A program made the position numbers and the translations under genes. Shown in pieces: positions 1 to 34,397 of a stretch of 34,397 nt of DNA. Source of the DNA: Methanobacteriota archaeon (GTDB lineage: Archaea > Halobacteriota > Methanomicrobia > Methanomicrobiales > Methanomicrobiaceae); NCBI GenBank assembly GCA_016841485.1, contig JAENZA010000003.1, positions 60,779 through 95,175 on the forward strand, in the 5' to 3' direction. Below the pieces are notes generated by a model, which made no database searches, was not told where the DNA came from, and saw only the letters and a program-made list of their open reading frames with translations. Each line of letters opens with the position of its first letter. The first letter of the stretch is position 1.

Positions 1-103
1 TGAAGAATAAATTCCATTTTATCCTTCAAAGAGTCTGAAGAATAAATTCCATTTTTCCCTTCAGAGAGTCGGATGACAGGAAAAATTCCGTCTTCAATGA
101 GTC
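1..103. repeat. Degenerate ~35-bp tandem direct repeats
   Basis: Two near-identical 35-bp units (1-35 and 36-70) are followed by a diverged 33-bp unit (71-103) and the beginning of another (104 onward). Each good unit starts with tgaagaataaattccattt and ends in gagtc, and carries a short tgaag...cttca inverted repeat. The array may continue left of the window. There is no spacer between units, so this is not a CRISPR array. Function unknown. Confidence 0.6.
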
Positions 104-149
104 TGAAGAAGAGAAAAGATAAACCATTCTTCATCCAATCATATTTTCT

Positions 150-650
150 GTGAATATCCATCAGGAGCGGGCAGCATCACAGGCTGAGGCGGCGCTCATC
201 CTTGTTGCCATTACGGTCATCCTCGCCCTGCTTTTATTTCTGGCGCTCCCCGTTCATTTCCCCGAATTGAGCTTTCCGGAGGAGCCGCCTGCCGTCTTTG
301 CCATCACAATGATCAGCAGCAGTCCACCCGACTTCGAAAGCAGAATTTACCTGAGAAATGAAGGGGACGAGGCATTTCCCAATGCTCCGCTCTGTGCTGA
401 GATCTATCTCGACGGACAGCGGCTGCCCTGTGTCATCAGGACACTTCATACCCATGATTTCATCTCGACCCACCATTACGGGGTGCAGACCCTTAAGGGG
501 CCGGGAGGGCAGGACGCTACATGGGCACCCAGGGAAATGCTCCGTATTGATCTGAGCGACGGAACCATTCACCCGGGGGATACCGTACAGGTGGAGATCC
601 TGAAAGCAGAGGACGGCTCTGTCATATCAAGGGATGAGGCCACAGCCTGA
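150..650 (+). CDS. Type IV pilin-like N-terminal domain protein
   Basis: A 166-residue protein read from a GTG codon. Residues 8-35 form a short polar N-terminus (ERAASQAEAA) running into one long hydrophobic helix (LILVAITVILALLLFLALP). This is the layout of archaeal type IV pilin-like proteins (Pfam Pilin_N type), whose short leader is cut by a prepilin peptidase just before the helix. The remaining ~130 residues are beta-rich, with an NEG...P...IYLDG pattern and a PGDTVQVEILKAEDG stretch near the C-terminus, as in the extracellular domain of these proteins. It is probably a minor pilin or a membrane-anchored surface protein. The usual basic/Gly cleavage motif is weak, so processing is uncertain. 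No clear ribosome binding site precedes the GTG, and the start may be leaderless. Confidence 0.6.
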   Translation: MNIHQERAASQAEAALILVAITVILALLLFLALPVHFPELSFPEEPPAVFAITMISSSPPDFESRIYLRNEGDEAFPNAPLCAEIYLDGQRLPCVIRTLHTHDFISTHHYGVQTLKGPGGQDATWAPREMLRIDLSDGTIHPGDTVQVEILKAEDGSVISRDEATA

Positions 651-713
651 TTCCTCAAAAAAACGGCACCGATCCATACTATCATTATTTTCAAGAGGTA
701 ATCCTGAGGCAGG

Positions 714-1082
714 ATGCAGGTAAATTTCAAACGGTACGGCCTCTACCTGGTGCGATGGCAACTCTCCACCCCCATTCTTGCAGGTGTCGGGATTGTCCTG
801 GTTTCGATGGGTCAGCTGGCCTCAGCCATCATTGCCAATCTCATCGGCGGGTTGATTTTTTTCTGGGTCGACCAGTTCATTTTCACGTCCCATACCCTCG
901 ATTCCCAGTGGGAGGTAAAGGAGAATATCACCTGTGTCGATTGTGGAAAGACGGCACGGGGATACCGGCTGGTACGGACAAAGGACTATGACCGAACAGA
1001 TGATCCTGAGCCCGAATTTAGGTGCGAAGAATGTTCGATCAAAAAGTCAGGTGAGCTGAAAGAACAGGGATTTCACCATTAA
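714..1082 (+). CDS. Small membrane protein with C-terminal zinc ribbon
   Basis: A 122-residue protein starting at ATG 714, preceded by purine-rich gaggtaatcctgaggcagg. Two hydrophobic segments (about residues 18-36 and 38-56) are followed by a hydrophilic tail with two knuckles, CVDCG and CEEC, about 30 residues apart. These could bind one zinc ion as a treble-clef or ribbon. The tail is rich in Asp, Glu and Lys and is probably cytoplasmic. No specific family was recognised. The gene lies 63 bp downstream of the pilin-like gene in the same direction and could be co-transcribed. Its role is unknown; a membrane-anchored nucleic-acid or protein-binding function is only a guess. Confidence 0.6.
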   Translation: MQVNFKRYGLYLVRWQLSTPILAGVGIVLVSMGQLASAIIANLIGGLIFFWVDQFIFTSHTLDSQWEVKENITCVDCGKTARGYRLVRTKDYDRTDDPEPEFRCEECSIKKSGELKEQGFHH

Positions 1083-1111
1083 TCCTTAATTTTTGTGCAT
1101 TTTTAGGACCT

Positions 1112-1119
1112 GATATATA
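1112..1119 (+). promoter_or_regulatory. Archaeal TATA box upstream of the glycosyltransferase gene
   Basis: The sequence gatatata lies 46 bp before the ATG at 1158. With the usual spacing of about 26 bp, transcription would start near 1142, giving a short leader that contains gatagg just before the start codon. Confidence 0.55.
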
Positions 1120-1157
1120 AAAGGTCTTATGAATGAGAATATCAAATTGATAGGATA

Positions 1158-2090
1158 ATGGCTATTGATCGTGATCAGGTCTGTGTCTTTATTCCGACCC
1201 TGAACGAGGAGCCGACCATCGGCACCCTTGTGCACGAATTCATGGAGATGGGGTATCCCCACGTCTTCGTTATGGACGGAAACAGTTCGGATAATACCCT
1301 GGAGGTTGCCCGGGCGGCGGGTGCCGAAGTCACGATCCAGGAGGGCAAAGGAAAAGGTGCGGCAATCATCGAAAGTGTCGGCCACTTCACCCGCCCCTAT
1401 ATCCTCATGCTTGACGGCGACGGGACCTATCTTCCCGAAGATGCTGACAAAATGGTTGCCCCGCTCTTTGAAGGGTATGATCATGTGATAGGGAATCGTC
1501 TTATCGCACCCGACAAGGATGCATTGTCCCGTCTCAACCTCTTCGGAAACCGCATTATAAACGAGATGTTCAGGATTGTGCACGGCCGGCATCTCGGAGA
1601 CATCCTTTCGGGGTATCGCGCCTTCACCCTCGAAGGAATCCGGGAGATGAGACTGACCGAACCCGGTTTTGTGATTGAAACCGAGATGGCCGTCGAGTCG
1701 CTGCGCAATGAACAAAAAATCGATATCGTTCAGGTGAGCTATGTCAGCCGCCCGGGGACAGCCACGAAACTTCGTCCCTTCCATGACGGAGGTAAGATCA
1801 TCGCAGCCCTGTACCGGCTCGCCCGGAGAAATAACCCCCTCTTCTATTTCGGCCTTATCGGGGGATTAATAACCTTTTTCGGCCTTATTACAGGCATTTA
1901 TGTGGTCTGGGAGTGGCTCAACGGGATTGAGCATATCCCGCTGACGATTCTGACGGCCCTTCTTATCATGGGCGGCATTCAGGTCTTCATGTTCGGCATA
2001 CTGAGTGACATCATCTATGCAAACCAGCAGGAACTGAGAAACGAAATCCAGAACCTGCAGCATGATATATCTCAGAACGAACGCCGGTAA
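1158..2090 (+). CDS. Family 2 glycosyltransferase, AglJ/dolichyl-phosphate glycosyltransferase-like
   Basis: A 310-residue membrane glycosyltransferase. Residues 8-210 are a GT-A domain: VFIPTLNEEPTIG at the N-terminus, VMDGNSSDNT for nucleotide binding, and the metal-binding DGDGTY near residue 90. Downstream come a GNR motif and SGYRAF, typical of polyprenyl-phosphate sugar transferases. Two transmembrane helices (about 232-253 and 262-285) anchor the C-terminus, and the last ~20 residues are charged. The architecture and length match the archaeal AglJ-type family, which loads the first sugar onto dolichyl phosphate for N-glycosylation of S-layer proteins and archaellins. A neighbouring pilin-like gene fits a cell-surface role, but sugar and acceptor cannot be read from sequence. 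The 3' end overlaps the convergent aldolase gene by 19 bp. Confidence 0.7.
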   Translation: MAIDRDQVCVFIPTLNEEPTIGTLVHEFMEMGYPHVFVMDGNSSDNTLEVARAAGAEVTIQEGKGKGAAIIESVGHFTRPYILMLDGDGTYLPEDADKMVAPLFEGYDHVIGNRLIAPDKDALSRLNLFGNRIINEMFRIVHGRHLGDILSGYRAFTLEGIREMRLTEPGFVIETEMAVESLRNEQKIDIVQVSYVSRPGTATKLRPFHDGGKIIAALYRLARRNNPLFYFGLIGGLITFFGLITGIYVVWEWLNGIEHIPLTILTALLIMGGIQVFMFGILSDIIYANQQELRNEIQNLQHDISQNERR

Positions 2091-2602
2091 TACAATACCT
2101 TCGCGGCATGCTCGGTGATGGCCGTCAGAAGATAGGCCTTCTCCAGCGACTGAGCACACGCAAACGTCCCGTGTCCCCGTGCGATGACCACAGGTGAAAT
2201 TCCTGATTTTTCCCCGACGCTCTCTGCAAGCGCTTCTGTACCGGGTTCGCCGTCCGCAATGGGAATGGACGGCAGAAACATTTTACCTTCACTATCGATA
2301 GGGACGATTGCATCGCCGCCAAATGATGCCGCGACAGCAAAGGGCGGATGTGCATGGACAATTGCCGTACCATCGGTCATTTCATAGATCTTCTGGTGAA
2401 CACGGTATTCGCTCGATGCTCCCGTCCCGACCCCTTTTGTCCGGGAGACATAGACAAGCTCCCCGGGGTTGTCCAGAAACGAACCGCTTGCGGTGATGTA
2501 AAAGCCGTCCTTAGACCTTACACTCATATTCCCAAAGTTTCCGCTCAGGAGGCCTTCCTGTATGAGCCTCTTTCCTATTCGTTCAAATTCCGGATCCTGC
2601 AT
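2072..2602 (-). CDS. Class II aldolase/adducin family protein (FucA-like)
   Basis: A 176-residue class II aldolase if read from the internal ATG at 2602 (MQDPEFERIG); an upstream ATG at 2626 would add 8 residues. The zinc-site residues of L-fuculose-1-phosphate aldolase are visible: VHAHPP (two His) and RGHGTF (third His), with the catalytic Glu in SSEYRVH. GNFGNMSVR near the N-terminus is the phosphate-binding loop of the family. In methanogens such aldolases have been linked to lactaldehyde formation for F420 synthesis, but they also include ribulose- and rhamnulose-phosphate enzymes, so the substrate is open. The gene overlaps the end of the glycosylase gene by 28 bp and is the last gene of a probable thioredoxin-glycosylase-aldolase operon. 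Confidence 0.75.
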   Translation of the reverse strand: MQDPEFERIGKRLIQEGLLSGNFGNMSVRSKDGFYITASGSFLDNPGELVYVSRTKGVGTGASSEYRVHQKIYEMTDGTAIVHAHPPFAVAASFGGDAIVPIDSEGKMFLPSIPIADGEPGTEALAESVGEKSGISPVVIARGHGTFACAQSLEKAYLLTAITEHAAKVLYYRRSF

Positions 2603-3207
2603 TCTTCGCACCTCCTGCGTGCACACATCTCCTTAGCGTATTCCACGAACCAGGCATGACACTGCCGGTGCGCATAATTTTCGGGAGGGAGAACCGACTC
2701 GAAAAGGGATTTCAGCTCTTCTCCCCGTTCATCTATCCCCGCGCATGCACAGATGCGGTGGGTGTATGCATCGATGACGAATGAAGGGCGCAAAAATCCA
2801 TAACAGAGCATACTGTCGGCCGTCTCCGGACCGACCCCCTTGATTCCAAGGAGAAATCCACGCAACATTCCGGTCTCCATCTCCTCAAGGGCATCGATCC
2901 CGCCCGCCTGCTGTACAGAGGAGGCAAAGGCCTTCAGGCGCTGCGTTTTCATCCTGAAAAATCCCGTACACCGGATTGCCTCTTCGATATCCGCATCGGG
3001 CGCCGCCACGAGTCCTTCGAGAGAACAGATATCTCTGTCCCTCAGGTGTTCAAGGGCTTTTTCCACATTCTCCCAGCGTGTCTGCTGGGTAAGGACTGCC
3101 CCAATCATCACTTCTTCGGGGCATCCGGGCCACCATGCGATTTCCCCGTACCGGCGTTCAAGGTCATCGATAATGCCCTTCGCCTTTCGTACAGATAACG
3201 ATGCCAT
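2575..3207 (-). CDS. Endonuclease III family DNA glycosylase, MagIII-like
   Basis: A 210-residue HhH-GPD base-excision repair protein read from ATG 3207; a TTG at 3240 would overlap the thioredoxin gene. The helix-hairpin-helix LLGIKGVGPETAD is followed by the conserved catalytic Asp in VIDAYTHRI. The lysine that gives EndoIII its AP-lyase activity (GRKTAN in E. coli Nth) is Glu here (GPETAD). That is the pattern of monofunctional 3-methyladenine glycosylase MagIII of Helicobacter, which has a similar GVGKESAD. The C-terminal iron-sulphur loop is incomplete: CARRRCEEC is present, but the spacing is short and the last cysteine is missing. The likely role is removal of alkylated bases without strand cleavage. 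It lies 16 bp downstream of the thioredoxin gene. Confidence 0.75.
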   Translation of the reverse strand: MASLSVRKAKGIIDDLERRYGEIAWWPGCPEEVMIGAVLTQQTRWENVEKALEHLRDRDICSLEGLVAAPDADIEEAIRCTGFFRMKTQRLKAFASSVQQAGGIDALEEMETGMLRGFLLGIKGVGPETADSMLCYGFLRPSFVIDAYTHRICACAGIDERGEELKSLFESVLPPENYAHRQCHAWFVEYAKEMCARRRCEECRIRNLNE

Positions 3208-3223
3208 GTCGGCCAAAATGAAA

Positions 3224-3493
3224 TTATTGTAAGGGTTCAAGGATTTTTTTCAATGTCTCAGCCGGGGTAACACCTTCAAGGCGCTCCTTGACTTCACCAT
3301 CTTTTTCGATAACAAGGGTCGGAACAACCTGGATTCCGTACTTGCGGGCAAGATCCATGTTCTGATCGACATCAATTTTCTTAATCTCGACGGCGTCTCC
3401 GATCATTTCCTTCAACTTTTCAAGTTCGGGCGTCTGCAACTTGCACGGACCGCACCAGACAGCGTAAAAATCCATCAGCACTGGTTTTGCCAT
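3224..3493 (-). CDS. Thioredoxin
   Basis: An 89-residue thioredoxin-fold protein with the classic active site WCGPC at residues 13-17, the cis-Pro in VVPTLVIEKDGE and a short C-terminal helix. It is about 15-20 residues shorter than bacterial thioredoxins, as is common for methanogen thioredoxins and glutaredoxin-like proteins. It should act as a cytoplasmic dithiol-disulphide carrier. The ATG is preceded by ggtgaggaaacc, a good ribosome binding site. It heads a leftward operon with the DNA glycosylase and aldolase genes. A TATA-like acttatacc about 35 bp upstream fits its own promoter. Confidence 0.9.
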   Translation of the reverse strand: MAKPVLMDFYAVWCGPCKLQTPELEKLKEMIGDAVEIKKIDVDQNMDLARKYGIQVVPTLVIEKDGEVKERLEGVTPAETLKKILEPLQ

Positions 3494-3523
3494 GAGGTTT
3501 CCTCACCACTTGTTCGGCGAAAA

Positions 3524-3532
3524 GAGGTATAA
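3524..3532 (-). promoter_or_regulatory. TATA-like element for the thioredoxin operon
   Basis: On the minus strand the sequence reads ...aaaatacttatacctc, centred roughly 35 bp before the thioredoxin ATG at 3493. This would give a leader of about 10 nt containing the ggtgagg ribosome binding site. Confidence 0.4.
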
Positions 3533-3562
3533 GTATTTTGGATAGGGGATTGCCCTATGTTC

Positions 3563-5077
3563 TCAGGATTTTTCTTTCGGGTTGCGGGAAAGAATTGCCA
3601 TGATAATCTTTCCGTAGGCAGGACGCGTCACCAGAACACCGATGAGCACACCGAGGATGGTGATGATGGCAAATCCTTTCAGGTTTGCAAGGTCCATGAG
3701 AGCGAGCGGAAGCATCGCAATGATCGTCGTCAGTGCCGAGACCATGATAATCCCGAGGGCCCGATCAAACCGCTTCAGGTAGAGCGTCTGGGACGGTACT
3801 CTCCCTTCATGAAGAACCTCGTCGGTGATGATGACCAGCTGGTCGATACCGGTGCCCAGTACCGCTATCAGACCGGCGATACTTGCAAGGTCCAGCTGCT
3901 GGAGATAGACCGCAATGCCGAGAAGAATGATGATCTCAGCAATATTCGTCCCAATCATCGGTAGAACAATGGCAGGTTCGCGGTACCAGAAGAAGATCAG
4001 GGCCGCAACACCCGCAAGGGCAAAGATTGCGGCAATGACGCACATAACCTTGAAATGGTCACCCAGCGTAGCCGGGACCGTACCGGACCCTGCAATGGTT
4101 ACATCGACCGGGAGGGCCCCTGCCCTGAGGTGAATCTCAAGCGTCTTTGCCTCTTCCAGGCCTTCGTCGCCTGCACCGGTGGTGGCGCGAAGCTCACGTA
4201 CCGGTGTTGCCAGCAACTGGGCAGCAAGCTCCGGATTCAGGCTGGCACTATAGACGACTTCATCGTCCAGCAGCATCATGATCGGGTGAGCCTCAGGATT
4301 CGATGTTGCCCCATAGGTGATGGCTGCTGAACGGAACGCTGCCGCTCCCTCCTCGTTGAGGGTGAACCCGACACCCCAGATGTCGCTTCCTACGGGGTAC
4401 CGTGACGGCGGCGAGACACTGGTGATGGTATCTCCATATAGTACATGCTCGGTCTCATTTCCGGTTGTCTGGATCCGGATCTCGAATTTACCCTGGGATC
4501 CGACGATCTCTTGTGCTGTGGTGATGTCAACACCGGCCAGTTCAAGCCGGATATACTGTGTGACACCGTTGAGTCCGGTCAGGGTATTGATACGGGCATC
4601 CTTGGTTCCGATCCCATTGACCTTCTCTTCCAGTATCAGCTTGACCTGGTCAGCAGTCTCTTCGGAGACCCCCTCTTCATAGGTTACGATCGTCGCACCG
4701 AACCCTTCGAATACAGAGTCGAGTTCCTCCCGGCTGAACGGTTTTCGTATTTCCAGCCGGTCCTCTTCTATGAGATAAACCTCTGCGTCAAGGGCACTGC
4801 GAAGGTTCGCGACCAGGGCATTGGGATCTCCGTCCGTCTCAAACCGTATGACCTCTGACTGGAACGAGAGCTGTATCCAGGAGCCACCTTCGAGGTCCAG
4901 GCCGAGCTGGAGATTGCCCGTCGGGCCATTCTGTGCACCTGGAGGTATGACATAGATACTGACCAGTGAGAAGAGCACCAGGCCTACCATCAGGAGAACC
5001 CGCCAGTCCTTCAGGGTCCGGGTAAGGGTGGCCTCCTCGTCTCTCGGGCGGCCCTGCACCTTTTCTTTTCGTTTCAT
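3563..5077 (-). CDS. secD: Protein-export membrane protein SecD
   Basis: A 504-residue protein read from ATG 5077, which shares an ATGA overlap with the secF stop and follows gggggggagaagaa, a strong ribosome binding site. One N-terminal transmembrane helix (about 28-46) is followed by the D1 motif LGLDLEGGSWIQL, a large external domain of about 270 residues, and five C-terminal helices starting near residue 345. The last part includes GTGIDQLVIITDEVLHEG, the conserved helix-4 motif involved in proton-driven cycling. SecD with SecF assists late translocation through the SecYE channel, probably by pulling the preprotein using the ion gradient. No SecYE or YajC genes are in the window. Confidence 0.93.
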   Translation of the reverse strand: MKRKEKVQGRPRDEEATLTRTLKDWRVLLMVGLVLFSLVSIYVIPPGAQNGPTGNLQLGLDLEGGSWIQLSFQSEVIRFETDGDPNALVANLRSALDAEVYLIEEDRLEIRKPFSREELDSVFEGFGATIVTYEEGVSEETADQVKLILEEKVNGIGTKDARINTLTGLNGVTQYIRLELAGVDITTAQEIVGSQGKFEIRIQTTGNETEHVLYGDTITSVSPPSRYPVGSDIWGVGFTLNEEGAAAFRSAAITYGATSNPEAHPIMMLLDDEVVYSASLNPELAAQLLATPVRELRATTGAGDEGLEEAKTLEIHLRAGALPVDVTIAGSGTVPATLGDHFKVMCVIAAIFALAGVAALIFFWYREPAIVLPMIGTNIAEIIILLGIAVYLQQLDLASIAGLIAVLGTGIDQLVIITDEVLHEGRVPSQTLYLKRFDRALGIIMVSALTTIIAMLPLALMDLANLKGFAIITILGVLIGVLVTRPAYGKIIMAILSRNPKEKS

Positions 5078-5928
5078 TTCTTCTCCCCCCCGACATACCA
5101 TTTCAGGATGCCGGCATTCAGGAGCCAGGTATTCATCAGGTCGATAGCAAGACCTATCAGAAGGACGACGGAGATGTCACGAATGATCTCGATCTGACCG
5201 ATCCACGATACGACAAACATCATGAATACGGCGGCAAGGGTCGTGGAGGTCATCGTTATCCCCGTCCTGAAAGCGCCCTGCATCTTTTCATCAAAGCGCC
5301 CCTTTCGTTTCAGCACCTTGGAGGTCATCAGGATATCACTGTCAACAGAGTAACCAATGAGCATGAGAAGGGCGGCTGTCGTTCCCAGCGACAGGGTGAT
5401 ACCCCCGACATCCATGACTGCTGCTGTAATGGCAATATCCGAGAGGGCAGAGAGCACCACCGCTACTGAGGGTACAAAGGATTTAAAGACAACAAATACC
5501 ACCACTGCCATACCGGCAAATGAGAACAGAAGTGCCCACATAGCCTGCGTCTGAAGGGTTTTTCCGAATGTCTCCCCAATCTGGTCTATTTTGGCTCCCG
5601 GGTACCGCTCATCGATCAGGGTGGAGAGTTTGAGGAACCGGTCATCAGGCATGTTTTCGAAGACCAGGTAATATCCTCCGCTCACCCCCTCTCCGATACT
5701 TTTGAGAGGATAGTCCGCAAAATATGCCTGGATGTCTCCGGGGGAATCGCCGGTCGTCTGTATGGTAACCGCCACGCCTCCCGCAAAGTCAATCCCGGGC
5801 TCGACCGGCATGCCGGTCGTGATGCTGTTAAAGCCCAGAAAGAGAAGAGAGACAATCAACAGCGCCAATGGCAAAGCAACCATCTGCTTCGCCGGGTACC
5901 GGTTGATGTCGTACTTCATAAATTTCAT
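5074..5928 (-). CDS. secF: Protein-export membrane protein SecF
   Basis: A 284-residue protein from ATG 5928. In-frame ATGs at 5952, 5934 and 5919 are alternatives, and none has a clear ribosome binding site. One N-terminal helix (about residues 19-38) precedes the D1-like motif PGIDFAGGVAVTIQT and a short external domain of about 80 residues. Five C-terminal helices follow, including the conserved GYSVDSDILMTSKVLK segment and the TSTTLAAVFMMF helix. It forms the SecDF complex with the protein encoded downstream. The order secF then secD is the reverse of the usual bacterial order, and the four-base stop-start overlap implies translational coupling. Confidence 0.93.
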   Translation of the reverse strand: MKFMKYDINRYPAKQMVALPLALLIVSLLFLGFNSITTGMPVEPGIDFAGGVAVTIQTTGDSPGDIQAYFADYPLKSIGEGVSGGYYLVFENMPDDRFLKLSTLIDERYPGAKIDQIGETFGKTLQTQAMWALLFSFAGMAVVVFVVFKSFVPSVAVVLSALSDIAITAAVMDVGGITLSLGTTAALLMLIGYSVDSDILMTSKVLKRKGRFDEKMQGAFRTGITMTSTTLAAVFMMFVVSWIGQIEIIRDISVVLLIGLAIDLMNTWLLNAGILKWYVGGEKK

Positions 5929-6107
5929 GCGCATATATATTCGCGACAGCATCGATTAAAAGTTGGTGTCTGGACGTGACGGAGAGAGGAAAATAACTGG
6001 TGAATCGGAGAGGGATGTACCGATAATATCCTTGATTCATCGCCTCCGCGGATTCCTTTTGCGAAATATATGACCGAAATGACAAATCGTGTTAAAATTA
6101 GAAATCG

Positions 6108-6115
6108 TTAAATAC
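6108..6115 (+). promoter_or_regulatory. TATA box for a leaderless transcript
   Basis: The sequence ttaaatac starts 29 bp before the ATG at 6137. Transcription would therefore begin at or within a base or two of the start codon. No ribosome binding site is present, which agrees with leaderless translation. Confidence 0.5.
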
Positions 6116-6136
6116 AATTCAGATAAATGAGCGTGT

Positions 6137-6451
6137 ATGAGATCAGCGGCCGATCTGAAAAAGGAGATAGAAAGCCGTCTTAAAGCATATCTCAAGCGGG
6201 ATAAAACCGGCATCCGCCATGAGTTGCTCACGATCTTTGTCAATACAAAGTCGCTTAGCATCGCACGGACTCACGAGTTACTGGCTGCCAAATTCAGCGT
6301 GAGTATTCAGTCGGTGGCATCGATGGTGGGTACCATTGCCTCCAAAATCGGCATTCTCCGCATTAAAAAGGACAAAGATAATGCGACGGCCATCTATGAA
6401 CTGAAGGATCAGTACGCCGACCTTGTCCGTAGAATGGTCGGTGCCGTCTGA
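6137..6451 (+). CDS. DUF2551-like small archaeal protein
   Basis: A 104-residue, highly charged helical protein resembling the methanogen family DUF2551. Residues 1-25 carry EIESRLKAYLKRDKTGIRHE, and the middle (residues 35-75) has helix-turn-helix character: THELLAAKFSVSIQSVASMV followed by GILRIKKDKDN. The layout suggests a winged-helix fold that may bind DNA or RNA, but no function is established. It stands alone behind its own promoter, divergent from secF. Family assignment is from memory of the pattern and is moderately sure; regulatory function is inference. Confidence 0.65.
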   Translation: MRSAADLKKEIESRLKAYLKRDKTGIRHELLTIFVNTKSLSIARTHELLAAKFSVSIQSVASMVGTIASKIGILRIKKDKDNATAIYELKDQYADLVRRMVGAV

Positions 6452-6470
6452 AGACCCCTAACATAACCTA

Positions 6471-6478
6471 TTTTTATT
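6471..6478 (+). promoter_or_regulatory. TATA box for a leaderless transcript
   Basis: The sequence tttttatt starts 31 bp before the ATG at 6502, in the 50-bp gap after the DUF2551-like gene. The predicted start site falls at about 6500, so the mRNA would be leaderless or nearly so. Confidence 0.45.
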
Positions 6479-6501
6479 CATATCATCAACAATTCTACAG
6501 A

Positions 6502-6771
6502 ATGTTCACCGATAATGACAACACCACCACGGGGCACGAGATAGTTGTCTCCGAAGAGGTTGAATCATATGTCAGGGAACGGAATACGGATTTCCGTGTC
6601 TGTACATCATGCGGCGGACCGATTCTTCTTTCCACAACGGTAAAACCTCCCAAATCCTCTGACTATGAAATATATATAGGGGAGAACATCATCTATGTCT
6701 CCATGTACCAGGCGCGATATCTGGACAGGATCGATATGGATATGGTGCCGATGTACTGCAACTACATGTAA
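6502..6771 (+). CDS. Small conserved-type hypothetical protein with one CxxC knuckle
   Basis: An 89-residue protein with an acidic N-terminus, one zinc-knuckle-like motif CTSCGGPILLST at about residues 34-45, and a C-terminal half rich in Tyr, Met and Asp that ends in MVPMYCNYM. The only other cysteine is near the C-terminus, so a complete four-cysteine zinc site would need a partner or dimer. No family was recognised. The gene precedes archease by 21 bp and may be co-transcribed with the archease-RtcB genes, although it has its own TATA box. Function unknown. Confidence 0.6.
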   Translation: MFTDNDNTTTGHEIVVSEEVESYVRERNTDFRVCTSCGGPILLSTTVKPPKSSDYEIYIGENIIYVSMYQARYLDRIDMDMVPMYCNYM

Positions 6772-6792
6772 CCGGAACAGAAGGTATTACCG

Positions 6793-7200
6793 GTGCCATT
6801 TATAGAACGCGATCATACTGCCGACATTCTGATGCATGTCTGGGGAGAAACAACCGAAGAGCTGTTCAGTGAAGCGGCCGGCGCCCTGTTCTCCATCATG
6901 TTCCCTTCGTGCAGACCGGGTAATGCCCACCAGGCCTTTACCCTCTCAGCAGATTCATATGAGGCACTCCTTGGCAAGTTTCTCTCTGAGATTATCTATT
7001 ATGCAGAGGTGGAGTGCGAAGGATACACATCAGCGGATGTCAGAATCAACGGGTTCACCCTGGAGGCCAGGTTGTCCGGCGAACCGTACGACCCCGCACG
7101 CCATGCCGGGGGAACAGAGGTGAAAGGCATATCGCGCTCAGGAATGAAAATTGAAAAGACAATGCGAGGATATGAGACTGATATCCTCTTTGATGTGTGA
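6793..7200 (+). CDS. Archease, RtcB activator
   Basis: A 135-residue archease read from GTG 6793. The family signature is clear: the N-terminal DHTADI, ELFSEAAGALFSIMF, the central LLGKFLSEIIYYAEVE, and the C-terminal KGISRSGMKIEK...YETDILFDV with its conserved acidic residues. Archease stimulates guanylylation and multiple turnover of the tRNA ligase RtcB through metal-binding acidic residues. It is followed at 7 bp by rtcB, a recurring archaeal pair. The start is supported by gaaggtatta upstream. Confidence 0.93.
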   Translation: MPFIERDHTADILMHVWGETTEELFSEAAGALFSIMFPSCRPGNAHQAFTLSADSYEALLGKFLSEIIYYAEVECEGYTSADVRINGFTLEARLSGEPYDPARHAGGTEVKGISRSGMKIEKTMRGYETDILFDV

Positions 7201-7207
7201 GGAAAGG

Positions 7208-8641
7208 ATGATCGAAGGCATACAAAAGGCAGGACCCTTTGAATGGGAGATTCCCGTGGGGTATACCCCGGGAATGCGGGTACCCGGACGCTTTTTCCTC
7301 TCCGAAGAGCTCATGCCGACACTGGAAAAGGGAGCCCTGCAGCAATGTGCGAACATGGCCACCCTGCCGGGAATAGAGAGATATGCGCTAGCAATGCCGG
7401 ACATTCACTGGGGCTATGGATTTCCTATCGGCGGCGTGGGGGCGTTTGGAATGGACGAAGGGATCATATCCCCCGGTGGTGTCGGGTTTGATATCAACTG
7501 CGGGGTGCGCCTGATTGCGACGCCCCTGACCGTTAAAGACCTCGGCCGCATTCAACCGCTGCTGAGTCATCTCTTCAGTAAAATCCCCACCGGAATCGGA
7601 ACGAAGAGTCCACTCAGGCTTTCCGACCAGGACCTGGACGCGATGATGATCGAAGGGGCATCATGGGTCGTGAACCAGGGATACGGCATGAAGCGTGATA
7701 TCACCCGGTGCGAAGAGCAGGGATCCATTGAAGGTGCGGACGCCACCTATGTAAGCCCAAAGGCACGCGCACGCGGACGTCCGCAATGCGGCACCCTCGG
7801 GGCAGGCAACCATTTCCTCGAAATTCAGACCGTTGATGAGATATTTGATCCTGTGGCGGCCGATGCATTCGGCATCTCCGGCGGACAGGTCTGTATTATG
7901 ATCCATTGCGGATCACGTGGGCTGGGTCACCAGATCTGCACGGACCATATAGCATCCCTTGAAAAGGCAACCAAAAAATACGGCATCTCCCTTCCTGATC
8001 CGCAACTGGCCTGTGCCCCCCTCACAAGTCCGGAAGGGGAAGCATATTTCAGTGCCATGGCATGTGCGGCGAACTATGCATGGGCCAACCGCCAGATGAT
8101 CACGCACTTTACCAGGGAAGTACTCGCGAAGCTGTTTTCCATCGATTATGATGATATGCCCCTTATTTACGATGTTACCCATAATGTCGCCAAATTCGAA
8201 GAACATATGATTGATGGCAAAAGAAAGAAACTCTGTGTTCACCGGAAAGGGGCAACACGCGCCTTTGGCCCGGGGAACCATGACCTGCCACCGGGATGTG
8301 AGGATATCGGGCAACCGGTCCTCATTCCAGGGAGCATGGGCACCTCCTCGTATGTCCTGAAGGGAACGCAGACGGCGATGGAAAAAACGTTCGGAAGTAC
8401 CTGCCACGGGGCAGGCCGGGTGCTCTCGCGCTCACAGGCTAAGAAGCACCTGGATGGTGGTGAGATTCGTGATCAGCTCGGAGTGCAGGGTATCAGCGTA
8501 AAAGCCACAAGCAACAAGGTCATAGCCGAAGAGGCCCCTGATGCCTACAAACCTTCCGCCGAGGTGGTCCGCGTCGTTCATGAAGCAGGACTCTCTCTTC
8601 GGGTTGCACGGCTTGAACCAAAAGGAGTAATCAAAGGATGA
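7208..8641 (+). CDS. rtcB: tRNA-splicing RNA ligase RtcB
   Basis: A 477-residue 3'-phosphate/5'-OH RNA ligase. I chose ATG 7208 because ggaaagg precedes it and the protein then begins MIEGIQKAGPFEWEIP like other RtcBs; reading from 7151 would add 19 residues overlapping archease. Metal and nucleotide residues are present: MPDIHWGYGFPIGG, VGFDINCGVR (Asp95, Cys98), GTLGAGNHFLEI, HCGSRGLGHQ, DVTHNVAKFEEH, and the CHGAGRVLSRSQA motif with the histidine that is guanylylated. There is no intein. It joins tRNA exons after removal of archaeal introns such as the one in the tRNA-Met gene at 16754. It is coupled to the next gene by an ATGA overlap. Confidence 0.96.
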   Translation: MIEGIQKAGPFEWEIPVGYTPGMRVPGRFFLSEELMPTLEKGALQQCANMATLPGIERYALAMPDIHWGYGFPIGGVGAFGMDEGIISPGGVGFDINCGVRLIATPLTVKDLGRIQPLLSHLFSKIPTGIGTKSPLRLSDQDLDAMMIEGASWVVNQGYGMKRDITRCEEQGSIEGADATYVSPKARARGRPQCGTLGAGNHFLEIQTVDEIFDPVAADAFGISGGQVCIMIHCGSRGLGHQICTDHIASLEKATKKYGISLPDPQLACAPLTSPEGEAYFSAMACAANYAWANRQMITHFTREVLAKLFSIDYDDMPLIYDVTHNVAKFEEHMIDGKRKKLCVHRKGATRAFGPGNHDLPPGCEDIGQPVLIPGSMGTSSYVLKGTQTAMEKTFGSTCHGAGRVLSRSQAKKHLDGGEIRDQLGVQGISVKATSNKVIAEEAPDAYKPSAEVVRVVHEAGLSLRVARLEPKGVIKG

Positions 8642-9216
8642 TACAGAAAGTCGGACTTGCATGGGACTGTGCAACACCATTTCAGCGGTATATCGAAGAC
8701 TGCGGTGTACAGTGCGAACTGATAACCCCCCAGATGATGGCGGCACCCTACTACCGGGGGAGGATGGTATCGATTATCATCCCGACCGGATTCGGAAACC
8801 TGGCATATTCAAGCCTTCTTCCCGCCCTCAGGGTATCTTCCAAGAGGATTGAAAAATTCCTGATAAAAGGGGGAAATGTGCTGGCCTTTGGCGCGATGTC
8901 GCCGAAACCGGATACCTATGACTGGATGCCGGTCCCGCTCACCTATGTCAATGAATACTTCTCAACTCCGATTACGGTAGACCCCCATAACCCCCATGCC
9001 CGGATTATGGATGATTTTGATCTCTCTTCCATCGAATGTGACGGGTATTTCAGTGACTTTGCCGGAGAGGTCCTTGCGACAACAGATGATGACCGTGCCA
9101 TCATGATTTCCCATGAAGTCGGTGCAGGCACACTCCTTGTTGCCTCCCTGCATGAATACCCTTCACGCGGATTTATCAGTGGTTTCTGCTCCGGTGAAAC
9201 AGAAACCTTATTCTAA
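8638..9216 (+). CDS. Class I glutamine amidotransferase-like protein coupled to rtcB
   Basis: A 192-residue protein whose ATG overlaps the rtcB stop (ATGA), so translation is probably coupled. The sequence resembles a flavodoxin-like class I glutamine amidotransferase fold: VGLAWDCATPFQRYIEDCG at the start, IIIPTGFGNLAY, and KFLIKGGNVLAFGAMSP in the middle, with a GAGTLLVASLHEYPSRGFI strand-turn near the end. I see no nucleophilic Cys-Gly elbow or His-Glu pair in the expected places, so it is probably not an amidase. It may bind a ligand or act as a partner for RtcB/archease. Exact family not recognised. The close packing with rtcB is the main clue to its job. Confidence 0.6.
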   Translation: MIQKVGLAWDCATPFQRYIEDCGVQCELITPQMMAAPYYRGRMVSIIIPTGFGNLAYSSLLPALRVSSKRIEKFLIKGGNVLAFGAMSPKPDTYDWMPVPLTYVNEYFSTPITVDPHNPHARIMDDFDLSSIECDGYFSDFAGEVLATTDDDRAIMISHEVGAGTLLVASLHEYPSRGFISGFCSGETETLF

Positions 9217-9262
9217 TTCGGCATTCTTTTTAGATTTACCAAGCAGATGTGAGGTTTCCGTG

Positions 9263-9685
9263 ATGAGTTCATACGTTCTTTCCATTGATTCCGGTCCTGA
9301 GGATATGGCGGGCTTTGCCATGTGCATTCATGAACTGGTAAACAGGCTGCCGATAACAGCCAGATCACTGAATAAAAAGGGAGTCAGGATCGAAGAAGGC
9401 CGTGTTGTGGATGCGGATTATACCGGGCCTGTTCTCGAGGCGGCAATGCAACAGGACCAGACGTTAAAAAATGTTCCTGAAGCCGGGGCGTACAAGGGAA
9501 TTCCGGTCATTGTCGCACCCCTGCACGGTTCGGAAGGAGAGGTGATCGGTGCAATCGGCCTCGTGGATATCACCGGTATCTTTGACCTTGGAACACTGAT
9601 GGAGCATCAGTCAATGATTATGAAACAGGTCTGCGGCAAGGATCCATGCCCTCTGCCGACCGAACTCATCGATGCAAAAAAGTGA
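9263..9685 (+). CDS. DUF2111 family methanogen protein
   Basis: A 140-residue protein resembling DUF2111, a family known mainly from methanogens. I chose ATG 9263 because gaggt lies 7 bp upstream. Motifs seen are MAGFAMCIHELVNRLPITAR, GVRIEEGRVVDADYTGPVLE, GIPVIVAPLHGSEGEVIGAIGLVDITG and a C-terminal CGKDPCPLP with two cysteines. The central IPVIVAPLHGSEGEVIGAIGLV is what a PAS/GAF-like small-molecule sensor strand-helix looks like, but no ligand is known. Its TGA stop overlaps the birA start (TGATG), which suggests coupled translation. Function is unknown; a sensory role is inference. Confidence 0.7.
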   Translation: MSSYVLSIDSGPEDMAGFAMCIHELVNRLPITARSLNKKGVRIEEGRVVDADYTGPVLEAAMQQDQTLKNVPEAGAYKGIPVIVAPLHGSEGEVIGAIGLVDITGIFDLGTLMEHQSMIMKQVCGKDPCPLPTELIDAKK

Positions 9686-10671
9686 TGAACATGATCGAGG
9701 CAGCATTCAGGGTACTGAAAATTCTTGAAGAATCTACGGCCCCCATTTCGGGGGAGGAGATCAGCGAACAACTGGAGATCAGCAGGTCTGCTGTATGGAA
9801 GCATGTACAGGAGCTGCGTACCTACGGGTACGACATCGCCGCTTCACGCACAGAGGGGTATGAACTGGTAGCATCCCCTGACCGCCTGCTCCCGTATGAA
9901 ATTAAAAAACACCTGAAAACCTCTGTGATAGGGCGTTCTATCGATTATCATGACAGTGTCCCTTCAACCATAGGTGTCGCAAAGGAACTCTGCAGAAAAA
10001 AAGATCTCTCTGAGCTGCATGGGACGGTGGTAATCGCAGAAGAACAGTCGGGTGGCGTTGGCCGTCTCGGCCGTGCATGGTATTCCCCACGGGGAGGGAT
10101 CTGGAGTACCATCATCCTTCGCCCGGATATCCCAATAGATCATGTCTTTATGGTGACCATGGCGGCTTCCATTGCCATAGCTAGAACCATACGGAAATTC
10201 TGCGGGGCTGGTGCACTCATTAAATGGCCAAATGACATCTACATCGGCAACGAGAAGATCGCAGGTGTTCTCCAGGAAATATCGGCAGAGGCGGAGACGG
10301 TGAATTACTGCCTGCTCAGCATCGGGATCGATGCCAACATCTCACAGGACCAGCTCCCGACAGGCGTGAAGACCCCCATCACCACCCTCTCCATGGCATG
10401 CGGCGCGCCTGTCGACCGTGCACGGTTCCTTGCACAGCTGCTCAAAGAATTCGAGACAAGGTACCGGGAGATCGAATCCGGCGAATATCTCACCATCACC
10501 CGCGAATGGAAGAGTCTGTCAATCACCCTCGACAAGAGAGTTAAGATAACGACTCCCCGGAAGGCCTTCGAAGGGGAGGCAATCGACATCGATGAATACG
10601 GTGCGCTCATTGTACGCAAAGACAACGGCAAAATTGAACGGGTTTTTTCAGGGGACTGCTCCCCGGCCTGA
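9685..10671 (+). CDS. birA: Bifunctional biotin-protein ligase / biotin operon repressor BirA
   Basis: A 328-residue two-function BirA, read from ATG 9685. Residues 3-60 are a winged helix-turn-helix: ISGEEISEQLEISRSAVWKHVQEL. Residues 75-260 are the ligase domain with EEQSGGVGRLGRAW for biotinyl-AMP, the KWPNDIYI lysine loop, and GVLQE. Residues 270-325 are the C-terminal SH3-like domain with GEAIDIDEYGALIVR. The first arginine of the canonical GRGRxGR motif is Val, but the Arg equivalent to E. coli Arg118 is kept. It should biotinylate the PycB carrier domain and, through the HTH, bind the inverted repeat in front of bioY. An HTH-bearing BirA is characteristic of autoregulated systems. Confidence 0.94.
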   Translation: MNMIEAAFRVLKILEESTAPISGEEISEQLEISRSAVWKHVQELRTYGYDIAASRTEGYELVASPDRLLPYEIKKHLKTSVIGRSIDYHDSVPSTIGVAKELCRKKDLSELHGTVVIAEEQSGGVGRLGRAWYSPRGGIWSTIILRPDIPIDHVFMVTMAASIAIARTIRKFCGAGALIKWPNDIYIGNEKIAGVLQEISAEAETVNYCLLSIGIDANISQDQLPTGVKTPITTLSMACGAPVDRARFLAQLLKEFETRYREIESGEYLTITREWKSLSITLDKRVKITTPRKAFEGEAIDIDEYGALIVRKDNGKIERVFSGDCSPA

Positions 10672-10672
10672 G

Positions 10673-10680
10673 TAATTTTT
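10673..10680 (+). promoter_or_regulatory. TATA-like element of the bioY operon
   Basis: The A/T-only stretch taattttt begins just after the birA stop codon. A start site about 26 bp downstream would be near 10702, inside the BirA-type operator, leaving a leader of about 12 nt. Confidence 0.4.
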
Positions 10681-10683
10681 TCC

Positions 10684-10714
10684 TGTCAACCGTCAATGAT
10701 ATAGGAGGTTGACA
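10684..10714. promoter_or_regulatory. BirA-type operator (8-15-8 inverted repeat) at bioY
   Basis: The half-sites tgtcaacc (10684-10691) and ggttgaca (10707-10714) are perfect reverse complements separated by 15 bp. The arrangement closely resembles the known BirA box, TTGTAAACC and GGTTTACAA with a 14-15 bp spacer. The right half-site covers part of the ribosome binding site aggaggt (10703-10709) and the first base of the bioY ATG, and the repeat spans the predicted transcription start. A bound dimer could therefore block initiation. The same repeat could also form an RNA hairpin hiding the ribosome binding site. Confidence 0.75.
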
Positions 10715-11223
10715 TGTACGGAAATGAAAAAAAAAGTCAGCTTGTCGCCCTCACAGCCACCTTTGTGGCACTGTTCACCGTAGGAGCATGGATCTCCATC
10801 CCTCTCCCCCCGGTACCGCTGACACTCCAGACATTTTTTGTCCTTCTTGCCAGCGTTATTATGAAGCGGTATGCGGTTATCCCGGCCGTCCTGTACCTGG
10901 TTCTGGGGGCACTGAATGTCCCCGTCTTTCATAATGCACTCGCAGGTATCGGTGTCATACTCGGGCCGACCGGCGGATTTCTTATCGGATTTATTCCTGC
11001 GGCACTGATTGCAGGTCTCGCTTACGAACAAAAGGAACGGATCATCCGCATCACGGGTCTTATCGCCGCCACGGTCGCCATATACGTCTTCGGGATATCC
11101 TGGCTTTCATTCTCGACGGGTATCAGTCTTGCACAGGCAGTGCTGATAGGTGTCATCCCGTTCCTTGCGGGAGACGCCCTGAAGGGAATCGCGGTCTACT
11201 ATATCGGGGAACGTATCGAATGA
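10714..11223 (+). CDS. bioY: Biotin transporter substrate-binding subunit BioY
   Basis: A 169-residue integral membrane S-component of an energy-coupling-factor transporter. It matches the BioY family: an N-terminal helix with LVALTATFVALFTVGAW, then IPLPPVPLTLQTFFVLLAS (the biotin-binding signature), YLVLGALNVPVFH, and the GPTGGFLIGF motif with conserved glycines, with about six transmembrane segments in all. It captures biotin outside the cell and delivers it through the ECF module encoded by the next three genes. The start has an ideal aggaggt 5 bp upstream. The stop overlaps the next start (ATGA). Regulation is probably by BirA at 10684-10714. Confidence 0.95.
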   Translation: MYGNEKKSQLVALTATFVALFTVGAWISIPLPPVPLTLQTFFVLLASVIMKRYAVIPAVLYLVLGALNVPVFHNALAGIGVILGPTGGFLIGFIPAALIAGLAYEQKERIIRITGLIAATVAIYVFGISWLSFSTGISLAQAVLIGVIPFLAGDALKGIAVYYIGERIE

Positions 11224-11912
11224 TTGTGTGCAGCGACCTTGCATTCCGCAGTGTTGCCATCCCTGATCTCTGCATCCCGTCGGGACATACCTGTGTCATT
11301 GGCCCTAACGGGAGTGGAAAATCAACTCTCCTCTCCCTTTTTGCGGGAATCGAGACACCCGAGCAGGGCCGGATATGCATCGATGAGACGACGCCCCGCA
11401 AAACGGATGTGGGATGGGTCGGTGAATTTCCGGAGGACAACCTCATATTCAGGACCGTGCATGACGAAATTGCATCCGCACTGCGGTTTCGTCATCTTCC
11501 CCACGAGGAACTTGAGCCAAGAGTCGAGCAGGCACTCAGGGACATTGACCGGGTAGATCTCAAAAATGCCCGGTGCAAAGAACTTTCCGGCGGTGAAAAG
11601 GCACTCGTTGCCCTGGCAGCTGCCATTGCCGTCCGTCCTAAGGTTCTTGTTCTGGATGAAATCGACTCCCATCTTGACCGTGCGACGGCCGAGCATGTTC
11701 AGCGAATACTCCCGTCATTCTCCTGTGCGCATATCCTCCAGTCGACACAGAACATGGATACCGCTTCCCATGCGGATCATCTGATCTACCTGGAAGAGGG
11801 AAAGGTCCGCCATTTCGGATCACCGGAGGACATATTTTCGGACCTTGAAGATACTCAGTTCTATCCAACACTCTGGAGGTTTGCGTCATGCATCTCGCAC
11901 TTGAAGAGGTAA
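11220..11912 (+). CDS. ECF transporter ATPase subunit 1 with altered Q-loop and H-loop
   Basis: A 230-residue ABC ATPase of the energy-coupling-factor type. Walker A is GPNGSGKST, the signature is LSGGEKALV and Walker B is VLVLDEIDSHLD with the catalytic Glu. Two switch residues deviate: the Q-loop reads VGEFPEDN, with Glu where Gln is usual, and the H-loop reads STQNMD, with Gln in place of the switch His. Its own nucleotide site is therefore likely degenerate, whereas its signature can still serve the partner ATPase. It is tightly packed: ATGA overlap with bioY and a 25-bp overlap with the second ATPase gene. It should energise biotin uptake. Confidence 0.88.
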   Translation: MIVCSDLAFRSVAIPDLCIPSGHTCVIGPNGSGKSTLLSLFAGIETPEQGRICIDETTPRKTDVGWVGEFPEDNLIFRTVHDEIASALRFRHLPHEELEPRVEQALRDIDRVDLKNARCKELSGGEKALVALAAAIAVRPKVLVLDEIDSHLDRATAEHVQRILPSFSCAHILQSTQNMDTASHADHLIYLEEGKVRHFGSPEDIFSDLEDTQFYPTLWRFASCISHLKR

Positions 11913-12586
11913 TCCTTTCGAGGAAAAACTGGAGCCTCTCGGCACATGCCACTTTTTGTGAAGGGATTCACCTGATCACCGGCAGGGTCGGAAGCGGAAA
12001 GAGCACTCTTGCACAGGCAATCGCCGGACTCACAGAACCGTCTTCCGGGAAGATCGTGTTGCATGGAATTCACAGACACACCCTCTCGATGCAGTTTCCC
12101 GAATACCATACCACCGGCCATCTTGTTCGTGACGAAATCCGTTCGTGGGGCCTGGAACCAGGGAAAATATGTATGGAGGCCGGACTAATGGGGAGAGAAT
12201 ATGAGCGTTCATTTGCCCTTTCGCGCGGTGAACTCAAACGCCTCCACATGAGCTGCATACTTGCGGGAACGAGAGATCTTCTCATCCTTGACGAGCCCTT
12301 TTCAACCCTTGATCCCGAATGGAAACATCGTATGTGCCGCAAAATTCTTTCCCACCATCCTCCGGTCACCCTAATCTTCACACACGAACAGGCAGTCCTG
12401 CCAAGGGTCGACTACCTCTGGGAACTGCGGGAAGGAAGCCTTCATGCGCTTGGACCGGTTCCGGAGGCAATTCCTTCATGGCAGGGAGCCCCCCGGTACA
12501 TCGAAGAAGTGCTCAAATGCGGGGTTGTCCCGGACAATATCACCATCGAAGATACGGAGGAAGCCCTGTGCAGGATGCACGATTGA
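11888..12586 (+). CDS. ECF transporter ATPase subunit 2 with altered signature motif
   Basis: A 232-residue ABC ATPase paired with the preceding one. Walker A is GRVGSGKST, the Q-loop is MQFPEYH, Walker B is LLILDEPFSTLD and the H-loop is IFTHEQ, all normal. The signature is LSRGELKR, with Arg in place of the second Gly of the usual LSGGE/Q. In a heterodimer this signature would face the nucleotide site of ATPase 1, which is itself altered. The pair would thus have one good site (this Walker set plus the other signature) and one weak site. The gene overlaps both neighbours, which implies a translationally coupled module. Confidence 0.87.
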   Translation: MHLALEEVILSRKNWSLSAHATFCEGIHLITGRVGSGKSTLAQAIAGLTEPSSGKIVLHGIHRHTLSMQFPEYHTTGHLVRDEIRSWGLEPGKICMEAGLMGREYERSFALSRGELKRLHMSCILAGTRDLLILDEPFSTLDPEWKHRMCRKILSHHPPVTLIFTHEQAVLPRVDYLWELREGSLHALGPVPEAIPSWQGAPRYIEEVLKCGVVPDNITIEDTEEALCRMHD

Positions 12587-13209
12587 GGATCGCCAGCACG
12601 TTTCTTCTCTCGTGTACCGCTTTTTCTTCGGTAGCCGGTGCGGCCCTGGTTTTTGTGTGGTGGACGATCTTTGCACGGGACAGGCGTAACCTCCCCGGCC
12701 GAAGGACCGCGGTCATCATCTTCGGTACGCTCGCGCTCGTCGCCGTCTTCACCTCCTTTGTCGGGGGAGACGGAACAGGATATTTCCTTCGTCTCTCGGT
12801 GGTCATGCTTATTGCCTTCTGGGCCTTCGGCGGCGGGGCGGGAGAGGAGCTCTTTGATGTGGCCGTCTGGGCCTTCGGAAACCGGTTGGGTTTTGACATT
12901 GGTCTTACCGCAGATATGGCGCTCGGGTCACTCGGCCGCATCGAGGATGACATCATACTCACCCGGCATGCCATCGCCCTGAAGGGGACAACCGGGCCGG
13001 TGAGATCGCTTGTTCCCCTGGGTGTTTCGGTCGTTCTGGTACAGATACGGAGGGCCGGCTGCCAGGCAAAGACCCTTGCCGTCAGAGGGTATCATTCGGG
13101 AGGTACCTATGTACCCCGTTTCAACCGGGGAAAAGAGGATTATGTGGCTTTTTTCTGCTCAATTCTAATTATTTTGGCTCTTTTAGGGTCTTTCGTGAGT
13201 TATTTATAG
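12568..13209 (+). CDS. ECF transporter transmembrane subunit EcfT-like (BioN-like)
   Basis: A 213-residue membrane protein read from GTG 12568, preceded by ggagg with 7-bp spacing and overlapping the second ATPase by 19 bp. A TTG at 12583 is a weaker alternative. Hydrophobic helices lie at about residues 9-31, 44-62, 70-90 and 193-213. The region between them has the coupling-helix features of EcfT, including RRAGCQAKTLAVRGYHSGG with a VRG variant of the usual ARG motif. EcfT couples ATP hydrolysis to toppling of the S-component BioY. The sequence is diverged, so the call leans on position between ECF ATPases and pyruvate carboxylase as well as on the motif. Confidence 0.75.
   Translation: MQDARLRIASTFLLSCTAFSSVAGAALVFVWWTIFARDRRNLPGRRTAVIIFGTLALVAVFTSFVGGDGTGYFLRLSVVMLIAFWAFGGGAGEELFDVAVWAFGNRLGFDIGLTADMALGSLGRIEDDIILTRHAIALKGTTGPVRSLVPLGVSVVLVQIRRAGCQAKTLAVRGYHSGGTYVPRFNRGKEDYVAFFCSILIILALLGSFVSYL
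13200..13208 (+). promoter_or_regulatory. TATA box upstream of pycB
   Basis: The sequence ttatttata overlaps the last codons of the EcfT-like gene. The predicted start site is near 13232, about 40 nt before the pycB ATG, so pycBA could be transcribed separately from the biotin uptake genes. Confidence 0.5.
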
Positions 13210-13271
13210 CTTCAGGAAGTAAGTAATTAGAGGCTTGATCTGTCTATTTCCTTGCCCCCGGAAGGTGGAAT

Positions 13272-15008
13272 ATGAGTTTTAATCCTGTAAAGATCACAGA
13301 CACGACCCTGAGGGATGCACATCAGTCTCTCATAGCAACCAGGCTCAGGACCGAAGATATGCTTGAGCTGGCTCATGAGATTGATAGCATCGGGTTTTTT
13401 TCCGTTGAGGGATGGGGTGGTGCCACTTTTGACAGTGCTATCCGGTTCCTCAATGATGACCCGTGGCAGCGCCTCCGTGACCTCCACGAGGCCCTCCCCC
13501 ACACCCCGATACAGATGCTTCTGAGGGGACAGAACCTGGTTGGCTACCGCCACTACCCCGACGATGTAGTTGAAAAATTTGTTGAGGCCGCCAGCAGAAA
13601 CGGCGTTGGTGTATTCCGCGTCTTCGACGCTCTCAACGATCTCAGAAATATGCAGAAATCCATGGAGACCGTCAGGGACATCGGTGCACATCTTCAGGGC
13701 ACAATATGCTATACCACAAGCCCAGTGCACTCTACCGAGGGATTCATCGAGATGGCACGGGACCTCTATGCAATGGAGTGTGATTCCATCTGCATCAAGG
13801 ATATGGCAGGCCTTATCATGCCGGAAGCGACACGGGACCTGATCACCGGAATCAAAGAGGAAATAGACATTCCGATAGATTTACACTCCCATTCCACCTC
13901 CGGCATCTCCCCGATGAGCTACCAGACGGCGATCGAGGCGGGAGTTGATATTCTCGATACCGCAATGTCCCCGTTTGCAATGGGTACTTCACAGCCCCCG
14001 ACGGAAAGTATTGTTGCAAGCCTTGCCGGGACGTCCCGGGATACCGGCATCGACCTTCTGAAACTCAGAAAGGTCAGGAATATCTGCCTGAGAATCAGGA
14101 CAAAATACGAAACCCTGGTAAACCCCATCTCCGAGCGTGTGGACAGCGACGTGCTCATCTACCAGCTTCCGGGAGGAATGATCTCCAATCTGGTTTCCCA
14201 GCTCAAGGAACAGGATGCACTGAACCGTCTCGAAGAGGTTCACCAGGAGATTCCCCGTGTTCGGGAGGATCTCGGATACCCGCCGCTGGTCACCCCAACC
14301 TCACAGATTGTCGGCACCCAGGCAGTCCTCAACGTCCTGATGGACGGTGAACGCTATTCCAATGTCACGAAGGAAGTCCGCGACTATGTCCGCGGGATGT
14401 ACGGCAAACCCCCGGCACCCATCTCGGATGATATCCGCACAAAGATCATCGATGGCGAGGAGCCTTTTACGGGAAGACCGGCAGATCTCCTGGAACCTGC
14501 CTATGAAAAGATGAAGAAGGAAGCGGAAAAAGAGGGACTTGTTCATAAGGAAGAGGACGTCCTGACCTACATCCTCTATCCAGCAATCGCTCCTTCATTC
14601 CTCCGTGGTGAACGCAAACCCGAACTCATCCCCAAAAAGGCCGACACGTCAGCACAGGCAACCGGCGGGATGCCCGCAACAATGGAGGTCGAGGTAGATG
14701 GCGAAATATTTGCCGTCAGAATCCTTTCGGTTGATGGAGGAGCCATTGAGCAGACCGGCGCCATGGGAGCAAAACAAATCCCGCGCACCGCAATCGAAGG
14801 TGGTGTAAAGAGTAACATTCAGGGAATGGTTCTCAAAATTGAAACCAGTATCGGCGCCCAGGTAACAGCGGGAGATACGCTCATCGTCCTCGAAGCAATG
14901 AAGATGGAAAACCCCATCAAGGCTCCTGCCGGCGGAAAGGTTACCGACATTTTCGTTGATGTGGGAGATTCTGTCCAGAACGGCGATGTGCTTCTGGTGA
15001 TTGAATGA
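13272..15008 (+). CDS. pycB: Pyruvate carboxylase subunit B (carboxyltransferase and biotin carrier)
   Basis: A 578-residue subunit of the archaeal two-subunit pyruvate carboxylase. Residues 5-270 form the carboxyltransferase TIM barrel with ITDTTLRDAHQSL (metal Asp), CIKDMAGL (the metal-bound modified Lys) and IDLHSHSTSG (metal His). Residues 290-480 are the conserved PYC/OADA domain. The C-terminus (about 505-578) is a biotinyl domain with EAMKMENP; the biotinylated lysine is residue 544. It transfers carboxyl from biotin to pyruvate, giving oxaloacetate for the incomplete reductive TCA pathway. gaaggtgg precedes the ATG, and the stop overlaps the pycA start (ATGA). Oxaloacetate decarboxylase alpha subunits look similar, but the neighbouring carboxylase gene settles the call. 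Confidence 0.95.
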   Translation: MSFNPVKITDTTLRDAHQSLIATRLRTEDMLELAHEIDSIGFFSVEGWGGATFDSAIRFLNDDPWQRLRDLHEALPHTPIQMLLRGQNLVGYRHYPDDVVEKFVEAASRNGVGVFRVFDALNDLRNMQKSMETVRDIGAHLQGTICYTTSPVHSTEGFIEMARDLYAMECDSICIKDMAGLIMPEATRDLITGIKEEIDIPIDLHSHSTSGISPMSYQTAIEAGVDILDTAMSPFAMGTSQPPTESIVASLAGTSRDTGIDLLKLRKVRNICLRIRTKYETLVNPISERVDSDVLIYQLPGGMISNLVSQLKEQDALNRLEEVHQEIPRVREDLGYPPLVTPTSQIVGTQAVLNVLMDGERYSNVTKEVRDYVRGMYGKPPAPISDDIRTKIIDGEEPFTGRPADLLEPAYEKMKKEAEKEGLVHKEEDVLTYILYPAIAPSFLRGERKPELIPKKADTSAQATGGMPATMEVEVDGEIFAVRILSVDGGAIEQTGAMGAKQIPRTAIEGGVKSNIQGMVLKIETSIGAQVTAGDTLIVLEAMKMENPIKAPAGGKVTDIFVDVGDSVQNGDVLLVIE

Positions 15009-16498
15009 CCAATTTCGAAAAGGTACTCATAGCCAACCGCGGCGAAATTGCCATCCGCGTTATGCGGGCATGCAGGGAGATGAATATCGGAACAGTTGCC
15101 ATCTTTTCGGAACCGGACAAAAACTCGCTGCATGTAAAGTACGCCGATGAAGCCTTTCTGGTCGGAGAGGCGCATCCGTCAAAAAGCTACCTGAATATGC
15201 ACCGCATCATTGATATCGCCCATATGTGCGGTGCCGAGGCCATTCACCCAGGATATGGATTTCTAGCGGAGAATGCAACTTTTGCAAAGCTCTGCGAGGA
15301 TGAGGGGATTACGTTCATCGGTCCTTCATGGAAGACCATCGAGACGATGGGATCCAAGCTTGCTTCCAAGCACATGATGGAGAGCGCCGGCGTCCCGGTC
15401 CTGCCGTATACCCCTGACGGGGTTACATCCCTGGACGAGGCCAAGGCGATCGCAGAAGAGATCGGGTACCCGGTCATCGTCAAGGCCTCTGCGGGAGGCG
15501 GCGGCATCGGCATGCAGATTGTCGAAACCGAAGCTGAGCTCCAGGAGGCAATTGAGAAGGGGATGCGGATTGCGGAATCTGCATTCGGTGATTCAACGGT
15601 CTTTATCGAGAAGTATCTGGTCAAGCCGCGGCATATCGAGTTTCAGATCCTTGCCGATCAACAGGGCAACAGGATTCATCTGTATGATCGCGAGTGTTCC
15701 ATTCAGCGGAGGCACCAGAAACTTGTCGAGGAGGCCCCCTGTCCAATCATGACTGAGGAACTCCGTGAGCGCATGGCAGCATCGGCGCTGAAGGTCGCAG
15801 AGGTATCCGGGTACTACAACGCCGGTACGGTCGAGTTCCTCTATACAGACGGGGACTATTATTTCATGGAGATGAACACCCGCCTGCAGGTGGAACATAC
15901 GGTCACCGAGATGGTGACCGGTATCGACCTGGTTCGCCAGCAGCTGCGGATTGCTGTCGGTAAAAAGATCCCGTTCGCCCAGGAGGATATCCGCCTCAAC
16001 GGCCATGCCATAGAGTGCCGAATAAATGCGGAAGACCCCCTGAATAACTTCCAGGCCGACCCCGGCAAGATTGTCAGGTACCGCTCCCCTGGCGGACCGG
16101 GCATCCGCGTCGACTCGGGCATCCACATGGGATACACGATTCCCCCGATGTACGACTCCATGATATCAAAACTCTGCGGATGGGGTATCGACCGCAGGGA
16201 ATCCATCGAACGGATGCGGCGTGCAATCTTTGAATACGTGATCATCGGCGTGCGGACGACGCTTCCGCTGCATCACGCCATCATGAACAACCGGCACTTC
16301 ATCGAAGGGAACACGCATACCCATTTCCTGCAGGAAGAGCATGTCAAGGCGAACCTCGCACGCTATCTGCATGAGGAAGAGACACGTATGCAGACACTCG
16401 CACATTCCCTGCGACATGGCAAGGAGGCCGCAGCAATCGCAACAGCAGTTAATGTCTATATCGCGGCGCAGAAACAGCAGCAGAATGAGAACCAGTAA
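15005..16498 (+). CDS. pycA: Pyruvate carboxylase subunit A (biotin carboxylase)
   Basis: A 497-residue ATP-grasp biotin carboxylase that carboxylates the PycB biotin using ATP and bicarbonate. The N-terminal KVLIANRGEIAIRVMRAC is followed by HPGYGFLAEN, the glycine-rich ATP loop KASAGGGGIGM, EKYLVKPRHIEFQIL, DRECSIQRRHQKLVEEAP, and the metal/bicarbonate segment EMNTRLQVEHTVTE. The last ~60 residues are a polar tail, slightly longer than in bacterial AccC. Together with pycB it forms the anaplerotic enzyme, the main known biotin enzyme of methanogens. The nearby bioY and birA genes support this role. Confidence 0.96.
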   Translation: MTNFEKVLIANRGEIAIRVMRACREMNIGTVAIFSEPDKNSLHVKYADEAFLVGEAHPSKSYLNMHRIIDIAHMCGAEAIHPGYGFLAENATFAKLCEDEGITFIGPSWKTIETMGSKLASKHMMESAGVPVLPYTPDGVTSLDEAKAIAEEIGYPVIVKASAGGGGIGMQIVETEAELQEAIEKGMRIAESAFGDSTVFIEKYLVKPRHIEFQILADQQGNRIHLYDRECSIQRRHQKLVEEAPCPIMTEELRERMAASALKVAEVSGYYNAGTVEFLYTDGDYYFMEMNTRLQVEHTVTEMVTGIDLVRQQLRIAVGKKIPFAQEDIRLNGHAIECRINAEDPLNNFQADPGKIVRYRSPGGPGIRVDSGIHMGYTIPPMYDSMISKLCGWGIDRRESIERMRRAIFEYVIIGVRTTLPLHHAIMNNRHFIEGNTHTHFLQEEHVKANLARYLHEEETRMQTLAHSLRHGKEAAAIATAVNVYIAAQKQQQNENQ

Positions 16499-16510
16499 TT
16501 TATCATCGTC

Positions 16511-16517
16511 TTTTTTT
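16511..16517 (+). terminator. T-run after pycA
   Basis: A run of seven T starts 13 bp past the pycA stop. Oligo-T tracts of this kind are the normal archaeal termination signal. Confidence 0.4.
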
Positions 16518-16654
16518 AGCGGAATGTGAGATGTATCATCCCCTGAATTGGCAGTGACCGGAGCGCCGCAGACGCCCATTCCCATTGGCACATCCCCCAA
16601 ATATCCATGTACCCTTTTTCCTGCATGCACACGTCCGGATTTCCAGATGAGAAG

Positions 16655-16664
16655 CTTTAATAAC
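16655..16664 (+). promoter_or_regulatory. TATA-like element upstream of tRNA-Met
   Basis: The sequence ctttaataac would place a transcription start near 16685, about 69 nt before the tRNA. A second candidate (cttattat, 16677-16684) would give a start near 16707. No A/T-rich box sits at the usual distance from the tRNA itself, so a long 5' leader is likely. Confidence 0.35.
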
Positions 16665-16690
16665 GAATCCAGCGTTCTTATTATGCACTT

Positions 16691-16727
16691 GTGTGCGATG
16701 CACACGAGGTCTGCAGCATGCTGCAGA
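16691..16727. repeat. Hairpin and 18-bp perfect palindrome in the tRNA-Met leader
   Basis: gtgtgc (16691-16696) and gcacac (16700-16705) form a 6-bp stem with a 3-nt loop. Immediately downstream, tctgcagcatgctgcaga (16710-16727) is a perfect 18-bp palindrome. They lie 27-63 bp before the mature tRNA. They could be protein-binding sites, processing signals or part of a small RNA. Confidence 0.5.
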
Positions 16728-16753
16728 AGCACGTACATACATACCACTTGTAT

Positions 16754-16864
16754 GCTGTCGTGGCCTAGTTGGTTAGGGCGCCAGACTCATAGGGTTTGAG
16801 CACATTTCGGGGCGCTTTAGTCTGGGATATCTGGAGGCCGTGGGTTCGGATCCCACCGACAGCA
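16754..16864 (+). tRNA. tRNA-Met (CAT), probably elongator, with a 37-nt intron
   Basis: The cloverleaf is complete once a 37-nt intron is removed. The acceptor stem is gctgtcg/cgacagc, the D stem gcc/ggc, the anticodon stem ccaga/tctgg with loop ctcata-a and anticodon CAT at 16788-16790, and the T arm gtggg-ttcggat-cccac; the discriminator is A. CCA is not encoded. Archaeal elongator tRNA-Met genes commonly carry an intron at 37/38, and the first base pair G-C does not fit the archaeal initiator (A-U). A tRNA-Ile with modified CAU cannot be fully excluded. A T-run at 16880-16887 ends the unit. Confidence 0.92.
16792..16828 (+). other. Archaeal tRNA intron at position 37/38 with bulge-helix-bulge
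   Basis: ctca of the anticodon loop pairs with tggg (16823-16826, one G-U pair) to form the central 4-bp helix. It is flanked by the 3-nt bulges tag (16790-16792) and ata (16827-16829). Cutting after the second base of each bulge, as the archaeal splicing endonuclease does, releases exactly 16792-16828 and restores the anticodon stem. RtcB, encoded at 7208, would join the exons. Confidence 0.88.
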
Positions 16865-16977
16865 CTTTTCGTGGTTGCGTTTTTTTTGGATTTTCATATT
16901 GATGATGTATCCATCAGCATGCTTCCTTTCTGATCAGATGACCTCCGCGAGTAGCATCGCCGACATTTCTTCCTTGA

Positions 16978-17184
16978 TCATCCCCTTTTACTCACAAAAA
17001 TTACCAGAAAGATTACGACCACGATGAGAAGACCACTTAACATATACATGGTTCCCCATGAGAAGAGCTGATCTGTTACAATCGTCCCGTAATCAAACTC
17101 CGCCAGAATTGCAGGCCCGAAAATAAACACCAGTCCTGCCAGAACGACTGCACCAAGTGCAATAACTACTCTCTCCCCGCCCAT
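16978..17184 (-). CDS. Small two-helix membrane protein
   Basis: A 68-residue protein with two hydrophobic helices (about residues 5-25 and 44-64) joined by an acidic linker containing AEFDYGTIVTDQLFSW, and ending in SKRG. The positive C-terminus suggests that both ends are cytoplasmic. No family was recognised and no good ribosome binding site was found. The hydrophobic pattern and an ATG start support a real gene. It stands alone between tRNA-Met and the DUF6508 gene, transcribed toward the tRNA. Confidence 0.55.
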   Translation of the reverse strand: MGGERVVIALGAVVLAGLVFIFGPAILAEFDYGTIVTDQLFSWGTMYMLSGLLIVVVIFLVIFVSKRG

Positions 17185-17428
17185 ATCCCATCACATAGAA
17201 TACTCGCATTTTTCTTCCTATAATTCTTTCCGCCCCGACCATCCCCCAGTGCAACGATGCCGGGTGAGCGGTGCAGAGATGAACCCCCAGCTCGGGTTAT
17301 TACATTTTCCAATTGTACGCAACAGTATATGTACCAGTAAAATATTCCCGGAAAATGACCCGCAATCAGCCATTTGCCTCTCTCCAAAGTCTTTTCAAAC
17401 CAGAATACAAACACAGGATGTCTGATAC

Positions 17429-17818
17429 ATGAATCTTGAATATGAGACCCCCACCAGGGAAAATTTTGAGTCGGTTCTTGGCTACAGGACCATCCTGGAC
17501 GGCACCTCGTTTCTCAGGGGGTACGAAGAGGAGATTGAGGAGACGGGAAGCTGCCCCCCCATCAATACCTTCCTGCGTCTCCTCTATACCAATAACTGGC
17601 TCATCAATACTCGCTGGCAGGGGTGGGCAGACGAGGCGACGGCATATTTTGAACAACCGTCACTGCTTACGCTGGCAGACACCCAGTCACTACGGCGCAT
17701 CCTCACCGTCCATGTGCGCATCGACCGGATGATGCCCGGCGAGATTGCCGACCTCATCCGCCGGGGATACATGCTCGCAATTCTCAACCGTATTTCCGAG
17801 ATCCACGAAACAGAATAA
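17429..17818 (+). CDS. DUF6508-like protein
   Basis: A 129-residue protein resembling DUF6508, an uncharacterised family found across bacteria and archaea. The C-terminal half carries the characteristic tail: LADTQSLRRILTVHVRIDRM followed by GEIADLIRRGYMLAILNRI. Upstream, residues 40-70 include LLYTNNWLINTRWQGW, matching the aromatic segment of the family. No catalytic motif is visible. The ATG at 17429 has only a weak acagga upstream. It converges on the radical SAM gene; the gap holds a short inverted repeat, ggagg/cctcc (17829-17844). Function unknown. Confidence 0.65.
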   Translation: MNLEYETPTRENFESVLGYRTILDGTSFLRGYEEEIEETGSCPPINTFLRLLYTNNWLINTRWQGWADEATAYFEQPSLLTLADTQSLRRILTVHVRIDRMMPGEIADLIRRGYMLAILNRISEIHETE

Positions 17819-17863
17819 TATAGGCACCGGAGGGGGCCACCTCCCTACATTACCGGCCCGGAA

Positions 17864-18790
17864 TCACCCCTGAAACCCTATGCCCCGTGAAAGCCCGGCC
17901 ATCCGTGCCTCCCCGACCGCCTCATGATATTCTTCTATTGTTATGCCCCTGCAGAGTTCGGGGACATCATCCTGTGCGCATGCCTTCCATTCGGGCCGGT
18001 ACTGGTCCATAATATTCACATACGTATCCGGGGAGATCTCGGCTGCAAGAAACCGAAAAACCTCCCTGCTCCCGGCAAGGCCACCGGGAAGCACCAAGTG
18101 CCGGACAAGCAGCCCCCGTTCGGCAGTACCCTCCGGATCTGTTACAAGGTCGCCGACCTGCCGGTGCATCTCTCGTATCGCCGTCTTCATGTGAAAGGGG
18201 TAGTCGGGAGTTCCGGTCAGCCTTCGGGCAGTCGACTCATCCCCAAACTTCGCATCCGGCATGTAGATGTCAACAACCCCTTCCAAAAGACCGAGTGTTG
18301 TAACACAGTCATACCCTCCGGTGTTGTAGACCAGCGGAATGGTAAGGCCGTCGGCCGCAGCAGATGCCAGAGCCTCAAGTATCTGCGGGACGTAGTGGGT
18401 TGGAGAGACAAGGTTGACATTGTGGCATCCACCATCCTGGAGCCGGAGAAATATCCCCGCAAGATCCTCAGCATCGACGGCTCCACCCTCCCCCATCTGG
18501 CTGGTACGATAGTTCTGACAAAATATACAGCGCATCGTGCAGTGCGAGAAAAAGACCGTCCCTGAACCATTTCTGCCGACAAGGGGAAGTTCTTCACCAA
18601 AATGCGGCCCATATCCCGATATTTCCGCAATCGCCCCCGCCCTGCAGAATCCGTACTCCCCCCCAGGACGGTTGATGCCGCATTCACGGGGACAGAGGCG
18701 GCAGGCAGCAAGAATACCGTATGCCGATTCGGCACGCTCCTGCAACACCCCTCTTCTCCACAGGCTCACGTAGGAAGCCTCTCCGGACAT
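17864..18790 (-). CDS. Radical SAM protein, PflX-like (COG1313 type)
   Basis: A 308-residue radical SAM protein. From ATG 18790 the protein begins MSGEASYVSLWRRGVLQERAE, which aligns with the usual N-terminus of this family. A cysteine cluster CRLCPRECGINR...GFC precedes the catalytic cluster CTMRCIFCQNY (CxxxCxxC). Later, NLVSPTHYVPQI and YNTGGYD, then DIYMPDAKFGDE, match the family's SAM barrel. These are relatives of pyruvate formate-lyase activating enzymes whose targets are largely unknown. An upstream in-frame TTG at 18895 would add 35 plausible-looking residues overlapping the SRAP gene, so the start is unsure. It is probably co-transcribed with the SRAP gene. Confidence 0.82.
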   Translation of the reverse strand: MSGEASYVSLWRRGVLQERAESAYGILAACRLCPRECGINRPGGEYGFCRAGAIAEISGYGPHFGEELPLVGRNGSGTVFFSHCTMRCIFCQNYRTSQMGEGGAVDAEDLAGIFLRLQDGGCHNVNLVSPTHYVPQILEALASAAADGLTIPLVYNTGGYDCVTTLGLLEGVVDIYMPDAKFGDESTARRLTGTPDYPFHMKTAIREMHRQVGDLVTDPEGTAERGLLVRHLVLPGGLAGSREVFRFLAAEISPDTYVNIMDQYRPEWKACAQDDVPELCRGITIEEYHEAVGEARMAGLSRGIGFQG

Positions 18791-18869
18791 GGAGATGCAT
18801 GGGCCGTCAGCGAATATGAGTGTTGCGCGGAGGGGCGTGCCACCAGGAAGATACCGGGCATCGTGTCTT

Positions 18870-19544
18870 TTACCACCAACGGTGATCCGCTTCAACGGGA
18901 CGAATTAAACCGGGATCATCATCGGCGGAGGAGTTCACCCGTTCATCGACACGGTGGCACCCCATCTCTTCGGCAGGGTAGGTTTCCAATGTCGGGAGAT
19001 ACCCCTCCTCGCCGCGTAACCAGATCTCTTCGAGCGGCCGGGCCAGGATGACCGGCATCCTCCCGTGGATCTTTTGTATGAGGGAGTTTGCGTCACAGGT
19101 GGCCATAACGCAGGTCAGAATTTTCCCGTTCGACCCCGGTGGTGTCCACCAGTCATACAGACCCGCACACCCGAAGAGATGTGCTTCCCGCACATACAGA
19201 TAATATGGAAGGGTCCTGCCGCGCTCGCGCTTCCACTCGTAAAATCCAGATGCAGGAAAAATACATCGCGACCCAGGGAGAAGCCCCATGAATGCAGGTT
19301 TTTCAGGCAGGGTCTCCGCACGGGCGTTGAAGAGCCATTCCCCGGATTTCGCATTCTGCTTCCAGGACGGTACGAGACCCCATCTGGCCATGGCACAGCA
19401 GGTCTTTCCCTTCTCGCTGAAGATTATCGGGACCTCCTGCGTGGGAGCGATATTGAAGCGGGGAACAATGCCGGGCATGGGGCCGTCAATAGAGAAACGT
19501 GCCACAACCTCCTCCGGCCTGTCCAGAGCATACCGCATGCACAT
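18870..19544 (-). CDS. SRAP domain protein (YedK/HMCES family)
   Basis: A 224-residue SOS-response-associated-peptidase-fold protein. The start at ATG 19544 puts the essential cysteine at position 2 (MCMRYAL). The other active-site residues are in place: Asn73 in FNARAET, Glu103 in ASGFYEW and His160 in IHGRMPVIL, matching E. coli YedK C2, N75, E105 and H160. These proteins crosslink covalently to abasic sites in single-stranded DNA and protect them from cleavage. The usual MCGRY is MCMRY here. The 20-residue C-terminal tail is acidic and then ends in HRWW. Reading from 19610 would bury Cys2 and is unlikely. Confidence 0.92.
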   Translation of the reverse strand: MCMRYALDRPEEVVARFSIDGPMPGIVPRFNIAPTQEVPIIFSEKGKTCCAMARWGLVPSWKQNAKSGEWLFNARAETLPEKPAFMGLLPGSRCIFPASGFYEWKRERGRTLPYYLYVREAHLFGCAGLYDWWTPPGSNGKILTCVMATCDANSLIQKIHGRMPVILARPLEEIWLRGEEGYLPTLETYPAEEMGCHRVDERVNSSADDDPGLIRPVEADHRWW

Positions 19545-19649
19545 GGTATACCACTGGGCGCCCCGCACCATCAAATATCCGCACCCCGTTGTCGGGTTGG
19601 TGACATTCAAGTACCTTGCAGATGAACCAATACCTCTAGTGAAGAACCT

Positions 19650-19880
19650 ATGACCGCATCATCAAGAATTGAATACACCAATGATGGCCTCCTCATCACC
19701 TTCGAAAACGGTCGGGCATATGACGTTCATCCCGGCAGGGAAGGGGATGTCGTCTGCACCCTTGTTGCGGGCACCATCGACTTCCACCCCTTTGCAAAGG
19801 CAGTTTCCACTCTTGTGGACCAGGACATTCACGATGAGATTGAACGATGTGCCGATCTCTATTACCAGAAAAGAAAGTAA
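19650..19880 (+). CDS. Small hypothetical protein
   Basis: A 76-residue acidic protein divergent from the SRAP gene. It looks like a beta-rich N-terminal half (RIEYTNDGLLITFENGRAYDV) and an alpha-helical C-terminal half (KAVSTLVDQDIHDEIERCADLYYQ). No motif or family was recognised and no ribosome binding site is clear. It ends 6 bp from the convergent mmp10 stop. Composition and codon use look like its neighbours, supporting a real gene. Function unknown. Confidence 0.5.
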   Translation: MTASSRIEYTNDGLLITFENGRAYDVHPGREGDVVCTLVAGTIDFHPFAKAVSTLVDQDIHDEIERCADLYYQKRK

Positions 19881-19886
19881 TTGAAT

Positions 19887-21122
19887 TTAATGCCCGTACT
19901 GGTTGATGAGACGGATGAGATCGGCAAACCCGTCCATCTCCATCTGCAGCACCTGACTCCGCGTCATCCCCATGGATGTCTCGGCATCTGCGGTGAGTGT
20001 CTCGGGGCCCCGGATGACCGTCCGTTGTACCCCATCCGCACTGAGAACCTCTTCTGCCTGCCGCTCATGGACAAAGGCTCTGCCGGGGATGATGACGACC
20101 TTTTCCAGCTGTGAGCAGTCGAGCTCCCTTAGATCCTCCAGCGTTATCAGACATGCAATCTCCTTTTTGACGCCATGGACCCATGATTTGTTGCCGCAGG
20201 TATCGAGGACATCCTGGACATACCGTGCTGCAATACCTCCCGATATGAGACTTGCCTTCTTCCGGACACGGGGAAGTTTTTCCATCAGTTCGGGTTCATC
20301 AAGGATGGCAAAGGGAGATCCGTTCGTCGGGTCGCCCATGGGGGTGCCGCTGATCTTCAGGGAATACCGGCTGTTCAGGTCACGGACCATCTCCTGGAAA
20401 TCCCTGACAGTCTGGAGCCGCTGACCTTCTATGATGGGTGCATTCCCGAGAATCAGCCCCTGGTCCGTCCGGTTGGCAAACCGCATCAGTATAAGGCCCT
20501 TGGCTCCACGCTCTTCGAGCCATGCACATGTCCGCTCAAGTTCTGCACCGTCATTGACACCGGGGAGGATCACCGCCGCCGCATACACGTCAATTTTTCC
20601 GCACAGTTTCCCGAGGACCGCAAGGGACGCCTCGGGCGTCGGGTCCCCCATCCAGATCCGGCGCAGTTCGGGATTTGCCGCAAAGATGGTGAATGAGACT
20701 TCGGTAAGCCCATTTTCGACGAGAAGATCGGCGATGGCGGGATCATCGAATCCCTTCCCGCTCGTATACCCGATATGCAGCGGAACCTCCATCGAACCAA
20801 GGAGTTCGATGAGATCGGCAAAGTCAGGATAACAGGACGGGTCACCGCCTCCGCTGATCGTAATCCGCTCGATATCACCGTCGATCAGCTGAAGATTGCC
20901 GAGCACATCATCCGCAACATTCCGGAGATCCTTGAATCCGTCATACCGCTCCCGTACAAAGCCGGTGCAGTAATCGCATCCGACGGAAAACGGCAGGCAG
21001 TACCGGCACCCGAAGGGTTCGGGATTCTCCTCTTCTTTCACTTTTTTGAAGTAGCAGTACCGGCAAAACCCTCTGCAGTCATGGCCGGGCCGGCCTCCGA
21101 TATCAACCGTCAGGTGCGCCAT
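19887..21122 (-). CDS. mmp10: Mmp10, methyl-coenzyme M reductase arginine C-methyltransferase
   Basis: A 411-residue B12-dependent radical SAM protein, methanogenesis marker 10. From ATG 21122 it starts MAHLTVDIGGRPGHDCRGFC, as in other Mmp10 proteins. The radical SAM cluster cysteines are 16, 20 and 23 (CRGFCRYC). A second cysteine set, GCRYCLPFSVGCDYC (39, 42, 49, 52), and SGGGDPSCYPDF are also typical. It installs the 5-methyl group on an active-site-region arginine of McrA, which stabilises methyl-CoM reductase. Upstream in-frame starts at 21182 and 21197 are possible but not supported by a ribosome binding site or by the family. It is divergent from tRNA-Thr. Confidence 0.92.
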   Translation of the reverse strand: MAHLTVDIGGRPGHDCRGFCRYCYFKKVKEEENPEPFGCRYCLPFSVGCDYCTGFVRERYDGFKDLRNVADDVLGNLQLIDGDIERITISGGGDPSCYPDFADLIELLGSMEVPLHIGYTSGKGFDDPAIADLLVENGLTEVSFTIFAANPELRRIWMGDPTPEASLAVLGKLCGKIDVYAAAVILPGVNDGAELERTCAWLEERGAKGLILMRFANRTDQGLILGNAPIIEGQRLQTVRDFQEMVRDLNSRYSLKISGTPMGDPTNGSPFAILDEPELMEKLPRVRKKASLISGGIAARYVQDVLDTCGNKSWVHGVKKEIACLITLEDLRELDCSQLEKVVIIPGRAFVHERQAEEVLSADGVQRTVIRGPETLTADAETSMGMTRSQVLQMEMDGFADLIRLINQYGH

Positions 21123-21241
21123 AAGTATGGTACAGTCTTCGATTGACTCCGATAAAGCAGTTTGGAATTCGCCACTCACCATCCTTAGAATAGGCAAGAC
21201 TCATTCCCGGTGACCCTATCCTGTCTCGCCCTAACACCAAG

Positions 21242-21249
21242 CTTTTTAC
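21242..21249 (+). promoter_or_regulatory. Box A-like promoter element of tRNA-Thr
   Basis: The sequence ctttttac is centred about 29 bp before the first tRNA base, the usual place of an archaeal TATA box for a tRNA gene. Confidence 0.4.
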
Positions 21250-21274
21250 TCTGGAGCACGAATAAAATAAGAGC

Positions 21275-21348
21275 GCCTCAGTGGCTTAGTCCGGCATAGC
21301 GGCTGATTTGTAATCAGCAGGTCGGGGGTTCAAATCCCTCCTGAGGCT
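21275..21348 (+). tRNA. tRNA-Thr (TGT)
   Basis: Cloverleaf parts: acceptor gcctcag/ctgaggc, D arm gct...agc, anticodon stem gctga/tcagc with loop tttgtaa (anticodon TGT), variable aggtc, T arm ggggg-ttcaaat-ccctc with one G-U pair, and discriminator T. No intron, and CCA is not encoded. Oligo-T at 21353-21358 follows as terminator. Confidence 0.93.
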
Positions 21349-21470
21349 CTTCTTTTTTCATTATGTCCCTTTCGACAGGCAAACCACCCTTATCGTGCTT
21401 CCTGCATTTGTGGCCTTATCTCCATCACTTCCTGGCAGGCATCGTCCAGCCGTTCTTTCGCAGAAGGAAA

Positions 21471-21478
21471 TTTATACC
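21471..21478 (+). promoter_or_regulatory. TATA box for the 122-aa unknown gene
   Basis: tttatacc lies 48 bp before ATG 21519. A start site near 21500 gives a leader carrying gggagga at 21504-21510, a strong ribosome binding site. Confidence 0.55.
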
Positions 21479-21518
21479 TTGACGTACAAGGAGCACCCAC
21501 CGAGGGAGGAATCCGAGA

Positions 21519-21887
21519 ATGGCAAAGACAGAATCAATGCACAGGAAAGAAACACAGGATGTGTTTGTTGACCAGGCGCGTGCACGTCTCGATGAAGTCA
21601 GAGGGATGGAAAACGACGTGAAAGAACGTATGAAGACGGCACCCGATGCAATAAAAGAAGACCTTGCCGCGTGTGCTGTGGACATTGAGATGTTCATTAG
21701 CCTTGCGGATGTCGAGATCGACATGATAGCAGATGCTGAGGAAAAGGATTGGGAAGGGAGGCGGAGCCGGGTTGACGAGGCCGTTGGTAACGCCCAGCGC
21801 GAACTGGAACGGGCTCATGAGATCATGAACAACCCCTATGCGTACCTGCGCTCACCGGACAATTTCCCCCGTAAGGGAATCGACTGA
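21519..21887 (+). CDS. Helical hypothetical protein in the MCR-modification neighbourhood
   Basis: A 122-residue, highly charged, almost entirely alpha-helical protein without signal peptide or membrane segment. Runs such as ARARLDEVRGMENDVKERMK and GRRSRVDEAVGNAQRELERA look like coiled-coil or helical-bundle repeats; the C-terminus (NNPYAYLRSPDNFPRKGID) is extended. It has its own TATA box and a strong ribosome binding site, so it is well expressed in principle. It lies between mmp10/tRNA-Thr and the convergent tfuA-ycaO genes. No family was recognised and no function is assigned. T-run 21906-21912 follows. Confidence 0.7.
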   Translation: MAKTESMHRKETQDVFVDQARARLDEVRGMENDVKERMKTAPDAIKEDLAACAVDIEMFISLADVEIDMIADAEEKDWEGRRSRVDEAVGNAQRELERAHEIMNNPYAYLRSPDNFPRKGID

Positions 21888-22083
21888 ATCACAGAATCAT
21901 CTCACTTTTTTTAATCGCAGACGGTCCGGCATCTTGCGTTCATGGAACTGCTCTAATTAACGAAATCTGAAATTTATTTGATTAGCCGGAGACGGGAGTG
22001 TCGCCAACAACCACACCCCTGAAATCCCCTTCATCAGAACCTCCTTCATCCCACCGTATCAGGGCCAAAATAGTCCGTATACT

Positions 22084-22737
22084 TTATTCCCCTGCAACCA
22101 TTCCCGCGATGTAGGCAATGGCCTCGACCGCATCCGCCTCTTTTTGCCGGATGCATGATGACTCCACCCAGGCAGCAAAACGGTCAAGTTCTTCCGGATC
22201 AGAAGACTCCCTGCACCGGCGAATGACACTCCTATACGTCCGTTCGGGATAATACATCCCTTCCGCTGTTTTAATGATCTGATCGTGCAGTCGGGAGGTG
22301 ATTACCCCCCAGGCGAGAGCCTCCTCGCAGGTGATGCGAATATCAACCAGTGCCTCGGATACCGCATCATCCGTGAAGGGGTCACAGGCAAGCGCCACTT
22401 CGTCATCGGAGATGAGAACGCCGTCCCTGTACATCCGGTATATCCTCCCTATCCCGATCATCCCGAGGGTATCCATCTCGCAGGCCCGGAGTGCGCCCAT
22501 GCTCGACGCCCCGACAACCTTCACCCCGGCTTTCAGGGCAGCTAGAATCTCCTTGTGGGCGACCGAGCAGTCCTGAAAAAAAACACCGTCGATGAGACCG
22601 ATGATATCGGCCCCGTCTTTGACGGCACGAAGGATATCCCCCCGTTTTGCCGGGGGACGATACTCTGCGGCACCGAGGATACGCCGTGCCGCCGCTGTAT
22701 CAAGACTTGGACCCAGGAATATAACCACTGCGGGCAC
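22084..22737 (-). CDS. tfuA: TfuA-like partner of YcaO
   Basis: A 217-residue TfuA-like protein. I chose GTG 22737 because ggagaggtg precedes it with good spacing and the protein then begins MPAVVIFLGPSLDTAAARRIL, as TfuA proteins do; ATG 22764 is an alternative. Motifs seen: IGLIDGVFFQDCSVAHKEIL, KVVGASSMGALRACEMDTLG and GIGRIYRMYRDG. In methanogens TfuA works with YcaO to convert a McrA glycine to thioglycine, probably by supplying or activating sulphide. The gene overlaps the end of ycaO by 38 bp. Confidence 0.9.
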   Translation of the reverse strand: MPAVVIFLGPSLDTAAARRILGAAEYRPPAKRGDILRAVKDGADIIGLIDGVFFQDCSVAHKEILAALKAGVKVVGASSMGALRACEMDTLGMIGIGRIYRMYRDGVLISDDEVALACDPFTDDAVSEALVDIRITCEEALAWGVITSRLHDQIIKTAEGMYYPERTYRSVIRRCRESSDPEELDRFAAWVESSCIRQKEADAVEAIAYIAGMVAGE

Positions 22738-23911
22738 GCCGGCACCTCTCCCCGACCCGTTCATTATCCATGGCATAGACCTCCAGCCCCGGCACAATCA
22801 CGCGGACCACGGGAACACCGATCTCCTCACGGGTGAGATCAACAACGATACAGCGATCAAGCCCCCCGTGCGCAAGCTGGTCAAGGGTGTATGCGATGTC
22901 CGCCATAAAATCCTCCGACCTGAAGGAGAGGAGATCGCCGAAGGCAATCGTCTCGTCGGCCGCGAACCATTTTTTGTTAAGGCGCTTCATCCGGTCATAT
23001 CCCAGCATCCTGCGCATATCCCCTTCGGTTGTGTCCTCCCTGGCACCATGAATCTGCGTTGCACGCGACTGTGCCACCTCGGTCAGCGCCCGGAGCGTTG
23101 CAATCTCCGGACAGGTGTGGGTACCCATGCCGGTGACGAGAAGGGTCGGGTCCCTGAGCGTCACGTCGTCGGCGATTGCTGCAATGGTGGGAATGCCGAT
23201 ATCACTCGTGATGTCACGCACAATCACCTCAACCCCTGCAGCCTCAAAGGCCGCAAGAATCCTGCTGCATCGTGGATCATCGATCTCCGTTATGATCGGT
23301 CCTGCCCGGCCGGAGGCCTCAACGAGCGACCAGGCATCGCGTTCCACCACCTCGGACAGTGCATGAAACACCGCCTCTTCAAGGGTGTTTCCAGACGCGA
23401 TCCCGTTGGTGCTTGTCCTGAAGAGACGGATACTCCCATGCGCTACCGGGTGAAAAACGGCATGGGTCGGGACGAATATCTCCTCATCCTGCATGATATC
23501 ATACCCTCGTACCCACTCAAGCGATGCACCGGGGTCGGCATACGAGGGGAGAATCAGATCCCCGGGAAAGACAGCCCTGCACTCCTCCGAGAGCTCGCCG
23601 AAGGTCCCTTTGACCACCGCCCGATCCAGTGGTTCGGCAGAGTACCGCTCAATTCCCTCCATGATGGCCGAGACGCGGGCGGCCACAGGTGTTGCCCCCT
23701 TGCCGTTATAGACAGATATTGCTCCCGTCGCAGCCTCAGGCCGGATACACGAATAGACCGGTATGCCAATCCGGTCAAGTTTGGTGATATCCGCAACCCT
23801 GGTGATGCCCGAAAGGGGAACCAGCGGTTCGACGCGGCAGAGCGTCTCCTCCGGCGGGACGGTCCGGTGCGTCTCCATCTGGTACCCCTTGACACACGAC
23901 GAGAGTTTCAT
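22700..23911 (-). CDS. ycaO: YcaO family protein, McrA thioglycine-forming type
   Basis: A 403-residue YcaO enzyme. ATP-binding residues are visible in ARVSAIMEGIERYSAE, in HALSEVVERDAW, and in LRALTEVAQSRATQIHGARED. The C-terminal PVVRVIVPGLEVYAMD motif is also typical. YcaO uses ATP to activate a backbone amide; with TfuA in methanogens it makes the thioglycine of McrA. The start at ATG 23911 lacks a clear ribosome binding site; a second ATG at 23878 (METHRTV) is possible. A TATA-like gtattattc lies about 30 bp upstream on the minus strand, which could make the transcript short-leadered. The pairing with tfuA and the nearness of mmp10 support the MCR role. Confidence 0.92.
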   Translation of the reverse strand: MKLSSCVKGYQMETHRTVPPEETLCRVEPLVPLSGITRVADITKLDRIGIPVYSCIRPEAATGAISVYNGKGATPVAARVSAIMEGIERYSAEPLDRAVVKGTFGELSEECRAVFPGDLILPSYADPGASLEWVRGYDIMQDEEIFVPTHAVFHPVAHGSIRLFRTSTNGIASGNTLEEAVFHALSEVVERDAWSLVEASGRAGPIITEIDDPRCSRILAAFEAAGVEVIVRDITSDIGIPTIAAIADDVTLRDPTLLVTGMGTHTCPEIATLRALTEVAQSRATQIHGAREDTTEGDMRRMLGYDRMKRLNKKWFAADETIAFGDLLSFRSEDFMADIAYTLDQLAHGGLDRCIVVDLTREEIGVPVVRVIVPGLEVYAMDNERVGERCRRARSGYIPGSKS

Positions 23912-24014
23912 GAATGATCGAAATATTGGACGCAGCCGAATAATACAATTTTCATTCGGGCAGCCGCTACCCGGCAGGGAGGAGGACAACGGCTCCGGAA
24001 AAATTAACCCCATA

Positions 24015-24022
24015 GATTTATG
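24015..24022 (+). promoter_or_regulatory. TATA box of the copper-transport genes
   Basis: atttatgt begins 45 bp before ATG 24060. The expected start site near 24045 leaves a short leader with tgagga (24049-24054) as ribosome binding site. No metal-responsive operator was recognised. Confidence 0.5.
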
Positions 24023-24059
24023 TAGTTCAGACCCTTTTTCCCATCATCTGAGGATAGTC

Positions 24060-24284
24060 ATGGCACTGGAAGAGGAAAAAACGGAGGTCCTCCCGATCAC
24101 CGGCATGGTCTGTGATGGATGTGTGGCAGCGGTAAAAGCTGCACTCGAATCGGTTGACGGTGTTGCCGGCGCCGAAGTAAGTCTCGAAAAAAAGCAGGCC
24201 ATTGTCAGGTATGACCCCTCAAGGGCTTCCGGGGATGATTTCCGTCGTGCGGTTGAAGCCGCCGGATACGGTATTGGCGAGTGA
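24060..24284 (+). CDS. Heavy-metal-associated (HMA) copper chaperone-like protein
   Basis: A 74-residue single HMA domain. The metal site is GMVCDGCVAAV, with cysteines 18 and 21; Val-Cys replaces the usual Thr-Cys of GMTCxxC. The beta-alpha-beta pattern continues through VDGVAGAEVSLEKKQAIVRYDP to EAAGYGIGE. The domain is nearly the same size and layout as the two N-terminal domains of the downstream ATPase, suggesting duplication. It probably delivers Cu(I) to CopA, encoded 53 bp downstream. It could instead bind another soft metal. Confidence 0.85.
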   Translation: MALEEEKTEVLPITGMVCDGCVAAVKAALESVDGVAGAEVSLEKKQAIVRYDPSRASGDDFRRAVEAAGYGIGE

Positions 24285-24337
24285 AGGGCGGGCAACCCCT
24301 GCCAGGTGTCTTTCTTAGGAGTATACATCGGCGTACT

Positions 24338-26788
24338 ATGACAACAAAGAATGTGACACTGAGAATTACCGGGATGCACTGTGCAAGCTGTGTCGCAACG
24401 GTCGAAAAGGCCCTGCTTGCACTCGACGGTGTCCGGGAAGCCACGGTGAACCTGAATACCGAAAAGGCATTCGTAAGGTATGACCCGGAAACGGTAACGG
24501 CAACAGAAATGGAGAACGCCGTGAAGGCCGCAGGGTACGGGATCATCCGGCAGACCGTCAGTATTCGTCTCGGCGGCATCCATTGTGCATCGTGTGTCCA
24601 GACCGTTGAAAAGGCCCTGATGTCACTGGACGGTGTGAGCGCCGCACACGTCAACCTGACAACCAACCGGGCGGTTGTCTTCTATGACCCTGAACGGGTG
24701 CGCCTATCGGAGATGAAATCCGTCATAGAAAAGGCGGGGTACCAGTATCTCGGATTCGAGGGGGATGCAGCAGAAAAACAGGAAGAGGAGATGCGGTCGG
24801 CCGAACTCCGCAACCTGAGAAACCGTACACTCATCGGTTTTGCAGTCTCGCTCCCCCTGATGGCAATCATGCTCTTCAACGTCCCGCTGCCGATTCCCAT
24901 GCCGTACTTCATGTTTCTCGTCTCCACACCCTTCTTCCTGTATCTCGCCTACCCCGTTTTCAGGGCGGGATGGGGAGCTCTCAGAAACCGCACGCTTAAT
25001 ATGGACGTCATGTACTCCATGGGTATCGGGGTTGCCTACGTATCGAGCGTCCTTGGAACCTTTGAGATAGTACTCACCCAGGAATTTCTCTTCTATGAGA
25101 CCGCCGTCATGCTCACCGCATTCCTGACTCTTGGCAGGTACCTTGAGGCACGGGCAAAGGGACGGACCACCGATGCCATCAAACACCTCATCGAACTCCA
25201 GGCAAAGACGGCGACCGTCATCAGGGATGGAGTGGAGACCGAGGTCCCCATTGAAGACCTGAACATTGGCGATCGGATCGTCGTCAAACCCGGAGGGAAA
25301 GTCCCGGTTGACGGAACCATCTCTGTTGGGGAGAGCTACATCGATGAGTCCATGATCACGGGCGAACCTGTGCCGGTCCATAAATCCCCGGGAGATGCGG
25401 TCATCGGGAGCACCATCAATACCAGCGGTTCGTTCACCTTCGAAGCGACAAAAATTGGAAAAGACACCTATCTCGCCCAGATCATCCGGATGGTGGAAAC
25501 AGCACAGGGAACAAAACCCCCGATCCAGAAATATGCAGACCGTGCCGTGGCATGGTTCATCCCCGTCATTCTCTTGATCGCCATCTCCGCATTCCTTGTC
25601 TGGTATCTCCTTCTGGGCGCACCACTCCTTTTTGCCCTCACCGTCCTCATATCCATCCTCGTCGTCGCCTGCCCCTGCGCACTCGGGCTTGCGACGCCGA
25701 CGGCCATCACCGTCGGCGTCGGTCGTGGAGCTGATTTTGGCATTCTGATAAAAAATTCCGAAATTCTTGAGCTCTCAGAGAAGGTGACACATGTCATCTT
25801 CGATAAGACAGGCACCCTGACAAAAGGGGAACCCCGAGTCTCTGCCATCGCATCCTTCGGGATGAGCGAGGATGAAGTGCTATCCTATGCTGCGGGAATC
25901 GAAACCCACTCCGAACACCCGCTGGCAGGTGCAGTCCTTGACGAGGCGGAGGGGCGCGGCATCACACCTGTCGAAACAACAGGGTTCTCCTCGACCGGAG
26001 GCCGCGGGGTGGAAGCCCGCGCTGGAAAGAAAGAGATACTTCTTGGCAACCGCCCGTTCATTGAGGAACGAGGTATCGGGATACTTGCTCTCGTCGACGA
26101 CGAACTGAACACAAATGAAGCAGCCGGGGCCACGGCCGTCATCCTGGCAGTCGGCGGAGCCGTTGCAGGCGTCATCGCCATCTCGGACACCATCAAAGAG
26201 ACCTCGTCTGCTGCGGTCAGTGAACTTGAGGCAATGCAGATTCAGGTCGGCATGATCACCGGCGACAACGCCCGCACGGCGGGTGCCGTCGGGGCAGCCA
26301 TCGGGATTGACCAGGTGATAGCAGAAGTTCTCCCGGAACAAAAATCGTCAGAAATCGCACAATTGCAGGAAAAAGGAAACATTGTTGTCTTTGTCGGCGA
26401 TGGCATCAACGACGCACCTGCCCTTGCCCAGTCCGACGTGGGTATTGCCATCGGCAGCGGGACGGATGTCGCCATCGAAAGCGGGGATATTGTTCTTGTC
26501 CGGAGTGAGCCTCTCGATGCTGCAGCAGCACTTCAGCTCGGACGCAAGGTGATGGGAAAGATACGGATGAACCTCTTCTGGGCTTTTGCCTATAATACCG
26601 CACTTATACCTGTTGCAGCAGGGGTGCTGTACCCATTCTACGGCATCACCTTCCGGCCGGAACTTGCAGGACTTGCCATGGCCCTGAGTTCGGTTACGGT
26701 CGTAAGCCTCTCCCTTCTCCTCAAGCGCTATGTACCACCGGCCATCAGGAAAAAGACAGAACCAGCCGGAAGAACGTGGGTGCAGTGA
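24338..26788 (+). CDS. copA: Copper-translocating P-type ATPase CopA
   Basis: An 816-residue P1B-1 ATPase. Two N-terminal HMA domains carry GMHCASC (cysteines 15 and 18) and GIHCASC (around 83-86). Eight predicted transmembrane segments follow. The translocation motif is VACPCALGLATPT; the actuator has TGEPVPV; the phosphorylation motif is DKTGTLTKGE; nucleotide binding uses HSEHPLAG and the hinge GDGINDAPALA. The CPC motif and the downstream PIB-1 pattern point to Cu(I) export, although Ag(I) is also possible. The ATG is weakly served by a distant aggag. Coupled with the upstream HMA protein, it forms a copper-homeostasis pair. Confidence 0.95.
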   Translation: MTTKNVTLRITGMHCASCVATVEKALLALDGVREATVNLNTEKAFVRYDPETVTATEMENAVKAAGYGIIRQTVSIRLGGIHCASCVQTVEKALMSLDGVSAAHVNLTTNRAVVFYDPERVRLSEMKSVIEKAGYQYLGFEGDAAEKQEEEMRSAELRNLRNRTLIGFAVSLPLMAIMLFNVPLPIPMPYFMFLVSTPFFLYLAYPVFRAGWGALRNRTLNMDVMYSMGIGVAYVSSVLGTFEIVLTQEFLFYETAVMLTAFLTLGRYLEARAKGRTTDAIKHLIELQAKTATVIRDGVETEVPIEDLNIGDRIVVKPGGKVPVDGTISVGESYIDESMITGEPVPVHKSPGDAVIGSTINTSGSFTFEATKIGKDTYLAQIIRMVETAQGTKPPIQKYADRAVAWFIPVILLIAISAFLVWYLLLGAPLLFALTVLISILVVACPCALGLATPTAITVGVGRGADFGILIKNSEILELSEKVTHVIFDKTGTLTKGEPRVSAIASFGMSEDEVLSYAAGIETHSEHPLAGAVLDEAEGRGITPVETTGFSSTGGRGVEARAGKKEILLGNRPFIEERGIGILALVDDELNTNEAAGATAVILAVGGAVAGVIAISDTIKETSSAAVSELEAMQIQVGMITGDNARTAGAVGAAIGIDQVIAEVLPEQKSSEIAQLQEKGNIVVFVGDGINDAPALAQSDVGIAIGSGTDVAIESGDIVLVRSEPLDAAAALQLGRKVMGKIRMNLFWAFAYNTALIPVAAGVLYPFYGITFRPELAGLAMALSSVTVVSLSLLLKRYVPPAIRKKTEPAGRTWVQ

Positions 26789-26791
26789 AAA

Positions 26792-26799
26792 GATATTAT
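26792..26799 (+). promoter_or_regulatory. TATA box for a leaderless transcript
   Basis: gatattat starts 31 bp before ATG 26823, with no ribosome binding site in between. The predicted start is essentially at the ATG. Confidence 0.45.
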
Positions 26800-26822
26800 C
26801 CAAAAACATCAGAATTGAGCCA

Positions 26823-27131
26823 ATGAAAAAAATTCAGGCAAATGCACTCGTGGACATTTCGGCGTTCATTTTTTTCATCCCCATGACGCTAAGCGGCATG
26901 GTAATTGATCTCATGAACAAGGGGGGAGGATACGAGGGAGGCAGAAATCCGGCATATATTGCAGAGATATTAGGAATGAACAAAGATCTGTGGATAGACA
27001 TCCACACCTGGACGGGGTATGCCTTTGTCATCCTCGTGCTCGTTCACCTCCTCCTGCGTGCAGCCTTCTTAAAAAATATCATCATATATGCCGGGGGAGG
27101 TAAAAAACAGCCTGAAGAATGCGAAGATTAA
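26823..27131 (+). CDS. DUF4405-like membrane protein
   Basis: A 102-residue protein with two transmembrane helices. The first (about residues 9-27) is LVDISAFIFFIPMTLSGMVI; the second (about 61-80) follows WIDIHTWTGYAFVILVLVH. The paired histidines flanking the second helix are typical of DUF4405, a family related to cytochrome-b561-like small haem proteins. A membrane haem or quinone/methanophenazine function is conceivable but unproven. The C-terminus is basic then acidic (KKQPEECED). It sits 34 bp after copA but has a promoter suited to leaderless expression. Confidence 0.7.
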   Translation: MKKIQANALVDISAFIFFIPMTLSGMVIDLMNKGGGYEGGRNPAYIAEILGMNKDLWIDIHTWTGYAFVILVLVHLLLRAAFLKNIIIYAGGGKKQPEECED

Positions 27132-27153
27132 CGCTGTAGACCATTAACACAAT

Positions 27154-27161
27154 CATAAAAT
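27154..27161 (+). promoter_or_regulatory. TATA box of the carbonic anhydrase gene
   Basis: cataaaat lies 56 bp before ATG 27210, with a predicted start near 27185. The leader contains gaggtg (27199-27204). Confidence 0.5.
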
Positions 27162-27209
27162 ACTCTTCTTAGTCAACCTTACTTTATCCATCAACAGTGA
27201 GGTGTGAGT

Positions 27210-27794
27210 ATGGTTGAGAGATTTTTAGAAGGAAACAGAAAATTCATCGAGGAAGACTTCAGTAAAGCCCCCGAACATTATGCAAAACTTGCAACCGGAC
27301 AGAGTCCCACATCACTCTGGATTGCCTGTTCTGATTCACGAGTAGACCCGGAACGGATTGCCGGCGCACGAATGGGAGACATGTTTGTCCACCGCAATAT
27401 AGGAAATATTGTTCCCGTGGGTGACAAAAATCTCGGCACCGTTCTCGAATATGCCGTAAACCACCTGAAAGTCAATGATATCGTCGTCTGCGGCCATTCA
27501 GACTGCGGAGCAATGAAAGCACTCGACCACGAGAGCGATGAAGAGTACATCCCGGTATGGCTCAAGAACGCCGAAGACGTCAAGATTAAAGTGGACAAGG
27601 CATTTGGTGGTCCGGGAGAATGTACAGACCCGGCCGCCAGAAAACGCGAGATTGAATTTGAGAACATCCACCTTCAGCTGAAAAACCTCCGGACGTACGA
27701 GGCAGTCAGGGGAGCTGAAGCCGCCGGGGACATCAAATTACACGGGATCTACTACGATCTTGCTACCGGTGCACTGGAAATCGTAGAAGAATAA
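27210..27794 (+). CDS. Beta-class carbonic anhydrase
   Basis: A 194-residue beta-carbonic anhydrase read from ATG 27210, five bases after gaggtg; a GTG at 27204 would add two residues. Zinc ligands are Cys40 (IACSDSRV), His96 and Cys99 (VVCGHSDCGAM); the catalytic Asp42-Arg44 dyad is present. Other motifs are MFVHRNIGNIV and GTVLEYAVNHLKV. It interconverts CO2 and bicarbonate in the cytoplasm. In a CO2-reducing methanogen with bicarbonate-using pyruvate carboxylase and formate dehydrogenase nearby, it can balance these substrates. Confidence 0.94.
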   Translation: MVERFLEGNRKFIEEDFSKAPEHYAKLATGQSPTSLWIACSDSRVDPERIAGARMGDMFVHRNIGNIVPVGDKNLGTVLEYAVNHLKVNDIVVCGHSDCGAMKALDHESDEEYIPVWLKNAEDVKIKVDKAFGGPGECTDPAARKREIEFENIHLQLKNLRTYEAVRGAEAAGDIKLHGIYYDLATGALEIVEE

Positions 27795-27852
27795 TTCCAT
27801 ATCCCCTCCCTATTTTCCAAATTTGGTGCTTTTCAAGGGCTGCAGAAGAAAC

Positions 27853-27896
27853 CGGGCAGAATCCGATAGCTTAAAGGATGAAAGCAGATTTGCCCG
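27853..27896 (+). repeat. Long-stem inverted repeat in the gap before fdhC
   Basis: cgggcagaatc (27853-27863) pairs with gatttgcccg (27887-27896) through a 10-bp stem with one bulged G and a 23-nt loop that itself has atcc/ggat. It lies 59 bp past the carbonic anhydrase stop. No oligo-T follows directly, so it is not an obvious terminator. Confidence 0.4.
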
Positions 27897-27982
27897 ATTT
27901 AATATGACTCAATATCATGTTAAGGCATGGAAAAGGATGCTTTGCAAAATATACGGGCATGTAGCGCAAAACGAGATTTTAG

Positions 27983-28017
27983 ACGCATAAGATTATGCGT
28001 GAGGGCATCATGCTCAC
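27983..28017 (+). repeat. Two abutting hairpins in the gap before fdhC
   Basis: acgcata/tatgcgt (27983-28000) forms a 7-bp stem with a 4-nt loop. gtgag/ctcac (27999-28017) forms a second stem with a 9-nt loop, overlapping by two bases. They precede ctataaatattag (28034-28046), a promoter-like A/T box. Together with the stem at 27853 they may be parts of a non-coding RNA; no known RNA family was recognised. Confidence 0.4.
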
Positions 28018-28131
28018 ATCTGCAATTGATTAACTATAAATATTAGTAAACATTTTCCAATTTACACTCAGAGTATGCTCAAATAATTTCTTCTTCCAAA
28101 ATCCCCCAAATACCCGGAGTTTTTAGAAAAC

Positions 28132-28139
28132 TTTTAATA
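28132..28139 (+). promoter_or_regulatory. TATA box of fdhC
   Basis: ttttaata is centred 26 bp before 28162, which would be the first base of a hairpin. The resulting leader of about 65 nt is long for an archaeal mRNA. Confidence 0.5.
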
Positions 28140-28161
28140 AGCTCCTGAAAGACGTTAAATC

Positions 28162-28211
28162 ACCTATCTCGTATAGGTAGTTGTGTGTTATTTGGTGGTT
28201 AAAAGCCAAAT
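28162..28211 (+). promoter_or_regulatory. Two hairpins in the fdhC leader
   Basis: acctat/ataggt (28162-28178) has a 6-bp stem and 5-nt loop; atttgg/ccaaat (28190-28211) has a 6-bp stem and 10-nt loop. The second ends one base before the ribosome binding site gaggtg (28212-28217). The structures could govern RNA stability or translation of the formate channel. Confidence 0.45.
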
Positions 28212-28226
28212 GAGGTGAAATGAAAA

Positions 28227-29096
28227 ATGGTATTCCATCCCCCAGTACAAATTATCTCCAAGGTCGGAGACGCTGGTAAGGGCAAGTGTGCCCTTCCGAT
28301 CTGGAACATGCTCCTGCGTGGATTCATGGCAGGCGCATACATCGCAATGGGTGCATCCCTTGCAACCGTCTGTGTTACAGGTGTCGGAGCTCTCCTCGGT
28401 GCAGGATTTGCAAAGTTCATTCTCGGTGCAGTGTTCCCCGTGGGACTTATTATCATCGTGATGACGGGCGCTGAGCTCTTCACCGGTGACGCAATGTTTG
28501 CCCCCATGGCAGCATTCAAGCACAAAGTCAGTTGGGCAGCAGTTATGAATCTGTGGATATGGGTTTACATCGGAAACCTCATCGGTTCCGTTCTCTTTGC
28601 CTACCTCATGTCTGTCGGACCTCTTACGTCCTTCTCCCCAACGGGTGCCGGCACTGCAACCGCATTCGGTGTGACCGCAGTCAGCATCGCAGCAGGCAAG
28701 ACAAACTATATCGGTGCAGTTGCACTCTGGTCCGCATTCTGCAAGGCCATCTGCTGTAACTGGCTCGTCAACCTTGCAATTCTGCTTGGTATCTGCGCAG
28801 ATGATGCAATCGGTAAGATCGTCGGTATCTGGTTCCCGATCATGGCTTTCGTTTCCACCGGATTCGAGCACTGTGTCGCAAACATGTACTTCATCCCTGC
28901 CGGAATCCTCACCCAGCCCTACCTGACCGCAGACCAGGCAGCAGGCCTCGGCGCAAAGCTCGCCAGCCTGTCATGGGTCACCATGTGGACCAACAATCTC
29001 GTCGTCGTCACCATCGGCAACATCGTCGGTGGTATGATCTTCGTTGGTGCACTCTACTGGATCTCATTCAAGAAGGAAATCCAGGCACTCGAGTAA
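28227..29096 (+). CDS. fdhC: Formate/nitrite transporter family channel, FdhC
   Basis: A 289-residue six-helix channel of the FNT family. The family motifs are seen: IWNMLLRGFMAGAYIAMGA in helix 1, GAELFTGDAMF after helix 2, ICCNWLVNLAILLG in helix 4, and GFEHCVANMYFIPAG with the conserved pore histidine. It admits formate (with H+ or as formic acid) at the cell membrane for the F420-dependent formate dehydrogenase encoded about 1.3 kb downstream. Codon use is strongly biased, like fdhA/fdhB, suggesting high expression. The gene has its own promoter and a structured leader. Confidence 0.95.
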   Translation: MVFHPPVQIISKVGDAGKGKCALPIWNMLLRGFMAGAYIAMGASLATVCVTGVGALLGAGFAKFILGAVFPVGLIIIVMTGAELFTGDAMFAPMAAFKHKVSWAAVMNLWIWVYIGNLIGSVLFAYLMSVGPLTSFSPTGAGTATAFGVTAVSIAAGKTNYIGAVALWSAFCKAICCNWLVNLAILLGICADDAIGKIVGIWFPIMAFVSTGFEHCVANMYFIPAGILTQPYLTADQAAGLGAKLASLSWVTMWTNNLVVVTIGNIVGGMIFVGALYWISFKKEIQALE

Positions 29097-29105
29097 CGAA
29101 TCAGA

Positions 29106-29618
29106 ATGAAAATTAAAGGAACCCGGGTACAGGTCTCGATCATCCACATTGCGATGTTCACGATCTTTGCCCTTTTTTTATCGCTGTATGTTATCTTAAG
29201 CGGAGAGTATCAGACACTCCTGTGGGGCATTCCGGTACTCATCATGATGATTGTTATCCCCCTTCTGCTGAATTACATGAGCAGGAAGGAATATGATCAA
29301 CTCATTCCGTCCTATGAAGCAGAAGCCAAACTGACACGCATTTCCACAATCAAACCTGCCGACATTGGAAAAGTCGTAAAGCTGGAAGGTGTGGTCGAAC
29401 GCGCTCTCTTCAAATCACTGAACCGTCCGCAGTACCTGATTGCTGATAAAACCGGCGAAATATCGGTCAAGATGTTCACCTCGGCGTCAGAAGATATCCG
29501 CAAGGATGATGTCGTGGAAGTGCTCGGTCAGGTCATTAAACGGTATGTCGTCACCGGCGAACCGGTTGTCAATGCGGTAAGTATCAAAAAAATCCGCAAA
29601 GATAAAAAGAACAACTAA
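29106..29618 (+). CDS. Membrane-anchored OB-fold protein
   Basis: A 170-residue protein starting 9 bp after fdhC and so likely in its operon. Two transmembrane helices (about 11-30 and 36-56) are followed by a soluble domain of about 100 residues. That domain has OB-fold character (GKVVKLEGVVERALFKSL...YLIADKTGEISVKMF...DVVEVLGQVIKRYV), with the strand order and GV/DxTG pattern of OB-fold nucleic-acid- or ligand-binding domains, and ends in a basic tail KKIRKDKKNN. NfeD-like membrane proteins have a comparable layout. Its link to formate transport is by position only; the function is unknown. Confidence 0.65.
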   Translation: MKIKGTRVQVSIIHIAMFTIFALFLSLYVILSGEYQTLLWGIPVLIMMIVIPLLLNYMSRKEYDQLIPSYEAEAKLTRISTIKPADIGKVVKLEGVVERALFKSLNRPQYLIADKTGEISVKMFTSASEDIRKDDVVEVLGQVIKRYVVTGEPVVNAVSIKKIRKDKKNN

Positions 29619-29653
29619 CAGCAGGCAACTCCGTTTCCGTCACTTTTACCTTC

Positions 29654-29659
29654 TTTTTT
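29654..29659 (+). terminator. T-run after the OB-fold gene
   Basis: Two T-rich stretches, the second of six T, follow 30-40 bp after the stop codon and may end the fdhC transcript. Confidence 0.35.
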
Positions 29660-29770
29660 CCCAGGGATTACTTTTGATATCCACAGTAGCCCTGCAGTGC
29701 AGTGGACCCCAACCTGCTCAATTAATGTACAGGAGACACCAAATTACTTGACAAGGACGACGTGATACCT

Positions 29771-30130
29771 ATGAGTCAAACAACGACATTTTCTCTTTCA
29801 ATAGACAATCCACGACTCTGGCTCATTGTTCCGGTCATTTCATTTGCCGGAATAATTCTCGGATTCGTTCTCTCCGGTGTACCGGTACTTGAAAATAGCG
29901 GCGTCTACAGCTGTGTCATTGCATCATTTATCCTGGGAGTAATGGCATTTCTCAAACCCAGACGGGATATCGTTGCACTTCTCGTCCCGCTGTTTGCAGT
30001 TCTTATCTTCAACCCATGGAGTGCTTATACAACTGGACCGGTGACTCAGGTACTGTTTGCCGGAACAATCACCGTGGTTGCCTGGAGGCTGGAAAAAAAA
30101 TTCAGCACCAGAGTTTCACCAAGAAATTGA
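29771..30130 (+). CDS. Small integral membrane protein in the formate locus
   Basis: A 119-residue membrane protein from ATG 29771, five bases after gtgat; a GTG at 29762 would add three residues. Four hydrophobic segments are visible at about 16-35, 43-58, 64-80 and 86-104. Polar loops are short, with a basic KPRRD loop and a basic C-terminus (EKKFSTRVSPRN). No motif or family was recognised. It lies between the fdhC and fdhAB units and is transcribed with them. Function unknown; a small transporter or membrane-assembly factor is only a possibility. Confidence 0.6.
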   Translation: MSQTTTFSLSIDNPRLWLIVPVISFAGIILGFVLSGVPVLENSGVYSCVIASFILGVMAFLKPRRDIVALLVPLFAVLIFNPWSAYTTGPVTQVLFAGTITVVAWRLEKKFSTRVSPRN

Positions 30131-30330
30131 TGATTTTTTGTATGCGCGACTTGTCCCTTCCAACAAATTTTTGTCCACAAATCCCATTTAAAATTGGTTT
30201 CCTCAGGAGAGGTAAACAAATTTTTATTACTTTTTTCTTTGAGTAAAATAATCCATGATTATACTGCTATTGAAGAAAAAAGAATAGAATACAATTATTC
30301 CACCGATATTATTTATTATAACCATCATAG

Positions 30331-30338
30331 TTAAATAA
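30331..30338 (+). promoter_or_regulatory. TATA-like element upstream of fdhA
   Basis: ttaaataa lies 45 bp before ATG 30376. A start site near 30362 puts gaggt (30364-30368) at the front of a leader of about 14 nt. The 245-bp gap 30131-30375 is A/T-rich and holds other A/T boxes but no clear gene. Confidence 0.45.
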
Positions 30339-30375
30339 ACTAGGTTCTGATATATTTTTGTTAGAGGTATTGATC

Positions 30376-32445
30376 ATGGATATGAAGTACGTTCAGACAA
30401 CCTGCCCGTATTGTGGGACAGGATGTTCATTCAACCTCGTGGTCAAAGACGGCAAGGTCGTTGATACAGCCCCGTATCACCGTTCCCCCGTCAATGAAGG
30501 CAAAATGTGTCCGAAAGGGACCTATGCCCACGAGTTCGTGAACAGAGAAGACCGGCTTTCCGTACCACTCATCAAGAAGGATGGTAAATTCGAGGAAGCC
30601 ACCTGGGATGAAGCATACAAGCTCATCGCAGAGAAATTCAAGGGATACAAGCCCGATGAGATCGCATGCCTTTCTTCAGCACGTACCTCCAATGAGGAGA
30701 ACTACGCCCTGATGAAACTTGCACGCGGTGCATTCAAGACCCGTCACATCGACCACTGTGCCCGTCTCTGCCACGCATCGACGGTTGCAGGTCTTGCGGC
30801 ATCATTCGGATCCGGTGCAATGACCAACTCCATTGGCGACATCGCCGAATCAAAGTGCGTCTTTATTCTCGGGTCCAACACCTTTGAGCAGCACCCCCTC
30901 ATCGGCCGCCGTGTCATGCAGGCCAAGATGATTAACGGTGCAAAGCTCATCTACGCCGACCCCCGTTACACCTGTACTGCAAAGCAGGCAGATCTCTACA
31001 TGCAGTTCCGCTCAGGTTCGGATGTTGCAATCCTGAACGGTATGATGCAGGAGATCATCAGGAACGGATGGGAAGACAAGGAATTCATCGCATCCCGCGT
31101 AAAGGGATACGAAGAACTCAAGGCCGAGGTCATGCAGGAGAAATACTCCCTCGAGAACGTCTCCAAGATCTCCGGTATTCCCCCCGAACAGCTGAAACAG
31201 GCAGCCGAATGGTTTGCAAAATCCGAATCCTCCTGTATTCTCTACTCGATGGGTATCACCCAGCACACTGTCGGTGTCGACAATGTGAAGTCCGTCGCAA
31301 ACATCCAGATGCTGACCGGAAACCTCGGCAAGGCCGGAGCCGGTGTCAATGCACTGCGTGGACAGAACAATGTGCAGGGAGCCTGTGACATGGGAGCACT
31401 CCCGGTGGTCTTTACCGGCTACCAGAAGGTCATCGACCCCGCCGCACACAAGAAATTCGAAGACGGATGGGGATTCCCCGACGGCATCTGTGCACCAGCA
31501 AACGGATACGAAGTCACCACCATGATGGATGTCCTCGCCGACAAGCCAGGTGAACTCAAGGCACTGTACATCATGGGTGAGAACCCGCTGATCTCGGACC
31601 CCGACCTTACCCACGTCGAGCACGCATTCAAGAACCTCGACTTCCTCGTCGTCCAGGATATCTTCCTGACCGAGACCGCTCAGCTTGCAGACGTCGTACT
31701 GCCCGCAACCTGCTACGCAGAAAAAGACGGCACCCAGACCTCCACCGAACGCCGTGTTCAGATGTGGAGAAAGGCACAGGACCCGCCCGGACAGGCAAAG
31801 GTAGACTGGAAGATCATCGCAGAAGTCGGAGCCGCAATGGGCTACCCCGAGCAGTTTGCCTGGGAATCCGCTGAGGAGATCTTCGACGAGATGGCAGGCC
31901 TTACCCCGTCCTACCACGGCATGAACTATGAGCGTCTCAACAAACCCGAGGCTCTCCACTGGCCATGCCCCACCGAGGAGCACCCCGGCACACCGATCCT
32001 GCACATCGGCAAGTTCTCCCACCCCGACGGCATGGGTGTCATGCACGTCTGTGCATACAAGCCGCCCGCAGAAGTTCCGGACGATGAATATCCGTTCGTC
32101 TTCACCACAGGACGCTGTCTCTGGCACTGGCACACAGGTTCCATGACCCGCCGTTCAGCAACCCTGGACCACGAAGTCCCGACCGGATGGATTGAGATCA
32201 ACCCCGAGGATGCAGCAGCACTTGGCATCAAAGACAAGGAAATTGTCAAGGCAATCACCCGCCGTGGCGAGATCGAAGTCCCGGCAAAGGTCACCGAAGA
32301 CATCATGAAAGGTGTCATGTTCATGCCGTTCCACTTCGCGGAATGTGCAGCAAACAGGCTCACCAACAATGCACTTGACCCAATCGCCAAGATCCCGGAG
32401 TACAAGGCCTGTGCGGTGAAAGTTGAAAAGATTCAGGAGGCCTGA
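30376..32445 (+). CDS. fdhA: Formate dehydrogenase catalytic subunit FdhA (Cys form)
   Basis: A 689-residue molybdopterin/tungstopterin oxidoreductase. The N-terminal [4Fe-4S] ligands are cysteines 10, 13, 17 and 45 (CPYCGTGC...KMCPKG). The metal ligand is Cys132 in CARLCHASTVAGL, the position held by selenocysteine in E. coli FdhH, so this is a selenium-free enzyme. Molybdopterin guanine dinucleotide segments include FILGSNTFEQHPLIGRR, YADPRYTC and GRCLWHWHTGSMTRRS. I chose ATG 30376, eight bases after gaggt; an upstream TTG (30358) would add six residues. It oxidises formate to CO2 and passes electrons via FdhB to F420 or to the Hdr complex. fdhB follows after 2 bp. Confidence 0.96.
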   Translation: MDMKYVQTTCPYCGTGCSFNLVVKDGKVVDTAPYHRSPVNEGKMCPKGTYAHEFVNREDRLSVPLIKKDGKFEEATWDEAYKLIAEKFKGYKPDEIACLSSARTSNEENYALMKLARGAFKTRHIDHCARLCHASTVAGLAASFGSGAMTNSIGDIAESKCVFILGSNTFEQHPLIGRRVMQAKMINGAKLIYADPRYTCTAKQADLYMQFRSGSDVAILNGMMQEIIRNGWEDKEFIASRVKGYEELKAEVMQEKYSLENVSKISGIPPEQLKQAAEWFAKSESSCILYSMGITQHTVGVDNVKSVANIQMLTGNLGKAGAGVNALRGQNNVQGACDMGALPVVFTGYQKVIDPAAHKKFEDGWGFPDGICAPANGYEVTTMMDVLADKPGELKALYIMGENPLISDPDLTHVEHAFKNLDFLVVQDIFLTETAQLADVVLPATCYAEKDGTQTSTERRVQMWRKAQDPPGQAKVDWKIIAEVGAAMGYPEQFAWESAEEIFDEMAGLTPSYHGMNYERLNKPEALHWPCPTEEHPGTPILHIGKFSHPDGMGVMHVCAYKPPAEVPDDEYPFVFTTGRCLWHWHTGSMTRRSATLDHEVPTGWIEINPEDAAALGIKDKEIVKAITRRGEIEVPAKVTEDIMKGVMFMPFHFAECAANRLTNNALDPIAKIPEYKACAVKVEKIQEA

Positions 32446-32447
32446 AA

Positions 32448-33686
32448 ATGGTAGCAAAAGGCGATATGTTGTATGCATCCGCAGCTGATGCAGCAATGTG
32501 CGAGAAAGGCGAGTGCGGTGGCGCAGTTACGGCCATGCTCAAATACGCACTTGAAAGTGGCATGGTCGACGCAGTCCTTGCAGTGAAGAAGGGCTATGAC
32601 GTCTTCGACGCCACCCCGGTCATTATCACCAACCCCGACGAGATTGCACAGACTGCAGGTTCACTTCACTGTGGTACCGTGCTCCTCCCGAAGCTCATAA
32701 AGAAGTACCTTGACGGTGCACGCAATGAAAAACTTGCAATCACGCTCAAGGGCTGTGATGCAAAGGCAATGTACGAACTTGCCAAGAGAAACCAGATCAA
32801 CCTCGACAATGTCGTGATGATCGGTCTCAACTGTGGTGGTTCCGTATCACCTGTCAGTGCACGCAAGATGATCACCGAGAAGTTCGACATCAACCCCGAC
32901 GATGTCGTAAAAGAGGAGATCGACAAAGGCCAGTTCATCGTCATCACCAAAGACGGCGAACACAAGGGCATCTCAATCGACGACCTCGAGGAAGAAGGAT
33001 ACGGACGCCGGGCAAACTGCCAGCGCTGTAAGACAAAGGTTCCCCGCCAGTGTGATGTTGCATGCGGTAACTGGGGTGTTATCGGTGACAAGGCCGGCAA
33101 GGCAACCTTTATCGAAGTCTGCAGCGACAAGGGTGCAGCCCTCGTCGACGGTGCAACAAAGGCCGGTGCACTTGTTACTGAAGCACCCATCCCCAAGGGC
33201 ATCGAGATTCGCGGCAAGGTCGAAAACGCGATGCTCAAGCTCGCTGACAAACACCGTGCAGCCCAGTTTGGTGCACTCGGTGAGAGCGAGGACCGCCTGA
33301 AGTTCATCATGGACGAGACCTCCCGCTGTATCAAATGCTACCAGTGTATCGAGAACTGTCCCATCTGTTACTGCGTCGAATGTTCGACCAAGAAGGCACA
33401 TCTCGTCACACCGGGTCAGGTTCCGCCCCCCTTCATGTTCCACCTGATCAGGTTCTCCCATATATCGGACTCCTGTATCAACTGTGGGCAGTGCGAAGAA
33501 CTCTGTGCAATGGACATCCCGAACTCACTCTTCATGCACTCCCTCCAGGTGGAGATGGAGAAGATGTTCGGATTTACCCCAGGTGTCAACATGGATCTCC
33601 CGGTTCTCGCCCTCGTGGAAGAACCGACCGAGCGCAAGCGTCTCAGCGACACCGGCGACGACCAGATCTTCGACATCTTCCAATAA
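32448..33686 (+). CDS. fdhB: Formate dehydrogenase beta subunit FdhB (F420-reducing)
   Basis: A 412-residue F420-reducing beta subunit of the FrhB/FdhB family. The N-terminal region carries GECGGAVTAMLKYALE and GSLHCGTVLLPKL, the family's N-terminal signature. The middle contains the FAD/F420-binding domain and a cysteine cluster, NCQRCKTKVPRQCDVACG. Two [4Fe-4S] motifs follow: CIKCYQCIENCPICYC and CINCGQCEELCAMDIP. It moves electrons from FdhA to F420, and in related methanogens also joins the heterodisulfide reductase complex. The ribosome binding site aggagg (32435-32440) is ideal. Confidence 0.96.
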   Translation: MVAKGDMLYASAADAAMCEKGECGGAVTAMLKYALESGMVDAVLAVKKGYDVFDATPVIITNPDEIAQTAGSLHCGTVLLPKLIKKYLDGARNEKLAITLKGCDAKAMYELAKRNQINLDNVVMIGLNCGGSVSPVSARKMITEKFDINPDDVVKEEIDKGQFIVITKDGEHKGISIDDLEEEGYGRRANCQRCKTKVPRQCDVACGNWGVIGDKAGKATFIEVCSDKGAALVDGATKAGALVTEAPIPKGIEIRGKVENAMLKLADKHRAAQFGALGESEDRLKFIMDETSRCIKCYQCIENCPICYCVECSTKKAHLVTPGQVPPPFMFHLIRFSHISDSCINCGQCEELCAMDIPNSLFMHSLQVEMEKMFGFTPGVNMDLPVLALVEEPTERKRLSDTGDDQIFDIFQ

Positions 33687-33692
33687 TCTCAC

Positions 33693-33700
33693 TTTTTTTT
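33693..33700 (+). terminator. T-run after fdhB
   Basis: Eight T start seven bases past the fdhB stop, preceded by no stable stem; typical archaeal termination. Confidence 0.5.
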
Positions 33701-34297
33701 GTTGCCGGCCCCACACCGGTGAGAACAGATTAATAATGCTCAAAAAATAGGCATCTGCTGATATCCTCATAGATGCGATTCAGGATGGGCGTTCGTCATC
33801 AGGGTGCATTCTGCCTCCCATTCTAAGCTCTAAAGCCCAAATCCCTGATCTCCATTCCAGGCCTGACACTCCGTGGCTGGTATTTTATTCAGCCTTCAGC
33901 CGCAGGTGCCCAGTCCCCCCATTATGGCTCATTTCTCACTGACAAGAAGAGTGTAAACAGCTGCAAACAGCACCAGGTTCCACCTGAAACGCCTTGCATA
34001 CCAGTATACCACTGCACGGGCAACCGAATTCGGCATGGTCCCGGGAGTAACGACGGACTCCACCATATTCATTGTTCGGGATTTCCATGGCGTGCGAACG
34101 GAAGCGTATCTTCTCTGTGCAGAATACGGGGTCCTCATCTGGTGAATTAACGACACCAACAGGTAAAAATATTCCTCTGACGGCAGGGGAATTGTTCACC
34201 ATCTTCCAATGCTTCATCTCCCCCCCGAAAGACGAACGGATAATGGACACATATCACCAGATCCCATGATACGCATTGAAAGATCAATACAGGCACA
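33701..34297. other. Gene-poor 600-bp stretch
   Basis: Between the fdhB terminator and the terminal repeats no recognisable gene or RNA was found. A weak stem, ccgg...ccgg, lies near 33705-33720. Reading frames here are short and lack ribosome binding sites; one possible small membrane protein is listed separately. Confidence 0.5.
33929..34072 (-). CDS. Possible 47-aa small membrane protein
   Basis: From ATG 34072 the frame encodes 47 residues: MNMVESVVTPGTMPNSVARA followed by an aromatic, basic stretch (YWYARRFRWN) and a single hydrophobic helix (LVLFAAVYTLLVSEK). There is no ribosome binding site, and starts at 34066 or 34036 are equally possible. It might be a small membrane protein, but it could also be a chance frame. 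Confidence 0.25.
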   Translation of the reverse strand: MNMVESVVTPGTMPNSVARAVVYWYARRFRWNLVLFAAVYTLLVSEK

Positions 34298-34397
34298 ATG
34301 CCGGGTTTCAGCTTCGTTTTGAATAATAACAGTAACAATAAACAGACCCGATGCCGGGTTTCAGCTTCGCTCTGGAGAATAATAGTAGTAGAACAGT
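34298..34397 (+). repeat. 53-bp tandem direct repeat at the window edge
   Basis: The 19-bp core atgccgggtttcagcttcg occurs at 34298-34316 and 34351-34369. Similarity continues downstream (gaataataacagta against gaataatagtagta), so the whole 53-bp unit is related. The second copy runs into the window end. The period is short for CRISPR and the would-be spacer is itself conserved; a tandem repeat is more likely, but the next bases are needed. Confidence 0.55.

Follow-up and report, generated by a model that had tools for sequence, protein, structure and literature searches.

Rodionov, Mironov and Gelfand (2002; Genome Res 12:1507) reportedly predicted a BirA regulon in archaea, and biotin-dependent carboxylases are said to be discussed there as possible archaeal targets; to our knowledge, that work includes neither PEP carboxylase nor an order-wide series of joint losses. 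The BirA signal is reportedly conserved in archaea and accompanied by an HTH, and the locus described here is alike in both respects.

Bacterial BirA, the Group II biotin protein ligase, is a winged HTH joined to a ligase, and it acts on biotin genes through palindromic 9-N14/15-9 operators, such as the B. subtilis bioW, yuiG and yhfU sites; the archaeal system analyzed below resembles it in each of these features. Unlike in bacteria, however, the archaeal site lies in an archaeal core promoter, the box is usually fused to the start codon of bioY, there is no biotin synthesis operon to control, and PEP carboxylase is a second target in relatives. The published BirA operator consensus is TTGTAAACC-[N14/15]-GGTTTACAA (PMC545781), and B. 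subtilis BirA requires both biotin and ATP to bind its operators (PMC4016012). In C. glutamicum, biotin supply decides whether PYC or the biotin-free PEPC feeds oxaloacetate (PMC11457263). This shift in the PYC/PEPC balance is like the one proposed here, but the abstract there explains it by the amount of biotin-bound PYC and mentions no BirA operator before PEPC. For Methanosarcina barkeri, a putative bifunctional bpl/birA has been reported along with the pyc genes (Mukhopadhyay 2001, cited in PMC3199775), so that there, as in our case, a BirA gene of the E. coli type is grouped with the genes of pyruvate carboxylase in an archaeon; neither an operator nor a PEP carboxylase link appears in the title of that study. 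The operator class and the link between BirA and bioY are already known. A short literature search, with the text of the 2002 prediction outside its scope, recognised no paper linking BirA to the control of PEP carboxylase, and both PEP carboxylase as a BirA target and the series of helix-operator co-losses appear to be new.

The window, i.e., the whole stretch of 34,397 nucleotides that was analyzed, comes from a member of the family Methanomicrobiaceae in the order Methanomicrobiales; its relevant features are given in Table 1. An initial annotation had described a perfect 8-15-8 inverted repeat covering the ribosome site and the first base of bioY, preceded by a birA gene encoding an N-terminal HTH. 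Direct reading of the sequence bore out each of these points; for the transcription start also predicted there, it offers only the AT-rich stretch that adjoins the left arm. The repeat TGTCAACC-N15-GGTTGACA occupies positions 10684-10714 and ends on the A of the bioY ATG (10714-10716), and its right arm is overlapped by GGAGG. The GGAGG of the window is not kept as such in most relatives. The birA gene, which ends 42 bp upstream of bioY, matches PF08279 (HTH_11) with 54.7 bits (cut-off 25) in a region that aligns with the S. aureus BirA HTH, followed by the ligase domains PF03099 and PF02237 (TIGR00121, 187.7 bits, cut-off 83.1). Its product matches the S. aureus and E. coli BirA structures, and the repressor-domain model TIGR00122 scores 58 bits, below its curated cut-off of 70. 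In almost all order-level loci whose flanks were long enough for inspection, the DUF2111 gene adjoins birA, and it is possibly tied to biotin ligation.

Table 1. Positions of the operator, promoter elements and genes in the window
Feature	Position	Strand	Remark
DUF2111 gene	9263..9685	+	PF09884; birA ATG overlaps its stop codon
birA, biotin-protein ligase with N-terminal winged HTH	9685..10671	+	ATG at 9685 or 9691
AT-rich stretch abutting the left arm upstream	about 10673..10681	+	candidate weak TATA element
Operator left arm TGTCAACC	10684..10691	+	extended 9-mer CTGTCAACC starts at 10683
Operator spacer, 15 nt	10692..10706	.	in relatives, sequence varies, length 14 or 15
SD-like GGAGG	10704..10708	+	overlaps spacer and right arm (two bases of the arm)
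Operator right arm GGTTGACA	10707..10714	+	shares its final base, A, with the bioY start codon
bioY, S component of biotin ECF transporter	10714..11223	+	PF02632, 128 bits
ECF transporter ATPase 1	11220..11912	+	PF00005; best NCBIfam match ECF_ATPase_1, below its cut-off
ECF transporter ATPase 2	11888..12586	+	profile matches
Putative EcfT, transmembrane coupling protein	12583..13209	+	from position and conservation only
pycB TATA-like element	13199..13209	+	TTTTTATA-type; separate promoter without BirA box
pycB, pyruvate carboxylase subunit B with biotin domain	13272..15008	+	sole Biotin_lipoyl match found in the genome
pycA, biotin carboxylase subunit	15005..16498	+	profile matches

The putative EcfT has no match in Pfam or NCBIfam and is kept between ATPase 2 and pycB across the order. 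The TTTTTATA-type element before pycB is found at the same place in eight further loci (nine in all); since this conserved element has no box, pycB need not follow bioY. A conserved AGGCTT-like stretch also lies downstream of it.

Against the published consensus, the site extended to CTGTCAACC-N15-GGTTGACAT matches at 14 of 18 positions, its arms corresponding to the C5/G28 variant, the same one that PMC545781 gives for BirA sites of delta-proteobacteria. The match to TTGTCAACC-N14/15-GGTTGACAA, the consensus of the order, is 16/18, and the runner-up site in the 34 kb window scores 12. The six positions preceding the left arm have an A+T fraction of 0.71-0.91 across 69 sites. Together with the adjoining HTH-bearing BirA and the presence of a box before bioY in 27 of the 28 family genomes, the match to the consensus upholds the original reading as an archaeal BirA operator, and sequence evidence thus supports 10684-10714 as a BirA-type operator for an archaeal biotin uptake operon of the ECF type. 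We consider it very probable that the bifunctional BirA encoded next to the inverted repeat uses it as its operator and represses the biotin uptake operon through it.

The search of related genomes for the repeat before bioY, proposed at the outset, showed that all 28 family genomes have bioY, that the one exception to the bioY box (G012) is degraded, and that the box recurs across Methanomicrobiales with birA as its neighbour. Whether the birA-bioY gap in relatives is as short as 39 bases or as long as several hundred, the box keeps its place at bioY. In an alignment of 69 N14 sites, the left-arm positions G3, T4, A6, A7 and C8 are invariant (69/69), as are the right-arm positions G25, T26, A29 and C30, and the spacer is variable and AT-rich. 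Lineage variants are symmetric, with TCGTCAACC..GGTTGACGA in family f3 and others, TTGTTAACC..GGTTAACAA in genus g19, and the classical arms TTGTAAACC..GGTTTACAA in G036; both arms change together, a pattern indicating that the DNA is contacted by a symmetric protein dimer. Outside the order, in G036 and several further genomes, the box stands before a bioY that has no birA match beside it. Additionally, in one locus outside the order (L094, 3001-3032), a classical TTGTAAACC box abuts the bioY start codon and birA lies approximately 1.4 kb away, and in three Methanoculleus-group loci (L086, L112 and L113, near 3001-3073) bioY is preceded by a tandem pair of BirA boxes, 40 bp from each other.

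The initial annotation had also proposed that bound BirA could block access of the ribosome. The overlap of box and start codon is indeed common in the order, with an offset of -1 or -2 in 53 of 87 aligned sites, although these offsets are approximate because the orientation of some palindromic sites is uncertain. Nevertheless, the arrangement is not general: in G024 and G025 the box ends approximately 18 bases ahead of the bioY ATG, so ribosome occlusion is not required, and the box is likewise clear of the start codon before PEP carboxylase.

To relate the box to its presumed reader, the BirA recognition helix was scored by its core [ST]R.A[VI]WK, and 140 genomes were scorable for both helix and box. 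Both were present in 115 and neither in 20; the helix without a good box was found in four and the box alone in one (G008, whose birA is in pieces in the assembly), giving agreement in 135 of the 140. Boxes are absent from f6 (which includes a Methanofollis), g28 (which includes Methanospirillum stamsii), f5, and G012 of the window's own family, and the losses of helix and box include Methanofollis, Methanospirillum and one Methanogenium-like species. BirA of the boxless lineages retains its ligase, and the core of the recognition helix is gone, leaving remnants such as PEAEIKDS in G012, IPGSSVAHH in f6, IPRSRVTEA in f5, and LSKSAVWK or ISSSAVWK in g28. A sister pair illustrates the change: G060, which keeps the R of the core, has intact boxes, and G030, in which R is replaced by Q, has two boxes resembling those of G060 (one spacer is identical over GTCTCATTATGGGAGG) with decayed arms. 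Loss of the repeat in close relatives that keep birA-bioY had been named in advance as evidence against the operator. Taken literally, such losses occur in Methanofollis, Methanospirillum and G012, but the boxless relatives are those with a decayed recognition helix, and the operator claim is strengthened by them.

Independent events were counted as pairs on a BirA tree built from the ligase part with the helix left out. Helix and box changed jointly in five of seven pairs and never in opposite directions (p = 0.06); the sign test stays above 0.05 because the independent events are few. Genomes that weigh against the link are G264 and G502, with an intact helix and no box beside bioY; G508, with an intact helix and a half-site only; and Ca. 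Methanoculleus thermohydrogenotrophicum (G451), in which the helix reads R.VVWK (RSVVWK), the bioY box is decayed and PEP carboxylase has no box.

A search of the window's family that allowed up to three mismatches revealed second sites in other genomes, and the gene next to each of the close ones is the archaeal-type PEP carboxylase (PF14010 and TIGR02751). Among relatives with this gene, the box precedes it in 31 of 32 genomes with an intact helix versus 0 of 18 without. Within the window's family, all 13 genomes owning the gene have the box, which ends 43-64 bases ahead of the MSTQHPDN codon. The Methanoculleus group (f2) has it in 13 of 14 genomes, G451 being the exception, and genus g14 of f3 in 5 of 5. 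No PEP carboxylase box was found in the Methanofollis-group (0/11) and Methanospirillum-group (0/7) genomes checked, nor within approximately 390 bp upstream of the matched PEP carboxylase start in those of 80 named loci that come from outside Methanomicrobiales, among them Altiarchaea, Methanobacteriaceae and bacteria. The 28 family genomes contain 30 N14 sites with no more than two mismatches, and every one of them precedes either bioY (20) or PEP carboxylase (10); no further clear BirA target was seen at this threshold, and the family regulon therefore appears two-membered. The window's genus has no PEP carboxylase gene, so the regulon there would be the bioY operon alone, consistent with the single site seen. 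The initial proposal of a regulon limited to the bioY operon is accordingly retained for the window's genome and abandoned for relatives with a boxed PEP carboxylase. Its statement that birA and pycB lack a copy still stands, as no BirA box was found before either gene.

One Biotin_lipoyl match above the cut-off is found in 27 of the 28 family genomes, and in the window's genome it corresponds to pycB. No biotin synthase (bioB) passes its cut-off in the family genomes. With PycB as the sole biotin-domain protein found in the family above the cut-off and no bioB, biotin seems, as far as gene content indicates, to be derived from uptake alone and to serve pyruvate carboxylase alone.

The sequences themselves show the operator, how it is conserved, how it goes with the BirA recognition helix, which two genes it precedes and, within the family, no other clear target. 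For the ligand, the dimer, repression and physiology, we infer the following scheme. When biotin is plentiful, BirA charged with biotinyl-5'-AMP would dimerise and bind the two half sites, which lie 23-24 bp apart (approximately two DNA turns). With the candidate TATA region on one side and the start codon on the other, the bound dimer would halt transcription of the bioY-ATPase-ATPase-EcfT operon; this position of the box suggests repression rather than activation. As the TATA element of bioY is weak, bioY may also be read through from birA. Repression would be lifted when biotin is scarce or when unbiotinylated pyruvate carboxylase consumes the charged BirA. In relatives owning PEP carboxylase, where the operator would sit in the promoter of that gene, a biotin-free route to oxaloacetate would be switched on when pyruvate carboxylase, the sole biotin enzyme, cannot be loaded. 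By repressing both bioY and PEP carboxylase, BirA would couple the use of the biotin-dependent or the biotin-free route to the supply of the vitamin. BirA of Methanomicrobiales is probably such a switch of anaplerosis, in which one type of operator serves biotin import and the archaeal PEP carboxylase and which has decayed several times, helix and operators together.

Other explanations of the repeat can be considered. That it arose by chance and has no function would be suggested by its length, as approximately 2.6 perfect 8-bp inverted repeats with a spacer of 13-17 are expected per window and three are present. The non-random part of the operator is its sequence, not the length of the repeat. 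This particular repeat, with a spacer of 13-17, occurs once in the 2.37-Mb genome. On its consensus match, position and order-wide conservation, a chance origin was rejected and can be practically dismissed. A function in the mRNA, as a hairpin hiding the ribosome site, a riboswitch or an attenuator, is conceivable because the arms can pair into an 8-bp stem, the right one covering part of the SD-like sequence and of the start codon. However, the sequence folds no better than its shuffled versions (z -0.68) and has no Rfam match, on which grounds the hairpin or riboswitch was rejected. Additionally, the identity of the arms is kept rather than mere pairing, as the five invariant left-arm positions indicate, the spacer length is fixed at 14-15, the box does not reach the start codon in G024/G025 or at PEP carboxylase, and its loss follows a protein helix; we regard an RNA element as very improbable.

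The box might instead belong to a regulator other than BirA that accompanies bioY, given that BirA binding is predicted and that the BirA helix persists in some genomes lacking a box. The joint retention or loss of box and helix in 135/140 genomes, the fit to the published BirA consensus, and the adjoining birA across the order make this improbable. Somewhat less improbable, yet still unlikely, is that BirA activates or only weakly tunes its targets, so that the PEP carboxylase site serves a purpose other than a low-biotin bypass. The sign of the regulation is not readable from sequence, but the boxes of both genes fall in the probable core promoter, beside the start codon or within a short leader, where archaeal regulators usually repress, and the BirA operators studied so far repress.

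With its operator, the window offers a good example of a signal in DNA that bacteria and archaea have in common. Through the wider result, the old prediction that BirA acts as a repressor in archaea becomes open to direct tests on a built-in series of natural mutants. It also suggests that one transcription switch decides whether methanogens make oxaloacetate by a vitamin-dependent or a vitamin-free route, a point relevant to the dependence of biotin-requiring methanogens on vitamin suppliers.

Further observations concern the PEP carboxylase genes themselves. In G173 (C8:23827-25278), the gene is broken over several frames, has no box and is likely a pseudogene. G463 has two PEP carboxylase copies (L193 and L194) with a BirA box upstream of each, one of them approximately 310 bases ahead of the MSTQHPDN codon. 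Finally, four loci of Dehalococcoidia/Chloroflexi MAGs (L206, L207, L214 and L215) encode a PEP carboxylase 66-67% identical to the Methanoculleus enzyme, possibly reflecting gene transfer between methanogens and bacteria or a binning error.
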